Positions 1 through 64,000 of a stretch of DNA of 64,000 nucleotides are shown here, piece after piece. This DNA comes from Candidatus Omnitrophota bacterium. GTDB lineage: Bacteria; Omnitrophota; JACPQZ01. The notes under the pieces were generated by a model that was not told the DNA's origin, did no database searches, and worked only from the letters and a program-made list of their open reading frames with translations. Position 1 is the stretch's first letter. The number at the start of each line of letters is the position of its first letter. Made by a program: the position numbers and the translations under genes. The stretch is taken from positions 62,001 to 126,000 of the forward strand of contig JACPQZ010000045.1 of assembly GCA_016190205.1 (NCBI GenBank). The letters are read 5' to 3'.

Positions 1-342
1 CTCATGGCAGATGCCCCGATTCGTGTCGTCGCAGAGCGCTGGGATTGGTACAAGATCAGCCTACCGTCAGAAATCCCTGCCTATGTCCATTCATCCTTTC
101 TGAAGCAGATTTCGCCCACCTTAGCTCAAGTCACCGCCTCCGGAGTAAATGCACGGGCGTACGCGTCGCGCGAGGCCCCTGTGGTGGGAACCCTCTCTCA
201 TGAGGACCGGGTGGAGTACTCCGTCCAGGAGGGCGAATGGATCAAAATCAAATCCCTGCCCAAGTTCAGCGGTTACGTTCACTCGCAGTTCGTGGTGCCC
301 ATCCCGACTGCTGGAGGAGACCTTGAACATCCGCAGCGTTAA
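1..342 (+). CDS. SH3-like (SH3b) domain protein, 5' end outside window
   Basis: The frame is open to the window edge, and the ATG at 4 lies inside an SH3-like repeat, so the N-terminus is missing. Two related units are visible. Each ends in an aromatic-x-x-Gly/Ala-Tyr-Val-His-Ser motif (AYVHSSF near residue 26, GYVHSQF near 91), and the second contains a VNARAYASREAPVVGTL stretch typical of bacterial SH3 domains. Such domains usually bind cell wall or mediate envelope contacts. The reading frame overlaps the next gene by 20 bp. The family call is good; the full architecture is unknown. Confidence 0.7.
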   Translation, partial: LMADAPIRVVAERWDWYKISLPSEIPAYVHSSFLKQISPTLAQVTASGVNARAYASREAPVVGTLSHEDRVEYSVQEGEWIKIKSLPKFSGYVHSQFVVPIPTAGGDLEHPQR

Positions 343-793
343 GAAAAAGGATTCCGCCCAGGTCATCAAGCTCATTCAGGACGTGGTGAACGCGGAATTT
401 GCCCCTCAAGAGAAGGAGGCCTATCCCATGGACGACGTGCTGGATCTGCCCGCAAGTTACCAGGGCAGGCGCGATGCCTTTTTCGTCATGAGCGACGGCC
501 CGCAAACAATCGTCGGGACCTGTGGAGTCAAGAATGAAGGCAACGGCGTCGGCCTCATCCGGCGTGTCTTCGTCAGGCCCTCCCACAGGCGCGAGGGGGT
601 GGCCGAGCGCCTCGTGCGGCACTCCATACAGTTCGCAAAGAATCAGGGTTACCGAGTGCTCCAGGTCAGAACCACAAGCGCCATGAAAGCGGCGATCGCA
701 CTGCTTTACAAAGTCGGCTTCCAGGAGCGCGCCACCTTAGAGGTTGGAAGGCTCAAAATGCTTAAACTCACGTACAACTGTAAGGAGGACTGA
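323..793 (+). CDS. GNAT-family N-acetyltransferase
   Basis: This 156-residue protein starts at TTG 323, preceded by GGAGGAG at 313-319. The frame is open further upstream, but that part overlaps the SH3 gene and has no family likeness. The acetyl-CoA-binding motif is visible as RRVFVRPSHRREGVAERLV (about residues 78-96), the R-x-x-G-x-A loop of GNAT enzymes. The C-terminal ALLYKVGF matches the usual Y-x-x-x-GF strand-helix element. It would transfer an acetyl group from acetyl-CoA to an amine; the substrate cannot be read from sequence. It is translationally coupled to the upstream gene. Confidence 0.8.
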   Translation: MNIRSVKKKDSAQVIKLIQDVVNAEFAPQEKEAYPMDDVLDLPASYQGRRDAFFVMSDGPQTIVGTCGVKNEGNGVGLIRRVFVRPSHRREGVAERLVRHSIQFAKNQGYRVLQVRTTSAMKAAIALLYKVGFQERATLEVGRLKMLKLTYNCKED

Positions 794-794
794 A

Positions 795-1220
795 ATGCTG
801 CTTGTTCCAGAAATCAAACCGTATAAAGATACCCGGCCTGTCCGGGCTATGACTGAACAGGAAATCCAGGAGAAACTGTACGGCAGGAAGGTGAATGTCC
901 TGTCAGGCGTTCATCCGCAGTTGGCCCAGGCTAAAACCCGTATCGCTGATCTGGAGGGAGCACTCCGCGAACACGAGGCGCGCGAGAGGGGGCTTGAGAC
1001 ACGCATGGAGGCACTCGAGCAGGAGAAACGCGAGTTCGCGAAAAAAGCCGCCCGCGCCGAGCGGGAGCGCGATCGCCTGGACCGCAGATTGGAAGAGCTG
1101 GCAGCGCAGGCCCCTGAACGCGAACCCCGGAAGCAGCCGGCCGCGGACCTGGCGCAAGGCGCGTGGAAGAAGCTCAAGTCGTCGCTCGCACGGCTTAAGA
1201 AACCGACGGCTACACAGTAG
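795..1220 (+). CDS. Small coiled-coil protein, function unknown
   Basis: The start is ATG 795, four bases after the acetyltransferase stop, with AAGGAGG at 782-788. The 141-residue product has a non-repetitive N-terminal 40 residues, then a charged heptad-like helix rich in Glu, Arg, Leu and Ala (about residues 45-105), and a basic Lys-rich tail. No catalytic motif or signal peptide is seen. It resembles a dimeric coiled-coil adaptor but I do not recognise a family. It sits between the acetyltransferase and glycerol kinase genes on the same strand, so it is probably co-transcribed. Confidence 0.6.
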   Translation: MLLVPEIKPYKDTRPVRAMTEQEIQEKLYGRKVNVLSGVHPQLAQAKTRIADLEGALREHEARERGLETRMEALEQEKREFAKKAARAERERDRLDRRLEELAAQAPEREPRKQPAADLAQGAWKKLKSSLARLKKPTATQ

Positions 1221-1223
1221 CAT

Positions 1224-2702
1224 GTGAGATACCTTCTCTCCATTGATCAGGGGACGACCGGGACACGAGCCCTGATCGTGGATATCAAGGGCCGACTCGC
1301 CGCGCAAGCTTACACCGAGTTCCCCCAATATTTTCCCCGCCCCGGCTGGGTGGAGCACGATCCACAAGAGATCTGGAACTCCACCCGGACCGTCATCCGG
1401 CAGGCACTCCTCAAAGGCCGCGTCCGCCCACAAACAATCGCAGGAATCGGGATCACCAACCAGCGCGAGACAACCGTTCTCTGGTCACGCCAAAGCGGGA
1501 AACCTCTCGGCCGCGCCATCGTGTGGCAGTGCAGGCGCTCTGCGGGCATCGTGACCTCTCTGAAGGCCCGCGGGGCGGAACCCCTATTCAGGCGCAAGAC
1601 CGGCCTTGTGCTGGATGCGTATTTTTCCGCAACCAAGATCCGCTGGGCACTCGATCATTGGGGCGGTGCGGCGCGATCAAGCCGCCGCAGGGATCTCGTC
1701 TTTGGAACCATTGACAGTTGGCTGATCTGGAAACTCTCGGGGGGGAAGGCGCATGTCACAGATCCCACCAACGCCTCACGCACCCTTCTCTACAACATCT
1801 ACCGCCGCGAGTGGGATTCCGACCTCTGCAAGATTTTAAGAATTCCCAAGTCCTGCCTTGCCCGCGTGCTTCCCTCCGCCGGCGTCTTTGCGAAAACCGG
1901 AAACGTGCGGGAGCTCTGCCCAGGCATCCCGATCACGGGCGTGGCCGGGGATCAGCAGGCATCCCTTTTTGGGCATGGATGCGTCCGGACGGGTGAGATG
2001 AAAAATACATACGGTACAGGGTGCTTCATCCTGCTCAATACCGGCAGTCATGCCCTCAAACCCAGGGCAGGGCTTCTGACCACGCTGGCCTGCGGACCCC
2101 AAGGAGAACCGGCCTACTGTCTCGAAGGCAGCATCTTCATGACGGGCGCGGTCATACAGTGGCTGAGAGACGCCCTGGGTCTCATCCAGAAGGCGTCGGA
2201 TTCGGAAAAAATCGCCCGCTCTGTTAAGGACACCGGCGGGGTGTACCTGGTGCCGGCCTTTTCCGGTCTTGGGTCTCCCCACTGGAACATGTCGGCCCGC
2301 GGGGCCCTCCTGGGTCTTACGCGGGGCTCGGACCGGGGCGTGGTCGTGCGCGCAGCGCTGGAGGCCATCGCCTATCAGACCAGAGACTGTCTGGAGCGCA
2401 TGCGCATGAGTATCCGGGGACGCATACGCAGACTGCGCGTGGACGGCGGGGCGGCACGAAACAACTGGCTGATGCAATTCCAGAGCGACGTCCTGGGGAT
2501 TCCGGTCGAACGCGCGCGCTCCGCCCAAGTGACTGCGCTCGGCGCCGCCGCGTTGGCAGCCATCGGGGCAGGGGTTTGGAAAAATGGCGAGCCCATCAAG
2601 GGGCTTACCGGATGCGACGCGCTGTTCGTGCCACACATGAGGGCCAACGAACGGGAGCGGCTCTACTCGGGCTGGAAGCTGGCCCTGGGACGTGTCTTAT
2701 GA
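1224..2702 (+). CDS. glpK: Glycerol kinase
   Basis: FGGY-family kinase of 492 residues that phosphorylates glycerol to sn-glycerol 3-phosphate with ATP in the cytoplasm. The N-terminal phosphate loop SIDQGTTGTRA (residues 6-16), NQRETTVLW, WQCRR, LDAYFSATKIRW and TYGTGCFILLNTG are glycerol-kinase-type motifs. The catalytic Asp is D243 in GVAGDQQASLFG. The start is GTG 1224; the ATG two bases earlier is out of frame. Length is normal. No glycerol facilitator or glycerol-3-phosphate dehydrogenase is adjacent. It overlaps the next gene by 4 bp (ATGA). The downstream patatin-like lipase domain could supply glycerol-containing products, but that link is only inferred. Confidence 0.9.
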   Translation: MRYLLSIDQGTTGTRALIVDIKGRLAAQAYTEFPQYFPRPGWVEHDPQEIWNSTRTVIRQALLKGRVRPQTIAGIGITNQRETTVLWSRQSGKPLGRAIVWQCRRSAGIVTSLKARGAEPLFRRKTGLVLDAYFSATKIRWALDHWGGAARSSRRRDLVFGTIDSWLIWKLSGGKAHVTDPTNASRTLLYNIYRREWDSDLCKILRIPKSCLARVLPSAGVFAKTGNVRELCPGIPITGVAGDQQASLFGHGCVRTGEMKNTYGTGCFILLNTGSHALKPRAGLLTTLACGPQGEPAYCLEGSIFMTGAVIQWLRDALGLIQKASDSEKIARSVKDTGGVYLVPAFSGLGSPHWNMSARGALLGLTRGSDRGVVVRAALEAIAYQTRDCLERMRMSIRGRIRRLRVDGGAARNNWLMQFQSDVLGIPVERARSAQVTALGAAALAAIGAGVWKNGEPIKGLTGCDALFVPHMRANERERLYSGWKLALGRVL

Positions 2703-4768
2703 GATACTTTTGGGCCGACAAGCAGGAAGGGGATGACGAAAAGGTAGCCATACTCAAGCAGGTGCCTCTCTTTTCCAACTTGAGTCAGCGGGAGCTCAAG
2801 GATATCGCCACTCCTGCCAGGCTCATCGAATACAAGAAGGATCAAGTCATTTACCAGATAGGAGATCCGCCCCACGCCTTCTTCGTCATCGCAAGCGGCA
2901 GGGTTCGAATCGACCGGCCGACAGGCCCCAAAGGTGAGATGACGACCACCATGCTGCACGGGGGAGAGTTTTTTGGAGAGCTCTCCATCTTGACGGGAAA
3001 TCCCCATTCGGCAACCGTCACGGCCAAGAACGACTGTCTGCTCCTGGAAATTGGAGGCGAAGATTTCGGGCGGCTGACCAAGGAGATCTCCGCCCTGGGT
3101 CTTTACTTCAGCCGTTTCCTCATCCAGCGCCTGAGGGGTGTTCAGAAGGGAGATGAGTACGTTCGCGAGAGCAAGCTCATCGCCGTGTACAGTGCTGCGC
3201 GGGAGGTGGGGAAAACTGTCTTAAGCATTAACCTGGCCGCGGCCCTGGCCCGGGAGGGCGCTTCGCAGGTCATCCTGGTGGATATGGGAGGGACGAAGGG
3301 GGAGTTGGGACATCTCCTTAAATATCCGACCGATAAGGGCCTGGTTCAGGTCGGAAGAGACCGCGCCATACATCCTGTAGGGATCCAGGAACACATCATC
3401 AAACATGATGCAGGCTTTCATATCGTGAGCGTCGTTGAACCCGAAAAGGACGGGATTGACCCCCGCGGCATCGCACCCTTTTTCTCCTCCCTGGCCAGAC
3501 AATACGACTATATCGTCATTGATCTTCCGAACCAATTTGACGCCGCCATCCTGGAGGCCCTGCACCAGGCGGACATCCTCTTTCTTCTAACCGGGCCCCG
3601 CAGGGAAACCCTGCGCGCGACGGCGGAGATATGCGGCAAACTCAAGGCCACGATCGGCACCCAGATGGACAAGTTGAGACTACTCCTCAACCCCATGAAA
3701 TTGTCCGATCCCCTGGACTTACCTGCCAAGGAAGAGCTTTTAGGTCATCCCATCTCACTGACCCTCCCCAGCACCCCCATCGTAAAAAGCTACACGGAGT
3801 CCACAGGGATGCCGTATCTCGTCGCGAGCCCCCGGGCGGAATACAGCCGCGTCGTTCGCCGGATTGCGCGCGAGATCAGTGAGTCTATGGTCGGCCTTGC
3901 CCTGGGAAGCGGCGCGGCCCTGGGATTTGCCCATATCGGGGTGCTCAAGGTCTTCGAGCGGGAGGATATCCCCGTGGACCTTGTGGCGGGTTCCAGCATG
4001 GGCGCCTTGATCGGTGCCCTTTGGACCGCCGGAAAGACTGCCGACGAGATCGAAGGCCTGGCCCTCGATATGGCGCGTTGGCGCATCTTGAAGCTCGTTG
4101 ATTTCGACTTCCCCGCGCGCGCGATCTTGAAAGGAAACCGCCTCCTGCGGTACCTCAAGACTCAACTCAAGAAAAAAACTTTTCAGGACACGCTCATCCC
4201 CCTCAAAGTCACGGCCGTAAACCTGTACACCCGGCAGCAGGTGGTGATCGACGAAGGTCCGCTTTACGAAGCCGTGCGGGCCAGCTGCTCCATCCCGGGG
4301 CTCCTCGCCCCGTTCCGTAAGGGGGACATGTACCTTACGGACGGCGGCCTGCTGGAGCCCTGCCCGGTCCGTACCCTCATGCGGGCAAAGGTCCATAAGA
4401 TTATCGCGGTCAATGTCCTTCCCAGCCCCGAAGACATGGTAGATCATCACCGCAAGCACAGGGACCTGGAGCGCGTGGAGCAGGAACGGGCCAGTCAACT
4501 TCCCCCCATGGCAAAATTCAGATGGCGCGCGCAACAGTTTTTGAAACGAATGGTGACGCCCAGTATCGCCGAAGTCATTTTAAACAGCATGCAAACGATG
4601 GAATACCACCTGGCCCTTCAGGCCTGCGAGGACGCGGACGTTCTCATTCAGCCCATCCACTCCGGAATCCACGTCTTGAACTTTAATGAGGCCCCCCAGC
4701 TCATCGCGCGCGGAGAAGAGGAAACCTTGAAGAAACTGGACGAAATAAAGCAGCTTGTAAAGAAGTAG
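2699..4768 (+). CDS. Three-domain protein: cNMP-binding, ParA/MinD-like ATPase, patatin-like phospholipase
   Basis: This 689-residue fusion starts at ATG 2699 inside the glpK stop. Residues ~15-135 form a CRP-type cyclic-nucleotide-binding fold (GEFFGELSILTGNPHSATV); the phosphate-binding Arg of the usual motif is His here. Residues ~160-397 look like a MinD/ParA ATPase with a reduced P-loop, AAREVGKTVLSINLAAAL, lacking the usual Lys-Gly-Gly start. Residues ~398-620 are a patatin domain with nucleophile S433 in GSSMG and D548 in TDGGL. The oxyanion stretch GSGAALGFAHIG lacks the usual Arg. Regulated lipid hydrolysis near the membrane is inferred by analogy with NTE-type esterases. The C-terminal ~65 residues are helical and charged. 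Confidence 0.8.
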   Translation: MRYFWADKQEGDDEKVAILKQVPLFSNLSQRELKDIATPARLIEYKKDQVIYQIGDPPHAFFVIASGRVRIDRPTGPKGEMTTTMLHGGEFFGELSILTGNPHSATVTAKNDCLLLEIGGEDFGRLTKEISALGLYFSRFLIQRLRGVQKGDEYVRESKLIAVYSAAREVGKTVLSINLAAALAREGASQVILVDMGGTKGELGHLLKYPTDKGLVQVGRDRAIHPVGIQEHIIKHDAGFHIVSVVEPEKDGIDPRGIAPFFSSLARQYDYIVIDLPNQFDAAILEALHQADILFLLTGPRRETLRATAEICGKLKATIGTQMDKLRLLLNPMKLSDPLDLPAKEELLGHPISLTLPSTPIVKSYTESTGMPYLVASPRAEYSRVVRRIAREISESMVGLALGSGAALGFAHIGVLKVFEREDIPVDLVAGSSMGALIGALWTAGKTADEIEGLALDMARWRILKLVDFDFPARAILKGNRLLRYLKTQLKKKTFQDTLIPLKVTAVNLYTRQQVVIDEGPLYEAVRASCSIPGLLAPFRKGDMYLTDGGLLEPCPVRTLMRAKVHKIIAVNVLPSPEDMVDHHRKHRDLERVEQERASQLPPMAKFRWRAQQFLKRMVTPSIAEVILNSMQTMEYHLALQACEDADVLIQPIHSGIHVLNFNEAPQLIARGEEETLKKLDEIKQLVKK

Positions 4769-4794
4769 CGCAATGGGTAAACTGTTGATCAGCC

Positions 4795-5985
4795 ATGGAT
4801 AAATACGTCATCATAGAAGGCGTGCGCACGCCGCAGGGGATCCTGGGCGGAGCCCTTAAAGATTTTTCGTCCGCCCGTCTGGGGGAGCTTGTCGTGCGCG
4901 GTCTCCTTCAGAAAACAAAAATCGATCCTAAGTTAATAGAAGGGGTTATCTTTGGATGCGTAGGACAGACAAGTGATGCCCCCAACGTGGCCCGTGTCAT
5001 CGCCCTTAAGGCGGGACTTCCCATTTCCCTTCCGGGTTATACGGTTCAGCGGAACTGCGCGTCGGGCATGCAATCAATCGTCAGCGCCTGTCAGCACATA
5101 GCCGTAGGCGATGCCGACGTCCAAGTCGCGGGCGGAACAGAATCGATGAGCCAGGCGCCGTATATCAACCGGGACCTGCGGTTCGGTAAGAAACTCCGTG
5201 ACTCTGCGCTGGTCGATTCCCTCTGGGAAGGTTTGACGGATCCCATCTGCGGCCAGATCATGGGGAGGACCGCAGAAAACCTGGCGGAAGAATTTAAGAT
5301 TCCGCGGGCCGAGCAGGACCGTTACGCCATTGAGAGCCACGCGCGCGCCTTTCGCGCCACACGCGAAGGTAAGTTCAAGGATGAAATCGTCCCGGTCGAA
5401 ATCCCTAAGAAGATGGCGGGGCGCGTGGTGCCATCAGAGATCTTTTCGGAAGACGAGGGACCCAACGTCGCGCTTACGGAACAAATGCTTTCCCAGTACC
5501 CGACGATCTTCAAGGAGGAGGGCACCGTAACGGCTGGAAACGCATGTCCCATATCTGACGGGGCGGCGTGCGTCCTCATCATGAGCGCAGAAAAGGCCAA
5601 GTCCCTGGGCCTCAAACCCATGGCATCGATCCGCGCCTGGGCCTTCGCAGCCCTCGAACCCCAGCGCATGGGCCTGGGACCCGCCTATGCCACTCCGCTC
5701 GCGCTGAAAAAAGCGGGCCTCACGCTTGCCGACATTGATCTCATTGAAATAAACGAGGCCTTTGCCGTTCAGGTGCTCGCCTGCCGCAACATGCTGGATT
5801 TCAAACTTGAAAAAACAAATGTACAGGGAGGCGCTATCGCCTTGGGACACCCGGTAGGAACGAGCGGGACCCGTCTCGTGATCACCCTCATGCATGAAAT
5901 GAAACGCCGCGGCGCTGCCCTGGGCCTCGCAACCTTATGCGTCGGGGGCGGACAGGGATCAGCCATGATACTCGAAAGGAAGTAG
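4795..5985 (+). CDS. Acetyl-CoA C-acyltransferase (thiolase)
   Basis: Thiolase of 396 residues, normal for the family. It cleaves 3-ketoacyl-CoA to acetyl-CoA and a shortened acyl-CoA, or condenses two acetyl-CoA. The acylated Cys is C88 in QRNCASGMQS; H352 in ALGHPVGTSG and C382 in LCVGGGQGS complete the triad, and the NEAFAVQ loop is present. It heads an acyl-CoA cluster with hydroxyacyl-CoA dehydrogenase and enoyl-CoA hydratase. Sequence alone does not decide between degradative and biosynthetic use. A heptad-repeat element separates it from the next gene. Confidence 0.92.
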   Translation: MDKYVIIEGVRTPQGILGGALKDFSSARLGELVVRGLLQKTKIDPKLIEGVIFGCVGQTSDAPNVARVIALKAGLPISLPGYTVQRNCASGMQSIVSACQHIAVGDADVQVAGGTESMSQAPYINRDLRFGKKLRDSALVDSLWEGLTDPICGQIMGRTAENLAEEFKIPRAEQDRYAIESHARAFRATREGKFKDEIVPVEIPKKMAGRVVPSEIFSEDEGPNVALTEQMLSQYPTIFKEEGTVTAGNACPISDGAACVLIMSAEKAKSLGLKPMASIRAWAFAALEPQRMGLGPAYATPLALKKAGLTLADIDLIEINEAFAVQVLACRNMLDFKLEKTNVQGGAIALGHPVGTSGTRLVITLMHEMKRRGAALGLATLCVGGGQGSAMILERK

Positions 5986-5992
5986 CCTTGTA

Positions 5993-6120
5993 CGTGCATC
6001 GTACTTCGTTCATCGTGCTGCGTGGGTGGGGCGTGCAGTTCTTCGTAGTTACAGACCCTCGGCAACTGGCCTATTACCCCTTTACGATGCACGATGCACG
6101 AAGCACGAAGCACAAACACG
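5993..6120. repeat. Inverted heptanucleotide-repeat element (CGTGCWT type)
   Basis: The gap between the thiolase and dehydrogenase genes holds two arms built from 7-bp units. The left arm (5993-6024) runs CGTGCAT, CGTACTT, CGTTCAT, CGTGCTG. The right arm (6084-6120) is the reverse complement type, with units such as CGATGCA and CGAAGCA. The arms can pair around a ~60-base centre. The unit CGTGCTT recurs at 27179 and 33484. Confidence 0.8.
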
Positions 6121-6141
6121 GCCACCCAGAGATCAACTTGT

Positions 6142-7359
6142 ATGTACATCTATAAGACTGGCGTAGTGGGAGCCGGGGCGATGGGGGCGGAGATCGCCCA
6201 GGTCATCACCTTTGCAGGTCTCCCCGTCATCCTGCATGACATCGAGCAGCGCTTTGTGGATAAAGGCATGGAGCGCATCCGGTCCATCTACGCTCGAAGA
6301 GTGGAAAAGGGGAAGATGAGCGCTGATGAACTCGAGAAAAAGATGGCGCTCGTGACCACCACCACCCGGCTGGAAGACCTGCGGGCGGCGGACATCGTCA
6401 TCGAGGCGGTCCCCGAAAAGATGGATCTTAAAAAGCAGGTTTTTTCCAAACTTGACGGAATCCTGGGCCCTTCCGCGATCTTGGCTTCCAATACCTCCGC
6501 CCTCTCGATCTCCGCCCTAGGTTCCGCAACAAAACGCCCAGGGCGTGTCATAGGTCTGCATTTTTTCTACCCTGCGCACGTCATGAAGCTCATTGAGATC
6601 ATTCCGGGACTTGCCACGTCGGACGAGACCGTCGATGACGCGCTCGCCTTTACCGAATCTCTGCGCAAGATTCCGATTCGCGTTAACGAATGTGCCGGTT
6701 TTCTCATCAACCGCCTGCTCATGCCGTACCTCAACGAATGTGCCTACTGCCTGGAGGAAGGTTCCGAGGGCGCCCGTGCCATCGATGAGAAAATCGTAAA
6801 ATTCGGTCTGCCGATGGGCCCCTTTACGCTGGTGGACACCCTGGGGCTCGACATCTGCAAAGATGTGGGGGAAGTCCTGCACGCTTCCTACGGTGCCCGC
6901 ATGCGTCCCGCCGCTCTTTGGCGCAAGCTCTTTGAAAAGAAGCGGTTCGGAATCAAGTCCGGCGCCGGTTTTTATACGTATCCCGGAGGCAAGGAGGACC
7001 CTGAACTCCAAGCGCTCGCCCAATCTGCCGCCAGCGAAGACAAAAGCGGAAAGTCGCCCTTTGCGCTCGACCGGGTGCTCTATCAAATGATCAACGAGGC
7101 CGCCTACTGTCTGGAGGAAAGGGTCTCCACCGCCCGCGAGATCGATCTCGGCATGGTGGCCGGACTGGGTTTCCCGCAGGAGAAAGAGGGGATACTTCGT
7201 TACGCGGATTCCATCGGGCTGGATACTGTGCTGGAGAAGCTCACATCGTATCATCATGAACTTGGAGAGCGCTTCTGGCCTGCGCCCCGCATCCGACGCA
7301 TGGTGGAAGCGGGATTCCTGGGCCGGAAGACGAAGCAGGGGTTCTTTACTTACTCGTGA
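6142..7359 (+). CDS. 3-hydroxyacyl-CoA dehydrogenase
   Basis: NAD-dependent oxidation of 3-hydroxyacyl-CoA to 3-ketoacyl-CoA, or the reverse. The start at ATG 6142 places the dinucleotide-binding motif GVVGAGAMG at residues 7-15. The catalytic His is H140 in GLHFFYPAH, and the NRLLMPYLNE and MGPFTLVDTLGLD motifs of the C-terminal domain follow. The 405-residue length reflects a duplicated C-terminal domain: NEAAYCLEE near 320 echoes NECAYCLEE near 200, and the second copy ends in GFLGRKTKQGFFTYS. This resembles the dehydrogenase half of FadB-type proteins without the hydratase, which is encoded separately downstream. Confidence 0.9.
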   Translation: MYIYKTGVVGAGAMGAEIAQVITFAGLPVILHDIEQRFVDKGMERIRSIYARRVEKGKMSADELEKKMALVTTTTRLEDLRAADIVIEAVPEKMDLKKQVFSKLDGILGPSAILASNTSALSISALGSATKRPGRVIGLHFFYPAHVMKLIEIIPGLATSDETVDDALAFTESLRKIPIRVNECAGFLINRLLMPYLNECAYCLEEGSEGARAIDEKIVKFGLPMGPFTLVDTLGLDICKDVGEVLHASYGARMRPAALWRKLFEKKRFGIKSGAGFYTYPGGKEDPELQALAQSAASEDKSGKSPFALDRVLYQMINEAAYCLEERVSTAREIDLGMVAGLGFPQEKEGILRYADSIGLDTVLEKLTSYHHELGERFWPAPRIRRMVEAGFLGRKTKQGFFTYS

Positions 7360-7489
7360 CAACACTTGACCAAATAAGCGTGCCAATATGCTACGTTATC
7401 TTTCGATTGTTAAGAGGAAGCTCAAGTCGCATTATGGTTTCCAGCTGCTGCGTCTCGCTGCTGGCTGGAACCGCCTGAAAGGAGTCATC

Positions 7490-8275
7490 TTGCCTGAGGA
7501 AACCCTCGTTCAGATCCATGACGACGAGCGCGCCCGTGTTTTAACCTTGGACCACCCCCCGGTCAACGCGCTCTCCCGTTCCCTCTTAAAGCAACTGGGG
7601 GAGGCCCTGGAAAAAACCAGGGATGATAACCGCATTGCCGTGGTCATCATCACCGGGGCCGGCCAGAACGCCTTCGCCGCGGGCGCCGACATCCGGGAAC
7701 TTGCTCTCATCCATTCCAAGGACGAGGCGGCCCGGCTGGCCGCAGAAGGACAGACGCTCTTCAATAAGATCGAGCACTTTCCGAAACCCGTGATTGCCGC
7801 CATCAATGCAGTCTGCCTCGGGGGAGGAAATGAGCTTGCCCTGGCTTGCCACATTCGTATCGCCTCCGAACGGGCCCGCTTCGGCCAGCCTGAAGTAAAT
7901 CTCGGGATCATTCCCGGCTTCGGCGGCACCCAGAGGCTCGCCAGACTCGTGGGCCTCCCCAGGGCAACAGAACTCGTCCTGACCGGCGACATAATTCCGG
8001 CCAAGGAGGCGGAGCGGATCGGTCTCATCAACAGGTCTGTGCCGGATGGAGAAGAGCTCAAGGTGGCCAAGGGAATCGCGCGAAAGATCGCCTCCAAAGG
8101 CCAAGTGGCTGTCCGGAAGGCCCTCCAGGCCCTGGTCGAGGGAAGAGAGAAATGGCTGACCGACGGCCTGGCGCTCGAGGCCTCTCTCTTTGGCGACACG
8201 ACTTCTACCGACGATATGAAAGAGGGGATCCAGGCATTTTTGGAGAAGAGGCAGCCCCAATTCAAGGACCGGTGA
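7490..8275 (+). CDS. Enoyl-CoA hydratase/isomerase family protein
   Basis: Crotonase-fold enzyme adding water to 2-enoyl-CoA. TTG 7490 with AAAGGAG at 7478-7484 gives 261 residues, the standard length; the frame is open to ATG 7388, but that extension has no family likeness. Oxyanion-hole segments are FAAGADIREL and CLGGGNELALAC, and the GQPEVNLGIIPGFGGTQRL region carries the active-site Glu. The C-terminal GIQAFLEKRQPQF is typical. It overlaps the next gene by 4 bp (GTGA), so translation is coupled to the acyl-CoA synthetase. Confidence 0.9.
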   Translation: MPEETLVQIHDDERARVLTLDHPPVNALSRSLLKQLGEALEKTRDDNRIAVVIITGAGQNAFAAGADIRELALIHSKDEAARLAAEGQTLFNKIEHFPKPVIAAINAVCLGGGNELALACHIRIASERARFGQPEVNLGIIPGFGGTQRLARLVGLPRATELVLTGDIIPAKEAERIGLINRSVPDGEELKVAKGIARKIASKGQVAVRKALQALVEGREKWLTDGLALEASLFGDTTSTDDMKEGIQAFLEKRQPQFKDR

Positions 8276-10098
8276 TCCCCGAAACCCACCTCGCGGCCCT
8301 CTTTTTTAACCGCGTCCAGCGCTGGCCGGACCGGCCCCTCCTTTCCTGGCGCAAAGGCGGCCATACGCTTCGCTGGACCTGGCAGGAGACCGCTGACCAG
8401 GTCACCGCCATCGCCCACTTTCTGGTAGGACTCAAAATAGGACCCCAGGAACCCTGCGGCCTTATTTCGGAGAACCGCCCCGAGTGGAGCTGGGTAGACC
8501 TGGGGGTTCTGACATCGGCAAACTATGACGTACCGCTTTACCCGACGTCCACCTCCGAGGAAATTCTCTACTGCCTCAATGACTGCCGTGCCCGCATCCT
8601 CTTCCTCTCCAGCGAAGAACAGCTTCAGAAGATTGCCGCCGTCGAGGGATTTTTCAAGTATCTTCGTACGGTGGTGACATTTGATCCTGTCCCGGCACGC
8701 CTGAAGAAACTAAAACAGATACTGCTTTCAGAAATCCTGAAGGAAGGGGCGCGCCTCGCAGGAGGAGGTCCCGCCGAACAGTTCTCCGGAGCGCTTGCGA
8801 CGATTGAACCGCACGCCTTGGCAAGTGTGATCTACACCTCCGGCACGACGGGGACCCCGAAAGGCGTTATGCTGACCCACGACAATATTCTCTTCAACGT
8901 TGAATCATCAAGCCAGATGCTTCCTATCACTGAAGCCGATGTCTATCTCTCATTCCTGCCCTTAAACCACGTATTTGAACGCATGGCGGGTCTGTACCTC
9001 ATGATGAAGCAGGGGGCTCAAATCACCTACGTGGAAAAGCTGGATACGCTCGCTCAAGAAATTCCAATCGTGCGGCCCACCTTGATGTGCGGCGTCCCCC
9101 GCTTTTTCGAAAAAATCCAAAACGGCATTCGGACTAAGGTGGCTCAAGGGGGCCCTGTCAAACAAAAACTCTTTCAAAGGACCCTTGATCTTGGGCGGAA
9201 GAGAGTGTGCGCCCTCGAGCGGGGCGAGGGCCTGTCATTCTTAGAGCGCCTGGAGACAGCTCTTTTAAACCGTCTGGTGGCGAGCAAGGTGAGGAGGGGG
9301 TTCGGGGGCCGCCTGCGCTTTTTTGTGAGCGGGGGAGCCGCGCTGGGCCGCGCCCTCCCAGAATTTTTTTACGCGCTGGGCCTTACCATCTTGGAAGGTT
9401 ATGGACTTACCGAGACATCCCCCGTGATTACGGTAAACCGGCCGGACCGCTTTCGCTTCGGGACCGTGGGTCTCGCCATACCCGGCGTTGAGGTCAGGAT
9501 CGCCCCCGACGGCGAGATCCTGACGAGAGGGCGGCACGTCATGAAGGGCTATCTGGGACGCGAGGAAGACACGAGGGCCGTCATTGAAGACGGCTGGTTT
9601 GCTACTGGGGACATCGGACAGCTCGACAAGGATGGCTTTCTCACGATCACAGACCGCAAGAAAGACCTGATCGTTACTTCGGGGGGGAAGAAGGTCGCCC
9701 CCCAGCTCTTGGAAAATCTTCTCAAGGCCGATCCAGCCATCCTTCAGGTGCACCTCCATGGCAATGCGCGGCGCTACATGACTGCCTTGGTGGTTCCCAA
9801 TTTTGAAGTGCTTGTCAAAAAGGCAGAGGAGCGATCCATAGCTTATTCCAACCCAAAAGATCTCGTCGAAAATAAGGACATTCAAAACTGGATGGCGTCA
9901 TCCATCGCCGAGAGGCTTCAGGCTGTTGCCCCCTACCAAAAGATAAAGTACATCCAAATTCTTGCGGACGAATTTACCCTGGAAAAGGGGGAACTCACCC
10001 CCACCCTAAAGCTCAAGAGAAGGGTGATTGACGAACGTTACCAGAGACTCATCGATGGGATGTACCAGGATCCACCTCAAGGTATAGCCGTCCCGTGA
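8272..10098 (+). CDS. Long-chain acyl-CoA synthetase (AMP-forming)
   Basis: ANL-superfamily ligase of 608 residues activating fatty acids to acyl-CoA through an acyl-AMP. GTG 8272 overlaps the hydratase stop. The AMP-binding P-loop VIYTSGTTGTPKGVML lies near residue 188, then GYGLTETSPVI near 380, and the hinge with FATGDIGQLDKDGF and TDRKKDLIVTSGGKK near 445-465. Length fits the FAA1/FadD15-like branch. Its place between a hydratase and a lipase-like hydrolase suggests lipid-derived fatty acids as substrates. Confidence 0.9.
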   Translation: MIPETHLAALFFNRVQRWPDRPLLSWRKGGHTLRWTWQETADQVTAIAHFLVGLKIGPQEPCGLISENRPEWSWVDLGVLTSANYDVPLYPTSTSEEILYCLNDCRARILFLSSEEQLQKIAAVEGFFKYLRTVVTFDPVPARLKKLKQILLSEILKEGARLAGGGPAEQFSGALATIEPHALASVIYTSGTTGTPKGVMLTHDNILFNVESSSQMLPITEADVYLSFLPLNHVFERMAGLYLMMKQGAQITYVEKLDTLAQEIPIVRPTLMCGVPRFFEKIQNGIRTKVAQGGPVKQKLFQRTLDLGRKRVCALERGEGLSFLERLETALLNRLVASKVRRGFGGRLRFFVSGGAALGRALPEFFYALGLTILEGYGLTETSPVITVNRPDRFRFGTVGLAIPGVEVRIAPDGEILTRGRHVMKGYLGREEDTRAVIEDGWFATGDIGQLDKDGFLTITDRKKDLIVTSGGKKVAPQLLENLLKADPAILQVHLHGNARRYMTALVVPNFEVLVKKAEERSIAYSNPKDLVENKDIQNWMASSIAERLQAVAPYQKIKYIQILADEFTLEKGELTPTLKLKRRVIDERYQRLIDGMYQDPPQGIAVP

Positions 10099-10934
10099 TC
10101 ACAGGGTCCTCCTGGCAAGAAGAGTGTGTTCAAGCTCCAGACGGCGGAAGGCTTTTCCAGCGCGCTCACCGAGTTGAGAACCCACAGAAAACCCTCCTCG
10201 TCATTCACGGCCTCGGGGAGCATGGAGGCCGGTATGAACCCCTGGCGAGCATCCTGGCCCAACGCGGCATATCCACGTATTGTCCTGATTTAAGGGGTCA
10301 TGGCAGGAGCCCGGGACAACGCGGACACCTCTTAAGCTGGGATACCCTCATGCAGGATGTCGGCTCCTGCCTCGCCTCAATCCAAGTTCAAGTCGCCAAA
10401 ACCCCTGTAGTCATCCTCGGCCACAGCCTGGGAGGGCTCATCGCCATCCGGTCGGCGGGGATGTTCCAGGAGCGCCTGGCTGCCCTCATCTTAAGCGCAC
10501 CCTATCTGGGTCTTGCGAGACCCGTTCCTTATTCCCTGCGGCTTTTGGTGCATGCCCTCAACGCATTCGTTCCCCGTCTTCCTTTAAAAAACGGCGTTGA
10601 CCCGAGAAACCTATCTCACATCGAGAGCGAGGTGAAGGCCTATCGGGAGGACCCCCTGGTGCATCCCTGGATCACACCGCGTTCCTTCACGGAGATTGAG
10701 AAGGCCATCCGGGAGGCAGCAGACGATGCGCAGCGCATTCGTATCCCGACGCTCCTCATCTTGCCGGGCCGCGACGCCATCTGCTCAACTGCCGCCTCAC
10801 TGGAGTGGTTTAAGCTCCTGCGGAGTCCGCGCAAGCAAGCAATCGTCTACCCCGAAAGCCTCCATGAGCCTCTCAATGACCTTGACCGCAACCGCTTCCT
10901 GGGTGACGTAGTCCGCTGGCTGGGTGAAATATGA
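10095..10934 (+). CDS. Alpha/beta hydrolase, monoacylglycerol lipase-like
   Basis: Serine hydrolase of 279 residues starting at GTG 10095 over the ligase stop. The oxyanion segment HGLGEHGGRYEPLA (about 36-49) and nucleophile S111 in GHSLGG are characteristic of the monoacylglycerol lipase/lysophospholipase subfamily. The Asp of LPGRDAI and His of ESLHEPLND supply the rest of the triad. No signal peptide, so cytoplasmic. With the adjacent acyl-CoA ligase it could release and activate fatty acids; the released glycerol would suit glycerol kinase at 1224. That pathway link is inference. Confidence 0.85.
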   Translation: MITGSSWQEECVQAPDGGRLFQRAHRVENPQKTLLVIHGLGEHGGRYEPLASILAQRGISTYCPDLRGHGRSPGQRGHLLSWDTLMQDVGSCLASIQVQVAKTPVVILGHSLGGLIAIRSAGMFQERLAALILSAPYLGLARPVPYSLRLLVHALNAFVPRLPLKNGVDPRNLSHIESEVKAYREDPLVHPWITPRSFTEIEKAIREAADDAQRIRIPTLLILPGRDAICSTAASLEWFKLLRSPRKQAIVYPESLHEPLNDLDRNRFLGDVVRWLGEI

Positions 10935-12277
10935 CCGTAGAATTTATGGACCGGTTCATGAGCTGGGTGCATGATGAGAACGCCATCTGGGTACATATGG
11001 GGCCGCAGGCGCGAGAGGCCCTCGGCATGCCCGCCTTTCAGCCTCTACCCTTTATTCGCGGCGCGTCCCTGCCTGAGCTTAAACACTGGCTTTCCGGATC
11101 CCGCCGACCGGTGCACTGCCTGCCCTATGAAGCCATGCCCCTTTTGGAAGATATGGCGCGGGAATACACCGACCTGCGCATCCTCTGCCCTCCGCAGCGC
11201 ATCAAGGCCAAATTTGACGATAGGGCATTTGTCCGCGATATGCTTCCCCGCATAGGAGTCCGGACGCTTCGCGGGGAAGGCGCGCAACTGGACGTCCTTG
11301 ATTTTCGTGCCTGTACAGAACATTATGGTGTTCCGTTCGCGATTCAATTTCCATACCGCACCGGCAAAGAAGTGCATGCGGTGACCGACCCCCGAGACCT
11401 CAAGTCGCTCAAGGAAAAATTTGGCGGCATTCCCGTCCATGTTACGGTGTACGCCGCCGGCCCCTTCATCAACACGCACGCCGTCATCCTGGAAGACCGC
11501 CGGGGCCTTCACGTGCTCGCGGGCCCTCTATCTGTAGAGTTCAGAGGCAACCGCGAGACCTCCCCCGCGGGCATCACTCCTATCGGAAGTGATTTTCGGG
11601 CCATGGAAAGAATCCCCTTGGCGAGACTGATTGAAATTCAACAGCTCGCACGTCGCATCGGCAAGTGGATGGCGGAGCAGGGTTATCGGGGGCTCTACGG
11701 TGCCGATTTCTCGGTCGGCGACCACGCGACCCTCGTTGCGCTCCGGCCCTCGTTGCAACCCTCCACTTCGCTCGTGACGCAGCTCTGTTACGAAAGGAAG
11801 GAGGCGCTTCATCTGGCCGCACACATGGCCCAATTTTTTCCGAGCGCCCCAAGACCCACGCCCCGGGAAAGGTCTCGTCAATATGAACTCTCCTTCGTCC
11901 CTCTTAAAGGCTCCCAGCTCATCCTGTACAATGATGGCAGTGAAAATCTGCGTGTGACAAACTCCCTGCGGGAGGGAGTCTACCGCCCGGGGGCGGGAGC
12001 GCCCCGTTATATACGTCCGGGCGCGTCCATCTCGGAGCTCAAAGACGAACAGGAATTCCTGATCCTGTGCGGGTCACCCGGACGGGCCGAACTCTTTGAC
12101 CCAGGGGCCCGGCTCATCACCCTTCAGGCCAGGACCTCGTTTTTCGCACCTGATTTGAAGAATCTTACACCCCGGTTCCGCGGGCTTTGCGACGAGCTGA
12201 TCCGAACCTTAAACCCTAAACCGGAGAAAGGTCTTGTAGCGGATTCAGCACTCTTGTATACTAACAGTGATACGTAA
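10931..12277 (+). CDS. Uncharacterised protein with ATP-grasp-like segment
   Basis: Protein of 448 residues, coupled to the hydrolase by an ATGA overlap. The middle part has features of ATP-grasp enzymes: KAKFDDRAFVRDML near 96-109, a conserved-looking PFAIQFPYRTGKEVHAV segment where a nucleotide-binding Lys is expected, and YRGLYGADFSV near 255. The C-terminal ~150 residues are a separate beta-rich region. I do not recognise the exact family. If it is an ATP-grasp enzyme it would form an acid-amine or acid-thiol bond; the substrate is unknown. Membership in the acyl-CoA operon is the best clue. Confidence 0.5.
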   Translation: MTVEFMDRFMSWVHDENAIWVHMGPQAREALGMPAFQPLPFIRGASLPELKHWLSGSRRPVHCLPYEAMPLLEDMAREYTDLRILCPPQRIKAKFDDRAFVRDMLPRIGVRTLRGEGAQLDVLDFRACTEHYGVPFAIQFPYRTGKEVHAVTDPRDLKSLKEKFGGIPVHVTVYAAGPFINTHAVILEDRRGLHVLAGPLSVEFRGNRETSPAGITPIGSDFRAMERIPLARLIEIQQLARRIGKWMAEQGYRGLYGADFSVGDHATLVALRPSLQPSTSLVTQLCYERKEALHLAAHMAQFFPSAPRPTPRERSRQYELSFVPLKGSQLILYNDGSENLRVTNSLREGVYRPGAGAPRYIRPGASISELKDEQEFLILCGSPGRAELFDPGARLITLQARTSFFAPDLKNLTPRFRGLCDELIRTLNPKPEKGLVADSALLYTNSDT

Positions 12278-12317
12278 ACAATCCGATCAGGCTAACGGCG
12301 ATGCCTGACAAAATGCC

Positions 12318-13808
12318 ATGCCCCCAACATACCGTAACTATATAGACGGTAAGTGGATCCCGTCAACTTCCTGCCACGTTATCCGAGACTTAAACCCCGC
12401 TGATTTTAGAGACTGTCTGGGCGAGTTTCCCGAATCGGGACCGGATGAAATCAGCCAAGCAGTCCGCGCAGCCCACAGGGCCTTTGCATCCTGGAGACGT
12501 GTCCCCGCGCCCGCAAGGGGAGAATTCGTGGCGCGCTGGGGGGAGCTCATTGCGCGCGATGAGGAAGCGCTCGCCCGCCTCATTACGATGGAAAACGGCA
12601 AGACGCTTCAGGAATCGAAAAGCGAAGTGAAGGAGGCCTTCGACTTCGCACGCTTCATGAGCGCCCAGGCCCGCCTCATCGAAGGGTCCACATTTCCTTC
12701 TCAGCATGAACGTCGTCTGCTCATGACGTTAAGACAGCCTGTCGGCGTGACGGCCCTGATCACCCCCTGGAATTTTCCGATTCTGATACCCTGCTGGAAG
12801 CTGTTTCCAGCCCTCATCTGCGGCAATACCGTTATCCTCAAGCCTGCTGAAGAGTGCCCGCTCGCAGCCCACCGCCTGGTTGAACTCGCCGCCGAGGCGG
12901 GCCTCGCGCCCGGGGTAGTCAACTTGATACATGGCTCCGGAGAGGGGACCGGGCGGACCCTCGTCAAACACCCCGGAGTGGCCCTCGTATCCTTCACCGG
13001 CTCTACAGAAACGGGCCGCCGGATTGCCCAAGAGTGTGCGCTCAGCCTCAAGCGCCACGTCCTCGAGCTGGGCGGCAAAAACGCGCAGATCGTGCTCGCA
13101 GACGCGGATCTTACGGAAGCAGTCGAGGGGGCCGTCGTCGGGGCTTACAAAACGACAGGCCAGCGCTGTACGGCAACCAGCCGAATCATTGTGGAACAGA
13201 CCGTAGCCGGCTCATTCAGTGAACGCTTTCTGGAACGCACGAAACAGATACGCGTGGGTAACGGGCTCGACGCGAATGTCGACATGGGCCCGCTGGTCAG
13301 CGAATCCAGGCGCAAGCGGGTCCACGCCTATGTCGAAGCGGGACGGCGGGAGGGGGCCCATTTGCTTCTGGGCGGTTACTTCTACGAGAGCGAGCCGTTG
13401 GCCCAGGGCGCCTTTTATCCCCCTACGGTGTTTGACTCGGTCAAACCCGGTATGGCCATCGCCCGGGAGGAAATCTTCGGGCCCGTAATCTGCCTCATGG
13501 AAGCGGAAGATCTCGAGGCGGCCCTATTAGACTTAAACAATAACCCCTACGGACTTTCCGCCTCCGTCTATACCAGTAACATGCACACGGCGCTCGAGGC
13601 AGTGGAGCGCATTGAGGCGGGTCTCGTGTACATCAACAGCCCAACCACGGGATCGGAGCTCCATATGCCTTTTGGCGGGGTAAAGGCAACGGGTGACGGA
13701 CACCGCGAGGCGGGCCGCTACGGCTTGAACATTTTCAGCGAGTGGAAAAGCGCGTATATCAACTATGGGCGGCGCGTCTCAAGGGTCGAGCTTCAAACCC
13801 CTGCATGA
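12318..13808 (+). CDS. NAD(P)-dependent aldehyde dehydrogenase
   Basis: ALDH-superfamily enzyme of 496 residues oxidising an aldehyde to its acid. The catalytic Cys is C284 in GQRCTATSR, the general base is E250 in LELGGKN, and the nucleotide-binding ITPWNFPI and SFTGSTETGRRIA motifs are present. Overall it is closest to succinate-semialdehyde or ketoglutarate-semialdehyde-type ALDHs, but the substrate is not decidable here. A fatty-aldehyde role is possible from its neighbours. The stop overlaps the next start (ATGA at 13805). Confidence 0.88.
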   Translation: MPPTYRNYIDGKWIPSTSCHVIRDLNPADFRDCLGEFPESGPDEISQAVRAAHRAFASWRRVPAPARGEFVARWGELIARDEEALARLITMENGKTLQESKSEVKEAFDFARFMSAQARLIEGSTFPSQHERRLLMTLRQPVGVTALITPWNFPILIPCWKLFPALICGNTVILKPAEECPLAAHRLVELAAEAGLAPGVVNLIHGSGEGTGRTLVKHPGVALVSFTGSTETGRRIAQECALSLKRHVLELGGKNAQIVLADADLTEAVEGAVVGAYKTTGQRCTATSRIIVEQTVAGSFSERFLERTKQIRVGNGLDANVDMGPLVSESRRKRVHAYVEAGRREGAHLLLGGYFYESEPLAQGAFYPPTVFDSVKPGMAIAREEIFGPVICLMEAEDLEAALLDLNNNPYGLSASVYTSNMHTALEAVERIEAGLVYINSPTTGSELHMPFGGVKATGDGHREAGRYGLNIFSEWKSAYINYGRRVSRVELQTPA

Positions 13809-14143
13809 AGCTCGCCCTTTCACTACTCGCCGCGGCGATCTTGTCGGCTGGCTGTATCGCGCGAACACTGTATGTAAAATCGTCCCCGCCGGGGGCGGCG
13901 ATCACCGTCAACCACGAGCTGAAGGGGACGACCCCCCTCACGCTGCCGTTTGATTACTACGGCACGTACCGTCTGCGGTTCGAACTGGAGGGGTACGAAC
14001 CACTGGAGGTTAAGGAGAAAATCAAGGGTCCTTGGTATGATTGGTTTCCCATAGACCTGGTAACCGAAATCTTACCGCTCGACTTAAAGGTGGAACGCAG
14101 CCTGACTTATAACCTGGCAGAAAAGAAAACACTAGAGCCCTAG
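13805..14143 (+). CDS. PEGA-domain lipoprotein
   Basis: This 112-residue protein has a lipoprotein signal: hydrophobic LALSLLAAAIL followed by the lipobox LSAGC with the lipidated Cys at residue 17. The mature part contains VKSSPPGAAITVNHELKGT and the Y-R-L-R-F-E-L-x-GY pattern of PEGA domains, small beta-sandwich modules on envelope proteins. Start ATG 13805 overlaps the ALDH stop. Its partner is unknown; two PilZ genes follow. Confidence 0.75.
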   Translation: MKLALSLLAAAILSAGCIARTLYVKSSPPGAAITVNHELKGTTPLTLPFDYYGTYRLRFELEGYEPLEVKEKIKGPWYDWFPIDLVTEILPLDLKVERSLTYNLAEKKTLEP

Positions 14144-14157
14144 AGGAGGGGTCCTCC

Positions 14158-14523
14158 ATGGAAACCGCCGTTCAAGAAAGAAGGGAATCTCAACGCTTGC
14201 CGGATTCCCTTGTTGTCCGGCACCGGGTACTGGGGTCAAGGTCAAACAAGGAACGCTCGGTCACTAAGAACTTGAGTTTTCACGGCGTGGGTCTTCCTAC
14301 CAGCCGGCGCCTGTCCCTTCGGTCGGTGGTAGAGATGGAAATTATCATCCCCATGCAAATCCTGCCGATCTTTGCCCTGGGTGAAGTCATGTGGATGAAG
14401 GAGACCTGGGAGAACGCGCGCCGTTTGTATGACATCGGCCTTCGCATCACAGACATCGACGAGTTTGACGAAGACAGAATTCAAAAATATATTCAGGTAC
14501 GTTCCTGCGAGACCCAAGGATGA
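14158..14523 (+). CDS. PilZ-domain protein (putative c-di-GMP effector)
   Basis: Protein of 121 residues with the two c-di-GMP contact motifs of PilZ: R-x-x-x-R at R9-R13 (RRESQR) and N-x-S-x-x-G as NLSFHGVGL. Beta strands follow in the normal order, and there is little else than the PilZ core. It starts at ATG 14158 after GAGGAGG at 14143-14149 and overlaps the next gene by 4 bp. A tandem PilZ pair suggests paired effectors; targets are unknown. Confidence 0.8.
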   Translation: METAVQERRESQRLPDSLVVRHRVLGSRSNKERSVTKNLSFHGVGLPTSRRLSLRSVVEMEIIIPMQILPIFALGEVMWMKETWENARRLYDIGLRITDIDEFDEDRIQKYIQVRSCETQG

Positions 14524-14876
14524 AACAGGACCACCGTAAATTCCTGCGTTTCGAGGCCCCCCTGGACGCCCGCCTCCGTGTCCACGGCGAGAGGTCGCCG
14601 GCCCCCACTCCCATCCATGACGTCAGTAAGGAGGGTCTGCGACTCACTGCAAAACAAGTACTGCCCCAGGGGACAGAGGTCAAGCTGGAGATCATCCTCC
14701 CGGGAGAGCTGGTTCCTTTGTTCGCAGAGGCCCGTGTGCGCTGGTGCCAGCCGGCCCGGGAAGCGTGGCGCAGGGAGCATGACACAGGTTTGGAGATTAC
14801 ACGTATGGATCCTTTTGACCGCTCCCGGTTGCTCGATTTTGCGTACGAGAAATGGTTGCACACCCACATTCGCTGA
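14520..14876 (+). CDS. PilZ-domain protein (putative c-di-GMP effector)
   Basis: Second PilZ gene of the pair, 118 residues, coupled by ATGA at 14520. Motifs are R6-K-F-L-R10 and DVSKEGLRL (D-x-S-x-x-G). The strand with VKLEIILPGELVPLFAEARVRW matches the PilZ barrel, where many family members read ALGEVVW. The C-terminal ~20 residues form a helix ending in HTHIR. The promoter of the following TIGR04073 gene overlaps the end of this one. Confidence 0.8.
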   Translation: MKQDHRKFLRFEAPLDARLRVHGERSPAPTPIHDVSKEGLRLTAKQVLPQGTEVKLEIILPGELVPLFAEARVRWCQPAREAWRREHDTGLEITRMDPFDRSRLLDFAYEKWLHTHIR

Positions 14877-14884
14877 TGTATAAT
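14856..14884 (+). promoter_or_regulatory. Sigma-70-type promoter for the TIGR04073 gene
   Basis: TTGCAC at 14856-14861, a 17-bp spacer and a perfect TATAAT at 14879-14884. The expected start of transcription near 14891 leaves a ~59-base leader before ATG 14950, with GGGGGAGG just upstream of the start codon. Confidence 0.7.
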
Positions 14885-14949
14885 AACGCCACTTTATACG
14901 TCTATCCTAAAGTCAATGCGTTATGCATCGTTATGGGGGAGGATAACAC

Positions 14950-15288
14950 ATGAAGCATGGGCTCGTAAAAATCACATCCCGAGCTGCCATCGTCCTATCG
15001 CTGGCCCTTGTCCTGGGTCCTATTTGTCAGGCAGAGGCGGCGGATAATGCCGGTGGTAAGTTCGGGCGCGGTCTCGTCAACGTGGCGACCGGGTGGATGG
15101 AAGTATTCGCCAATATCATTGAGGTTTCCAAGGAGGAGAATCCCTTCCTGGGAATCACAGTAGGTACAGTTAAGGGTGTGGGCATGACACTGGCCCGCAC
15201 GGGGAGTGGTCTTTTTGACGTTATTACAGCTCCCTTTGAACCATACGACGAGCCTTTGGTGACGCCTGATTACGTCTGGAGTGAATAG
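14950..15288 (+). CDS. TIGR04073-type exported protein, paralogue 1
   Basis: This 112-residue protein has an N-terminal signal peptide (AAIVLSLALVLGPICQAEA) with likely cleavage after AEA near residue 31. The mature part has the pattern of this small family: KFGRGLVNVATGWMEVF, then GTVKGVGMTLARTGSGLFDVITAPF, ending in a Pro/Asp-rich tail. TIGR04073 proteins are described as associated with exosortase systems; the molecular role is not known. Two more copies lie at 27229 and 40496. It is monocistronic here, between its own promoter and a terminator. Confidence 0.8.
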   Translation: MKHGLVKITSRAAIVLSLALVLGPICQAEAADNAGGKFGRGLVNVATGWMEVFANIIEVSKEENPFLGITVGTVKGVGMTLARTGSGLFDVITAPFEPYDEPLVTPDYVWSE

Positions 15289-15310
15289 CAGTAATTTCCA
15301 GTTTCATAAA

Positions 15311-15340
15311 AAGGGTTCCCTTCAAGGGAACTCTTTTTTT
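15311..15340 (+). terminator. Rho-independent terminator
   Basis: Stem AAGGGTTCCC/GGGAACTCTT with a four-base loop (TTCA) followed by a run of seven T. It closes the TIGR04073 unit 22 bases after its stop codon. Confidence 0.85.
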
Positions 15341-15407
15341 GCTTTGTCTTAAAGACATTAGTAAATAAAAGTAAACATATTTATTATGACCTTTTGCGAC
15401 CCAGATC

Positions 15408-15437
15408 TTGACTTTGCATAAAAAAACCAGGTATTTT
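15408..15437 (+). promoter_or_regulatory. Promoter for the HD-GYP-like gene
   Basis: TTGACT at 15408-15413, an 18-bp spacer rich in A, and TATTTT at 15432-15437. The leader to ATG 15468 would be ~24 bases and carries AGGGGG at 15459-15464. The surrounding 100 bases are AT-rich and contain no gene. Confidence 0.6.
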
Positions 15438-15467
15438 TGAAGTGAACGATAACCTATTAGGGGGTTT

Positions 15468-16571
15468 ATGGAACGGGCAATCCTGGTATTAGAATCGGGC
15501 ACCAAGCGAATCATCGATTTTAACCATCATACCATCCGCCTGCTTCGTTTCGTCCCGAAGGAGCTCCTGGCGCTTTCATTCCAGGACTTTTTCTCTCGCG
15601 ACGTAAAGGATTTCGTCTTGGAGGGGTACCTGAAGGCCCTCCACAAATCTCAATGCCGTGTGGATCAGGTCCTGATCAACCGAAAAGACGGTCCGCCCGT
15701 ACCTGTAAGCATAGAATATCAATGTCCAGATCCCAAGGGGAACGTGACGGTAATTATTTACCCCCTGTCAGACCAAAACGGCAACGGGGAATGGGATCCG
15801 CAGCAGGAGCTTACAGAGCTCCGGCAGGCATACCGGCGCCTTTCGGACTTGAACCTAACACTGAAGAAGAGGATTACACACCTGGCAGAGGTGCTCGCGC
15901 TTGCGGACGCCCGTTTCGATTCCGCGCAGGATGAGATGACAGAATCCCTCAGACAAAAGGAGGGCACGAAGAAAGAATGCCTGTCTCTCATGGCTTCGAT
16001 CATCCGCTCCGTGGAAGAGCGCGATCCTTTGTCACGCGGCCACTCAGACCGCGTGGTGGTCTTCGCCTTCGAGATTGCGCAGGCCCTCAAACGCCCGGAA
16101 AAGGAGCTGGACATCATTCACAATTACGGAGCGCTTTACGACATCGGTAAGGTGGGCATTGCGGAGGCCACGCTCACCAAACAAAACCCGCTGACCGACG
16201 AAGAAAGGCTTCTCATCACGGATCACCCTGTGATCGGAACAAGAATCTTAAAGCACATACCGTGGATGGAGCCTGGTCTTGACCTCGTCCGACACCATCA
16301 TGAGCGTTATGACGGATCCGGGTATCCCGATGGTCTCAAGGGCAAAGACATCCCGCTCCTGGCGCGTATTTTCATGGTCGCCGATGCCTTTGAGGCCATG
16401 ACCCGTGACCGCGCGTACCGCAGGCGCCTTCCGGTCTTCAAGGCTATTCAGGAACTGGAACGACTTCAGGGAGCGCAGTTTGATCCCGGCATCGTAGATA
16501 CCTTCAAAAACAAAGTCCTCTCATCTCAACCCCACCTCCTCAACGAAACGAACGACGAATCCGCAGCCTGA
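15468..16571 (+). CDS. PAS-like/HD-GYP-type protein with altered HD motif
   Basis: Protein of 367 residues. The N-terminal ~110 residues resemble a PAS fold (LLRFVPKELLALSFQDFF), followed by a coiled coil (~115-170) and an HD-GYP domain (~175-345). HD-GYP enzymes hydrolyse c-di-GMP at a two- or three-metal site. The GYP segment HHHERYDGSGYPDGL and RGHSDRV are intact, but the defining His-Asp pair reads Tyr224-Asp225 (ALYDIGKVG instead of HDIGK). Loss of this metal ligand should weaken or abolish catalysis, so it may be a c-di-GMP sensor or scaffold. Its stop codon lies inside a repeat element. Confidence 0.85.
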   Translation: MERAILVLESGTKRIIDFNHHTIRLLRFVPKELLALSFQDFFSRDVKDFVLEGYLKALHKSQCRVDQVLINRKDGPPVPVSIEYQCPDPKGNVTVIIYPLSDQNGNGEWDPQQELTELRQAYRRLSDLNLTLKKRITHLAEVLALADARFDSAQDEMTESLRQKEGTKKECLSLMASIIRSVEERDPLSRGHSDRVVVFAFEIAQALKRPEKELDIIHNYGALYDIGKVGIAEATLTKQNPLTDEERLLITDHPVIGTRILKHIPWMEPGLDLVRHHHERYDGSGYPDGLKGKDIPLLARIFMVADAFEAMTRDRAYRRRLPVFKAIQELERLQGAQFDPGIVDTFKNKVLSSQPHLLNETNDESAA

Positions 16572-16818
16572 GAAAACTTGAGACTATAGACCTGAGACCC
16601 GAGACCCAAAGTCAAAGGTACAGCTGCCCGCCGCCTTGCCAGTTTCTTGTCTCGTGTCTCTTGTCTCGTGTCTCTTGTCTCGTGTCTAAAGTCTCCTTAG
16701 CCTGAGAAGACTTGAGACTATAGACCTGAGACCCGAGACCCAAAGTCAAAGGTACTGCTGCCCGCCGCCTTGCCAGTTTCTTGTCTCGTGTCTCTTGTCT
16801 CGTGTCTAAAGTCTCCTT
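16565..16818. repeat. Tandemly duplicated heptad-repeat hairpin element (134 + 120 bp)
   Basis: Two direct copies, 16565-16698 and 16699-16818, differ by two substitutions and one 14-bp unit (two heptads). Each has a left arm of GAGAC-type units and a right arm of GTCTCGT/GTCTCTT heptads that can pair around a GCCCGCCGCC centre. The first copy contains the stop codon of the HD-GYP-like gene. This element fills most of the 340-bp gap before the glycine-cleavage operon; the rest is promoter and leader. Confidence 0.85.
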
Positions 16819-16822
16819 GCGA

Positions 16823-16851
16823 TTGACTTCACGAGCAGTCTATGATATTTT
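16823..16851 (+). promoter_or_regulatory. Promoter of the glycine-cleavage operon
   Basis: TTGACT at 16823-16828, 17-bp spacer, TATTTT at 16846-16851, directly after the duplicated repeat. The leader to 16912 is ~53 bases and shows no glycine-riboswitch core and no strong ribosome-binding site. Confidence 0.6.
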
Positions 16852-16911
16852 GACGGTGCCGTTACCTGCCGGCTGACCTCTTTTTGACTACCTGACAACG
16901 TTAGCAAGTGA

Positions 16912-19362
16912 ATGCTTTTGTTTGAAGAATTCGTCACGCGTTTAAGCGACTTCGTTTGGGGCCCTCCCTCCATCCTCCTCCTCATTGGGACGGGAATCCT
17001 CCTTTCCTTCCGCACAGGTCTCATCCAGCTAAAAAAATTCGGTCTTGGCCTGAAGATTATTCGCGGTGACTACGATGACCCCGGGATCGCCGGCGACGTC
17101 AGCCACTATCAGGCCCTCTCCACAGCCCTGGCGGCCACGATCGGCACGGGCAATATCGTGGGCGTCGCTACGGCCATCGCGGTGGGGGGGCCAGGCGCCG
17201 TGTTTTGGATGTGGATTACAGCCCTGGTGGGAATGGCGACCAAGTATTCCTGCTGCCTCCTCGCCCTGCGTTACCGAACGACCGACCCATCGGGACACAT
17301 AAGCGGCGGGCCCATGTACTATCTGGAAAGGGGACTGGGCCTCAAGGCCCTCGGCCGGCTTTTTGCACTGTGCACGGTGGCTGCCGCCCTCGGCATCGGC
17401 AACCTGGTGCAGTCCCACTCCGCCGCCGATTACCTGCACAACACCTTCTCCATCCCGCAAGGGGTTACGAGCGTCGCCCTGGCCGTCCTCGTGGGTTTGG
17501 TTATTATCGGCGGGATCCGCCGCATCGCTCATGTGGCAAGCTTCCTGGTTCCTTTCATGTGCGCGTTTTACACCCTGGCGTGCTTGGTGGTGCTGGTACT
17601 TAACATCTCAAAGATTCCCGAGGCCCTGGGACTCATCTTTAAGCACGCCTTTACCCCTCTGGGGGCAACCGGAGGCTTTTTGGGGTCGAGCGTGCTCCTC
17701 ACCATGCGCATGGGGGTCGCGCGCGGTATCTTCTCCAACGAGGCGGGCCTGGGAAGCGCCCCCATCGCCCACGCAGCCGCCAAGACCAAAGAACCGGTCA
17801 GGGAGGGGCTCGTAGCCATGATGGGGCCTTTCATTGATACGATCCTGGTTTGCACCCTGACCGCGCTCGTCATAATCACCACCGGCGTATGGAGGGAAGG
17901 TCTGGATGGGGCCACCCTGTCCGCGCAGGCCTTCCACAGAGGACTGGGGATTTGGGGAGAGCGGGGAGTGGCCTTGAGCCTGCTGCTCTTCGTCTACACC
18001 ACGATCATAGGCTGGTTTTACTACGGCGACCGCGCACTGTATTATCTCACGGGGCCCCGGTACGCAACCGCCTACAAATGGCTCTGGACTTCGCTCGTGG
18101 CCGTCGGGGCCGTAGTCCAACTCAAGACGGTCTGGAATCTGGCCGACATTGCGAACGGGTTTATGGCCTTCCCCAATTTGGTGGGCCTCATCGGCCTGTC
18201 CGGTGTGGTCTCAAAGTCGACGCGGGATTATTTTGAACGCGTCAAGCGCGTCACGCCCCTGGTAGGCACGCACGAGCGCCTCGGGGGCCGCATGACGGAC
18301 TTCCATGGCTGGTACCTTCCGCTTCAGTACTCGGGTATCCTGGAAGAGCACCGGGCCGTCCGGCAGGTGGCGGGGCTCTTCGACGCAAGCCACCTCGCCA
18401 AGATCCATATCACAGGAGAAGACGCGCACAGCTTTGTCCAGAAACTCGTGGTCTCTGATTTATCCCGCATGGGAAGGGGAGATATCCTGTATACCCTGAT
18501 CACAAATGAGAAGGGTGGCGTGCTTGACGATATCCTGGTTTATATGCATTCTCACCGTCATTATTTCTTGGTGACGAATGCGGTGCAAAGCGCAAAGGTC
18601 ATTCCCTGGCTTCAAAAGCACCGTTTTCCGAACACCCAAATCCGAGACGCGACCCAGGCACTAGGCATGCTGGCCCTCCAGGGGCCGCGGGCCGTTGAGT
18701 TCCTTGAGCCGTATCTTAAGGCCTCTTACAAAAGGTTAAAACTCTATACCTTTGAACAGGGCACTTTTCAGAACAAGATCCCCGTCCTGGTCTCGCGGAC
18801 CGGCTACACCGGCGAGGACGGATTTGAGCTCATCCCTCCGGCAGGTAAATCGGCTTGGGTTTGGAATACGCTCTCGAATACCTTATTGAGCGACGGGACC
18901 CCGCTCGTGCCCTGCGGGTTGGGAGCCCGGGATACTTTACGGCTTGAGGCCGGAAATCTCTTGTCAGGCCAGGACTTTGACGAACGCAATAATCCCTTCG
19001 AGATCGGCCTAGGAAAACTTGTGCACTTCGAAAAACCCTACTTTCTGGGCAGGCCTGCCTTGGCCCGCCTTCATGCCCGGGAACCCCGCACGAGGCTTGC
19101 CGCCTTCACCCTGAAGGGGCGGGCCATCCCGAGATCCGGAAACCCTGTGTTCGGCGCGGGCGCAAGGGCAGGGGAGGTCACCAGCGGATCCTTCGCCCCG
19201 ACGCTTGGCTACACCATCGGCCTCGCCCATATCGATTCATCTTTCTCCGCGCCGGGAACAGAGATCGAGATTGAAACGCGCGGCCAGCGCTTTCCCGGAG
19301 TCGTCACTTCCAAACCCTTTTATCGTCGCAGGGCCCTGACCAGCCTTAAAGGAGCGCATTAA
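16912..19362 (+). CDS. Sodium:alanine/glycine symporter fused to aminomethyltransferase GcvT
   Basis: One uninterrupted 816-residue frame. Residues 1-~442 are an AGCS-family sodium:amino-acid symporter with many membrane segments and the signatures GGPMYYLERGLG and RGIFSNEAGLGSAPIAHAA. From ~445 the sequence is a complete GcvT: TPLVGTHERLGGRM at its start, the catalytic-type Asp in GVLDDILVY, and the folate-site GARDTLRLEAG. GcvT releases ammonia and forms methylene-THF from aminomethyl-lipoyl GcvH. There is no stop codon or linker between the halves, and the GcvT part would be cytoplasmic after the last helix. gcvH follows two bases later with AAAGGAG. Coupling of glycine uptake to cleavage is inferred. 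Confidence 0.9.
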   Translation: MLLFEEFVTRLSDFVWGPPSILLLIGTGILLSFRTGLIQLKKFGLGLKIIRGDYDDPGIAGDVSHYQALSTALAATIGTGNIVGVATAIAVGGPGAVFWMWITALVGMATKYSCCLLALRYRTTDPSGHISGGPMYYLERGLGLKALGRLFALCTVAAALGIGNLVQSHSAADYLHNTFSIPQGVTSVALAVLVGLVIIGGIRRIAHVASFLVPFMCAFYTLACLVVLVLNISKIPEALGLIFKHAFTPLGATGGFLGSSVLLTMRMGVARGIFSNEAGLGSAPIAHAAAKTKEPVREGLVAMMGPFIDTILVCTLTALVIITTGVWREGLDGATLSAQAFHRGLGIWGERGVALSLLLFVYTTIIGWFYYGDRALYYLTGPRYATAYKWLWTSLVAVGAVVQLKTVWNLADIANGFMAFPNLVGLIGLSGVVSKSTRDYFERVKRVTPLVGTHERLGGRMTDFHGWYLPLQYSGILEEHRAVRQVAGLFDASHLAKIHITGEDAHSFVQKLVVSDLSRMGRGDILYTLITNEKGGVLDDILVYMHSHRHYFLVTNAVQSAKVIPWLQKHRFPNTQIRDATQALGMLALQGPRAVEFLEPYLKASYKRLKLYTFEQGTFQNKIPVLVSRTGYTGEDGFELIPPAGKSAWVWNTLSNTLLSDGTPLVPCGLGARDTLRLEAGNLLSGQDFDERNNPFEIGLGKLVHFEKPYFLGRPALARLHAREPRTRLAAFTLKGRAIPRSGNPVFGAGARAGEVTSGSFAPTLGYTIGLAHIDSSFSAPGTEIEIETRGQRFPGVVTSKPFYRRRALTSLKGAH

Positions 19363-19364
19363 CT

Positions 19365-19751
19365 ATGGAATTTCCCCATGATTTGAAATACACCTCAACG
19401 CATGAATGGATACGCATGGACGGAAACCGCGCCCGCGTGGGTGTCACGAGCTTTGCCGCGCAGGAGCTTTCGGACGTCGTATACGTGGATCTGCCCGAAG
19501 TCGGGAAGGAGGTCCAGGCGGGTCAGGAAGTTTCCGTGGTGGAGTCTGTGAAAGCGGCTTCATCGATCTATGCCCCCCTCGCAGGCAGGGTAGCAGACGT
19601 CAACACAGCCCTCAAATCAAACCCGGCCCTCTTGAACGAGTCCTGTTATCAAGAGGGATGGATTTTTGAACTTGAGCTTACACCCGGCGCCCCGGCGCAG
19701 GGACTTCTCACTTCGAAGGAATACTTAAAAACGCTCGAAGGGGAAAAATAA
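19365..19751 (+). CDS. gcvH: Glycine cleavage system H protein
   Basis: Lipoyl carrier protein of 128 residues that shuttles the aminomethyl group from P to T protein. The lipoylated Lys is K63 in VVESVKAASSIYAP, and the N-terminal YTSTHEWIR and C-terminal GWIFELEL strands are typical. The start follows the fused gcvT by 2 bp. Length is normal. Confidence 0.95.
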   Translation: MEFPHDLKYTSTHEWIRMDGNRARVGVTSFAAQELSDVVYVDLPEVGKEVQAGQEVSVVESVKAASSIYAPLAGRVADVNTALKSNPALLNESCYQEGWIFELELTPGAPAQGLLTSKEYLKTLEGEK

Positions 19752-19754
19752 GAA

Positions 19755-21098
19755 ATGCCTTACGTTTCCCACACTCCTCAAGACCAGGACGCCATGTGCG
19801 CGGCCATTGGCGTGAGAGATCCCCGCGACCTTTTTCGGGAGATACCTGATGCCGTGCGCTTAAGCCGGATCAATCTTCCCGGCGGCCTTACAGAACTGGA
19901 ACTTTCGCGCCGGATGCGTGAGCTCGCCGCGAAGACAGAAGGAACCCACTCATTTGACTCGTACTTGGGCGCCGGCTCCTATGAGCACTTCATCCCCTCC
20001 GTAGTGAGCGCGATCGTGTCGAGGGGAGAATTTGAAACTGCCTACACCCCGTATCAGGCCGAGGCCAGCCAGGGGACCCTGCAATGGATATTCGAATTCC
20101 AGTCCCTCATCGCCAAGCTCACAGGCATGGACGTGGCCAATGCCTCTCATTATGACGGGGCCAGCGCCCTCGCTGAAGGGGCCATGCTCGCAACCTTTGC
20201 CCGAAAAAGACCCCGCATCCTCATTTCGGAAACAGTCCACCCCGAATACCGCCGCGTGGTCCGGACCTATCTAAGTGGACTTGATGTCGAGCTCGTGGAG
20301 ATTCCGATGCTCGCGGGGGGCCGGCCAGACTGGGAGCAGGCAGAGAGGCTCCTGGATGAGCGCGTGAACGCCCTGCTCGTCTCAAGCCCCAACTTTTTTG
20401 GACAACTGGAGGATATCGAGGTCATTGCGCCTCGCGTGCACAAGGCCGGCGCGCTTCTCGTCGAATCGTCAAACCCCATTGCACTTGCCCTGGTCAAAAC
20501 CCCAGGCGAGCACGGGGCGGATGTGAGCGTCGGAGAGGCGCAGCCCCTGGGGCTGGCCCCCGCCTGGGGAGGACCGTATTGCGGCTGGTTCGCGGCACGG
20601 CAGGAACTCACGAGGCGGCTTCCAGGCCGCCTGGTGAGTGAAACCCGCGACCGAAACGGTCGCAAGGCCTATGTCCTCACGCTGCAGACGCGCGAGCAGC
20701 ACATTCGGAGGGAGAAGGCCACCTCCAATATCTGCACCAATCAAGGGCTGTGCGCCCTGACCGCCACTGTTACCCTGGCTTGTCTGGGGCCGGAGGGTCT
20801 CAAGGAAATGGCAGAATTAAACACCTCTTTGAGCCACTACGCATATGACCGGCTTCTTGAAATTGACGGCGTAACGCCCTTCACAAGCGGCCCTTTTTTC
20901 AACGAGTTTGCCGTCCGATTTCCAAAGACCACACAAGCGATCAACCTGAAGCTGCTTAAAAAGGGGATCATAGGCGGTTTTGACCTGGGCAGGATACGAA
21001 AAGATTGGGCCCATGCCTGCCTTTTCGCAGTGACAGAGACAAAGACAGAAGAAAAAATCGACCGCCTCGTTCAGGAGATCAAGGCGTGTCTCATCTGA
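19755..21098 (+). CDS. gcvPA: Glycine dehydrogenase (decarboxylating) subunit 1
   Basis: Alpha half of the split P protein, 447 residues. With GcvPB it decarboxylates glycine and loads the methylamine group on GcvH. Typical stretches are LGAGSYEHFIPSVV near 71, ETAYTPYQAEASQGTLQ near 95, and GGPYCGWFAAR near 273. The start at 19755 is three bases after the gcvH stop. It overlaps gcvPB by 13 bp. Confidence 0.95.
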   Translation: MPYVSHTPQDQDAMCAAIGVRDPRDLFREIPDAVRLSRINLPGGLTELELSRRMRELAAKTEGTHSFDSYLGAGSYEHFIPSVVSAIVSRGEFETAYTPYQAEASQGTLQWIFEFQSLIAKLTGMDVANASHYDGASALAEGAMLATFARKRPRILISETVHPEYRRVVRTYLSGLDVELVEIPMLAGGRPDWEQAERLLDERVNALLVSSPNFFGQLEDIEVIAPRVHKAGALLVESSNPIALALVKTPGEHGADVSVGEAQPLGLAPAWGGPYCGWFAARQELTRRLPGRLVSETRDRNGRKAYVLTLQTREQHIRREKATSNICTNQGLCALTATVTLACLGPEGLKEMAELNTSLSHYAYDRLLEIDGVTPFTSGPFFNEFAVRFPKTTQAINLKLLKKGIIGGFDLGRIRKDWAHACLFAVTETKTEEKIDRLVQEIKACLI

Positions 21099-22603
21099 CG
21101 CGCGAGGAACCCACCTTAGCGGAGCTCTCACGTCCGAAAAAGCGCGCGGTTAAGTTTCCACGCGCCGCTTGCGCCAAAGACAGCCAGCCATTGATTCCCG
21201 CACAATACCTTCGCAAGACGCGTCCTCGACTTCCGGAATTGAGCGAACTCGACGTCGTCAGGCATTTTACGCGTCTCTCCAAGCTCAATTTCTCCATCGA
21301 TACCCATTTCTACCCGCTGGGATCTTGTACGATGAAATACAACCCCAAGAGAAATGACACGCTCTCGACCCTCCAGCCCTTTCTATGGGCGCATCCCGCC
21401 CAGCCGGAGGAGCTCTCCCAGGGCATCCTGGAGATCCTGTACGAACTGGAGCAGGCCCTGGTCGAGATCTGCGGGGTGCGCCGCTTCAGTTTGCAGCCGG
21501 CGGCAGGGGCCCAGGCGGAATTCACCGGCCTCATGATCGTCAGGGCCTGGCATCGTGACCACGGAAACGATAAAAAGATCGTGCTGGTGCCCGACACGAG
21601 CCATGGCACCAACCCTGCCAGTGCAGCGCTCGTAGGCTACCAGGTGCAAACGGTCAAGAGCGATGAGAGGGGCCTCGTGGACCTGGGTGATCTCGAAAGT
21701 CACTTGGGACCGCGAGTGGCTTGTCTGATGCTCACGAACCCCAACACACTCGGCCGCTTCGAGGTCCACATCCAAAAGATCGCGAAGATGATCCATATGG
21801 TAGGGGGGCTCCTCTATTACGACGGCGCCAATTTAAATCCCCTCCTCGGCACGGCTCGGCCGGGCGACATGGGATTCGACATCGTGCACCTTAACCTCCA
21901 CAAGACCTTCTCGACACCCCACGGGGGAGGAGGGCCGGGCGCAGGTCCCATCGGTGTCGCAGACCGGCTCGTGCCCTATTTACCGGCTCCCTTGATAGGC
22001 CGCGACGGGGGGTGTTATTTTCTGGAGCCGGCCCACCCCAAATCCATTGGGCGGGTCCACGCCTTTTACGGCAACGCCAACATCCTCATCAAGGCATTCA
22101 TCTACATCAAGACCCTGGGCGCCGAAGGCCTCAAACGCGTCGGTGAGGCCTCTGTCCTCAACGCGAATTATCTCCTCACACGACTTGAAAAAATCTTCCA
22201 CGTGCCCTATCCGGGGAGGTGCATGCATGAGTTTGTGGTCTCGACCCTCAAAGAGAATCCCCATGGGATCCGAACCTTGGATGTCGCGAAGCGCCTCCTC
22301 GATTTCGGATTCCACTCACCCACCATCTACTTTCCCATCAACGTCAAGGAGGCGATGATGATCGAACCCACCGAAACAGAGTCGCGCGAGACCCTGGACC
22401 ATTTCGTCGAAACCCTTGAGACAATCGCGGATGAGGCCCGCCACCACCCCGAGCGACTGCGGCAGAGCCCGCACACGCTCGCGGTCAGCCGCCCCGACGA
22501 AGTGGCGGCCGCCCGCACACCTAAACTCGTGTGGGACGAACCCCCTTTAGCCTCACCAGACAAAAGCCCCGAGGGAATACTCGCATTGAAATCGCAGCGC
22601 TAG
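21086..22603 (+). CDS. gcvPB: Glycine dehydrogenase (decarboxylating) subunit 2
   Basis: Beta, PLP-carrying half of the P protein, 505 residues. GTG 21086 is preceded by AGGAG at 21073-21077; the longer upstream frame overlaps gcvPA deeply and is rejected. The PLP Lys is K273 in NLHKTFSTPHGGGGPG, and FYPLGSCTMKYNP and DTSHGTNPASA are typical. The split P protein with separate PA and PB is the form common in anaerobes and thermophiles. A slightly long C-terminal tail overlaps the lipoate ligase-like gene. Confidence 0.95.
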   Translation: MSHLTREEPTLAELSRPKKRAVKFPRAACAKDSQPLIPAQYLRKTRPRLPELSELDVVRHFTRLSKLNFSIDTHFYPLGSCTMKYNPKRNDTLSTLQPFLWAHPAQPEELSQGILEILYELEQALVEICGVRRFSLQPAAGAQAEFTGLMIVRAWHRDHGNDKKIVLVPDTSHGTNPASAALVGYQVQTVKSDERGLVDLGDLESHLGPRVACLMLTNPNTLGRFEVHIQKIAKMIHMVGGLLYYDGANLNPLLGTARPGDMGFDIVHLNLHKTFSTPHGGGGPGAGPIGVADRLVPYLPAPLIGRDGGCYFLEPAHPKSIGRVHAFYGNANILIKAFIYIKTLGAEGLKRVGEASVLNANYLLTRLEKIFHVPYPGRCMHEFVVSTLKENPHGIRTLDVAKRLLDFGFHSPTIYFPINVKEAMMIEPTETESRETLDHFVETLETIADEARHHPERLRQSPHTLAVSRPDEVAAARTPKLVWDEPPLASPDKSPEGILALKSQR

Positions 22604-23289
22604 GATGGGTTGACGCAGCCGCGCGCATGCAAGAAGATTGGTTCGAACTCCTGAAGGCTCGGGAGACCGCTTCTTACCCGCCCAAACTGCTTTTTTACCG
22701 TTTCCGCGGGCCCGTTATGACCATCGGGCGTCATACCCATAAAGAAGAGGTGTACCGTTCCCACGAAGGTTCCCGCTTGAAAGAGCGCACCGTCCGCCGC
22801 GCCACGGGAGGGGGGGCCATCTTCCATGCCGGGGGGATGTGCTACTCATGGATCAGCAGGGGAAAGACCACCCGCTCCGGCCGAAACGAGTGCGTGTACT
22901 GGCTTCGAGACATGTTGCTTGCAACGCTCGAGCCGCTGGGAATCTTGGGCAAGACCCGAGACCCGAGACCCGAGACCCGAGCAAGAACCCTGGGCTCCTG
23001 GTGCGCCTTCGAGGAAGCCGAAACAGATCTAATCATCGGACACAAAAAGCTGGGGGGCATGGCCCAGCGCTTATTTAAGGACGCCATTCTCATCGAGGGT
23101 TATCTGACCCTGCGCCGCCGCGAAACTATCTGGATGGAACGCATCGCCGCCCGCGGGATCCTTGAAAAACACAGCGCGCGTCCAGTATCCTTGGAAGAAC
23201 TTGCTGGAAGACCAGTCCATTACGACGAAATCGTCAGCCGATTCATGCACATATCCCATGACTTCCGAACCCGATCTTGCCCGGCGTAA
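22531..23289 (+). CDS. Lipoate-protein ligase/octanoyltransferase (LplA/LipM) family protein
   Basis: BPL/LplA-fold protein that should attach lipoate or octanoate to GcvH. RRATGGGAIFHAGG and GHKKLGGMAQRLFKDAILIEGYL are family motifs. A Cys in LGSWCAFEEAETD lies where LipM-type octanoyltransferases have their acyl-binding Cys. The start is uncertain: GTG 22531 has no clear ribosome-binding site and overlaps gcvPB by 73 bp, ATG 22627 would cut the first strand, and an ATT at 22585 has GAGGGA in front. Four exact 7-bp repeats sit inside the gene (22952-22979), encoding the KTRDPRPETRART stretch. Confidence 0.8.
   Translation: MGRTPFSLTRQKPRGNTRIEIAALGWVDAAARMQEDWFELLKARETASYPPKLLFYRFRGPVMTIGRHTHKEEVYRSHEGSRLKERTVRRATGGGAIFHAGGMCYSWISRGKTTRSGRNECVYWLRDMLLATLEPLGILGKTRDPRPETRARTLGSWCAFEEAETDLIIGHKKLGGMAQRLFKDAILIEGYLTLRRRETIWMERIAARGILEKHSARPVSLEELAGRPVHYDEIVSRFMHISHDFRTRSCPA
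22952..22979 (+). repeat. Four exact copies of AGACCCG inside a coding gene
   Basis: Perfect 7-bp tandem repeat, 28 bp, within the lipoate-ligase-family gene and just before its conserved Cys segment. Because 7 is not a multiple of 3, gain or loss of one unit shifts the frame. The same GAGACCC words occur in the element at 16565-16818. Confidence 0.85.
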
Positions 23290-24367
23290 GGACTATGCAC
23301 GGCTCTCTATCCGGTTCGCACTCGTCCACCTCTCCATCTCTCCCCTCATCCTCATCCTGCTCCTTTTTTTGGAAGGACATGGGGCCCTCGCGCGGGTTTC
23401 ATACGGTGCGTTCGTCATACCTTGGAAAGAGATCATTCGCGCCCTGGTGGTCGTCTGGAGCTCTCTCCTCGTCCCCAAGCTTGTCCTCAAGTTCATCAAA
23501 GGCTACCGCATAGAACACGCCTTCGGCCTTTCGCGTGAGACATTCCGCGCCTGGGCCAAGCGCACAACCAAGGCTGAGCTCATCTCCTTCATCTTTTTTC
23601 TGACAGTCTTTGGAACGGTCGCGGCGCTTCGTCTTTACGATCCCGAGGGATGGTGGATTTCAAGCTCGGTCCTCGCCATCCTCTTCTTCATCATACTGGG
23701 GAAACTGGTACCTAAGCTCATCTTGCCGCTTTTTTATAAGACCGAACCCCTCGAGCAAGAAACACTGATTCAGTGGTTGAAAGAAACGTGCCGGAATACG
23801 CACATTCGGCCCCTTCCACTCTTTTCCATCAAGCTGGGCAAGGAGACGCGCAAGGCAAACGCCGCCGTGATGGGGTGGGGAAAAGCACGGCGCATGCTTA
23901 TTTCGGACACCTTGCTTGAGGGGTTTGAGCTCGATGAAATCAAAACGGTCATGGCCCACGAGCTCGGGCACCACAAGCACCGCGATTTTCTTGTGCAGCT
24001 CCTATTTGCGTCATGCGGCACGGCCATGCTCCTTTACATGACGCATAGGCTCCTCACCCTATTCCTATCAGGGGGAGGGCCGCCCACTCCGGCCCGCGAG
24101 ATCCTTCTCCTCCTTCTCCTGGTGGACATCTTGAGCGTTCTCACCTCACCCCTCATGAATGCCATAAGCCGGGCGCTCGAGCGCCGTGCGGACCGTTTTG
24201 CGCTCGCCTTCACCCAAATGCCCCAGGCCATGCGTACGGCGTTTGAGAAGCTGGCCCGGCTCAATATGGCGGATCCCTCGCCCGCCCGATGGCACGTGTG
24301 GCTTTTTTATGATCACCCGCCCATCCACGAGCGCATCCAGGCGGCGGTGGAGAGAGAACATGCTTAA
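23258..24367 (+). CDS. M48-family membrane metallopeptidase (Ste24/CAAX type)
   Basis: This 369-residue membrane protein has hydrophobic segments near 20-45, 110-130 and 145-165, then the zinc motif HELGHH in VMAHELGHHKHRD near 232, two more helices, and a downstream ERRADRFAL that supplies the third zinc ligand. It fits integral-membrane M48 peptidases of the Ste24 type. The start ATG 23258 overlaps the previous gene by 32 bp. The substrate is unknown; membrane protein quality control is plausible. Confidence 0.88.
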   Translation: MTSEPDLARRKDYARLSIRFALVHLSISPLILILLLFLEGHGALARVSYGAFVIPWKEIIRALVVVWSSLLVPKLVLKFIKGYRIEHAFGLSRETFRAWAKRTTKAELISFIFFLTVFGTVAALRLYDPEGWWISSSVLAILFFIILGKLVPKLILPLFYKTEPLEQETLIQWLKETCRNTHIRPLPLFSIKLGKETRKANAAVMGWGKARRMLISDTLLEGFELDEIKTVMAHELGHHKHRDFLVQLLFASCGTAMLLYMTHRLLTLFLSGGGPPTPAREILLLLLLVDILSVLTSPLMNAISRALERRADRFALAFTQMPQAMRTAFEKLARLNMADPSPARWHVWLFYDHPPIHERIQAAVEREHA

Positions 24368-25538
24368 CTGCCGTCAGCTTGGGTCTTGGGTATTGGGTTT
24401 TGGGTTTCTCACGTTGCTCCAAATCCCTGCACTCGACGCGGGTGTTCCGCTCAAGGCACAGCGCGCCCTGCAAAAAAATAACTCCGCGCTCTCTCAACTC
24501 GCCGAGGGGAATAAGGAGAGGGCGGTCCAGCTCCTCACAGAGGCACATGAACTCGATCCGCACAATGTGACGATACGGCAAAACCTCGTTAACCTCTACT
24601 TAAACAGCGGACTGGACGCCCTCGAGGCCGGCCAGTACGAGTCTGCCCATGAGGATTTCACAAAGGCCCTGGAGATCGCACCCACAAATTTTACTGCCCT
24701 CAACGGCCTCGGCCAGGTCCACTATCAGAAGCATGAGCTTGAAGACGCGAAGATCTTCTGGGGCAAAGCACTTGCCCTCAAGCCTGAGGACTCGGAACTG
24801 TCGGAAAAACTGGGACAGCTCAACCAGGAAATCAAGATGGACAGCGATTTTAGAACCGTTAAGGCGCCTCATTTTGACATCCGCACGGAAAAGGGAGTCG
24901 TGGAAGAAGGCGATCATGAACTGCGCAGGGTACTCAACGATACCTACCGCCATACCAGCCAGGACATGCAATTTTTCACGCAAAGGACGATCATCGTCCT
25001 CATTTATTCGCAGGAGGCCTACCACGAGCTCGCCTCGACCCCGCACTGGTCCGGCGGACTGTTCGACGGCAAGATCCGCATCCCCATCCCCGACGAGCGC
25101 AGCGGCTGGCCCGGTTTTGAACCCGTCATCCGGCACGAGTTCACTCACGCCCTCATCTGGGAAATCACGCGCGGCGCCTGTCCACCCTGGCTTAATGAGG
25201 GCCTCGCTCAATACGAAGAGCGGGGGGGGCGCTTCTCTAAAATGCCTCCGGAATTACTTAAGCTGGTCAGGGAAAATGAAACGCAGGTAATCCCCATGGC
25301 GGCGCTCAATAACCCCTTCGCCCGGTGGGAAGATTTAGACCTCATCCGGAGGGGCTACGCCAAGTCTGAATCCCTGGTTCGCTACATCATCCAGCGCTAT
25401 GGCCTTTGGAAAATACACAATATCCTGGCCCTGCTCGGCAAAGGAGAACCCATGGAGTCTGCAGTGCGCAAAGAGTTAGCCCTGGAACTCAGCGGCCTCG
25501 AAGCAGATTGGGTAAAAGCTGTTAAAAGAGGTAAATGA
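24360..25538 (+). CDS. Exported TPR/gluzincin peptidase (peptidase MA-like)
   Basis: This 392-residue protein begins at ATG 24360, eight bases inside the M48 gene. An N-terminal signal-like stretch (LGSWVLGFGFLTLLQIPALDA) is encoded by 7-bp repeats. Residues ~40-155 hold TPR-like helices (NLYLNSGLDALEAGQYESA, LGQVHYQKHELEDAKIFW). A C-terminal peptidase domain carries HEFTHALIW and, ~24 residues on, NEGLAQYEE, the HExxH plus Glu zinc site of MA-clan peptidases. It probably acts outside the cytoplasm. Substrate unknown. Confidence 0.82.
   Translation: MLNCRQLGSWVLGFGFLTLLQIPALDAGVPLKAQRALQKNNSALSQLAEGNKERAVQLLTEAHELDPHNVTIRQNLVNLYLNSGLDALEAGQYESAHEDFTKALEIAPTNFTALNGLGQVHYQKHELEDAKIFWGKALALKPEDSELSEKLGQLNQEIKMDSDFRTVKAPHFDIRTEKGVVEEGDHELRRVLNDTYRHTSQDMQFFTQRTIIVLIYSQEAYHELASTPHWSGGLFDGKIRIPIPDERSGWPGFEPVIRHEFTHALIWEITRGACPPWLNEGLAQYEERGGRFSKMPPELLKLVRENETQVIPMAALNNPFARWEDLDLIRRGYAKSESLVRYIIQRYGLWKIHNILALLGKGEPMESAVRKELALELSGLEADWVKAVKRGK
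24379..24406 (+). repeat. Four TTGGGTN heptads encoding a signal-peptide core
   Basis: Units TTGGGTC, TTGGGTA, TTGGGTT, TTGGGTT run through codons 7-16 of the peptidase gene. They specify the hydrophobic LGSWVLGFGF stretch of its signal peptide. Loss or gain of one unit would shift the frame near the start. Confidence 0.75.
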
Positions 25539-25767
25539 CAAAAAGGGGCAGGATTAGGGTGGCAGGGCCCCTCTATGCCAAATGCAACTAAACTTTTATC
25601 TTATTGTTAATAAATGAGTAACGTAGTACTAGTACTTCGATAACCAGTCTATAGGTTATACTTTCAGTAGGTAGAGGTAGAGCTCAAAGATCTTATACAT
25701 AGGTTATCCTCTGAACTGGGTGAAGGTCCGTGCACCCAAACTTTTGGACGTAAGGGGGTGAGACGAC
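25539..25767. other. Non-coding interval, AT-richer than surroundings
   Basis: This 229-bp gap holds no recognised gene or known RNA. It contains a possible short hairpin GGGTG...CACCC at 25719-25738 and several TATA-like tracts near 25640-25705 that could include the promoter of the next small gene. AAGGGGG at 25752-25758 serves as its ribosome-binding site. Confidence 0.4.
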
Positions 25768-25908
25768 ATGAAGATGGATGACCTCGTGATAGGAACTCTT
25801 ATTGGGATCGTTTTAGGCATCCACTACGGAGCAGAACTCGCCACGTATAATGTCTTGTTCGTGGTGTTCCTGGTCCTAGGCGGCCTAAAACTCGTCCTAA
25901 AGAAGTAA
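25768..25908 (+). CDS. Small membrane protein, 46 residues
   Basis: Short ORF with a good ribosome-binding site (AAGGGGGTG). The product has two hydrophobic stretches, VIGTLIGIVLGIHYG and VLFVVFLVLGGLKLVL, consistent with a hairpin in the membrane, and a basic KK end. It is followed by a strong terminator, which supports it as a real monocistronic gene. No family is recognised. Confidence 0.65.
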   Translation: MKMDDLVIGTLIGIVLGIHYGAELATYNVLFVVFLVLGGLKLVLKK

Positions 25909-25937
25909 CACCTGAACGTAAGTAAGACAGCAACATG

Positions 25938-25973
25938 AACGGCTGGGAAGCAGTGTTTCCCAGCCGTTTTTTC
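25938..25973 (+). terminator. Rho-independent terminator
   Basis: Stem AACGGCTGGGAA with TTTCCCAGCCGTT, loop of about six bases, then T-run. It ends the small membrane protein transcript. Confidence 0.9.
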
Positions 25974-25976
25974 TCC

Positions 25977-26005
25977 TTGCCAAGGCCAACCCTGCATGTT
26001 ACAAT
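25977..26005 (+). promoter_or_regulatory. Promoter placing transcription start at the next ATG
   Basis: TTGCCA at 25977-25982, 17-bp spacer, TACAAT at 26000-26005. The expected start is at about 26012-26013, which is the ATG of the 36-residue ORF, so the message would have almost no leader. Confidence 0.55.
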
Positions 26006-26012
26006 CAAGCCC

Positions 26013-26123
26013 ATGAATTTCAACCTTTTTCACTTCGACAACGAGCGCTTCCACACGATCATGACCGGGGTTGTCATCGGGCTCATGATTACACTAGCCT
26101 TCCACATTCTGGCTGCGATATAA
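26013..26123 (+). CDS. Small single-pass membrane protein, 36 residues
   Basis: Short ORF starting with MNFNLFHFDNERFHTIM and ending in a single hydrophobic helix, GVVIGLMITLAFHILAAI. There is no ribosome-binding site, but a promoter is positioned for leaderless translation. No family is recognised. Confidence 0.5.
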   Translation: MNFNLFHFDNERFHTIMTGVVIGLMITLAFHILAAI

Positions 26124-26148
26124 TCACACCAGCGTTTTCATACAAGGC

Positions 26149-26210
26149 TTGTCCCAAGTCCCATGTCCAAAATCGGTTGGGCCGTGACTTGGGACATGGA
26201 ACATGAGACT
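26149..26210. repeat. Inverted heptad-repeat element (GTCCCAA type)
   Basis: The left arm reads GTCCCAA, GTCCCAT, GTCCAAA. The right arm is the inverse kind, with GACTTGGGACATGGAAC and ATGAGAC. It can fold into a hairpin between the small membrane gene and the Minf_1886-type gene. Confidence 0.75.
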
Positions 26211-26218
26211 TACACCAG

Positions 26219-26623
26219 ATGAAACGAGACGACAGTCTCATACCAACTCTAGAAGGTATCGTTGAACACGATCCGCGCTTTAAGCTCGAGGGGTACCTTT
26301 TTGTCTTATCCGCGCTTCATTTCACACAGTCCAGGCTTCCAGTACGCAGGCACGTCACGGGAGGTGAACTCCTGGAGGGAATCCGGATCTACGCCCTCGA
26401 TCAATTTGGACCCCTGGCCCGGGTTGTACTGGAAAACTGGGGAATCTGTGAGACCCTCCACATGGGTCACATGGTATTTAAGCTAGTGGAACACAAGGTG
26501 CTTCACCGTACTAATCAAGACTCTCTCGAGGACTTCCGGACCGCCTATGATTTTAAAGAGGCCTTCGACGAAGGCTGGAAATCCACCTTGAAGACCAGCA
26601 CTCAAGACTTCCTTCCTAAATGA
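26219..26623 (+). CDS. Minf_1886 family protein
   Basis: This 134-residue protein has the pattern of a small family seen mainly in Planctomycetes, Verrucomicrobia and relatives: [35 protein letters not shown], and [20 protein letters not shown]. The function of the family is not known. It starts directly after a repeat element and overlaps dcd by 4 bp (ATGA), so the two are co-translated. Confidence 0.75.
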
Positions 26624-27174
26624 GCCTTAAATCAGATAGTTGGATTCGCGAGCTCGCCCTCACGCAACGCATGATTGAACCTTTTAGTGAGCACGAGAGC
26701 CGCCCGGGCATGCTTTCCTACGGACTTTCCAGCTACGGTTATGATATGAGGCTGGCGGATGAATTTGAAATCTATGACGGCGCACCAGAACTTTGCATTG
26801 ATCCCAAACAGTTTGCGGGCGGCCGCATGCGCAAGGTCCGCACAATGGTTCTGGAAATACCGCCGAATAGTTTTGCCCTCGGCCGCTCCTGGGAATATTT
26901 CCGCATCCCGCGGGAAGTCCTCACCCTGTGCCTCGGAAAGTCCTCCTACGCACGGTGCGGAATTATCGTCAACGTCACCCCCTTTGAGCCCGGATGGGAG
27001 GGCTACGCCACCCTCTCAATCGTGAATGCAACGCCCTCGCCCGCGCGCGTCTACTCGGGCGAAGGCATTGCACAGGTCATATTTTTGGAAGGCGACGCGC
27101 CCTGTCAATTGAGCTATGCCGAGCGCAAGGGGCGCTACCAGGCGACGCAGACCATTCAACATGTTAAAACATAG
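26620..27174 (+). CDS. dcd: dCTP deaminase
   Basis: Trimeric enzyme of 184 residues converting dCTP to dUTP, or to dUMP if bifunctional. Visible motifs include [14 protein letters not shown], the active-site region [23 protein letters not shown] and [14 protein letters not shown] and E residues in the expected SxxR and P-x-E-P-G-W-x-G settings are present. Length is normal. It feeds dTTP synthesis. Confidence 0.92.
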
Positions 27175-27178
27175 CGTC

Positions 27179-27206
27179 CGTGCTTCGTGCTTCGTGCTTC
27201 GTGCTT
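27179..27206 (+). repeat. Four exact CGTGCTT heptads
   Basis: Perfect 28-bp tandem repeat between dcd and TIGR04073 protein 2. The same heptad occurs in the elements at 5993 and 33484. Confidence 0.85.
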
Positions 27207-27228
27207 CGCAACAGAGAGGAGGAGAGTT

Positions 27229-27618
27229 ATGACCACCGGGAAAGGTGCCTGCCGTCTTGTTTTTGCACTAATTGTTTCCTTGCCCCTGTGCGCGGCACAT
27301 ATACCGCCGGCCAATGCGGGCGATGCCATGACCAAGCTGGGCCGTGGGGTCGCCAACATCGGGGGAAGCTGGTTGGAGCTGGTTCACCAAACTCAACATA
27401 CGTATGAACAGGACGGGGCGCTCGCGGGCGCCACGACCGGTGTCGTCAAAGGCGTCTTTATGACTGCCTATCGGGCCATCGTGGGCGTATACGAAACGGC
27501 CACGTTTCTCGTACCGGTGCCCCCCGACTACCAGCCCATTATCTATCCAGAATATGTCCCCCTCCGGACTGGCTATACCCAGCCTGAAGGCCGCGGACCG
27601 CAGCCGAGCGGTTACTAG
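27229..27618 (+). CDS. TIGR04073-type exported protein, paralogue 2
   Basis: This 129-residue protein starts at ATG 27229 after GAGGAGGAG. The signal peptide LVFALIVSLPLCAAHIPPANA is followed by the family pattern KLGRGVANIGGSWLELV, GVVKGVFMTAYRAIVGVYE, and FLVPVPPDYQPIIYPEYV. A Gly/Pro-rich tail of ~20 residues is extra. It heads a run of small genes leading to pilT. Heptads lie in its leader. Confidence 0.8.
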   Translation: MTTGKGACRLVFALIVSLPLCAAHIPPANAGDAMTKLGRGVANIGGSWLELVHQTQHTYEQDGALAGATTGVVKGVFMTAYRAIVGVYETATFLVPVPPDYQPIIYPEYVPLRTGYTQPEGRGPQPSGY

Positions 27619-27621
27619 CCT

Positions 27622-27825
27622 ATGTCCCTTTTCACCCAGAGAAAAGAAGAGCGGCGCCAGCCCATACTCTGCCCGAAATGCAGCACCCAGATGATCTGCA
27701 TGAACCTATACGATAGAAAAGAGAACACGACCTTTGTATGGTACGTCTGCCCGCGCCGGGAAGGGGAGACAGGATGCGGTTACCTTGAAGCCGTCAAGCT
27801 GCAGGAATACCGTCCGCCCGCATGA
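27622..27825 (+). CDS. Small zinc-ribbon-like protein
   Basis: This 67-residue protein has two Cys pairs, ILCPKCSTQMIC and WYVCPRREGETGCGY, suggesting a zinc ribbon. The start ATG is three bases after the previous stop, and a 4-bp overlap follows. The role is unknown; nucleic-acid or protein binding is possible. Confidence 0.6.
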   Translation: MSLFTQRKEERRQPILCPKCSTQMICMNLYDRKENTTFVWYVCPRREGETGCGYLEAVKLQEYRPPA

Positions 27826-28247
27826 ATTCCATCCGGAATAGGGCGGTATTTCTTTTTCTAATTTTCACCCTGACAGGCTGTGGCGCGAGGTTCGAGGTAG
27901 TCCAGCTGGAGAAGGCCGCGCGGGGGCCGCGGCCGCTCTCCTCGGACATCCAGGTTATGGCAGGGGAGCCGGAGCAGACCTTCACCGAGATTGCCCTCTT
28001 GGAAGTCAAAAAGCGCGGGTGGATCCCGTTTCTGCCGCCGCCCAGCTACGCACTGCACTCCCTTTTGAAAAGAAAGGCCGCCGAACTCGGCGCAGATGCC
28101 GTCATCCGGGTGGAATACGAACAGGATAATCTCAAGAGTACTACCACCGCGGTTGGGACAGCCGTTCATTTCGGTGCAGGCGAAGAGCCAGCGTCCAGTG
28201 ACCTCATGACCCCCCAGCCAACCGAGGCAGGTGAGACAGATGGTTAA
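27822..28247 (+). CDS. Small lipoprotein, function unknown
   Basis: This 141-residue protein has signal VFLFLIFTLTGC, with the lipidated Cys at residue 20. The mature part has SDIQVMAGEPEQTFTEIALLEVKKRG and LLKRKAAELGADAVIRVEYEQ, a pattern like YbjQ-type heavy-metal/unknown domains found in other lipoproteins. That family link is tentative. It overlaps the preceding gene by 4 bp and the next by 8 bp. Confidence 0.6.
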   Translation: MNSIRNRAVFLFLIFTLTGCGARFEVVQLEKAARGPRPLSSDIQVMAGEPEQTFTEIALLEVKKRGWIPFLPPPSYALHSLLKRKAAELGADAVIRVEYEQDNLKSTTTAVGTAVHFGAGEEPASSDLMTPQPTEAGETDG

Positions 28248-28434
28248 GTGGGAATATAAAGTCGTTAAGTGTTCGGGGACGCTCGCGCTGGGCGGGGAGT
28301 TCGTGCTGGCTGTGGAACGCGAACTCAACAAGCACGGCTCCGAAGGCTGGGAAATGCATGACATGAAGGTGCAGGATTCAAAGGACCCCGGGGGCAAATA
28401 CGCCCTTCTGATTTTGAAACGCATGTCCAAATAG
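28240..28434 (+). CDS. DUF4177-like small protein
   Basis: This 64-residue product begins VKWEYKVVKC and contains LNKHGSEGWEMHDM, the beta-strand and Gly-Trp-Glu pattern of DUF4177-type small proteins. GTG 28231 is an alternative start. No function is known. It lies 12 bases before pilT. Confidence 0.6.
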   Translation: MVKWEYKVVKCSGTLALGGEFVLAVERELNKHGSEGWEMHDMKVQDSKDPGGKYALLILKRMSK

Positions 28435-28446
28435 CGAGATTCGTCC

Positions 28447-29499
28447 ATGACCGAACTTAAAATTCATGCCCTGTTGGAAGAAGTCAAAAAGAAAGACGCC
28501 TCGGATCTCCACCTGGCCGCAGGCCTGCCGCCGATGCTCCGGATCTACGGGAAATTAAAGCCGCTGGGTGACGCCATCCTGACGAGCGATGACATCCGCA
28601 GACTCACGAGCGAAGTCCTGACCCCCGAACAGAAAAAAGAGCTGGAGGAGATGCACGAAATCGACGTTTGCGTGGAGGTTGCCGGCGTGGCGCGCTTTCG
28701 ACTCAATTCCTTCTACGAGCGAAACGGGACCGGCACGGTCATGCGCCTCATCCCCTTCGAAATCCGCACGCTTTCCGACCTTGGGCTCCCGGCCGTGGTC
28801 GGAGAATTGAGCGAAACGGAGCGGGGCTTCATCATCGTTACGGGACCGACTGGGAGCGGCAAATCGACTACGCTGGCCGCCCTGGTGGACAAGATCAATT
28901 CCGAAAGGGAAGGCCACATCATCACGATCGAAGACCCGATCGAATATGTCCACAAGCATAAAAAATGCATCGTCCAGCAAAGGCAGGTAGGTCCTCATAC
29001 CCACTCCTTCGCCATGGCCTTAAGAAGCGCCCTGCGTGAAGATCCGGATGTGATCCTTGTGGGGGAGTGCCGGGACCTGGAGACCATGCAGATGGCCGTA
29101 ACCGCAGCGGAGACCGGACACCTGGTGTTTACGACACTCCATACCGGCGGCGCCGTCCAGACCATCGACCGGATTATCGACATCTTCCCGCCGCACCAAC
29201 AGGCCCAGGTGCGGACACAGCTCTCCGAGGCCCTGGTGGCGGTGATCTCCCAAATCCTCATCCCGCGTATGGATGGAAAAGGCCTGGTGGCCGCCTGCGA
29301 AATCCTGCGCACGAACGCCGCCGTCCGGAACTTGATCCGCGAAGGCAAGACTTACCAGATTGTTTCCGCCATTCAAGCAGGCGGGACGGAGGGCATGCAG
29401 ACCCTGGAGGCGGCGTTAACCAAACTGCAGCGCGAGGGAAGGATCACTCCCGATGAAGTGCGCAAGCACATTACCCCCGCGCGAATTTCTAAGCCGTAG
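28447..29499 (+). CDS. pilT: Type IV pilus retraction ATPase PilT
   Basis: Hexameric secretion ATPase of 350 residues that depolymerises type IV pili. DASDLHLAAGLPPMLR at the N-terminus, Walker A GPTGSGKSTT near 136, the Asp box ITIEDPIEYVH, Walker B ILVGECRDLETM and the His box TLHTGGAVQTIDRI are all present. The AVRNLIREGKTYQ segment matches the AIRNLIRE motif needed for retraction. Walker B has Cys where PilT often has Met. The next gene encodes a PilZ protein, which suggests c-di-GMP input to pili. Confidence 0.93.
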   Translation: MTELKIHALLEEVKKKDASDLHLAAGLPPMLRIYGKLKPLGDAILTSDDIRRLTSEVLTPEQKKELEEMHEIDVCVEVAGVARFRLNSFYERNGTGTVMRLIPFEIRTLSDLGLPAVVGELSETERGFIIVTGPTGSGKSTTLAALVDKINSEREGHIITIEDPIEYVHKHKKCIVQQRQVGPHTHSFAMALRSALREDPDVILVGECRDLETMQMAVTAAETGHLVFTTLHTGGAVQTIDRIIDIFPPHQQAQVRTQLSEALVAVISQILIPRMDGKGLVAACEILRTNAAVRNLIREGKTYQIVSAIQAGGTEGMQTLEAALTKLQREGRITPDEVRKHITPARISKP

Positions 29500-29508
29500 G
29501 GTGAGGGC

Positions 29509-30771
29509 ATGTTGACCAATATCCTGCTGACCACCATCTGTCTCTTCCTACTGCTCATCTTCTGGACATATCGCCAGGATGAAAAGCGGAAAATGCGGGC
29601 GCGGCAGCCCACCGGCCAGGTGGATTCGGTATGGGATGGGGCCGAACGACGCCGGCACGCGCGCCTGAAGACGAACCTCGCCATCGCCTACCGGGTGGAC
29701 GGCGAGGGGCCTGCGCCGATTCAAAAATCACGCACCAAAAATATCTCCAAGGGCGGCCTATGTCTCGTCATGAGCGAGAAACTGACCCGCGATACCCGCA
29801 TCAAACTGGACATCGAAATCCCCGGCGGGGGCCAGCCTTACCAGGCGCTGGGCCTCGTGCGCCGCTGCAGGGAACGAGAATCCCAGGACGGCAAACGGCT
29901 TTTTGAAATCGGTATTCGCTTCCTCGACCTGGCGGAGGACGACTGGAAAAAAATCTTAGGTCACGTCCTGAAAAGCGCGCCGGACACTTCCCAGAAACTG
30001 GCCGTTTTTTTGGCGGCACTCATTTTAAGCGGTTTTTTTCTGGAGCCGGTGAGCGCCGAATATCTTCAGGGGGGTGTGGGCGGACAGCAAGGCGTTAGCC
30101 GCACGAGAAGGGAGCGGCTTGCGCGGCGGGCCCAGCGCGAGAGCCAGGAAAAAAGCCTCGAAGAAGGTCTGCAACGAGAACTGGAGGAATACTCCCGCCA
30201 GCGAGAGGAACGGGAAAGACGCATCAAAGAGGCGGGTTGGTTTGAGCAGGCGGAGGCGCACTTCGCCCGGCAGGATTTTGACCAGGCATACAAACTGTAC
30301 ACCCTGCTTCAGACACCCACAGTCGACCGTGTCCTTAAGGAACGGGCTCTGGAACGCATCCAGGAACTCAAGGAAAACTCCGCCTTCCAAACCATCATCC
30401 AGGAAGAGCGCAAGCAAAAGGCCATTGAGGACTTGTCCTCTGAAGACCGAGTCATCCGCCTGAATGCATTAAAACAGCTGGGCGAACTGGGCGATACCCA
30501 ATCCGCAGAAGTCCTGGTAGCCACGTTGACCGACCCCGATCCTTTCGTGCGCCGAGTAGCCGCCTGGGCCTTGGGCCGGATCGGTGACCCCTCGGGCGTG
30601 CCTCCCTTGATCAGCGCCCTCCATGACGAACACGAATGGATTCGCCAGGAGGCCCATGGGGCGCTCGTCCAAATTACAGGCCGCGATCTGGGCGCCGAGC
30701 CTCAAGCCTGGGTGGAGTGGTGGCGTTCTTTTGATGCAAGTCGCCCGGCCGGTGATACCCAGGGCTCCTGA
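29509..30771 (+). CDS. Membrane PilZ protein with HEAT-repeat C-terminus
   Basis: This 420-residue protein has an N-terminal helix (~4-20), a PilZ domain (~45-155) with ERRRHARLK and NISKGGLCL, a second helix (AVFLAALILSGFFL, ~165-180), a charged coiled coil (~195-245), and HEAT-type repeats (~300-400: LNALKQLGELGDTQSAEVLV, VRRVAAWALGRIGDPSG). If both helices cross, the PilZ part is cytoplasmic and the HEAT part is outside. Placement next to pilT suggests a pilus-linked c-di-GMP sensor. The stop overlaps meaB (TGATG). Confidence 0.75.
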   Translation: MLTNILLTTICLFLLLIFWTYRQDEKRKMRARQPTGQVDSVWDGAERRRHARLKTNLAIAYRVDGEGPAPIQKSRTKNISKGGLCLVMSEKLTRDTRIKLDIEIPGGGQPYQALGLVRRCRERESQDGKRLFEIGIRFLDLAEDDWKKILGHVLKSAPDTSQKLAVFLAALILSGFFLEPVSAEYLQGGVGGQQGVSRTRRERLARRAQRESQEKSLEEGLQRELEEYSRQREERERRIKEAGWFEQAEAHFARQDFDQAYKLYTLLQTPTVDRVLKERALERIQELKENSAFQTIIQEERKQKAIEDLSSEDRVIRLNALKQLGELGDTQSAEVLVATLTDPDPFVRRVAAWALGRIGDPSGVPPLISALHDEHEWIRQEAHGALVQITGRDLGAEPQAWVEWWRSFDASRPAGDTQGS

Positions 30772-31502
30772 TGAGTCTTGCCCTGCCGCTTACACACCTT
30801 AAAGCAGGTAAACGCAATCTCGCCCGCCTCATCACCTACCTGGAAAACGGGCAAGCCCCTCGCACCATCTTGTCCGCGCTGGACGCGGCCCGAAAGAAAA
30901 GCCTTCTCATCGGGATCACGGGTGCGGCCGGCGCCGGGAAAAGCACGCTTTCAGCCCACCTCATTCAGCACTTAAGAAGACCTCGGCAAAAAATCGCATT
31001 TATCGGCTGTGACCCTTCCAGTCCTTATTCGGGCGGCGCCTTTCTGGGTGACCGCGTCCGTTTGGGCGCGCTGCGGGATGAGAACCTGTTCGTGCGCAGC
31101 ATGGCCACCCGAGGCGCTCCGGGAGGGATCGCCCGCGCCACCCCGGCCGCTTGCGGGGCCCTTGCCCTGGCGGGATATAACCCCATCATCATAGAGTCCG
31201 TAGGCGCCGGGCAGCTGGACGTGGCGATCAAGCGCTGGGTGGATTTGGCCGTGGTCGTCCTGGCCCCTGATCACGCGGATTCCATTCAGCTCGCCAAGGC
31301 GGGTCTTTTGGAGATCGCTGACCTTTTCGTTCTAAACAAGATGGATCATCCTCACTCCCGTCGGGCCGAGCAGAACCTCAAGTCCCACCTCTCCCTAAAC
31401 CGCAACACGATCGAGATCCCGGTGTTTCGAACAGTCGCGACGCGCGGCTCGGGGGTGCGCGAACTCGCCCGGTGGATTCAAGACAGGTTCGACTCACAAT
31501 GA
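30771..31502 (+). CDS. Methylmalonyl-CoA mutase-associated GTPase MeaB-like
   Basis: G3E-type GTPase that protects or loads B12 on the mutase. The P-loop GITGAAGAGKST lies near residue 48, then IGCDPSSPYSGGAFLGDRVR, ATRGAPGGIA and NKMDHP (G4). At 243 residues it is short; typical MeaB is ~310-330 and has a C-terminal dimerisation arm that is absent here. The switch region reads ESVGAGQLD where most have ETVGVGQSE. The two mutase subunits follow directly. Confidence 0.85.
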   Translation: MSLALPLTHLKAGKRNLARLITYLENGQAPRTILSALDAARKKSLLIGITGAAGAGKSTLSAHLIQHLRRPRQKIAFIGCDPSSPYSGGAFLGDRVRLGALRDENLFVRSMATRGAPGGIARATPAACGALALAGYNPIIIESVGAGQLDVAIKRWVDLAVVVLAPDHADSIQLAKAGLLEIADLFVLNKMDHPHSRRAEQNLKSHLSLNRNTIEIPVFRTVATRGSGVRELARWIQDRFDSQ

Positions 31503-31509
31503 GCGGGCA

Positions 31510-33066
31510 ATGAAAAAGAGGATCTACACCGCTCGCGACATTCGGGGTCTCAAGCCCAGGCGGGATCTCGGGGTTCCAGGCACGTTTCCGTACACACGCG
31601 CGATCCGCGCGGACCTTTACGAAAACCGGTTTTGGACCATGCGCCTTTTTTCGGGCTTTGGCCTCCCGGATGAGACGAACCGGCGTTTTCACTACCTGCT
31701 CAAACAGGGAGAAACGGGCCTCTCCGTCGCTTTTGATCTTCCCACGCTCCTGGGTTATGACTCCGACGACCCGCAGGCGGAAGGGGAGGTGGGCCGCTGC
31801 GGGGTGGCGATTGATTCTTTAGAGGACATGGAGCTTCTATTTTCCAAGATCCACCTGGATCAGGTCTCGACCTCCATGACTATCAACGGCCCCGCGGCCA
31901 TCCTCTATGCCATGTATCTGGCCTGCGCCAAAAAAAAGGGGGTACCCTGGTCCAAGATACGGGGCACCCTCCAAAACGATTGTCTTAAAGAATACATCGC
32001 CCAGAATACGTGGACGTTTCCGCCCGTCCCGGCGCTCCGGCTCATTACGGATATCTTCGCCTTTTCCGCCCGGCATGTTCCCAAGTTTAATACGATCTCG
32101 ATTTCCGGGTATCATATCCGCGAGGCGGGGGCCACGGCGGCACAGGAGCTTGGCTTCACGCTGGCCAACGGGTTTACCTATGTCGAGGCCGGCATCCGGG
32201 CAGGACTGGCTGTAGATGCCTTTGCCCCAAGGCTTTCGTTTTTTTTCAACTCCCATCTCAATTTCTTCGAGGAGATCGCCAAGTACCGCGCCGCAAGGAA
32301 GCTGTGGGCGCAAACAATGAAAAGACGATTCAAAGCGCGCGAGGAGCAGTCACTCAAGCTCAGGTTTCATACCCAGACAGCAGGCTGCACCCTCACGCGC
32401 CAACAGCCTTACAACAATATCGTCCGGACCGCCTACCAGGCCCTGGCGGCTGTGCTAGGCGGGACGCAATCTCTGCACACCAACTCCCTCGATGAAACCT
32501 TCAGCCTCCCGTCAGACGAGACGGCCAAGCTCGCCCTCCGGACCCAGCAGATCCTGGCTCACGAAACAGGCGTGACCCAGGTCGTAGACCCGCTCGGGGG
32601 ATCCTATTACGTCGAGGCACTCACCGCAGGGCTTGAGCACCAGGCCCGCGAGATCCTCAACGAAATCCGCCGTGAGGGAGGGGTTCTCGCCTGCATAGAG
32701 TCAGGCTGGTTCCAGCGCGAAATCGCCCGCTCTGCCTACGCGGAGCAAATGGCCATCGAGAGGCGCGAGAAGATCGTGGTGGGCGTGAACGCATACGCGG
32801 AGCCCGACGAGAAATCCGCACTCCATATTCTTGAGGTTAGCCCGGCGATCGAACAAAAGCAGTGCCGCCGGCTTAAGGGGCTCAAAAAGAAGCGCTCGGC
32901 GCGCAGGGTTCAGAGGGCACTGGACAGGCTTCAAGAGCGAGCCGAGTCCCAGCAGAATTTGATGCCGTCGCTCGTAGAGGCCGCTTTATCCAACGCAACC
33001 CTGGGAGAGATGACGAGGACCCTGAAGGGAGTATTCGGCGAATATGAGCCTCCGACTGTCCTATAG
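31510..33066 (+). CDS. Methylmalonyl-CoA mutase, large (substrate-binding) subunit
   Basis: TIM-barrel subunit of 518 residues without B12 domain, which is encoded next door. Motifs include YTRAIRADLY, GLSVAFDLPTLLGYDSD, VSTSMTINGPAAILYAMYL, RFHTQTAGCTLTRQQPYNN and GGTQSLHTNSLDE. It interconverts succinyl-CoA and methylmalonyl-CoA. Homologous acyl-CoA mutases (ethylmalonyl-, isobutyryl-CoA) are not fully excluded, but the adjacent MeaB and B12 subunit fit methylmalonyl-CoA. It overlaps the small subunit by 23 bp. Confidence 0.88.
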   Translation: MKKRIYTARDIRGLKPRRDLGVPGTFPYTRAIRADLYENRFWTMRLFSGFGLPDETNRRFHYLLKQGETGLSVAFDLPTLLGYDSDDPQAEGEVGRCGVAIDSLEDMELLFSKIHLDQVSTSMTINGPAAILYAMYLACAKKKGVPWSKIRGTLQNDCLKEYIAQNTWTFPPVPALRLITDIFAFSARHVPKFNTISISGYHIREAGATAAQELGFTLANGFTYVEAGIRAGLAVDAFAPRLSFFFNSHLNFFEEIAKYRAARKLWAQTMKRRFKAREEQSLKLRFHTQTAGCTLTRQQPYNNIVRTAYQALAAVLGGTQSLHTNSLDETFSLPSDETAKLALRTQQILAHETGVTQVVDPLGGSYYVEALTAGLEHQAREILNEIRREGGVLACIESGWFQREIARSAYAEQMAIERREKIVVGVNAYAEPDEKSALHILEVSPAIEQKQCRRLKGLKKKRSARRVQRALDRLQERAESQQNLMPSLVEAALSNATLGEMTRTLKGVFGEYEPPTVL

Positions 33067-33472
33067 CAAGAAACGCAGGATTCCTCCCCGCATTCTCGTG
33101 GCCAAGCTGGGACTCGACGGGCACGACAGGGGCATTAAGATCATCGCCCATGCCCTGCGCGACGCAGGGTATGAAGTGATCTATACGGGTCTGTTCCAGA
33201 CCCCCGAAGTCGTGGCCCAGGCCGCCGTCGAAGAGGATGTCCGTATCGTGGCCGTCAGCATCCTTTCAGGGGCCCATAAGGTTCTGCTGCCCAAGGTGGT
33301 AAAACTCCTGAAGAAGAAGGGGGCGCGGGACGTCCAGGTCATCGGGGGCGGAATCATATCTGCCAAAGACGCGGAGCGGCTAAAAAAGCAGGGGATTGCG
33401 CGCGTCTTCGGGCCGGGGACTCCCGTCCAAGAAATCATCTCGTTTCTGGACCGGGAACTGGAACGCTCATGA
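33044..33472 (+). CDS. Methylmalonyl-CoA mutase, small B12-binding subunit
   Basis: Cobalamin-binding Rossmann domain of 142 residues. The base-off motif KLGLDGHDRGIKI supplies the cobalt-ligating His, and SILSGAH and VIGGGIISAKDAE complete the B12 site. Splitting the mutase in this way is common in archaea and thermophilic bacteria. It is followed by a heptad-repeat element. Confidence 0.92.
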   Translation: MSLRLSYSKKRRIPPRILVAKLGLDGHDRGIKIIAHALRDAGYEVIYTGLFQTPEVVAQAAVEEDVRIVAVSILSGAHKVLLPKVVKLLKKKGARDVQVIGGGIISAKDAERLKKQGIARVFGPGTPVQEIISFLDRELERS

Positions 33473-33483
33473 TAGATCCAAAC

Positions 33484-33525
33484 CGTGCTTCGTGCTTCGT
33501 GCCTCGTGCTTCGTGGATCGTTCGT
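33484..33525 (+). repeat. Six CGTGCTT-type heptads upstream of the JAMM gene
   Basis: CGTGCTT, CGTGCTT, CGTGCCT, CGTGCTT, CGTGGAT, CGTTCGT run up to two bases before ATG 33528. The start codon has no separate ribosome-binding site, so the repeat occupies the place of the leader. Confidence 0.8.
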
Positions 33526-33527
33526 AA

Positions 33528-33950
33528 ATGATCGTCCTAACCCAAGAGCAAAAGACGGCCATCGAACGTGAGGCACGGCAGCACTATCCGAATGAGTGCT
33601 GCGGTATACTCGCTGGGCACATTCAGGGACGAGACAAATGTATACAGGACATTTACCCTGTCAGTAATATCAATCAGGAGCGCTCCGTAGATCGTTATAA
33701 CATCGATCCAAAGGAATTTCTCGCGGTCTCCAAAAGGATAGAATCCCTGGGCCAGTCGCTCGTCGGAATCTACCATTCCCACCCGGACCATCCCGACCGG
33801 CCTTCGGAATTCGACCGGGGGCACGCATGGGAAGTGTACTCCTACATCATCGTCGGAATTGAGCAGGGAAAAAAAGTCTCCATGCGCTCTTTCGCCCTAG
33901 ACCCAAACAGGCAGTTTCAAGAAGAAGAGATCAAGATCGTCAAGCCATGA
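33528..33950 (+). CDS. JAMM/Mov34-type metallopeptidase (M67)
   Basis: This 140-residue protein has the JAMM zinc site: E23 in YPNECCGILAG and H83-S-H85-P with D96 in HSHPDHPDRPSEFD. Small bacterial members cleave isopeptide or C-terminal extensions, for example from ubiquitin-like sulfur carriers, or have Mec+-like roles. No ThiS/MoaD-like gene is adjacent. It overlaps the next gene by 4 bp. Confidence 0.88.
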   Translation: MIVLTQEQKTAIEREARQHYPNECCGILAGHIQGRDKCIQDIYPVSNINQERSVDRYNIDPKEFLAVSKRIESLGQSLVGIYHSHPDHPDRPSEFDRGHAWEVYSYIIVGIEQGKKVSMRSFALDPNRQFQEEEIKIVKP

Positions 33951-35005
33951 AGCCTTTTTCCCTTCTCATCCCAGACACGGCCTTCAAACATCCCGCAGGG
34001 CGCATCCGAACCGGATTTTACTCGGACGTCTATTTTTCCAGAACCCAAAAAATACTCGAGCGCGAGGGGCGCCGGGCGCGGGTCGTCATGCAGATCTTCT
34101 GCAAGGAGCATGCCCTTCTGTGCGGGGTCCAGGAGGTCCTGGCCCTTTTAAAACAACAGAAACCCACAGGAGCGCCGCTCAAGGTGCGCGCCCTTAAAGA
34201 TGGAACGGGAATCCGTCCCTGGGAAACGGTGCTGACCCTGGAAGGGGAATACCGCGACTTTTGCACGCTGGAGACCCTCATCTTAGGGATCCTCACACGA
34301 AGAACCAGTATCGCGACACAAATGCGGCGCTTGGTCCAGGCCGCCTCTCCGAAAGGAGTCATCTATTTTGGGGCCCGCTTCGATCATTATCTCATGCAGG
34401 AAGGGGACGGCTATGCGGTCCGCGTCGGCGGGGCCCTCGCCTCCTCCACTCCTGCCACAGAATATTGGTTCGGAAGGGAAGGTACAGGAACTATTCCGCA
34501 CGGCCTGATCGCCGCCTTTCAGGGTGATACCACTGCTGCCGCACTTGCCTTTGACCGGCACATCGTTTCGAAGATCAAAAGGATCGTACTCGTGGATTTT
34601 GACAACGACTGTGTGGGCACCGCCCTGGCCACCGCCCGTGTGTTGGGAAGGAAATTATGGGGCGTTCGACTCGACACCGCAGAGAATCTGACGGACCGCG
34701 CGATCACGCGGGCAAGGTCCCGCCATCGCGGGGTCTCGCCGCTCCTCATACGTCTGGTGCGCAGGGCCCTGGACCGCGCCGGGTTTGCGCGGGTGAAAAT
34801 TATCGTGAGCGGGGGGTTTAATGAAACTCGTATCCGGGACTTTGTACGGCGCAAAGTCCCCTTCGACCTCGTAGGTGTGGGCTCGAACGTCCATCGTTTC
34901 CGTGTCGACTTTACCGCTGATGTCGTGAGTGTAAATGGCCGCCCGTGCGCCAAGGTGGGGCGCCGCTTTCGACCGAACCCAAGGCTCAAACGGGTGGACG
35001 TGTGA
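33947..35005 (+). CDS. Nicotinate phosphoribosyltransferase
   Basis: NAD salvage enzyme of 352 residues, the short form also found in archaea. It makes nicotinate mononucleotide from nicotinate and PRPP. Visible features are GFYSDVYFSRTQKIL at the start, YRDFCTLETLILGIL, ASSTPATEYWFGREGTGTIPHG with the conserved His, and IIVSGGFNETRIRDF near the phosphate site. The start is ATG 33947, overlapping the JAMM gene; GTGA overlap with the Nudix gene follows. Confidence 0.88.
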   Translation: MKPFSLLIPDTAFKHPAGRIRTGFYSDVYFSRTQKILEREGRRARVVMQIFCKEHALLCGVQEVLALLKQQKPTGAPLKVRALKDGTGIRPWETVLTLEGEYRDFCTLETLILGILTRRTSIATQMRRLVQAASPKGVIYFGARFDHYLMQEGDGYAVRVGGALASSTPATEYWFGREGTGTIPHGLIAAFQGDTTAAALAFDRHIVSKIKRIVLVDFDNDCVGTALATARVLGRKLWGVRLDTAENLTDRAITRARSRHRGVSPLLIRLVRRALDRAGFARVKIIVSGGFNETRIRDFVRRKVPFDLVGVGSNVHRFRVDFTADVVSVNGRPCAKVGRRFRPNPRLKRVDV

Positions 35006-35538
35006 AGCTGCGCACGTGCCGCCGGGTTTGGCAGGGGAGGGTCTTCACGGTTGAACAGGCGGAATTTGAAATGGCGAGAGGCGCCCGAAAGCTGGACATC
35101 GTGCGGCACGGCGGGGCCAGCGTCATCCTGTCTGTGCTCAAGCGCAATCGGATCTTGCTCATCCGCCAGGCGCGCCCTGCCGTGGGAAGGGTTATCTGGG
35201 AACTTCCGGCCGGTACCATTGGGAGAGGGGAAAGCCCCTTGGCCTGCGCCCGCCGCGAGCTCGCCGAGGAGACCGGCTGGCGAGCCGGAAGAATCAAACA
35301 CCTGATCTCATTCTTTCCCAGCCCTGGATTTTGTGACGAGAAGATGCATGTCTTCGTCGCCACACAACTAAGTTTCGTCGGCCAAAGACTCGAACCTGAC
35401 GAGGAGCTTACGGTCCGAACCGTGACTTTAAAACAAGTGCTGGACATGATCCAAAAAGGCCTGATCCACGACGCGAAGACCATCGTTGCTCTACTGGTCT
35501 GGCAGCTTAATCGTAAAAAACACGGCCGTGACTCGTAA
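35002..35538 (+). CDS. Nudix hydrolase, ADP-ribose pyrophosphatase-like
   Basis: This 178-residue protein has a Nudix box: GTIGRGESPLACARRELAEETGW read as G-x5-E-x7-REL-x-EE-x-G. The preceding ELPAG and following FFPSPGF are typical of ADP-ribose pyrophosphatases. Neighbouring nicotinate salvage supports an NAD-metabolite role. Start GTG 35002. Its last codons and TAA lie inside a heptad-repeat run. Confidence 0.85.
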   Translation: MKLRTCRRVWQGRVFTVEQAEFEMARGARKLDIVRHGGASVILSVLKRNRILLIRQARPAVGRVIWELPAGTIGRGESPLACARRELAEETGWRAGRIKHLISFFPSPGFCDEKMHVFVATQLSFVGQRLEPDEELTVRTVTLKQVLDMIQKGLIHDAKTIVALLVWQLNRKKHGRDS

Positions 35539-35618
35539 TCCGTGACCCGTGACCCGTGAATTGTGAACTGCGGTATATCTACTTATGCTAGCGACGAGCG
35601 ACGAGCGACGAGCGACAA
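35526..35618. repeat. Two heptad blocks (CCGTGAC and GCGACGA)
   Basis: Six units from CCGTGAC to TTGTGAA (35526-35567) include the stop of the Nudix gene. Four GCGACGA units (35591-35618) follow an in-frame ATG at 35585 and precede the GTG start of the next gene. The second block has the same TTATGCTAGCGAC lead-in as the block at 37878. Confidence 0.8.
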
Positions 35619-35620
35619 AC

Positions 35621-36424
35621 GTGCCAATAATCACGCTGCTCACAGACTTCGGCACTAAAGATTCCTACGTAGCCCAAATGCAGGGAGTGATCTTAAGCGC
35701 CCTGCCGGAGGCGCGCATCGTTCATCTGGGACATGAAATCCCGCCGCAGAACGTCCGCAAGGCCGGTCTCTTCCTGCTGGCGGCCTATGGGTATTATCCG
35801 GCGGGGACCCTGCATGTGGTGGTCGTCGACCCCGGCGTGGGAACCGGACGTAAAATTCTAGCCATCGAAACAAGCCGCTACCGCTTCCTTGTACCCGATA
35901 ACGGCCTCATCGGCCCTGTGCTGGAAAATGAAAAACTTGTCCGCGCTGTGACGGTAACCAAGCGCAAGCTTTTCCGGGAACCCGTCAGCACCACCTTTCA
36001 TGGGCGGGATTGCTTTGCCCCCGCAGCCGCGCATTGGGTGAAGCACGGTTCACTCCGCGGTCTGGGACCCGCCATTCCCTCCTCTATGATAAAGCGGGAG
36101 AAGCTCTTTTCAGCCGTCGAGGCAACCCCCCACGGTCTTCAGGGTCTCGTGATGGATCACGATACTTTCGGAAACCTCATCACGAATATCCACCGCAGTG
36201 ACCTGGCTAGGCTGGGAAAAACGCGTAAACTCAAAACGGAGGTGCTTGGACATGCCATCCCAGGTCTTTCAACAACGTACGCCGACGGCAAATCCGGCGA
36301 ACCCATCGCGCTGATTGGAAGTCTTGGCTTCGTGGAGATCGCCGTCAACCGGGGGAGCGCGCTTAAAGTTCTTACAGGGAAGACGACTTTCCCCGCGCGC
36401 ACGATTCGAGTTCGGATAAAATAG
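35621..36424 (+). CDS. SAM hydroxide adenosyltransferase / DUF62 family protein
   Basis: This 267-residue enzyme is of the fluorinase/duf-62 family, which splits S-adenosylmethionine to adenosine and methionine with water. ITLLTDFGTKDSYV at the start, VVVDPGVGTGRK, HGRDCFAPAAAHW and GNLITNI are family motifs. GTG 35621 begins right at the conserved region; an in-frame ATG at 35585 would add MLATSDERRATN encoded entirely by 7-bp repeats. Which start is used is open. Confidence 0.85.
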   Translation: MPIITLLTDFGTKDSYVAQMQGVILSALPEARIVHLGHEIPPQNVRKAGLFLLAAYGYYPAGTLHVVVVDPGVGTGRKILAIETSRYRFLVPDNGLIGPVLENEKLVRAVTVTKRKLFREPVSTTFHGRDCFAPAAAHWVKHGSLRGLGPAIPSSMIKREKLFSAVEATPHGLQGLVMDHDTFGNLITNIHRSDLARLGKTRKLKTEVLGHAIPGLSTTYADGKSGEPIALIGSLGFVEIAVNRGSALKVLTGKTTFPARTIRVRIK

Positions 36425-36474
36425 ATTCGTTTGTTCGCGAGAGACTCTAACAATTTATATAAAGCGAGGTGAAC

Positions 36475-36768
36475 ATGCCGCCAGAGGAAATGAAGGACGA
36501 AAAGAAGGACGAAAAGAAAGAAGAAAAGCCGCTGAAACCAGCCGCAAAACAAGAAGAAAAACCAAAAGAGGAGATGGCGAGGCAGACCAATTGCCCGAAC
36601 GACAACAAGCCTCTCAAAGGGGCCAAGCTCTATTACCGCAATGGAAACCATTTTTGCTCCAAGGGCTGCTTCAAGGCCTGGCAGGCCAAGCAGGGCGAGG
36701 CCCCACAGGTTCAAGGCGCCCCGCAGGTCGCTTCCCAAGGTGCTGCGAAGACAGATAACCCTGCGTAA
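36475..36768 (+). CDS. Lys/Glu-rich protein with small Cys motif
   Basis: This 97-residue product starts at ATG 36475 with GCGAGG upstream. The first ~35 residues are mostly Lys, Glu and Asp. The core TNCPNDNKPLKGAKLYYRNG followed by HFCSKGCFKAW has three Cys that may bind a metal, like TRASH or zinc-ribbon modules. A Gln/Ala tail follows. The role is unknown. Confidence 0.6.
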   Translation: MPPEEMKDEKKDEKKEEKPLKPAAKQEEKPKEEMARQTNCPNDNKPLKGAKLYYRNGNHFCSKGCFKAWQAKQGEAPQVQGAPQVASQGAAKTDNPA

Positions 36769-36787
36769 GGGCTGGGCATGGACGGCC

Positions 36788-37420
36788 TTGAGCGCCCTGA
36801 TCCTGACGGGGGCAGCCCGCTTGGGTTTCGGAGATGACCTTTGGAAACGATTTGAATTCCTGGACAGCGGGGTTTTCGAGACCTGGCATGAACGGGTCAT
36901 GAAGGGGAAAGTCCAGTACTCAATCGACGCCCAAGACGGGGTCCGGTTTCTGCGCGCAACCAGCGTGCAGACGGCGTCGGCCCTCGTCCTGCCCCTTAAA
37001 TTCTCCGTCCAGGAATATCCGCGTCTTTCCTGGGAGTGGGAGGTGATGCGTTTCCCTGAAAAAACCACCGAGATCAGCAAGGAGAACGATGACTACGGGG
37101 CCCGCGTCTATGTCATCTTCACCGGCTTTCCGCTCTTTAACGCCAAGTGCATCGAATACATCTGGGACGAGAAAATGCCGGAGGGGATGGTCTTCACGAG
37201 CCCCTGGAAGGAAAACATCCGCTTCATCGTGGCGCAAAGCGGCGCAGGGGGACAGGGCTGGGTCCGAGAGGAGCGGAACGTCCACGAAGATTATGTGAAG
37301 GCTTTCGGTGAAGAGCCCAAGAGAAAGATTTGGGGCCTTGCCCTCATGTCAGACTCGGACAACACCCGGTCGAGCGCAGAGGCCTGGTTTCGCACCATTG
37401 AGATCAGGAAGGGGCCGTGA
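36788..37420 (+). CDS. DUF3047-like exported protein
   Basis: The mature region contains LRATSVQTASALVLPLKF, YPRLSWEWEVMRFPE, DDYGARVYVIFTGFP and AEAWFRTIEIR, matching DUF3047 proteins, which have no known function. The start is uncertain. TTG 36788 gives 210 residues; CTG 36761 would give a cleaner signal peptide (RKGWAWTALSALILTG); ATG 36641 overlaps the previous gene by 128 bp and is unlikely. It overlaps the HIT gene by 4 bp. Confidence 0.65.
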   Translation: MSALILTGAARLGFGDDLWKRFEFLDSGVFETWHERVMKGKVQYSIDAQDGVRFLRATSVQTASALVLPLKFSVQEYPRLSWEWEVMRFPEKTTEISKENDDYGARVYVIFTGFPLFNAKCIEYIWDEKMPEGMVFTSPWKENIRFIVAQSGAGGQGWVREERNVHEDYVKAFGEEPKRKIWGLALMSDSDNTRSSAEAWFRTIEIRKGP

Positions 37421-37767
37421 GCGAAGCTGACTGTATCTTCTGTAAAATCGCCAAGGGTGAAATCCCTGCCAAAAAAATTTGGGAGGATGACGACTGCCTG
37501 GCCTTTCTGGACATCAATCCCCAGGCCCCTCAACATATCATCCTCATCCCGCGCCGCCATATCGAAACAATCGCCCAAACCCAGGAGGGAGACCAAGCCC
37601 TTCTGGGATCCCTTCTTTTGGCCGCAAAAAGTATAGCCAGAGACGAGAAACTGGAAAGGCCGGGTTACCGTCTCGTCATAAACTGCGGTCCCGGCGGCGG
37701 GCAGACCGTCTATCACATCCACGTGCACATCCTGGGCGGGCGTCCCATGAAATGGCCGCCGGGGTAG
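37417..37767 (+). CDS. HIT family (Hint-type) hydrolase
   Basis: This 116-residue histidine-triad protein starts at GTG 37417. CIFCKIAKGEIPAKKIWED at the start and the triad HIHVHILGG with the catalytic central His at the end define it. It cleaves nucleoside phosphoramidates or AMP-lysine; the cellular substrate is unknown. A repeat-rich gap follows. Confidence 0.92.
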   Translation: MSEADCIFCKIAKGEIPAKKIWEDDDCLAFLDINPQAPQHIILIPRRHIETIAQTQEGDQALLGSLLLAAKSIARDEKLERPGYRLVINCGPGGGQTVYHIHVHILGGRPMKWPPG

Positions 37768-37787
37768 ATACCGGAATCAACAGGTTT

Positions 37788-37913
37788 GTCGCTAGTCGCT
37801 AGCAACTAGTCGCTAGCAAACAAAAACTTCGTCTGTTGAAAGTAAATGATTCATGTTACAAGCGACCAGCGATTGCTTTTATGCTAGCGACCAGCGACCA
37901 GCGACTAGCGACT
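37788..37913. repeat. Inverted heptad arms (GTCGCTA and AGCGACC)
   Basis: The left arm 37788-37815 has GTCGCTA, GTCGCTA, GCAACTA, GTCGCTA. The right arm 37861-37913 has AGCGACC units, interrupted by GCTTTTATGCT, ending three bases before GTG 37917. The right-hand block contains an in-frame ATG at 37881. Together with 38591-38618 the endonuclease gene is bracketed by opposite-facing heptads. Confidence 0.85.
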
Positions 37914-37916
37914 GAC

Positions 37917-38612
37917 GTGAAGGCTTTTCTCGATAGTATTTACCGGCGCCTGCATCAGTATTACGGACCCCAGCACTGGTGGCCGGCGGACACCCCTTTT
38001 GAAGTCATGGTCGGCGCCATTCTCACACAGGGCACCGCCTGGAGAAACGTGGAGCGGGCCCTGGTGAATCTTAAACACGAGCGCGTACTCAACGCAGAGC
38101 GCCTGGGTAAAGTACCCCCAAGAAGGCTGGCCCGCCTCATCCGGCCGGCGGGTTACTTTAACGTGAAGGCACGTAGGCTGCACCACTTTCTGGACTATTT
38201 CCGTCGCCTGCACGGCTTAAAGATAATATCCATGCAAAAAGCGTCCCTTCATAATTTGAGGAGCGAACTCTTGTCCGTGAGCGGCATCGGAAAGGAAACC
38301 GCCGACAGCATCCTGCTCTACTCGCTCAATAAACCCATTTTTGTAGTAGATGCCTATACCCGGAGAATCCTTTCCCGTCACCATGCCGTGCATCCTGACG
38401 CCGGCTACGATACAATCCAAAACCTCTTTCACCGCAACGTCAAGCGCCGGACCGCCTTGTACAACGAATTTCACGCGCTTTTTGTGCACCTGGGCAAGGA
38501 TTATTGCAGGAAGATGCCCGATTGCAGGAGTTGTCCCCTGAATTACCTCAATAACGACCCCCTAACCCGCTACGAAGGGCCCAAAATGCAGTCGCTGGTC
38601 GCTGGTCGCTAG
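37917..38612 (+). CDS. Endonuclease III-like DNA glycosylase
   Basis: HhH-GPD glycosylase of 231 residues for base excision repair. LYDFFR-like start, FEVMVGAILTQGTAWRNVE, the helix-hairpin-helix VSGIGKETADSILLYSLN with catalytic-type Lys and FVVDAYTRRIL with Asp are present. The C-terminal cluster reads CRKMPDCRSCPLNYLN: three Cys, with Asn where the fourth Cys of the 4Fe-4S site normally stands. An upstream ATG at 37881 would add MLATSDQRLATD from repeats. The C-terminus SLVAGR is also repeat-encoded. Confidence 0.82.
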   Translation: MKAFLDSIYRRLHQYYGPQHWWPADTPFEVMVGAILTQGTAWRNVERALVNLKHERVLNAERLGKVPPRRLARLIRPAGYFNVKARRLHHFLDYFRRLHGLKIISMQKASLHNLRSELLSVSGIGKETADSILLYSLNKPIFVVDAYTRRILSRHHAVHPDAGYDTIQNLFHRNVKRRTALYNEFHALFVHLGKDYCRKMPDCRSCPLNYLNNDPLTRYEGPKMQSLVAGR

Positions 38613-38618
38613 TCGCTG
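38591..38618 (+). repeat. Four GTCGCTG heptads over the endonuclease stop codon
   Basis: GTCGCTG, GTCGCTG, GTCGCTA, GTCGCTG. The TAG stop at 38610-38612 lies inside the third and fourth units, so repeat number decides the C-terminal end. Confidence 0.8.
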
Positions 38619-38622
38619 GCAC

Positions 38623-39855
38623 ATGGAAGCCATGAAGCACCCTCGCCTGTCCATCCTGGCATGGTCGCTGTACGATTTCGCGAATACGATCTTCGCGATG
38701 AATGTGGTCAGCTACAACTTCGCGCTCTGGATCACAGATACGCATGGAACCGATGACCTCGCCTATAGCCTTGCCCTTTCCATCTCCACTGCGGTCGTTG
38801 CCCTCGCCGTGCCCCTCTTGGGCGCCATTTCCGACCGCTACGACCGGCGGATGCCTTACCTTCGGGGTTACACGTTGGGCTGCGTTCTTTTTACCATGCT
38901 TCTCGGTACGGTCAAGCACGCATCCACGGCTCTCATCTTCTTTTCGATAGCGAATGCCTGCTTCCAAATATCCAATATATTCTATAATGCCCTTATCCCT
39001 CAAATATCAACTAAGGGAAGGATGGGCCGCATGTCGGGTATCGGCACAGGCACCGGCTATATCGGCGCCATCATAGGGCTTATCATCGTCAAGCCGTTTA
39101 AAGACGTGGGCGGGTACCAAGCCGCTTTCATTCCCACAGCCCTATGCCTTCTCCTTTTTGCCCTGCCCTGCCTCATCCTCATCCGCGATCCCTCCTCGGG
39201 CCCGGCCCGTGTCACCCCGCGCGACTTTGTGCGCGGCTGGAAAAAGGTGAGCCAGACCTTCCGGGATGCGCGCAAATATTCCAGTTTCTTTCTGCTCCTT
39301 TTGTCCAGTTTCCTGGTCTTGAATGCCATCAATACCATTATTGCGTTTATGTCCGTGTACGCCCAGAAGGTGGTGGGATTTACCGATGAGAATATTTTCT
39401 TCTTTATGATTATTTGCACCCTGTTTGCCGTCGTGGCAAGCTTTGTCTTTGGGTTCGTGTCTGACCGCCTGGGCGCACTCCGCACGCTCAAATGGACCCT
39501 GGGCGTCTGGATCCTCGCCGTGGTGGGCGGCATCTTTGCCACAACCCAGGCGGCCCTCTGGATGATCGGGCCCCTCGTGGGAATCGCCTTAGCCGGCACC
39601 TGGGTCACATCGCGGGTGGTAGTCGCCGAGCTCGCCCCGCGCAGAAAGACGGGGGAGTTCTTCGGCCTCTTCGGCCTTGCCGGCCGCTTCTCAGCCATTC
39701 TGGGGCCTCTCGTTTGGGGTGTAACCACATGGCTTTTTAGCTCCCTGGGGGTTATGCGCTACCGCATTGCCCTGGGCGCCATGCTCGTGTTTATTCTCCT
39801 GGGGCTAAGAATTTTAAGAAGGGTACGTATGCCAGAGGTAGAAAATACGAGGTGA
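38623..39855 (+). CDS. MFS transporter, UMF1/Atg22-like
   Basis: This 410-residue membrane protein has about 12 hydrophobic segments. The start SLYDFANTIFAMNVVSYNFALW is typical of UMF1-type (Atg22-like) transporters, and LGAISDRYDRRMPYLR matches the MFS loop 2-3 motif. ATG 38632 is an alternative start. The substrate is unknown. The gene is preceded by a repeat and not clearly coupled to its neighbours. Confidence 0.8.
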   Translation: MEAMKHPRLSILAWSLYDFANTIFAMNVVSYNFALWITDTHGTDDLAYSLALSISTAVVALAVPLLGAISDRYDRRMPYLRGYTLGCVLFTMLLGTVKHASTALIFFSIANACFQISNIFYNALIPQISTKGRMGRMSGIGTGTGYIGAIIGLIIVKPFKDVGGYQAAFIPTALCLLLFALPCLILIRDPSSGPARVTPRDFVRGWKKVSQTFRDARKYSSFFLLLLSSFLVLNAINTIIAFMSVYAQKVVGFTDENIFFFMIICTLFAVVASFVFGFVSDRLGALRTLKWTLGVWILAVVGGIFATTQAALWMIGPLVGIALAGTWVTSRVVVAELAPRRKTGEFFGLFGLAGRFSAILGPLVWGVTTWLFSSLGVMRYRIALGAMLVFILLGLRILRRVRMPEVENTR

Positions 39856-39868
39856 TAATCTTAACCAT

Positions 39869-39897
39869 TTGCGTTTTGCATAATTGTGTGCTATAGT
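39869..39897 (+). promoter_or_regulatory. Promoter of the c-di-GMP riboswitch 1 transcript
   Basis: TTGCGT at 39869-39874, 17-bp spacer, TATAGT at 39892-39897. Transcription would start near 39904, 26 bases before the riboswitch P1 stem. Confidence 0.65.
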
Positions 39898-39929
39898 CGT
39901 TGTAGAGATTAATCGTTCCTTACATATTG

Positions 39930-40102
39930 TAACCTGTTAAAGGCAAACCACTTGTGAGGGTGGGACGCAAAGCCGAGGATCCATGTAGCGGGTTGCGTGG
40001 AGAGTGAAGCGTGATGCGTATACAGATTTCGCACCACGCACCACGCACGACACACCACGGTCGATAAGATACGTGGGCATGGACAGCCTGGTTGCCGGGT
40101 TA
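39930..40102 (+). ncRNA. c-di-GMP-I (GEMM-I) riboswitch 1 with heptad-repeat insertion
   Basis: The conserved core is plain: GGCAAACCA with GGGTGGGACGCAAAGCC, then the receptor strand GACAGCCTGGTTGCCGGG. P1 pairs TAACCTG (39930-39936) with CGGGTTA (40096-40102). The second arm is enlarged by ~70 bases of inverted heptads (39990-40059, units such as GCACCAC). Ligand binding should hold GGGTTA in P1, leaving TAACCCC free for the terminator at 40122. This predicts an off-switch, with high c-di-GMP reducing expression of the RHH-like and TIGR04073 genes. Confidence 0.9.
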
Positions 40103-40121
40103 AAAATTTCACAAGTTCTCT

Positions 40122-40149
40122 AACCCCATCCTCCAAAATGGGGTTTTTT
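40122..40149 (+). terminator. Riboswitch-controlled terminator
   Basis: AACCCCAT and ATGGGGTT around an eight-base loop, then T-run. Its 5' strand is complementary to the 3' strand of riboswitch P1, giving mutually exclusive folds. Confidence 0.9.
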
Positions 40150-40176
40150 AATGATTCTCGAGGGAGGTGAAAGATT

Positions 40177-40449
40177 ATGGAACCCAATATGCTAAACGAT
40201 GATAAGGACCTGCACCGCGTGATTACCCTTTTGAATAGAGAGCAGATCGACTACCTCGACAAGATTGGAAAAGACGCGCTCTTCTCAAGCGGAATCAAGC
40301 TCTCCAGGACCAAGATCATCTCCGCGATGGTGGACGCGTTCCGCAAGGCCGGTGTCGGCGGTCAGGGCATCAAGACCAAGGACGAATTCCAAGAAAAACT
40401 TTTACACTCCTTGGGTCTGGACACACACCAGGCCAAAAAGGCCTGCTAG
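40177..40449 (+). CDS. Ribbon-helix-helix-like small protein, c-di-GMP riboswitch-controlled (copy 1)
   Basis: This 90-residue protein has strong GGAGGTGAAAG at 40163-40173. A strand (HRVITLL), helix (REQIDYLDKIGKDALF) and second helix (SRTKIISAMVDAFRKA) follow the ribbon-helix-helix order of CopG/MetJ-type DNA-binding proteins. It shares long stretches, such as DYLDKIGKDALFS, with the protein at 56230, which sits behind the other c-di-GMP riboswitch. DNA binding is inferred. No published function is known to me. Confidence 0.75.
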   Translation: MEPNMLNDDKDLHRVITLLNREQIDYLDKIGKDALFSSGIKLSRTKIISAMVDAFRKAGVGGQGIKTKDEFQEKLLHSLGLDTHQAKKAC

Positions 40450-40495
40450 ACTGTTTCGTACAACCTTCTAGACATGAGAGGGGGTGGTATTCAAA

Positions 40496-40834
40496 ATGAA
40501 GAGCGCTATCGTCAAGGGAGTTTTGGTGGCGTTTGTAACTGCGATCATCGTGAGTGCGGCTGGCGTTTCCTATGCCGATGACACTTTGAACGGGATGGGA
40601 AACAAACTGCGCCGCGGCATTGTGAACGCAGCGAGCGGTTGGGTGGAGCTTCCCAAAGGCATCTACGATGAGTCCAAGGCCCATGATCCGGCCACAGGGC
40701 TCATCTGGGGCAGCATCAAGGGAAGCGGCCTGACAGTGTTAAGGACGGGTGGCGGCGCATATGATACGGGAACCTTCCTGTTCCCCGTGCCGAAAGACTA
40801 CAAGCCCGTGATGGAGCCTGAGACATTATTTTGA
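40496..40834 (+). CDS. TIGR04073-type exported protein, paralogue 3
   Basis: This 112-residue protein starts at ATG 40496 after GAGGGGG. Signal VLVAFVTAIIVSAAGVSYA, then the family pattern KLRRGIVNAASGWVELPKG, GSIKGSGLTVLRTGGGAYD, FLFPVPKDYKPVMEPE. It lies in the same riboswitch-controlled unit as the RHH-like gene, linking this family to c-di-GMP here. The stop codon is inside a 13-bp perfect inverted repeat. Confidence 0.82.
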   Translation: MKSAIVKGVLVAFVTAIIVSAAGVSYADDTLNGMGNKLRRGIVNAASGWVELPKGIYDESKAHDPATGLIWGSIKGSGLTVLRTGGGAYDTGTFLFPVPKDYKPVMEPETLF

Positions 40835-40855
40835 TGCGCAAGTGCGCATCAAAAT
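40828..40855. repeat. Perfect 13-bp inverted repeat over the stop codon
   Basis: ATTTTGATGCGCA and TGCGCATCAAAAT separated by two bases. Its second half ends in AAAAT, so it could terminate in either direction, but the T-run is short. Confidence 0.75.
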
Positions 40856-41161
40856 CGGGACATGTGCCGGTATCAAGACAGTTTCTTCAGCGGCACGTGT
40901 CCCGCCGGGGAAGAGGGTAATCTCCGGGTATCGGGCAAACAAGTTACAGCAAAAGGGATGCGCAGAGGGAGTCGCATCCCTTTGTGTTTCTCGCCCTATG
41001 CATAACTTTAGCGAGAAACACAAACGGGACATGTGCCGGTATCAAGACAGTTTCTTTGTCGGCACGTGTCCCGCACACGGGCCCTCTCTCTGACTGAAGC
41101 GAGAAACACAAACGGGACATGTGCCGGTATCCAGACAGTTTCTTTGGCGGCACGTGTCCCG
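40856..41161. repeat. Three copies of a 49-bp hairpin repeat
   Basis: Copies at 40856-40904, 41025-41073 and 41113-41161 each begin CGGGACATGTGCCGGTATC, continue AGACAGTTTCTT and end CGGCACGTGTCCCG. The two ends pair with one mismatch (14-bp stem). Copies 2 and 3 share a further upstream GCGAGAAACACAAA, which is also inverted at 40981-40994. A second hairpin (AAAGGGATGCG at 40952, CGCATCCCTTT at 40973) lies between. No gene is seen in the 331-bp gap. Confidence 0.85.
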
Positions 41162-41165
41162 CCGA

Positions 41166-42125
41166 CTAATTTGATGGATTCCTCCTAAACGCAGCGATAA
41201 AAAACCCTTCCATCTCGTGCGTAGGCAGGATACGAACCGCCTTCTCAACGGTGGGATGAAATGTCTTGCCCTCCCAACCCTTGAGCCCCCGCATCCAATT
41301 GGGGAAGGGAAGTTTCAGGTCCTCGAGCTCCACCTCTCCATTCATTCTAGTAATCACCTTATCCAGCACCCCCTCATTCTCTTCAGGGGCGTAGGTACAC
41401 GTAGAGTAAACAAGCCTCCCGCCCGCCTTGAGGGCCTTGAGGCCCGAAAAGAGAAGCCGGGTCTGCTTGCGCGCCATCTCCCGCACCTTGGCAGGCTTCC
41501 AAAAGCGGTACGTTCTCGGCTCATTCGTATCAAACCTCCCCTCTGCCGAGCAGGGGGCATCCACCAACACCCGGTCAAAACGTCCCGGAAACTTGCGCCC
41601 CAGACCTTCTCCATATGCGCACATGAGGCTCACGTTGCGGGCGCCCATGAGTTCCACATTGGCTTTGAGTTTAAAAAACCGCACCCTGTTGTTGTCATTA
41701 GCAAGGATACCGCCCTCACCGCCCATGAGGGCCGCCAACTGCGTTGTTTTACTCCCCGGAGCGGCTGTCAAATCCAGCACATCCTCGCCGGGTTTTGGGT
41801 CCAAGATTAAGGCAGGAACCATGCTGGAGAGCCCCTGGATGTACAACCTGCCCTCTTGATAGGCAGGAGCCCTCTGCAGGTCTCGCGTAAGCTCCTGCGG
41901 CAGGATAAAGGCATCCGGGTACCAAGAAACCCTGCCCAAATGAAATCCCTGCGACTTCAGCTCCTCACGGAGCCTTTCGGGAGTTTCTTTTAACCTGTTT
42001 GCACGGAAGGTGAGGGGCCTTTCGGAGGCGAATAGCCTGACGCTAGCCTCGTAACGGCCCCGAGGAAAGATCTCCCGAAGACGATCTAAAAACAGGGGGG
42101 GTAGGCTATGGCTACTTTTGTGCAT
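41166..42125 (-). CDS. RsmB/NOL1/NOP2/Sun-type RNA (cytosine-5) methyltransferase
   Basis: SAM-dependent methyltransferase of 319 residues. LTFRANRLKETPERL at the N-terminus, SAM loop VLDLTAAPGSKTTQLA near 118, and two Cys motifs, VDAPCSAEGRF and VYSTCTYAPEENE (catalytic), define the m5C RNA methyltransferase group. There is no PUA or NusB domain, so the exact target (rRNA or tRNA) is open. It is one of the few minus-strand genes; its stop lies five bases from the third hairpin repeat. Confidence 0.9.
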   Translation of the reverse strand: MHKSSHSLPPLFLDRLREIFPRGRYEASVRLFASERPLTFRANRLKETPERLREELKSQGFHLGRVSWYPDAFILPQELTRDLQRAPAYQEGRLYIQGLSSMVPALILDPKPGEDVLDLTAAPGSKTTQLAALMGGEGGILANDNNRVRFFKLKANVELMGARNVSLMCAYGEGLGRKFPGRFDRVLVDAPCSAEGRFDTNEPRTYRFWKPAKVREMARKQTRLLFSGLKALKAGGRLVYSTCTYAPEENEGVLDKVITRMNGEVELEDLKLPFPNWMRGLKGWEGKTFHPTVEKAVRILPTHEMEGFFIAAFRRNPSN

Positions 42126-42229
42126 ATATATAAACGCACATTTGACTTACTAAGATCTTCTTTCTGCAAAAAAAGTTTGCTCGACATTTGGTATCACTGC
42201 AAACCGTGTGGCATACTTCATAGGTTTAT

Positions 42230-42844
42230 ATGATAGCTCAAGCCGGTGCTCAAATGCTAAGAAAGTTGAAGATCGTTGTTATAGCGGTAACGCTCATACT
42301 CCCACAGGGGGGGCTCCATACATGGGCGGGGGATGTGACGGGCGAACCGATGGCTCTCGTCCGCGATCTCCCCGTACAGGATCTGAACCAGGCATCCGGC
42401 TTTATTGGGCTCGATGCGGCGCTTTTTTCAGACCAAGAGTATTCTATCGTTAATAACCTGGCCTCGTCCCCTCTGGGAGACCAGATGTTCTTCTATGCAC
42501 GCAACCCAAAGTGGTCCAGCCCCACCCCGGGCATACCCGTCCTCAACAAGACGCTTCGGGCCTTCGGCCAAATCCCGGGGATGAAAAGGGAGCTATCCGT
42601 GGTATTCGTATCCGACAAAACCTTCTATGACGACCTGCCCAAGAAAAAGCGCCTCATGGCCCGTCTTTTAAAGCCCATCGCGATCGGGCCGCTTAAAAGG
42701 GTATTCATCATCCCCGCACAGGATCTGCCACGCGATTTGATACCCGTCATAGCCTTTGAACTCCTCCGTACGCAGGGCGATCTCTCTCACGTCAATCCCT
42801 CCATCCGCCTGGCCCTTCAGCACCTGAAGGCTGTTGAGAGCTAA
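42230..42844 (+). CDS. Exported protein of unknown function
   Basis: This 204-residue protein (ATG 42230; ATG 42254 is the alternative) has an N-terminal signal, LKIVVIAVTLILPQGGLHTWA. The mature part has LPKKKRLMARLLKPIAIGPLKRV-type basic stretches and ends in ALQHLKAVES. No known domain is recognised. A promoter-like TTGGTA-18-CATACT at 42188-42217 leaves a very short leader. It diverges from the methyltransferase gene. Confidence 0.6.
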   Translation: MIAQAGAQMLRKLKIVVIAVTLILPQGGLHTWAGDVTGEPMALVRDLPVQDLNQASGFIGLDAALFSDQEYSIVNNLASSPLGDQMFFYARNPKWSSPTPGIPVLNKTLRAFGQIPGMKRELSVVFVSDKTFYDDLPKKKRLMARLLKPIAIGPLKRVFIIPAQDLPRDLIPVIAFELLRTQGDLSHVNPSIRLALQHLKAVES

Positions 42845-42856
42845 ATCTCTTCCGAC

Positions 42857-42885
42857 TTGTCCCATCCCTCAAGCCGTATTATAAT
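42857..42885 (+). promoter_or_regulatory. Promoter of the small lipoprotein gene
   Basis: TTGTCC at 42857-42862, 17-bp spacer and perfect TATAAT at 42880-42885, 39 bases before ATG 42924. Confidence 0.65.
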
Positions 42886-42923
42886 CTCCCCATTGAGTCG
42901 GTTTTACCTGGGGAGAAACCGTC

Positions 42924-43061
42924 ATGAAGCAGGGAGCTATCTGGATACTTCTCGCCGCGCTAACCCTAATGGCCGCCGGCTGCGGGGAGACCGTCAGGGG
43001 GGCAGGTAACGATGTGCGCAGGATGGGGAGGGGATTCAAAACCATCTTCGTCTCTGACTAA
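42924..43061 (+). CDS. Entericidin-like small lipoprotein, 45 residues
   Basis: MKQGAIWILLAALTLMAAGC gives a lipobox with the lipidated Cys at residue 20. The mature peptide ETVRGAGNDVRRMGRGFKT resembles entericidin-type lipoproteins, which often contain G-x-G-x-D and similar repeats. GGGGAGAAACC precedes the start, and a strong promoter is upstream. Envelope stress or structural roles are known for entericidin B only. Confidence 0.7.
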   Translation: MKQGAIWILLAALTLMAAGCGETVRGAGNDVRRMGRGFKTIFVSD

Positions 43062-43089
43062 ACGGCAGGATATAAGGCAGTAGTGAGGC

Positions 43090-43587
43090 ATGGCTCGCGA
43101 CAATTCCTTTGACATCGAGAGCGTCGTTGACCTGCAGGAGGTCGACAACGGGGTCAATCAGGCACACAAAGAAATCGCCAACCGGTTTGACTTCAAGGGT
43201 TCGGATACTACCCTCACGTTTGATCGCGAGCAAAAAACACTCATCCTGGAATCTGAGGACGAATTTAAAGTAAAAAGCGCGGTGGACATCCTGCTCACCC
43301 GGCTTGCCAAGAGGGGGGTTTCGCCGAAATCCCTTATCCTGGATGAACCGGAATCTGCGCCAGGAGGGCGCGCAAAACAGAAGGCCACGATCCAGCAGGG
43401 GATCTCCAAAGAGAAGGCGCAGGAGATCAACGTGTTCATCAAGAGCCTAAAGCTCAAAGTGCAGGTCCAAATTCAAGAAGACAAGATGCGGGTATTCGGC
43501 CGCAGTAGAGACGAATTGCAGCTCGTCATTAATGCATTGAAGGAAAAAGAGTTAAGTATTCCTCTTACCTTTACAAACTACCGTTAA
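43090..43587 (+). CDS. yajQ: YajQ family nucleotide-binding protein
   Basis: This 165-residue protein contains MARDNSFDIESVVDLQEVDN, HKEIANRFDFKGSDTTL and the C-terminal KEKELSIPLTFTNYR, nearly diagnostic of YajQ. YajQ members bind c-di-GMP in Xanthomonas and act with a transcription factor; in other bacteria other nucleotides or tRNA are reported. Here it lies near other c-di-GMP genes. A terminator follows. Confidence 0.93.
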   Translation: MARDNSFDIESVVDLQEVDNGVNQAHKEIANRFDFKGSDTTLTFDREQKTLILESEDEFKVKSAVDILLTRLAKRGVSPKSLILDEPESAPGGRAKQKATIQQGISKEKAQEINVFIKSLKLKVQVQIQEDKMRVFGRSRDELQLVINALKEKELSIPLTFTNYR

Positions 43588-43604
43588 GGGATGGTATACT
43601 TATA

Positions 43605-43630
43605 AAGCCCCCAAGGACAGGGGGCTTTTA
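43605..43630 (+). terminator. Rho-independent terminator after yajQ
   Basis: AAGCCCCC and GGGGGCTTTT around a short loop, then T-run. Confidence 0.85.
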
Positions 43631-43675
43631 CTTCGCTTATCGAAGTAAAAGGACGAGCAACTTTAAGGAGAATTT

Positions 43676-44281
43676 ATGGGAGCAAGATCTCGAATTCGTA
43701 ACTCCAATCACCTGCAACGCGCGATCGGAGTCATGGGCTCGGGCGACGGGATCATCTCCAGAGCCAACCGTCTGAAAGCCCAGCGCGTGGGCGCCGCCAT
43801 TGCCAAGGCGGGCTTCATCCTCGCCACCGGAGGTTGCAGCGGGCTCCCGTATGACGCGGCGCGTGGGGCCTACGAGGCCGGCGGTTTCGTTATTGGGATC
43901 TCGCCCGCCATCAATTACTTTGAGCACGTACAGCGCTATCATTTTCCAACCAAGTTCTATCACCTCCTCATCTATTCGGGGATGGGCTTTATCGAGCGGG
44001 ATGTCTTAAACATCCGCACGAGCGAGGCCATCATCACCATAGCCGGCCGGTCCGGAACCCTGAACGAGTTCTCTATCGCCTATGACGAGGGCAAGAACAT
44101 CGGGGTCCTCACCAAGACGGGGGGGGTGAGCGATCAAATCCAGGACATGGCGCAAGGTTTCGTCCGCTCCGGCAAGAGAACAGAGACGCAGATTGTCTAC
44201 GATTCGGACCCTGAAAAACTAGTCCAAAAGCTCATCAGCTCGCTTGAGATCAAACGTCCGTACTGGCCTAAGCTGAGGTAA
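43676..44281 (+). CDS. LOG/SLOG-family Rossmann protein
   Basis: This 201-residue protein has IGVMGSGDG, ATGGCSGLPYDAARGAYEAGG and AGRSGTLNEFSIAYDEGKNIGVL, a pattern of LOG/TIGR00725-like nucleotide-binding Rossmann proteins. The classic cytokinin-activating PGGxGTxxE motif reads AGRSGTLNE, so it may not be a LOG phosphoribohydrolase. The start is ATG 43676 with AAGGAG. It is monocistronic between two terminators. Confidence 0.75.
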   Translation: MGARSRIRNSNHLQRAIGVMGSGDGIISRANRLKAQRVGAAIAKAGFILATGGCSGLPYDAARGAYEAGGFVIGISPAINYFEHVQRYHFPTKFYHLLIYSGMGFIERDVLNIRTSEAIITIAGRSGTLNEFSIAYDEGKNIGVLTKTGGVSDQIQDMAQGFVRSGKRTETQIVYDSDPEKLVQKLISSLEIKRPYWPKLR

Positions 44282-44287
44282 AAGAAA

Positions 44288-44317
44288 CAGACACGCATGT
44301 GTGTCTGCTATTTTTTT
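44288..44317 (+). terminator. Rho-independent terminator
   Basis: CAGACAC, GCAT loop, GTGTGTCTG, then seven T. It isolates the SOS operon from upstream transcription. Confidence 0.88.
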
Positions 44318-44320
44318 CCA

Positions 44321-44349
44321 TTGACAACCTAACATATGTTAGGTATCCT
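44321..44349 (+). promoter_or_regulatory. lexA promoter with 18-bp palindromic operator between -35 and -10
   Basis: Perfect TTGACA at 44321-44326, 17-bp spacer, TATCCT at 44344-44349. The spacer is a perfect palindrome, ACCTAACATATGTTAGGT (44327-44344), exactly where a repressor would block polymerase. It is the natural candidate for the LexA box of this organism and differs from the CTGT-N8-ACAG and CGAAC-N4-GTTCG classes. Transcription start is expected near 44356, three bases before the ATG. Confidence 0.85.
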
Positions 44350-44358
44350 AGGAGCGCC

Positions 44359-44982
44359 ATGGAACAGCTGACGGCAAGACAAGGCGAGATCTTAGGCTTC
44401 ATACGGGCCTTCATAGACCGGCACGGTTATCCTCCCACCGTGCGGGAGATCGGCCGGCATTTCAGGATTCAGTCCAGCAGCGTGTTTGACCACTTAGAGG
44501 CCCTGAAAAGAAAGGGGCATCTCGAAAAGCAAGGCTTTAAGCCGCGCGCCCTGCGCATCCGGGACGATCGGGGGGTCGAAGGGCCCGTTACATACAGCGA
44601 AGAGGAATCGGTCCTGGTTCCCATCGTGGGGCGCGTGGCGGCGGGCCTTCCCATCCTGGCCGAGGAAAACATCGAGGAGCGCGTGCCCCTCCCGCAGCGG
44701 CTGGTGCGGCATAAAAACTCCTTCCTCCTGCGCGTGCAGGGAGACAGCATGACCGGCTCCGGCATCCTGGATGGAGACCACGTCATCGTGCGCCCCCAGG
44801 CCTGGGCCAACCACGGAGACATCGTGGTGGTGCGCATGGAAGACGAGGCCACCGTCAAAAAACTCGACATGTCCCGCGACAAAATCTTCCTCGTGCCCAC
44901 CAACCCCGCCTACAAGCCCATGCCCGCCAAACCGAACACCCTCATCCTCGGAAAAGTGGTGGGGCTGATTAGGGGATATTAA
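44359..44982 (+). CDS. lexA: LexA repressor
   Basis: SOS repressor-protease of 207 residues. The winged-helix N-terminus begins LTARQGEILGFIRAFI and has YPPTVREIGRHF. The autocleavage bond is A95-G96 (VAAGLP), and the catalytic pair is S130 in GDSMTGSG and K167 in TVKKLDM. Start ATG 44359 with AGGAG. It precedes a small gene, dinB and a UvrD-type helicase, all in the same direction, so one operator may govern the cluster. Confidence 0.95.
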   Translation: MEQLTARQGEILGFIRAFIDRHGYPPTVREIGRHFRIQSSSVFDHLEALKRKGHLEKQGFKPRALRIRDDRGVEGPVTYSEEESVLVPIVGRVAAGLPILAEENIEERVPLPQRLVRHKNSFLLRVQGDSMTGSGILDGDHVIVRPQAWANHGDIVVVRMEDEATVKKLDMSRDKIFLVPTNPAYKPMPAKPNTLILGKVVGLIRGY

Positions 44983-45002
44983 CAGGGGTTTGAGGCTTCA
45001 AA

Positions 45003-45269
45003 TTGAAACCTCATGTTTCCATGCTAGAGAGAATCCATCAGGAGATCGAGGTTGGGGCCATTTTCAAAGGACACCAAACCCGGCCCGTCTGGTTTATATG
45101 GAACAAGCGTAAGGTCCCCATTCAAGAGGTGACTTATACCTGGTCCGACCGGGAGGGCAAGGCCCGCATCCAGTATTTTGCCGTTTCAGACGGGGCCAAT
45201 ATCTACGAGCTCGCCCTCGACTGCCACGAGCTCACCTGGCACCTCTTGAGGGTCTACTCAGACGGCTGA
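45003..45269 (+). CDS. Small unknown protein in the SOS cluster
   Basis: This 88-residue protein starts at TTG 45003 with GAGG at 44992; ATG 45021 is an alternative. The core RPVWFIWNKRKVPIQEVTYTW and a second strand RIQYFAVSDGANIYELALD suggest a small beta-rich domain. It resembles proteins found beside dinB in other bacteria (DUF6504-like pattern), a tentative link. It ends six bases before dinB. A role in damage tolerance is inferred from position. Confidence 0.6.
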   Translation: MKPHVSMLERIHQEIEVGAIFKGHQTRPVWFIWNKRKVPIQEVTYTWSDREGKARIQYFAVSDGANIYELALDCHELTWHLLRVYSDG

Positions 45270-45275
45270 AATGAC

Positions 45276-46622
45276 ATGCCCGAACGCCACATCCTGCACA
45301 TTGACATGGACGCCTTCTTTGCGTCCGTCGAGCAGGCCGCGAACCCCCGCCTGCGTGGTAAACCCGTCATCGTGGGGGGAAACCGCTCATACCGCAGTGT
45401 CGTGGCTACCGCCTCGTACGAGGCACGGGCCTTCGGGGTCAAGACCGGCATGCCGCTGGGGGAGGGGCTTCGACTCTGCCCGCAGGCCATCCTCATCCCG
45501 GGAGACACGGCTAAATATGCCGACACCGCCCGCCGGATCTTTACTCTCCTAAACGACCTCTCTCCCGCCGTGGAAGTCTTTTCAATTGATGAGGCCTTCA
45601 TAGACCTCACCCACGTGCATGGACCGCTCTCCCCACCGGCTCCGCCTATGGGACTTCCTCGCCGACCCACCTTTGGTGGGTGCCCCGGCTCGGTCGCCGA
45701 TCCTGTCGAAGCCGCCTACCTCATGAAGGCCATGATCCGCCACCACTTCAAGCTCACGGCATCCGTGGGCATCGGCCCCAACAAGCTCATCGCAAAACTC
45801 GCGAGCGGCCTTAAGAAGCCGGACGGCCTGGTATGGATTCCGCAGGCCCAGGTCCAGGCTGCCCTGGAAAACCTCCCCGTAGATGAGCTCTGCGGGATCG
45901 GCCCGCGCACGAAGGGGCATCTGCTGAACCTGGGGGTCACCACCTGCGGGGGGCTAGCCCAAATTCCCATCCGGCTCCTCCACCAAAAGTTTGGTATAAT
46001 ATGGGGCGATTTGCTACACAAGATGTCTCAAGGAGTTAGCGAAAGCCCTGTGGTGCCTTATACGCAAGCGCCTGAAGCCAAATCCATGGGGCACTCGCAC
46101 ACCTTAAACCACGACGCGCGGGACCGCGAAGACATTGAGACCACGATCCAGATGCTTGCTGAAAAAGTGGGGCGCCGCCTGCGCCGCGACAAGATGCAGG
46201 GGAAGGTAGTGACCCTGGTCGTCAGGCTCGCGGGCTTTGAGACCTTTGTGCGGCAAGAGGTGCAGCCGGCCCCCATTGATTCGGGCGCAGCCATCACACA
46301 GGCAGCCATGGCCATCTTTGACGACATGGGCTGGAGGGGCAGGCCCGTGCGCATGCTGGGCGTAAGCGCAGGCGCCCTCACCGCCCGCGGCGTCCGCCAG
46401 CTCGAGCTCTTCGAGGAGGAGCGGGGCGAGCGCAGGCTCATCGAGGCCCTGGACCGGATCCGAGACAAATACGGGGAGCGGGCCATTGCCCCGGCCACCC
46501 TGGCGTATTCACAAGTCTGGGACGACCACTACGCACTGAAAGGGCATGGAAGGCTGACGCCCCGGGCCGTGATTCGTGAATCTCCGCCTGAGGCGGACCC
46601 GCTGTTGCGGGGTGAATCGTGA
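45276..46622 (+). CDS. dinB: DNA polymerase IV (Y-family)
   Basis: Translesion polymerase of 448 residues. Metal ligands sit in HIDMDAFFASVE (D10, D12) and SIDEAFIDL (Asp-Glu). KPVIVGGNRSYRSVVATASYEAR, LTASVGIGPNKLIAKLAS and GIGPRTKGHLLNLG are typical. An extra Pro-rich stretch of about 26 residues (GPLSPPAPPMGLPRRP onwards, ~116-141) is inserted after DLTHVH; its DNA carries a CCCACC/GGTGGG hairpin. The C-terminal tail IRESPPEADPLLRGES is encoded by heptad repeats, with no clear beta-clamp peptide at the end; QLELF at ~398 may serve. Confidence 0.93.
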   Translation: MPERHILHIDMDAFFASVEQAANPRLRGKPVIVGGNRSYRSVVATASYEARAFGVKTGMPLGEGLRLCPQAILIPGDTAKYADTARRIFTLLNDLSPAVEVFSIDEAFIDLTHVHGPLSPPAPPMGLPRRPTFGGCPGSVADPVEAAYLMKAMIRHHFKLTASVGIGPNKLIAKLASGLKKPDGLVWIPQAQVQAALENLPVDELCGIGPRTKGHLLNLGVTTCGGLAQIPIRLLHQKFGIIWGDLLHKMSQGVSESPVVPYTQAPEAKSMGHSHTLNHDARDREDIETTIQMLAEKVGRRLRRDKMQGKVVTLVVRLAGFETFVRQEVQPAPIDSGAAITQAAMAIFDDMGWRGRPVRMLGVSAGALTARGVRQLELFEEERGERRLIEALDRIRDKYGERAIAPATLAYSQVWDDHYALKGHGRLTPRAVIRESPPEADPLLRGES

Positions 46623-46625
46623 ATC
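46569..46625. repeat. GTGAATC heptads around the dinB stop
   Basis: GTGATTC, GTGAATC at 46569-46582 and GTGAATC, GTGAATC at 46612-46625, with a TCCGCCTGAGGCGGA palindrome between. The dinB stop TGA lies in the second block. Confidence 0.75.
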
Positions 46626-46638
46626 GCAAACTGCACCC

Positions 46639-48678
46639 ATGACAAAAAAATACACGCTTAAAACAGCGAACGCACAGCTCCAGACCAAAATCCCTTACGA
46701 CAAGGAGCTTAATCCCGAACAGCTTAAGGTCGTACTGGAAGGGGATGGGCGCTGTCTTGTGCTGGCAGGAGCCGGAAGCGGCAAGACGCGCACCTTGATC
46801 TACCGTGTCGCATACCTCTTGGAGCGGGGCGTTCCGGCCGAGTACATTCTCCTCGTAACGTTTACCAACAAGGCGGCCGCGGAGATGAAAACCAGGGTCC
46901 AGGAGCTCTTGCGCTACGAGCCCCAGGGTCTTTGGTGCGGCACCTTCCACCATGTCGGCAACCGCTCGATCCGCATGTTCGCCAAGGAGCTGAATCTCTC
47001 CCCGCAATTCGGTATCTTAGACGAGGAGGACAGCCGCGACCTTTTTAAATCCTGCATCCAGGGACTCCATTTAAAGACCACCGAGCGCCGCTTTCCTAAA
47101 CCCGGCATCGTCCAGGCCCTCATTAGCTACGCGCGCAACGCCTGCCTTACCATCGAGCAGGCCCTGGAAAAGCGTTATCCCTATTTCCTGCACCTCGCGA
47201 AGGAGATCCAAGAAGTACAGGCGCTCTATGAAAAGCGCAAGCAAGGCTCCAGCAACTTGGATTACGACGACCTCCTCTCGCGCTGGATCGAGCTCATGGA
47301 GCTCCACCCCCACGCCCGGCAAAAGCTCACGCGCCAGTTCCGTTACGTTTTGGTGGACGAATATCAGGATACCAACCGCCTGCAATACCAGATCATCGAC
47401 CACCTGACCGCGTATCATCAAAATCTTCTCGTGGTAGGCGACGACGCCCAGAGCATTTATTCCTTCCGGGCGGCCGAGATCCGGAACATCCTGGATTTTC
47501 CCAAGCATTTCGACCAGACCAAAATCTTCAAGCTCGAGACCAACTACCGCTCCACTCCCCAGATCCTGGACCTCGCCAACGAAAGCATCACGCACAACGC
47601 CAAGCAATTTCCAAAAAAGCTCAAGGCCGTGAAGGGGCTTGGGGAAAAGCCCGCGTGGGTGGCCGTCAAAGACCCCACACAGCAGTCCCAATTCATTGCA
47701 CAGCGCATCCTGGAACTGCGCGACGAGGGGGTGGGCCTGAAAGACATCGCCGTCTTATTCCGCGCCCGCTACCAGTCTGCGGAGCTGGAACTGGAGCTCG
47801 TCAAGCGGGACATCCCGTACGTCGTCAGGGGCGGCGTCCGGTTTTTCGAGCAGGCGCATATCAAGGACGTCGTCTCGCACCTTAAGATCCTCGTTAATCC
47901 CCAGGATGAGCTGGCCTGGACTCGGGCCCTGGGCCTTCAGCCGGGCATCGGAAGCCAAACGGCCGAGAAAATCTGGCAGAAGTTTTCCAAGGGCGCGCAG
48001 GATTTGGATATAATATTTGAAGCTCGGTTCGCGCAGGAGGTTCCGCCGAGGGCGCAGGCGGGCTTCGGCAAGTTCAAGCGGCTCATGGCGAAGCTCCATA
48101 AACCGGAGCTTTTGAAGCATCCGGACGCTCTGGTCGAGGAGATCATCCAATCAGGCTACGACGCCTATGTGCGGGAAAATTTCGAAAACGCCGCCGACCG
48201 CCTGGATGACCTCAAGGAACTGGCGAATTTCGCGCATACGTACGAATCCCTCAAGGATTTCCTGACGGATCTTACGCTGCGCGAGGGCTTCCGGGGAGAG
48301 ACCATCCTGGGCGCGGGCCGTGAGGAGGCGGACGACGAATACCTCGTCCTTTCCACCATCCACCAGGCCAAGGGGCTGGAGTGGAAGGCGGTGATCTTGA
48401 TCGGCCTCGGGGAGGGCCTTTTTCCCCATCCTAAGGCATTTGAAGAAACGGACGATCTGGAAGAAGAGCGCCGGCTATTCTACGTGGCGTCCACTCGGGC
48501 AAAGGACGAGCTGTATCTCGTGCACACCCAGACTCGTTTCGATTACGAATGGGGAGACATCATCGTGCGGCCGTCGCTCTTTCTGGAAGAGCTGCCCGGC
48601 CGGGTCTATGAAAGATGGGAAGTGAATCAGGAGGCAAAAGAAAAGGGTGATGAGCTTACGATTGACTATACCGAATAA
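46639..48678 (+). CDS. UvrD/PcrA/Rep-type DNA helicase
   Basis: SF1A helicase of 679 residues. Q-motif LNPEQLKVV, Walker A GAGSGKT (44-50), VTFTNKAAAEM, DYDDLL, Walker B LVDEYQDTN, VVGDDAQSIYSFRAAE, LETNYRS, and the late motifs STIHQAKGLEW and FYVASTRAKD are all present in order. It unwinds DNA in repair or displaces RecA. Start ATG 46639; the frame upstream overlaps dinB. UvrD, PcrA and Rep cannot be told apart by motif alone. The location suggests SOS control. Confidence 0.93.
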   Translation: MTKKYTLKTANAQLQTKIPYDKELNPEQLKVVLEGDGRCLVLAGAGSGKTRTLIYRVAYLLERGVPAEYILLVTFTNKAAAEMKTRVQELLRYEPQGLWCGTFHHVGNRSIRMFAKELNLSPQFGILDEEDSRDLFKSCIQGLHLKTTERRFPKPGIVQALISYARNACLTIEQALEKRYPYFLHLAKEIQEVQALYEKRKQGSSNLDYDDLLSRWIELMELHPHARQKLTRQFRYVLVDEYQDTNRLQYQIIDHLTAYHQNLLVVGDDAQSIYSFRAAEIRNILDFPKHFDQTKIFKLETNYRSTPQILDLANESITHNAKQFPKKLKAVKGLGEKPAWVAVKDPTQQSQFIAQRILELRDEGVGLKDIAVLFRARYQSAELELELVKRDIPYVVRGGVRFFEQAHIKDVVSHLKILVNPQDELAWTRALGLQPGIGSQTAEKIWQKFSKGAQDLDIIFEARFAQEVPPRAQAGFGKFKRLMAKLHKPELLKHPDALVEEIIQSGYDAYVRENFENAADRLDDLKELANFAHTYESLKDFLTDLTLREGFRGETILGAGREEADDEYLVLSTIHQAKGLEWKAVILIGLGEGLFPHPKAFEETDDLEEERRLFYVASTRAKDELYLVHTQTRFDYEWGDIIVRPSLFLEELPGRVYERWEVNQEAKEKGDELTIDYTE

Positions 48679-49264
48679 AATCCGTGCCGCTGCGCGGATC
48701 CTGGGTTTTTCGGCAGCCCTTGCGGGCTTAGGGTTTGTGTGCTGGGCCGTGTACGAGCTTACCTATAAAGACTTCACCGCTATCGTAGCACCCGTACCTG
48801 ATTCGGGAATGACCCTGGTTACTCGCGCGGATCAATTGGGTGAGGGCCATTTCGGCGCAGCGCGCGCAGGCGGAAGACGCCATCAGGGGCTGGATCTTTT
48901 AGCTCCCCTGGAAAGCCCGGTCAAGGCAGCCAAAGGAGGTACCGTCGCGTATTCCGGAAAAAGTGCCAAGGGGATGGGGGAATACATCGTCATCGAACAC
49001 GGCAAAGGAGTGAAAACCCTGTACGGCCACCTGGACGAGCGGTTTGTCGAAACCGGGGCGCGTGTGCGCCAGGGAGATACGATCGGCGCGGTGGGAAAGA
49101 CGGGAAATGCGAAGCACTCGGCGATTAAACCGCATCTCCATTTCGAACTCGTGATTGACGGAACTCCCGTGGACCCCGCCTCTCAAGAATGGCTGGCCCG
49201 GTTGTACACCATTGAAAGACCTCCCAGGCCCCCTGCAAACCGCCAGGCAACGGGGGGGCGGTGA
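48650..49264 (+). CDS. M23-family peptidoglycan peptidase (LytM type)
   Basis: This 204-residue protein has an N-terminal membrane helix, ILGFSAALAGLGFVCWAVYEL. The LytM domain has the zinc ligands in HQGLDLLAP and HLHFELV, with TLYGHLDERFV between. It probably cleaves peptide cross-bridges or acts as an activator of amidases from the membrane. The start is ATG 48650 (GTG three bases upstream possible), overlapping the helicase by 29 bp. Confidence 0.88.
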   Translation: MSLRLTIPNKIRAAARILGFSAALAGLGFVCWAVYELTYKDFTAIVAPVPDSGMTLVTRADQLGEGHFGAARAGGRRHQGLDLLAPLESPVKAAKGGTVAYSGKSAKGMGEYIVIEHGKGVKTLYGHLDERFVETGARVRQGDTIGAVGKTGNAKHSAIKPHLHFELVIDGTPVDPASQEWLARLYTIERPPRPPANRQATGGR

Positions 49265-49584
49265 TGACCCCTCCACCCCAAACGGACATCCCGCGAAGCC
49301 CTTTTACCAGCCAAACCAGGATCCGCGTCCCGCGCAAAAAAACCCCGCCCGAGGTGGCCGTCGTCAACGAAGACGGCTGCACGGGCTGCGAGGCTTGTAT
49401 CATTTTCTGCCCGGTCGATTGCATCGACAAGATCATGGGCGAAACCCCGAACGCCCCCACTGGGATCGTCCGCATCTACGAGCCGACCTGCATCGGCTGC
49501 AAACTCTGCGTCAAGGCCTGCCCGTGGGATGCCATTGACATGTACAAAACCGATCCTGCAACGGGAACAGCGGCGCGCGCTTAG
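49264..49584 (+). CDS. Two-cluster 4Fe-4S ferredoxin-like protein
   Basis: This 106-residue protein carries two CxxCxxCxxxCP motifs, CTGCEACIIFCP and CIGCKLCVKACP, each followed by an I/W-D-x-I segment of bacterial ferredoxins. A basic N-terminal ~35 residues and a short C-terminal tail are extra. Its stop overlaps the convergent SuhB-type gene by 4 bp. A partner enzyme is not visible nearby. Confidence 0.88.
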   Translation: MTPPPQTDIPRSPFTSQTRIRVPRKKTPPEVAVVNEDGCTGCEACIIFCPVDCIDKIMGETPNAPTGIVRIYEPTCIGCKLCVKACPWDAIDMYKTDPATGTAARA

Positions 49585-50387
49585 CCTTTCAAAAGCTTGA
49601 GCACTTGGCCGTGCAGGCGGCCGTTTGTGGCGAGGATTTGAGAGCCTTTGATCCTAAAGGGGCCGCCTGAAAAATCGGTTACGCGGCCGCCGGCTTCCTC
49701 CACAAGCAGGGCGCCAGCTGCCACATCCCAGGGCTTGAGATCCCTTTCCCAGAAGCCGTCAAAACGGCCGCAGGCCAAATAGGCGAGATCCAGGGCGGCA
49801 GAGCCGGCGCGCCTCACTGCTTGTGAACTGCGCAAAAATCTGCCGAAGAGCTCGAGGCTCGCCTTTAGACTTGATCCCTCTTGATAGCTGAAACCGGTGG
49901 CCAAAAGCGCAGAAATGAGCCGCTTCTCACGGGTTACGCGAATCCTTTTTCCATTGAGCCAGGCGCCGCGGCCGCGCACCGCCGTAAAAGTCTCCTGTAA
50001 AATGGGGTGATGCACAACTCCCAGCCAAGTTTGCGGCCCCTGGCACAAGGCGATTGCGACGCAAAACATGGGAAAGCCATGGGCGAAATTGGTGGTGCCA
50101 TCGAGAGGGTCCACAACCCAGATCCGCGGCTTGGGTGTGCGAGGGCCGGGACCGACGGGGCCGACGAGCCCGCTTTCTTCGCTTAAAATGACGTCCTGTG
50201 GGTAGGCGCGCTGGATGCGCTCTATAATGCACGCCTCCGCCAGCCGGTCCACATCCGTCACCAGATTGATTATGCCCTTATACCGGATGCGCCCGTGACG
50301 ACCCACACGGCTCCGGATCAAACGACCTGCCTCCTGGGCCCAATGGCAGGCGCGCCGCAGTTCTTCGGAGTAAGCAGGGGGGGACAT
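49581..50387 (-). CDS. Inositol monophosphatase family protein (SuhB-like)
   Basis: Mg-dependent phosphatase of 268 residues. The metal site motifs are DVILSEESG, VVDPLDGTTNFAHGFPMFCVAI and KPWDVAAGALLVEEAGG. The start at 50387 places the protein at normal length; an upstream in-frame ATG would add a hydrophobic stretch overlapping the promoter of the opposite gene. It hydrolyses inositol phosphates or similar sugars; SuhB members also affect rRNA transcription. Confidence 0.92.
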   Translation of the reverse strand: MSPPAYSEELRRACHWAQEAGRLIRSRVGRHGRIRYKGIINLVTDVDRLAEACIIERIQRAYPQDVILSEESGLVGPVGPGPRTPKPRIWVVDPLDGTTNFAHGFPMFCVAIALCQGPQTWLGVVHHPILQETFTAVRGRGAWLNGKRIRVTREKRLISALLATGFSYQEGSSLKASLELFGRFLRSSQAVRRAGSAALDLAYLACGRFDGFWERDLKPWDVAAGALLVEEAGGRVTDFSGGPFRIKGSQILATNGRLHGQVLKLLKG

Positions 50388-50407
50388 ACGCGGAATATAG
50401 CAAATTA

Positions 50408-50436
50408 TTGAGATTTTAGCCAGGTAATTGTATAAT
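50408..50436 (+). promoter_or_regulatory. Promoter of the MshEN/coiled-coil gene
   Basis: TTGAGA at 50408-50413, 17-bp spacer, perfect TATAAT at 50431-50436, 28 bases before ATG 50465. Confidence 0.75.
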
Positions 50437-50464
50437 AGCACCCTAGCCATCGGAGGCACACCCC

Positions 50465-53400
50465 ATGCTCGCCCGTCAAGATCATTCCAAGATGTGTCAG
50501 ATCCTTGTCCGCAATAATGCGATCACCGAAGAGCAAGCGGTTCATGCGCTCAAGAGACATCGCACCGAAGGAGGGCGCATCGGGGATCATCTTCTTCAAC
50601 TTGGGTTTGCCAAAGAGAAGGACCTCGCGTCCGCTCTGGCCACCCAGTATAATGTGCCCTATTTTCCACTCGCCTTTTTCCAGATCGACCCCGATATCGG
50701 CCGGACCGTAAGCCCGGAGATAGCCCGCCGGGCGAAACTTATCGCCATAGATAGACAAGGCGACATTCTGACCATCGCGATATCCGATCCTTTGAATTCC
50801 AAACCGCTGGAGGACATCGAGCAAACCACAAGGTGCAGGGTTAAGGTTGTGATGAGTACCGTATCGGACATAGACCGGGCCCTTAACCGAATCCTGTCTC
50901 CACCTCCCCAAGCCTCCGTCGAAAAAGCCGCTGAGACGGCGCCCCAAGCCAAGCCTTTAGAGCCCGCCCCGGCTCCGGTTCAAATTCAAAAAATACAAGA
51001 TGAAACTTCAGACATCGAACGCCTGGCCCAGGGTGCCGAGATTGTGAAGCTCAAGGCCAAGCGAGACCTCTTGGAAAGAGACCTCCGGTCGAAGGAAGAA
51101 GCCCTCGCGCAGGCCCAAGCAGAGAATACAGACGGCCGAAAGGCCCTGGCCAGCCTGAAAAAAGTAATGGAAAAAGAGCAGACGCAGGCCGTCCAACTCT
51201 CGCATCGGGAGGAAGAACTTACCCGGATCCGCGTGGAGCTTCAGGATACCCGTGCAGAGGTCGAAAGCAGAAAAAAGGCGCAGGAGATCACCCTGCGTGA
51301 GCTGAAGGAACTCGAAGCGCGCCAGGGCCGGCAGCACGAGGATCGTCAGCGTCTCGAACGAAAACTGGACGAAAAAGAGGCTGATCTCGCCCGCCTCTAC
51401 GACGAGGCCAAAAAATACGAAATGCGCAACCGGTCGCTCGAACAAGACCTGGCTGAACGGCACCAAAACATGCTGAAGGCCCAGGCCGAGGCCCAGCAGG
51501 CAGTCAACGAGCTCAAGGAGAAGGGAGAGGCATTTGCGCGCCGCAGTCAGGAGGTAGGACAGCTTGAGCAGCAAACCACGGCCGAATTACGTTCGTCCCG
51601 CGGGGAAATGGAGCGTCTTAAAAAACAGGCGGAGGAACGGGAACGCTCCCTTTTTGAACTCAAGGAAGAGATCCGCGAACTGCGCTCACAGCTTCAGAAA
51701 AAGCAGACCGAATTCAACGCCCTCGAGACCGAAAATCAGGAAAAGCTCCGGCGCCTTGTGCACTCCCTGGCCGAGCTCAGGGGACAACATGAATCCGCCC
51801 GGGAGCAGCTGGAAGAGAAAGAGCGGCTGATCGCAAAACTTGCCGAAGATGCTGATTCAACCAGGTCCCGCCTTGAAAAGGAGGTTTCGCAAAAAAATCA
51901 AGAGCTCCAGCGCGTGAGCCAGGATCATTCAAATCTGTCTCGCGAAGTGACTGAGCTGCGCAACCAACTTGAAACCGCGCTGGGCCAGGTGGGGGAGAAG
52001 GAGCGACTGATTGCGAAATCGGCTGAAGAAGCCGACTCGACACGCGCCCGTCTGGAAAGGGAACTCGCCCTGAAAGGCCAGGAGCTTCAGCGCCTTAGCC
52101 AGGAGCATGCAGGACTCGCCCGGGAAATCGCCTCCTTAAGCTCCCATAGGGAAGCCTTGGAGGACGAGGTCAAGGAGAAGGACCAGGAAATACTCAAGAT
52201 TCAGGAACTCGCGCAAACTACCCGCAATCGCCTGGAAAGGGAAGTTTCCCAAAGCAAGGCCCAACTCGAGCGCTCTACACAGGAATACTCAAGTCTCACC
52301 CGGCTCTACGTCGAGACGAAGGCCGAGCGCGAGTCGGCCGCCCGCGAACTCTCGGAAAAGGAGCGGCTGCTTCTCAAGGCAGAGGAAGAGCGCAGGGTTA
52401 ACGAAGCAAACTTGATCCGCCTGACGGCCCAAGCACGCGATGCTGAAAAAAGGCAGTTCGAACTCACGGCGGCCCTCGAACGTGCCCGCAACGAAGTCCA
52501 ATTCGTGACTGAAAAAAAGGATATGGCGGAAGAGGCGCTGGTCCAGATGCGCGCCGCCCTGGACCAAGCCGAGACGGAGAGGCGTCATACAGCCAAGCGC
52601 TCCGAAGCCCAGATCCTCAAACTGGAACGCGAGAAACAGGATCTCGTGCTGCAGGCTGACCAGGCCCGGGCAGAAGCCGCGCGTGCGGAGAGTGAGAGGG
52701 CGCAACTGGAGCAGGCGTCACAGCAAGTGGCGTCAGCCCTGGACGACACAAAAGTAGAGCTTAGAGAAAAAAGTGCCCAGGTCACAACCCTTGAGACCCG
52801 GTCGGAAGAACTCAAGAACGAACTGGCTGAGATCCAGGAGCGCATAGGTCTTCTGGACGCGGCCTGTTCGGCCCAGGCATCCGCCTTAAGCCGGATTCCG
52901 GAAGAAAGAAAGGCCCTTGAGGAAAGTATTCAAGAGGCCGCCGTCGCCCTCATGGCCCAGAAGGATATCCAAAAGCTGCCATTCATGTCGAAACTCACGG
53001 CGCTCATGGATCTTATCCAATCCTACGGGGAGAAAATACCGGCAGTCAAGATGGCAGACGATGCCCGCGGCCTGCTCTCACAGGAGCTCGCCCAGGCCCG
53101 TACTGAAATTCAGCGGTTGGAAAAAGAGGTTAAGGCGAAGCAGGACGAGCTCGGGCGCGTGGAGGGAGAGGCGCGGGGAACACCGGGCGCGCGCGCCGAA
53201 CTTGTCCAGCTGCGGCAAGCCGTCGAGCAGAAGGAAGGACTCATTCGCGAGCTCACGAAGGACCTTGAGACAAGCAAGCTGCGGGAATCGCGGGTCCAGG
53301 CAGGGTTTAGAGAACTCCAGCGTTCCTATGAAGAGAGGAATCGCGAATACGAGGAAAAGGCGCGCGCGTATGAAACGTTGAAGGAGGAAAAGCGCGACAC

Positions 53401-53833
53401 GATTGAAATCATCCCTGCCGTCAATACCCGCGGTCAGGACGAGGAGATCCGGACGCTGGAGCGGGTCCTCCATGAAACCGAGGCTCAACTTCAGCAGAAG
53501 GCCGAAGACCTGACAAAGGCCCAGGCAGAGCTCGAACGGCGGGGAGAGGCCTCCGACGGCGATGCCCGCATCCAGGAGCTCAAGGCCAAGTTTTCGGAGG
53601 CGAGCGAGGAACTTCAAAAAAAGACAATCATATTGACCCAGCTCAAGGAAGAGAAAGACGGCACCCAGGGCCGTATCAAGGCCTTGGAAGACGCGCTCGA
53701 AGCAAGCCGGGCCCGCGAGCACGGGGCCTCCGAAGAGCTCAAGCGTGAGCGCGCACGCCTGGAGGCGCAGATCACACGTCTCAACGAGCGCATCAGCCAG
53801 GTGACTTCGCGCATCATGAGGGCTGTGGGTTGA
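50465..53833 (+). CDS. MshEN-like domain protein with ~900-residue coiled coil
   Basis: Protein of 1122 residues. The first ~150 residues match the N-terminal domain of GspE/PilB/MshE: RIGDHLLQLGFAKEKDLASAL at 38-58, YNVPYFPL and LTIAISDPLN. In MshE this domain binds c-di-GMP. There is no ATPase domain; after a Pro/Ala linker the rest is one long charged coiled coil with repeating EKERLIAK and LQRLSQEH-type units. It may be a c-di-GMP-responsive scaffold for pilus or secretion machinery. That role is inferred. It overlaps yqeY by 4 bp. Confidence 0.8.
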   Translation: MLARQDHSKMCQILVRNNAITEEQAVHALKRHRTEGGRIGDHLLQLGFAKEKDLASALATQYNVPYFPLAFFQIDPDIGRTVSPEIARRAKLIAIDRQGDILTIAISDPLNSKPLEDIEQTTRCRVKVVMSTVSDIDRALNRILSPPPQASVEKAAETAPQAKPLEPAPAPVQIQKIQDETSDIERLAQGAEIVKLKAKRDLLERDLRSKEEALAQAQAENTDGRKALASLKKVMEKEQTQAVQLSHREEELTRIRVELQDTRAEVESRKKAQEITLRELKELEARQGRQHEDRQRLERKLDEKEADLARLYDEAKKYEMRNRSLEQDLAERHQNMLKAQAEAQQAVNELKEKGEAFARRSQEVGQLEQQTTAELRSSRGEMERLKKQAEERERSLFELKEEIRELRSQLQKKQTEFNALETENQEKLRRLVHSLAELRGQHESAREQLEEKERLIAKLAEDADSTRSRLEKEVSQKNQELQRVSQDHSNLSREVTELRNQLETALGQVGEKERLIAKSAEEADSTRARLERELALKGQELQRLSQEHAGLAREIASLSSHREALEDEVKEKDQEILKIQELAQTTRNRLEREVSQSKAQLERSTQEYSSLTRLYVETKAERESAARELSEKERLLLKAEEERRVNEANLIRLTAQARDAEKRQFELTAALERARNEVQFVTEKKDMAEEALVQMRAALDQAETERRHTAKRSEAQILKLEREKQDLVLQADQARAEAARAESERAQLEQASQQVASALDDTKVELREKSAQVTTLETRSEELKNELAEIQERIGLLDAACSAQASALSRIPEERKALEESIQEAAVALMAQKDIQKLPFMSKLTALMDLIQSYGEKIPAVKMADDARGLLSQELAQARTEIQRLEKEVKAKQDELGRVEGEARGTPGARAELVQLRQAVEQKEGLIRELTKDLETSKLRESRVQAGFRELQRSYEERNREYEEKARAYETLKEEKRDTIEIIPAVNTRGQDEEIRTLERVLHETEAQLQQKAEDLTKAQAELERRGEASDGDARIQELKAKFSEASEELQKKTIILTQLKEEKDGTQGRIKALEDALEASRAREHGASEELKRERARLEAQITRLNERISQVTSRIMRAVG

Positions 53834-54297
53834 CCACCCTCGTCGACCGAATCGCAAATGATCTGACTGAAGCCATGAAGGCGCGGGACGCCATACGCGT
53901 CTCGGCCCTCAGAATGCTGCGCGCCGCACTCAAAAATCGCGCCATCGAAAAAAGGGTTGATAGCCTTCCTGACGAAGAAGTGATCCCCGTCGTCCAAAAA
54001 ATCGTTAAACAGCACCACGACTCCATCGATAGTTTTAAAAAGGGGCGCCGTGAGGACCTGGTGAAGAAGGAAGAAGCGGAGCTTGCGGTCATTTCGCAGT
54101 ACCTTCCCAAACAGCTCACCCAGGAGGAAATTACCACCCTCGTAAAAGGGATCATCCGCAAAACAAATGCGCAGGGCCCCCAAGCCAAAGGTCTGGTGAT
54201 GAAGAACGCGATGCAGGAACTTAAGGGCCGCGCCGACGGCAGCTTGGTCGGCGCGATCGTCTCGGCCGAACTTGCGGCAGGCATAAAAAATACTTGA
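53830..54297 (+). CDS. yqeY: GatB/YqeY domain protein
   Basis: This 155-residue protein contains LTEAMKARDAIRVSALRMLRAA, ELAVISQYLPKQLTQEEI and the C-terminal GADGS-type VGAIVSAEL motif of the GatB/YqeY tail domain. It starts with TTG 53830 over the previous stop. The domain resembles the tRNA-binding end of the amidotransferase GatB; a physiological role is not settled. The cspA promoter overlaps its end. Confidence 0.92.
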   Translation: MTTLVDRIANDLTEAMKARDAIRVSALRMLRAALKNRAIEKRVDSLPDEEVIPVVQKIVKQHHDSIDSFKKGRREDLVKKEEAELAVISQYLPKQLTQEEITTLVKGIIRKTNAQGPQAKGLVMKNAMQELKGRADGSLVGAIVSAELAAGIKNT

Positions 54298-54322
54298 CAT
54301 GCTCCGTAACCCTATGTTACTC
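54294..54322 (+). promoter_or_regulatory. Promoter of the cspA leader transcript
   Basis: Perfect TTGACA at 54294-54299 overlapping the yqeY stop; the -10 element is GTTACT or TTACTC with 16-17 bp spacing. The distance to the cspA start is ~150 bases, a long leader as usual for cold-shock genes. Confidence 0.65.
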
Positions 54323-54405
54323 TGTGCATTGCATAAGAGTTCGTATTTGGGGTTTTGTTTTGGCTGCTGTTTTTGAAGTCGTAAATTGTGCCATGGGGTG
54401 GTGAG

Positions 54406-54447
54406 AACCGCGGGGGCCGCGAGTAGAGCGGCCTGGGCGGTTTTTTT
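54406..54447 (+). terminator. Terminator-like hairpin inside the cspA leader
   Basis: Nested stems AACCGC/GCGGTT and GGCCGC/GCGGCC followed by seven T, 30 bases before the cspA start. It lies downstream of the promoter, so it may act as an attenuator or define a ~120-nt leader RNA. No known riboswitch class is recognised in 54323-54405. Confidence 0.8.
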
Positions 54448-54477
54448 ATCCCTTAAAATCAGGAGGTTCTTACGGAA

Positions 54478-54690
54478 ATGCCCACCGGAGTAGTCAAGTG
54501 GTTCAGCAATCAAAAGGGATATGGGTTCGTCACCCCGGATGAGGGGGCTGGCAGCGGAAAGGACATCTTTGTCCATCATACCGCCATCCTCGGCGAAGGA
54601 TTCAAGACGCTGGAAGAAGGTCAAAAGGTCCGCTTCGAGATTACCCAGGGACCCAAGGGAGAGCAGGCTACCAACGTAAGCAAGCTCTAA
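54478..54690 (+). CDS. cspA: Cold-shock protein
   Basis: This 70-residue single cold-shock domain has RNP1 KGYGFV and RNP2 DIFVHH. It binds single-stranded RNA/DNA and acts as an RNA chaperone. AGGAGG lies at 54462-54467, and a terminator follows 30 bases after the stop. The leader contains an internal terminator-like hairpin. Confidence 0.95.
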
Positions 54691-54722
54691 CCGCCGCTTA
54701 AATTTTCATAACGACCTGCAAG

Positions 54723-54757
54723 ACCCCTAGTCAGGAAAAATCTTCACTAGGGGTTTT
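54723..54757 (+). terminator. Rho-independent terminator after cspA
   Basis: CCCCTAGT and ACTAGGGG around an ~11-base loop, followed by T-run. Confidence 0.9.
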
Positions 54758-54777
54758 TGGTCTTGGGAGGGCGAATC

Positions 54778-55134
54778 ATGACATTCATCCTTTTGGCTGG
54801 TGTAGGACTGGTCTCTGGTTTTCTGGGGGGACTCTTAGGGGTAGGTGGCGGGGTTATTCTAGTGCCTCTTTTTTACTACCTCCTCGGCCTGAAATTAACC
54901 GAAGCCATCGGGACGTCTCTTGCGGTCATCATCCCGACGGCCGCAGCGGCCTCCATCACCCATGCGCAGCTGAAACACATCCATTTTAAAACTGCGCTCT
55001 TTACAGCCCTTTTCGCCGTCGCAGGGGCAATTTGGGGTGCCAGCTTAACCGACCAGTTCAGCACACCGCTCATCCGAAGGCTTTTTGCCCTGGTTCTAGC
55101 CGTCACCGCCGTCAAGCTATTTATGGAAACATAA
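54778..55134 (+). CDS. Half-size TauE/SafE (TSUP) membrane protein
   Basis: This 118-residue protein has four hydrophobic helices. FLGGLLGVGGGVILVPLFYYLLGL near 14-37 is the TSUP repeat signature, followed by AIGTSLAVIIPTAAAASITH. Full transporters have two such halves (~250 residues), so this is one repeat and would need to dimerise. The start is ATG 54778 with GGGAGG. The transported anion (sulfite/sulfonate type in the family) is unknown. Confidence 0.82.
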   Translation: MTFILLAGVGLVSGFLGGLLGVGGGVILVPLFYYLLGLKLTEAIGTSLAVIIPTAAAASITHAQLKHIHFKTALFTALFAVAGAIWGASLTDQFSTPLIRRLFALVLAVTAVKLFMET

Positions 55135-55315
55135 AAAAGAAAAAAATATATTTGCCACACCACCCACTCTGTAACCCATTTAATGCCAAGTAGTTACTAA
55201 ATCCACCAAAAGCTTCTTCTGCTTGCCCCGACTCGCCTCCTTAAGGCATATTTAATGGTGAGGATTAAAAGGGGTTTTTAGACAGACTGCTCTTTGTCTT
55301 TAAAGTGATGGTTCA

Positions 55316-55402
55316 CCGATAAAGGCAAACTGCCCGAAAGGGTAGGACGCAAAGCTATAGGGTCCGCCGCGCTGTTTGGCGGATAGCCTGGCTACCGAAG
55401 TG
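55316..55402 (+). ncRNA. c-di-GMP-I (GEMM-I) riboswitch 2
   Basis: Core motif AAAGGCAAACTGCCCGAAAG, GGTAGGACGCAAAGCTA, a short hairpin arm CCGCCGCGCTGTTTGGCGG, and the receptor strand GATAGCCTGGCTACCGAAG. It is compact, unlike the enlarged copy at 39930. It is followed by an expression-platform terminator. The rest of the 340-bp gap (55135-55315) is AT-rich, with a possible weak promoter TTAGAC-17-TAAAGT at 55278-55306. Confidence 0.92.
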
Positions 55403-55413
55403 GTTCGATACCA

Positions 55414-55454
55414 CCCTACTCCTTTCGTCTGTGAAAAGGGAGTGGGGTTTTTTT
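55414..55454 (+). terminator. Riboswitch 2 expression-platform terminator
   Basis: CCCTACTCCTTT pairs with AAAGGGAGTGGGG, followed by seven T. It ends 20 bases before the next start codon. Whether ligand promotes or prevents it is not decided from sequence. Confidence 0.85.
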
Positions 55455-55474
55455 ATGACGCGAGCTCGCAAGCC

Positions 55475-55900
55475 ATGATGAACAAATCTCTCGAAAAGAC
55501 AATCTTCCTCTTTTTTGTGCACGAGGTGCTTTCCTCACACAAACTGGCCCTCACATGGGACGGGCAATATATCCCCGGGCAGTTGATTGCGCGCCTCGAC
55601 GGGAGTTTTACCAAGGAGAGTGATCACTACGAATTTGCCTCAAAAAGCCTGACCCGGCTGGGCCAAAAATACGGACTCGTTCGTATCGACAAGATCTTTC
55701 AGCATCCCGTTCATCCGCGCTTTGACTCGATCTACAGATTAACTTTCGAGCAGGCCGAACTCAACATGAAGCAGGTCGCCCGGGCGTTTGAAAACTACCG
55801 GGACTGCGTCTTCGCGGAACCCAATTACATGATCTTCTCCCACAGCGCCCAAGGGCAGGGAGGACTTTTCACGGGGGAGGAGGGCTCCCATGCGGCTTAG
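55475..55900 (+). CDS. Stand-alone subtilase-propeptide-like protein
   Basis: This 141-residue protein starts at ATG 55475 (or 55478). GQYIPGQLIARLDGS near 23, LTRLGQKYGLVRIDKIF and the end VARAFENYRDCVFAEPNY reproduce the pattern of S8-protease prodomains (VPGxLIVKF ... LxxKYGL ... VEYAEPNY). No protease domain follows. Such propeptides are folding chaperones and tight inhibitors. It is the first gene behind riboswitch 2, so a c-di-GMP-controlled inhibitor is possible. No obvious signal peptide; no strong ribosome-binding site. Confidence 0.65.
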   Translation: MMNKSLEKTIFLFFVHEVLSSHKLALTWDGQYIPGQLIARLDGSFTKESDHYEFASKSLTRLGQKYGLVRIDKIFQHPVHPRFDSIYRLTFEQAELNMKQVARAFENYRDCVFAEPNYMIFSHSAQGQGGLFTGEEGSHAA

Positions 55901-56210
55901 GGAGAATTTGAGGCGCCTGGGGAATTTCTTGCGTTCTCTCCTCGACCGCATCTCTGCATTCTGCCTGGCCGCCGTCATGCTCATGGCCCTCCAGGCCCTT
56001 CTTGCCCCGGGATCGGATGACCAGGACCCCTTCCCAAGCCTTGAGGCAAAAGACCTGCCCATCCTGGCGCATGGTATTGAAGAGAAGGATATCGTGCTGG
56101 ACTTTAGTCTCTGTGACGTCTCCGGCCCCGAGGCCGGGGAATTTAACCCGGGACTTATACAAATCGAACGCAGTCGAAAGCCGCATTCCCACCGGGATGC
56201 CTGGCTCTAA
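55890..56210 (+). CDS. Small membrane-anchored protein, unknown
   Basis: This 106-residue protein overlaps the previous gene by 11 bp. The basic N-terminus RLRENLRRLGNFLRSLLDRI and hydrophobic FCLAAVMLMALQALLA suggest a single-pass protein with a ~60-residue acidic tail outside. No family is recognised. It belongs to the riboswitch 2 unit. Confidence 0.55.
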   Translation: MRLRENLRRLGNFLRSLLDRISAFCLAAVMLMALQALLAPGSDDQDPFPSLEAKDLPILAHGIEEKDIVLDFSLCDVSGPEAGEFNPGLIQIERSRKPHSHRDAWL

Positions 56211-56229
56211 CAGGAGGAAGGTGAGAAAC

Positions 56230-56529
56230 ATGAAGGAACCTACTAAAAGCTGTACGGTGATCGTCAACCTGGGCCGGGAGGAGGTTGACTACCTGGATAA
56301 GATCGGGAAGGATGCCTTGTTTTCCACAGGCAGCAAGCTTTCCCGCAACAAGGTGATCAGCGCCATGATCCTGGCCGTCAAGCAGCTGGGACTCACGGGC
56401 GAGGGGACCAAGACCAAAGACGCCCTGCAGGCAAAAATTCTGCAGGCGATGGGCCTAAAGCCTCTTCGGGTGGAATCGCCGAAGGCCATCTTGTCAGAGG
56501 ATAAAACCGAGCACCGGCTCACAGCTTAA
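56230..56529 (+). CDS. Ribbon-helix-helix-like small protein, c-di-GMP riboswitch-controlled (copy 2)
   Basis: This 99-residue paralogue of the 40177 product starts at ATG 56230 (GTG 56221 also possible), preceded by AGGAGGAAGG. Strand CTVIVNL, helix REEVDYLDKIGKDALF, then SRNKVISAMILAVKQLG fit a ribbon-helix-helix fold. A common GEGTKTKDALQAKILQAMGL-type C-terminus follows, with an extra ~20-residue tail in this copy. A PilZ gene comes next. Transcription-factor function is inferred only. Confidence 0.75.
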   Translation: MKEPTKSCTVIVNLGREEVDYLDKIGKDALFSTGSKLSRNKVISAMILAVKQLGLTGEGTKTKDALQAKILQAMGLKPLRVESPKAILSEDKTEHRLTA

Positions 56530-56544
56530 GGGACTGGGACTGCC

Positions 56545-56874
56545 GTGGATCAAGATCGAAGAGAATATCCCCGACTGGACGTCTCTCTCAGGGTCAGTTA
56601 CAGAATTCTGGAATCTCTAGGTGAGCACGAACAGACAGTGACCCAAGACGTGAGCGAGAGGGGGGTTCGCATACCCCTGCAGGAGGGGTTGGAGGAGGGG
56701 ACGAGGCTCGAGCTTGCCATCTATATCCCCAGGGATCCCGAACCTGTCTATGCCATTGGAAAGGTGGTCTGGTCCAGGGGCAATTCCGGCACCCAGTTGT
56801 TCGAAACAGGCATACATCTTGTCCATATTAAGCAGGATGACCAAGACCGCCTCTACAAATTCGCCCTCCTTTAG
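56545..56874 (+). CDS. PilZ-domain protein (putative c-di-GMP effector)
   Basis: This 109-residue protein starts at GTG 56545. Motifs R6-E-Y-P-R10 and DVSERGVRI give the c-di-GMP contacts. IYIPRDPEPVYAIGKVVW matches the PilZ barrel. It lies in the riboswitch 2 unit, so a c-di-GMP-binding RNA and a c-di-GMP-binding protein share one operon. Confidence 0.85.
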   Translation: MDQDRREYPRLDVSLRVSYRILESLGEHEQTVTQDVSERGVRIPLQEGLEEGTRLELAIYIPRDPEPVYAIGKVVWSRGNSGTQLFETGIHLVHIKQDDQDRLYKFALL

Positions 56875-56911
56875 CGCGGGAAGAGACCGCCCCAGACCGC
56901 CCCTTTTAACC

Positions 56912-56939
56912 TTGCCTTTTCCGCCATTCGTTGTATAAT
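56912..56939 (+). promoter_or_regulatory. Promoter upstream of the membrane coiled-coil gene
   Basis: TTGCCT at 56912-56917, 16-bp spacer, perfect TATAAT at 56934-56939; ATG 56973 follows 34 bases later. Confidence 0.65.
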
Positions 56940-56972
56940 AGATTTCACTACAAGAGGAGACCCGCTTCAAGG

Positions 56973-57431
56973 ATGCCTTCCGATATCCTGCTCCTCATGA
57001 TGCTTTTCTTGGTGTTCGCATTCTGTGCCATCCTCATGTACATTTACAAGACATGGTCGTGGGAGGCCAAACAGAGCGAACGCATCAAGCAGGCCCTAGA
57101 GGACATACGCGTAGACCTCACCCGAACTCGGTCAGAGCTCGAGCGCGAAGCGAAAGAGCGCGGCGATCTTGACTCCCGCGTCGCGCTGCTGAAGAAAGAG
57201 GTTGCCGTTTTGGGTGAAGAGAAGGCGACCGATAAAACCTCCTTCCAGGGCCTCATCAACAGGTTTGAGTCGCAAATGGAAATGCATCTTCAGGAATTGG
57301 AAGAGAAAAATAAAAGAATTTCCCAGCTCGAGATGACCCTGGAGATCTACCAAAGGCCCTCCCGTGTTACCGACACAAACGTTGAATCCTTCCTCCCGAA
57401 CAGTGCCCCCAGAGCCATCTCGCACCCGTAA
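56973..57431 (+). CDS. Membrane-anchored coiled-coil protein
   Basis: This 152-residue protein has one N-terminal helix (DILLLMMLFLVFAFCAILMYIYK) and then a long charged coiled coil to ~130. The orientation suggests the coiled coil is cytoplasmic. No family is recognised; topology is like some division or secretion accessory proteins. It overlaps the CCA-adding-type gene by 29 bp. Confidence 0.6.
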   Translation: MPSDILLLMMLFLVFAFCAILMYIYKTWSWEAKQSERIKQALEDIRVDLTRTRSELEREAKERGDLDSRVALLKKEVAVLGEEKATDKTSFQGLINRFESQMEMHLQELEEKNKRISQLEMTLEIYQRPSRVTDTNVESFLPNSAPRAISHP

Positions 57432-58752
57432 GCCTTCCAAGAAGCTCGCACACGCCCTCAAAATCATTCAAGCACTCAAGCAGAAAGGGCACGAGGCCCT
57501 GCTGGTAGGCGGCTGCGTCCGCGACCAGGTCATGGGCAAAGAGCCCACCGATTACGATATCGCTACGAGCGCTAAACCCGACGAGATCGAGCGCCTTTTT
57601 AAAAAGACGCTTGCCGTCGGGGCCCAATTCGGGGTCATCTTAGTGCTGCCGGCGCCGGGCCTTCGCTTTGAGGTGGCGACATTTAGACGGGAGGGGACTT
57701 ACGAGGACGGGCGGCACCCCTCCTGGGTGAAGTTCACCGACGCGCGCCAAGACGCCGAGCGGAGAGACTTTACCATCAACGGGCTTTTCCTTGACCCCGC
57801 CGGAGAGGGCAGGATCCTGGATTATGTGGGAGGGGAAAAGGACATCCGCGGGCGGCTCGTGCGCGCCATAGGCGACCCCAACAAGCGCTTTGAAGAGGAC
57901 AAACTCCGCATCCTCCGCGCGGTGCGCTTCGCGTGCACCCTGGACTTTCAGATCGAGCCCCAGACCTGGGCGGCCGTCAAAAGCAAAGCGCGCGACATCA
58001 CACAGGTGAGCCATGAGCGCATCCGCGAAGAGCTCGTCAAGATCTTTACCCGCCCCCACGCGGAGCGCGGCCTGGACCTCCTGGACGAATCCGGACTTTT
58101 AGAAGTCATCCTGCCGGAGATCAGCGCCATGAAGGGGGTCGAACAACCTCCTCAATTTCACCCGGAAGGGGACGTCTTCGTGCACACCCGGCTCCTCTTA
58201 AAACAGCTCAAGGATGCCTCTAGTACCCTTGCCCTAGGGGCCTTGTTCCATGATGTGGGTAAACCGCCCACCTTCACGATCCAAGACCGCATCCGCTTTA
58301 ACAACCACGATAAAGTAGGGGCCGATATGACCCGCAACATCATGCGCCGCCTCAAATTTTCAAACCGCGAAACGGAGGATGTGGCGGCCCTGGTAGATAA
58401 TCACATGCGTTTCAAGGATGTCCAGAAGATGCGGGAGGCGAAGGTCAAGCGCTTCATCGCCCGGCCGACTTTTCAGGACGAGCTCGAGATGCACCGTATA
58501 GACTGCCTGGCGAGCCATGGAGACATTTCCAACTGGCATTTCTTAAGGAAAAAGGCGGCGGAGTATAGCCAGGAAGACATAAAACCCAAACCTCTCATTT
58601 CTGGGCATGATGTCATGAAATTGGGCATCCCAGAGGGCCCTAGGGTGGGGGAGATCCTTTCTGCTGTGATGGATCAGCAGCTAGAGCGTAAGTTTAAAAA
58701 TAAAAACGAGGCACTTGCCTGGATTAAGGAATCATATATAGAAAAAGGTTGA
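57403..58752 (+). CDS. CCA tRNA nucleotidyltransferase / poly(A) polymerase family protein
   Basis: Class II nucleotidyltransferase of 449 residues from GTG 57403 (GTG 57364 is also in frame). ALLVGGCVRDQVMGKEPTDYDIAT holds the GG and Asp-x-Asp motifs, RRDFTINGLFLD and EDKLRILRAVRFA follow, and a C-terminal HD domain has LGALFHDVGKP. It adds CCA to tRNA 3' ends or A-tails to RNA; these activities are not separable here. The HD part could give phosphatase/phosphodiesterase activity. Confidence 0.9.
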   Translation: MPPEPSRTRKPSKKLAHALKIIQALKQKGHEALLVGGCVRDQVMGKEPTDYDIATSAKPDEIERLFKKTLAVGAQFGVILVLPAPGLRFEVATFRREGTYEDGRHPSWVKFTDARQDAERRDFTINGLFLDPAGEGRILDYVGGEKDIRGRLVRAIGDPNKRFEEDKLRILRAVRFACTLDFQIEPQTWAAVKSKARDITQVSHERIREELVKIFTRPHAERGLDLLDESGLLEVILPEISAMKGVEQPPQFHPEGDVFVHTRLLLKQLKDASSTLALGALFHDVGKPPTFTIQDRIRFNNHDKVGADMTRNIMRRLKFSNRETEDVAALVDNHMRFKDVQKMREAKVKRFIARPTFQDELEMHRIDCLASHGDISNWHFLRKKAAEYSQEDIKPKPLISGHDVMKLGIPEGPRVGEILSAVMDQQLERKFKNKNEALAWIKESYIEKG

Positions 58753-58768
58753 CCCATATATTATATGT

Positions 58769-61700
58769 ATGCTACACTCTTTCTACCTTATGAGAACAAT
58801 CTGCTTCAGGCGCATTTTGTCCATAGCCATCATCAATGTTTATCTCTCAACATCTTCCGCCTTCCCCGGTTCCAGTAGTCCTCCAGAAACACCGCACACA
58901 CTCGCTTTAGACTCCAAGCAAACCTACGAAGATATCCTGCCGGCCGCCCAGGCACTAGGAGACGGCCTATACCGAATCCAACAGCTTGCGAGGGTCAACG
59001 GTTCCCTTCGAGGGCCAGACCAAATAAGAAAATTCATCATAGATTATGGCTACGTCCCGGAGTTCGCTCCTATCCGGGCACAGCTAGATCGTGTCACAAA
59101 GATAGGGGAGGGGGTCCAGATTGTCCTTGCGGACGGCAGCTCATTCAATATTCTTCCAGCAAACCCCACCCAGCCTGCGCCGCGTCACAGCGATCCCTTC
59201 GCCATCTCGAGTGCTGTTCCAGCACCTGGCCAAGCAGGAGACGGCCTCGTTGATGAATCGACGGAGAAAAAGCCTTCCGAGACGGGCTCCGTAGAATCGA
59301 TAAGACAGGAGATATTGCAACGGGCGGAAGGAATAGTTGAGGGGCTGTCGTCTGATAGGGAAGACTACCAGCCTGTCGCCCACGAGACGTTAGAATTACT
59401 TCGGGCAGGAAATTACCGCGGCGCCCTCGAGGCCTTTGTGCCGCTTTCAGGCAGGTACCAGAAAAATCTCCAGATTCAGCTCGCCCGCGTGTTAATGCTG
59501 CTTCTCATCGGTGAGGTTGGGAAGGCCGCGGGAGCTATCGAAGTCATACAGAAAACCTATCCGGCCCACCGCCGTAATCCACTCCTTCAACAGGTTGCGG
59601 AGCTTAAGAACCGACTGCGGGCAGCCATTCGGCGCCCGGACGCTCTTTCCGGCGATGGAGTAGGGCCCGCAGAGCCGGCACGCTTCCTTGCCCTGAAGAC
59701 AGAGGGCCTGGTGCGGCCCCCAACTGATCAAGGCTCACCCACGGGCGACGGGGTGGGGGAGTTGCAAGGAGCCTTGATTCTCACGCGCAGACGCGGGGAA
59801 ATGGTGAAAATCGGAGATGACATCTGGGTTGGTGTGAGGGATATCGGGAGAGGCAAAGTAAGGCTCACCATAGACGCACCCCGGAACTTACCCATTCACG
59901 ACGACATGCCTAGGGAGGCCCAAGTCACTCCAAGACATTCCTCCGGTCCTGATGTTAAGACCCTCGATTCTCGCAAGGAGCATGGGCCTTTTCTGCAAGA
60001 TGGAATTTTCAAATTGAGTGGTTTAATAAAGACTCTTGAAGTCAGACAATCCCTGCGCATCGGCGAGACCATCAAGGTTACCATATTGGAAATAGACGGG
60101 AATCAGACGAGAATACGATTCGTGGCCCCGAAGCAGGTCCCGATTTGGAGATTTGAGCTACTGCAAAACAAGAAGCAACCATCCGGCGACGGGGTGGGCC
60201 TCCGGCCCTATGGGCCGTTAGGCCCGGAGGGGGAGAGGGAGATCAAAAAAATATGGGTCGTGGATGATTCTGAAAATCTGCGCCTCCGCATAGTAGAGAC
60301 CCTTGTGGATTTGGGTTACGAGGTGCGGTCGTTCGAACGCCCCGCCGATCTGGTAAAAGCGCTTCAGAGCGAAGAGCCCGATCTCGTCCTTACCGATCTC
60401 CAGATGCCGGGATTCAGCGGGTTGGATCTATTACAAGCTATGAGACTTGACGAAGCATCCCGGCATATCGCTGTAGCCTTGATGTCTTTCGGATTTGACG
60501 AACGCTTGGCTCATTACTACCAAAGAGCGGGTTTTGTGGATGCCATCGAGAAGGGAGGCCTCACTGACGAAGCCCGCGTGGAAAAACTAATTACTGACGC
60601 TCGTGCCTGGTATGTCAATCAGCATGGCGACGGGGTGGAACCCATGAGTGGCAGAGCGCGGTTGCGCCGCTTTCTGGCTGAAAGTCATATTAATGAGGGA
60701 ATAGGGGATGGGCTCACTCACATCACGATCGGACCCAAATCCATTGTGAAGCGAGGCGTTTCAGGTCTTTTAAAGCGGAAGGTATCGGTTGAGGGGATTG
60801 TTAAGCCATCCGAAGGCAAGAGAAAAACTAGCGCAGAGGGACGCGCTATTTTGATTGATCCGAAAGCGGTCCGCATCGAGACTGTTGAATTCAAGGAGGC
60901 GCTCGATAAAGATTTCAACCTTGACGAGAGCCCTGAAGGCAAAAATGTGGAAACCTACCTGAAGGACCTGGCCGAAGTAGGGCGGGATAAAGACGTGCTG
61001 GTTGTTTCAGGCGCGCTCCAATCCAGTTTTCGCGATCCCAACGGATTTATCATCAGGAATGGCCAGCTGATTCGCAAACCGGACGGCGTCCGCGGCCGCC
61101 ATCAAGAGAAATACGAGCCCCTGAACGGGCTTTATACTGTGTTCGTGTTGGACGAAGACCGTCCGGGGGTCGAGATCGTCTATATCGCAAAAAACGCGCT
61201 ATTGAAGAACACTCGGGTGTCTAGGGAAATCCAGCGCGCCATTTCAGGCCCAGTGATCACTTGGCAAGGGGCCAACGTGACCGAGGACCTCTGGATAGCC
61301 CATCCGCCGCGCCGAAAGAATGAGGTCACGTGGGATCCCGAAAAGACGCGCGCTTCCTTTTCAGCCATTGGAACGTTTCCGAACAACCAAATCGCCCTTG
61401 TACACCTTTATGGTAATAAGGATAAGGCGCCCGAGCTAACCGTTTCCGAATTCGCCGACGCCCTTTTAAAACTGGGAGTTCAGGATTCCATCCTCCTTGA
61501 AGGAAGCGCAGGGGCGCAGTACTGGGTTCATGGCGATCTAGAGCCCAGGATGGCTCAACCAAAAGAGGGCTCGATGACGCCCGGCGAGGGACGCAAAATA
61601 GGCGCCATGCTCGTCGTAAGAGAGCGCTCCCACTCCGGCGACGGCATGGTGGCAGACGACACCATCCAGATGCTCGAGCTCGAGACACATCGGGAGGTAG

Positions 61701-62197
61701 ACTCTGATGAAGAGCTGGCTGGGTACATCTTAGAAAGGGCGCGTCAGGAGGGCCTGCGGCCGGAGTCAAAGGGAGAGGAAACGGCACCGCATCCGGAGGC
61801 GTTGCGTATCGCCGCGGTAGGACCCGAATCAGCCAGGTTTATCGATGCGTATTTTTCACAGCGTAAGTACAAACCGGCCTTCCTGGCTGCAGCTTTAGGC
61901 GCAATTGACGTCGAACTCGCCAGTAACTTGAGAAGTAAGGGATGGAGGGTAATACCTTTGGAATATGCCCTGGAAGGCGGCCGCATATCTCTTGAGCACC
62001 TGGAAAGGGCTCTCGGAGTAAGCCTCACGCACGCGATTTCAGATTCCATTTACCGACCGGATGGGGACCCGCGTTCCTTGTCCATAATCCACATACAAAA
62101 TGCCCTGCAGGGTGCCAGGGACATTTTAAGAGGCGCGACAGAGATCACGGAAGAGGTCATCCGAGCAGCAGAGCAGATGCTGTGGTGGGCGGCATAG
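58769..62197 (+). CDS. Mosaic protein: two CsrA-like domains, receiver domain and phosphodiester-glycosidase-like domain
   Basis: This 1142-residue protein has a signal-like N-terminus (ILSIAIINVYLSTSSAF). Helical region ~180-290; CsrA-like domain ~334-385 (LILTRRRGEMVKIGDDI, VRLTIDAP); weaker CsrA-like ~420-471 (LRIGETIKVTILEIDGNQ); receiver domain ~491-611 (VVDDSENLRLR, VLTDLQMPGFSGLDLL); phosphodiester-glycosidase (NAGPA)-like region ~731-930 (VVSGALQSSF, LTVSEFADALLKLGVQ). Segments are separated by repeated linkers: SGDGVGP, TGDGVGE, SGDGVGL, HGDGVEP, SGDGMV. Whether it is exported, processed, or cytoplasmic is unclear, since CsrA and receiver domains normally act inside the cell. Confidence 0.75.
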   Translation: MLHSFYLMRTICFRRILSIAIINVYLSTSSAFPGSSSPPETPHTLALDSKQTYEDILPAAQALGDGLYRIQQLARVNGSLRGPDQIRKFIIDYGYVPEFAPIRAQLDRVTKIGEGVQIVLADGSSFNILPANPTQPAPRHSDPFAISSAVPAPGQAGDGLVDESTEKKPSETGSVESIRQEILQRAEGIVEGLSSDREDYQPVAHETLELLRAGNYRGALEAFVPLSGRYQKNLQIQLARVLMLLLIGEVGKAAGAIEVIQKTYPAHRRNPLLQQVAELKNRLRAAIRRPDALSGDGVGPAEPARFLALKTEGLVRPPTDQGSPTGDGVGELQGALILTRRRGEMVKIGDDIWVGVRDIGRGKVRLTIDAPRNLPIHDDMPREAQVTPRHSSGPDVKTLDSRKEHGPFLQDGIFKLSGLIKTLEVRQSLRIGETIKVTILEIDGNQTRIRFVAPKQVPIWRFELLQNKKQPSGDGVGLRPYGPLGPEGEREIKKIWVVDDSENLRLRIVETLVDLGYEVRSFERPADLVKALQSEEPDLVLTDLQMPGFSGLDLLQAMRLDEASRHIAVALMSFGFDERLAHYYQRAGFVDAIEKGGLTDEARVEKLITDARAWYVNQHGDGVEPMSGRARLRRFLAESHINEGIGDGLTHITIGPKSIVKRGVSGLLKRKVSVEGIVKPSEGKRKTSAEGRAILIDPKAVRIETVEFKEALDKDFNLDESPEGKNVETYLKDLAEVGRDKDVLVVSGALQSSFRDPNGFIIRNGQLIRKPDGVRGRHQEKYEPLNGLYTVFVLDEDRPGVEIVYIAKNALLKNTRVSREIQRAISGPVITWQGANVTEDLWIAHPPRRKNEVTWDPEKTRASFSAIGTFPNNQIALVHLYGNKDKAPELTVSEFADALLKLGVQDSILLEGSAGAQYWVHGDLEPRMAQPKEGSMTPGEGRKIGAMLVVRERSHSGDGMVADDTIQMLELETHREVDSDEELAGYILERARQEGLRPESKGEETAPHPEALRIAAVGPESARFIDAYFSQRKYKPAFLAAALGAIDVELASNLRSKGWRVIPLEYALEGGRISLEHLERALGVSLTHAISDSIYRPDGDPRSLSIIHIQNALQGARDILRGATEITEEVIRAAEQMLWWAA

Positions 62198-62305
62198 GGC
62201 TTTAGGCAGTTTCCTGTGTGCTTAGTAAGTTAACATAAGATACATTATCGTCCTTCTGTAATCAAGCATGAGAACGCATTCTATAGCACCGCCATGCAGC
62301 TACAG

Positions 62306-62334
62306 TTGCTCCCCCCAACCAACCGTGATACAAT
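62306..62334 (+). promoter_or_regulatory. Promoter of the toxin-antitoxin pair
   Basis: TTGCTC at 62306-62311, 17-bp spacer, TACAAT at 62329-62334. AGAGAGGAAAA at 62361-62371 precedes the antitoxin ATG. Confidence 0.65.
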
Positions 62335-62373
62335 AGATATACAAAGAGATACTTAATCTCAGAGAGGAAAAAT

Positions 62374-62601
62374 ATGCAAAAGCGCCTCACACGTCACGGA
62401 AATAGCGCCGCCCTGATCATTGATAAGGCCATTCTCGAGCTTTTGCGCATTACCATGAAAACTCATCTTGAGATCTCCACAGATGGCCGAAGCCTTATAC
62501 TATCCCCTGTGTCTGACAAGAACCGCGAGCGGCGTTTTCGAAGCGCGCTTGAAGCTGTCAACGCAAGGCACGACAAGACCCTCAAGAAGCTGGCGGGATA
62601 A
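62374..62601 (+). CDS. AbrB/MazE-type antitoxin
   Basis: This 75-residue protein begins KRLTRHGNSAALIIDKAIL, the swapped-hairpin AbrB/MazE DNA-binding pattern, with LEISTDGRSLILSP as the second half. The C-terminal charged tail would neutralise the toxin. It ends five bases before the Doc-like gene. It should repress its own promoter together with the toxin. Confidence 0.82.
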   Translation: MQKRLTRHGNSAALIIDKAILELLRITMKTHLEISTDGRSLILSPVSDKNRERRFRSALEAVNARHDKTLKKLAG

Positions 62602-62606
62602 CCTCC

Positions 62607-63002
62607 TTGCCGGATCCTGTCTTCCTCACGCTGTCAGAAGTCATTGAGGTCCATTCAGATCAGATCAGGCGTCATGGCGGGCGGGATGGTCTGCGGGATT
62701 GGGCTCTCCTTCTGTCTGCCCTGGCTCAACCGGAAGCTTCCTTTGCGGCGGAATGGCTGCACAAGGACCTGTTCGATATGGCAGGTGCCTATGCCTACCA
62801 CATCTGTCAGAACCACCCCTTTATAGATGGCAACAAGCGCGCGGCACTTGCCTGCGCCCTGGTGTTTCTCGAGGTTAACGGAATTGGACTCCTAGACCCA
62901 AAGGGCCTTTTACACGACGCGCTGATTCGTGTTGCGTCGGGTGGAATGAAAAAAACTGATTTGTCCGATCTCTTCCGGACATTACCCAAGGACAGAAGGT
63001 GA
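62607..63002 (+). CDS. Doc-like (Fic-fold) toxin
   Basis: This 131-residue protein starts at TTG 62607. The Fic/Doc active-site motif reads HPFIDGNKRAAL (H-x-F-x-D-G-N-K-R), and RDWALLLSALAQPEASF is typical of Doc. Phage P1 Doc phosphorylates EF-Tu and is inhibited by Phd; here the antitoxin is AbrB-type, a combination seen in other genomes. The toxin is predicted to block translation. Confidence 0.88.
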   Translation: MPDPVFLTLSEVIEVHSDQIRRHGGRDGLRDWALLLSALAQPEASFAAEWLHKDLFDMAGAYAYHICQNHPFIDGNKRAALACALVFLEVNGIGLLDPKGLLHDALIRVASGGMKKTDLSDLFRTLPKDRR

Positions 63003-63010
63003 TTAAACGT

Positions 63011-64000
63011 CTAAGCCGCAATGTCGTACAGTATCTGCTCCAGCATGCGGCGCTTATGCCCTTCCTTGAAGCGCTGCGTGAAGGCTCTAATGCCCTCCAG
63101 ACTGTCCGTGACCTTTTGGTAGAATACGGCCACGGATGAGCCGATCCTGGGCACGACGTCCTGAATGGATGCCGTCTTGATCAGGACGTCCAGCTTAAAA
63201 CCAAAAACCTGCACGATTCCGGCTATTTTCTCTAATTGCGCGACACCGGCTCCCCAGTCCTCCCAGGCAATGACCACTCCCCCGCCCGCCAAGCCCGTCT
63301 TTCCTTCGCCGGGCGCCAAAAGCCGGACGGCCACCACACCTTCGTAGGACGGTAAGTTAAGATCCCCTTCATAATAAGCCACCACAAGGGGCGCTTCCAC
63401 CGCCGAGTCGTCAACCTGTAGTCTGTAGTCTTCAGTCGCCACTGTATTTTTTGTCACCAGGTCACCGACCGATGCCACAACGGTACCGGCATCAAGCAGG
63501 CCGTCGCCCCTGATATCGCGGACCAATTCCTGGTTCATGATCCACTGGTTCTGGAGGCGCGCATCAATGCGCTCAATAGCCTCTTCCAGATCTCGCTTCC
63601 CTTTCTCATCAGCCTCCGTCCGTTTGACGTAGAGATATCTTAAAAGTTCTTTGTCCATGACCCTCGTCAAAATAAATTCTTTGACATCCCTTCTGTTTCC
63701 GATCTTACTGAGCAGTGCAGTGAAAAGCCACCCCGGCGCCGCCCCCCTGGATAGGAAGTGGAAGACGCCCATATTGTCAACGCCTAACTCACGGCTCACG
63801 TCTTCCCCAGCCAAAAGTCTCAACCCAACTTTTTCACCCAGATGTGTGAATAACTCCTTGGCATCCATCATCTCGAATCGGTAACTCGCTTCAGGGAAAA
63901 CCAATCCCTCTTCCAAAAGGATATGCTCCGTAAGATATTGGATCATGCCTTCCTCGAGACGGGGCGAGACCGTCGGCGCTGGAAACACAAAGTGGAGAAG
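63011..64000 (-). CDS. C-terminal part of a larger protein of unknown function
   Basis: The frame is open at the right edge, so the protein continues outside. About 330 residues are visible: a helical N-terminal part (ELFTHLGEKVGLRLL, RRDVKEFILTRVM), a Glu/Arg-rich helix (TEADEKGKRDLEEAIERIDARLQNQ), then a RDIRGDGLLDAG segment and a mixed alpha/beta region (LVVAYYEGDLNLPSYEG, GGGVVIAWEDWGAGVAQLEKIAGIVQVFG). The GDG segment recalls the linkers of the 58769 protein. No domain is recognised. Confidence 0.6.
   Translation of the reverse strand, partial: LLHFVFPAPTVSPRLEEGMIQYLTEHILLEEGLVFPEASYRFEMMDAKELFTHLGEKVGLRLLAGEDVSRELGVDNMGVFHFLSRGAAPGWLFTALLSKIGNRRDVKEFILTRVMDKELLRYLYVKRTEADEKGKRDLEEAIERIDARLQNQWIMNQELVRDIRGDGLLDAGTVVASVGDLVTKNTVATEDYRLQVDDSAVEAPLVVAYYEGDLNLPSYEGVVAVRLLAPGEGKTGLAGGGVVIAWEDWGAGVAQLEKIAGIVQVFGFKLDVLIKTASIQDVVPRIGSSVAVFYQKVTDSLEGIRAFTQRFKEGHKRRMLEQILYDIAA

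Follow-up and report, generated by a model that had tools for sequence, protein, structure and literature searches.

Does the gene at the head of a glycine-cleavage operon in Candidatus Omnitrophota encode one protein in which a sodium:alanine/glycine symporter (AGCS) runs into an aminomethyltransferase (GcvT, the T-protein), and if so, what might such a joining mean for the cell? The window, the whole stretch of 64,000 nucleotides that we analysed, belongs to a MAG whose 76 contigs total 1.65 Mb, with 92.8% completeness and 0.59% contamination. On its forward strand, positions 16912–19362 form one frame of 816 codons that opens with ATG, closes with TAA and holds no internal stops. The original prediction had placed symporter and GcvT in one frame without stop or linker, and the ORF analysis, Pfam and NCBIfam agree with it. 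Searching the whole genome recovered the same 816-aa frame and a single match to each family, both within the fused ORF; no second AGCS and no second GcvT were detected in the 92.8% complete MAG.

Two complete domains leading a gcv operon

The AGCS half comprises residues 1–445 (16912–18246, forward strand). Pfam Na_Ala_symp (PF01235) covers residues 60–446 (E = 1.6e-141, 472.6 bits), and the agcS profile TIGR00835 matches residues 16–440 over its full length (1–424 of 424) with 498 bits, above the curated cut-off of 272.65, placing this half in the AGCS family. The AgcS structure 6cse is matched with E = 1.8e-116; this protein, MmAgcS, resembles residues 1–445 over the whole profile and shares 47% identity in the structural alignment. 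Of 84 columns that are at least 95% conserved in relatives, 83 are retained. The fold is of the LeuT type seen in 6cse (Foldseek target TM-score 0.93, rmsd 2.2), with 11 transmembrane segments and the family residues conserved, again as expected of a member.

The GcvT half, residues 446–816 (18247–19359, forward strand), is likewise complete. GCV_T spans residues 452–701 (E = 2.2e-79) and GCV_T_C residues 728–804 (E = 7.1e-21), so that the two domains together cover the whole length, and both equivalog cut-offs are exceeded: NF001567/PRK00389 matches residues 447–807 over profile positions 5–356 of 359 (384.4 bits, cut-off 300), and TIGR00528 scores 309.9 bits (cut-off 235.85). Residues 447–807 thus resemble T-proteins (PDB 1woo, 1yx2, 3a8i) over nearly the whole profile, and Foldseek against T-protein structures returned a target TM-score of 0.95. 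The active-site residues are kept, including the motifs YTGEDGFE and GLGARD..R and D539, which aligns with D97 of E. coli GcvT, the residue changed in PDB 3a8k (mutant naming from the PDB title). Of the 52 columns in which relatives show conservation of 95% or more, 49 are retained; the other three are altered from G to A, V to T and D to V. What sets this half apart from a free-standing soluble GcvT is its N-terminus: it is fused in frame to the AGCS half and has no start codon of its own, the C-terminal helix of the symporter standing in place of a free end.

The prediction also held that the fusion heads a gcv operon, and the downstream genes, all on the forward strand, bear this out. The start of gcvH (lipoyl carrier H-protein, 19365–19751, preceded by AAAGGAG) lies 2 bases past the stop codon of the fused ORF, and gcvPA (glycine dehydrogenase subunit 1, 19755–21098) and gcvPB (subunit 2, 21095–22603) follow, all three identified by Pfam and NCBIfam. 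Finding gcvH, gcvPA and gcvPB directly after the fused half further supports its assignment as GcvT. The last gene, at 22531–23289 with an uncertain start, is lipoate-protein-ligase-like (LplA-B_cat, E = 1.4e-17; under the NCBIfam equivalog cut-off), and its product probably lipoylates GcvH. Elsewhere the genome encodes lipoamide dehydrogenase, SHMT and formate-THF ligase (FTHFS); if the fused T-protein works, the cell would thus have a complete glycine cleavage system to supply its one-carbon metabolism. AGCS genes under glycine control are documented (PMC5829553), and aminomethyltransferase and symporter genes following glycine riboswitches have both been analysed (PMC6944388); a search for a glycine riboswitch upstream of the fused ORF found none.

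Repeats lie around the operon. Dispersed heptamers (GAGACCC and variants) occur at 16560–16820 and 22951–22983, the second run being inside the lipoate-ligase-like ORF. Near-matches to GAGACCCGAGAC number 27 in the window against 6.9 expected, and a genome-wide count gave 12 exact copies of GAGACCCGAGACCC, its reversed control giving 0. Two tandem repeat copies of about 134 bp upstream of the fused ORF give a strong hairpin (z = -3.2).

The joint and the possibility of two genes

The two families meet at residues 440–450 (YFERVKRVTPL, 18229–18261, forward strand), where the AGCS tail YFERVK (440–445) is followed in the same frame, after two residues, by the GcvT motif TPL (448–450); the junction peptide is RDYFERVKRVTPLVGTHERLGG, and a 9-bp near-repeat, CGCGTCAAG/CGCGTCACG, lies at 18238–18255. 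AGCS relatives end 3 to >8 residues past Y440 (YFERLKKG, YMIRVKSSGK and YIERMKK are examples of their tails), whereas the fusion continues for 371 residues as GcvT. GcvT proteins for their part begin 3 to about 20 residues ahead of TPL. Scored against a profile built from 107 AGCS tails, residues 441–446 (FERVKR) reach 7.5 bits, a value equalled or exceeded by 0.09% of random six-residue stretches; the median of relatives is 7.9. Judged by sequence, then, AGCS-type residues extend to K445 and GcvT-type residues begin by T448, in one frame. The joint is not a product of chance: each domain is whole, the two share a frame, and they abut at their family boundaries.

Might the organism nevertheless have two genes, overlapping or abutting, that one wrong base in the consensus has joined? 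The sequence is known from a MAG consensus only, and agcS and gcvT are separate in all relatives examined. A simple missed stop, however, could not conceal two genes: no ATG, GTG or TTG occurs in frame from residue 433 to the TPL motif at 448, the next start being M461 within the GcvT domain, so that a substitution alone would leave gcvT without a usable start. An indel could do more. With one T missed in the TTTT at 18231–18234, agcS would end ...RDYF* at a TGA, and GTG 18203 could serve gcvT as a start in the +1 frame. But that version requires a 34-bp overlap of the two genes and a GTG start that lacks an upstream Shine-Dalgarno sequence, and the AGCS-like stretch E442–K445 would have to be chance. 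For errors of the Illumina type a T4 run is also short. Either side of the joint has similar composition and codon usage, and the metabolic genes nearby are intact. We consider a consensus error distinctly unlikely.

A TAA flagged within the FTHFS match was entertained as a sign of base errors and rejected, as it lies outside an intact 501-aa ORF. This short formate-THF ligase lies downstream of an mnmE-like ORF and is directly followed, within the region L193:1519-3644, by an ORF that resembles a formimino-THF cyclodeaminase domain protein when its translation is read by eye.

A fused frame might also yield a separate, soluble GcvT from an internal start, besides or in place of the fusion. 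GTG 18205 and ATG 18292 are in frame and could serve, but 18101–18330 contains no Shine-Dalgarno-like motif, and starting at ATG 18292 would remove the conserved TPL...H segment. The carrier would in any case stay fused, for no stop follows the AGCS half. To this reading we give very little credence.

A single fused gene is the best explanation, which rests on one MAG, known as a consensus sequence, from the only member of its class in the searched set.

Separate genes in relatives

Among the matches listed from 384 genomes of the same phylum the AGCS–GcvT fusion was absent, and where agcS and gcvT were both listed for one genome they lay on different contigs. None was found in two other phyla (395 and 387 genomes), where junction queries matched the GcvT side only, nor in 201 Halomonadaceae genomes, nor among the inspected plasmid matches, and the junction query had no match in viral contigs. 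The best matches of a GTDB r220 scan held no fusion either; the loci among them that spanned both halves were from Halomonadaceae only and had two ORFs each. Long open frames (800–960) in Halomonadaceae were taken up as candidate further fusions and rejected, since in all 20 loci read stops lay between agcS and gcvT. No further genome among those searched shares the transporter–GcvT architecture, which leaves it without a known fusion family. We found no description of this or a similar fusion in the open-licence literature.

Separate genes in all relatives had been named in advance as an observation that would refute the fusion. Every relative seen does have two genes, but all of them are related at the level of the phylum or more distantly, so their separate genes do not refute a lineage-specific fusion.

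Neighbouring agcS and gcvT genes are nonetheless known from elsewhere. In Halomonadaceae (loci L056–L135) agcS stands directly upstream of gcvT, as in the fusion, but the genes are separate, with 56–186 bp separating the stop of agcS from the TPL codon where the fusion has neither stop nor spacer, and the adjacent gcvH-gcvP is divergent. Roseobacter plasmids (loci L151–L154) carry lpdA-lipA-agcS-gcvT-gcvH-gcvP, like the fusion in having agcS upstream of gcvT with gcvH and gcvP alongside, but again with agcS and gcvT as separate genes; a universal-stress-protein gene sometimes lies between the two. The prediction that symporter genes occur near gcv genes while no protein so arranged has been described thus stands, as we found no equivalent described or sequenced: the neighbourhood is known, and the single-chain architecture is new within the genomes and literature searched.

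In a tree, the AGCS half joins its counterparts from two genomes of the same phylum (support 94), apart from a gcv-linked proteobacterial clade (support 99). Because the fusion's AGCS and those of Halomonadaceae and roseobacters thus fall in separate clades, the association of AGCS with gcv genes arose more than once, independently. Derivation of the AGCS half from a proteobacterial agcS-gcvT cassette was rejected on the same grouping. The branch leading to the AGCS half measures 0.9 changes per site, while its two nearest relatives have branches of about 0.3, and this half may have evolved faster since the fusion. Taken with the three altered GcvT columns, the long branch allows for relaxed or altered function.

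GcvT-type domains have partners in other enzymes too. In sarcosine oxidase alpha, dimethylglycine dehydrogenase/oxidase and TMAO demethylase, GCV_T/GCV_T_C form the C-terminal half and pass C1 units to THF, which indicates that the N-terminus of GCV_T tolerates partners. In those enzymes the C1 unit is made by the partner, a soluble oxidoreductase, whereas here the partner is a membrane transporter.

A probable membrane-anchored T-protein and glycine cleavage

We modelled the protein with AlphaFold2 from an alignment of the fusion with its separate relatives. The model (mean pLDDT 89.8, pTM 0.72) shows two well-folded domains and one connecting helix; helix 430–446 reaches the joint and GcvT runs from about residue 451, the placement of the domains relative to each other not being fixed by the model. 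The 11 transmembrane segments are predicted to run N-out, C-in. Lysines and arginines number 18 in inside loops against 5 in outside loops, and by the positive-inside rule this alternation puts the C-terminus, hence GcvT, in the cytoplasm. The reading we favour, and hold to be rather probable, is of one membrane protein: an 11-helix Na+-coupled AGCS importer whose cytoplasmic C-terminal helix runs straight into an intact GcvT. Its most likely origin is a pair of adjacent agcS and gcvT genes, within a gcv operon, from which the stop of the first, the start of the second and the spacer between them were lost.

AGCS carriers transport alanine or glycine. The operon context suggests glycine as the substrate here, and alanine is also possible: the two nearest AGCS relatives in the phylum are not beside gcv genes, and by their translations, read by eye, one adjoins an ornithine-cyclodeaminase/alanine-dehydrogenase-like gene and the other sits in an unrelated cluster. 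Within the glycine cleavage system, free glycine is taken by the P-protein (GcvP). GcvT does not act on glycine; its substrates are the aminomethyl-lipoyl arm of GcvH and tetrahydrofolate (compare PMC7733448). The complex is usually regarded as loosely associated.

Produced as one chain, the protein would work as follows. The importer half would take up glycine and/or alanine with Na+, as its family does. Soluble GcvPA/PB, whose genes are present, would decarboxylate glycine and load the aminomethyl group onto lipoyl-GcvH by the known chemistry. GcvH would then dock on the membrane-anchored T domain, which, to judge from its conserved residues and fold, would transfer the C1 unit to THF as methylene-THF and free ammonia. 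The tether would hold T to importer at 1:1 and probably secure some of the glycine-cleavage complex to the membrane.

The prediction had gone further, proposing that a tethered GcvT places glycine cleavage where its substrate enters. This survives in part. The T step would be placed there, but since glycine binds GcvP and GcvT does not bind free glycine, the tether by itself does not bring glycine cleavage to the point of entry; at most it would nucleate the complex. A fused GcvT might recruit GcvH and GcvP into a metabolon that turns imported glycine into methylene-THF, CO2 and ammonia at entry, or carrier activity might be tied to the state of the T-protein; we put this forward tentatively, as a doubtful extension of the fusion. 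The benefit of tethering GcvT rather than GcvP is not obvious, and the choice of subunit instead speaks for a serious rival: that the fusion is real and translated yet a neutral accident, its domains independent and conferring no metabolon or coupling benefit, or its chain cut after translation. The fusion is found in a single lineage, it has no linker or extra interaction domain, and agcS and gcvT were probably adjacent beforehand, all as neutrality would have it. Yet both halves have been kept intact despite considerable divergence of AGCS, and both are single-copy, so that the cell tolerates its enzyme at 1:1 on a membrane carrier. On balance we think neutrality unlikely.

AGCS and GcvT are common proteins of well-known families. 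Their union provides a natural experiment on whether it makes a difference that an importer is physically linked to the enzymes which break down its substrate, and on the subunit around which the glycine-cleavage complex is organised. Provided that the frame is correct, this cell, in which no other T-protein was detected, must manage its glycine cleavage with a T-protein held at the membrane.
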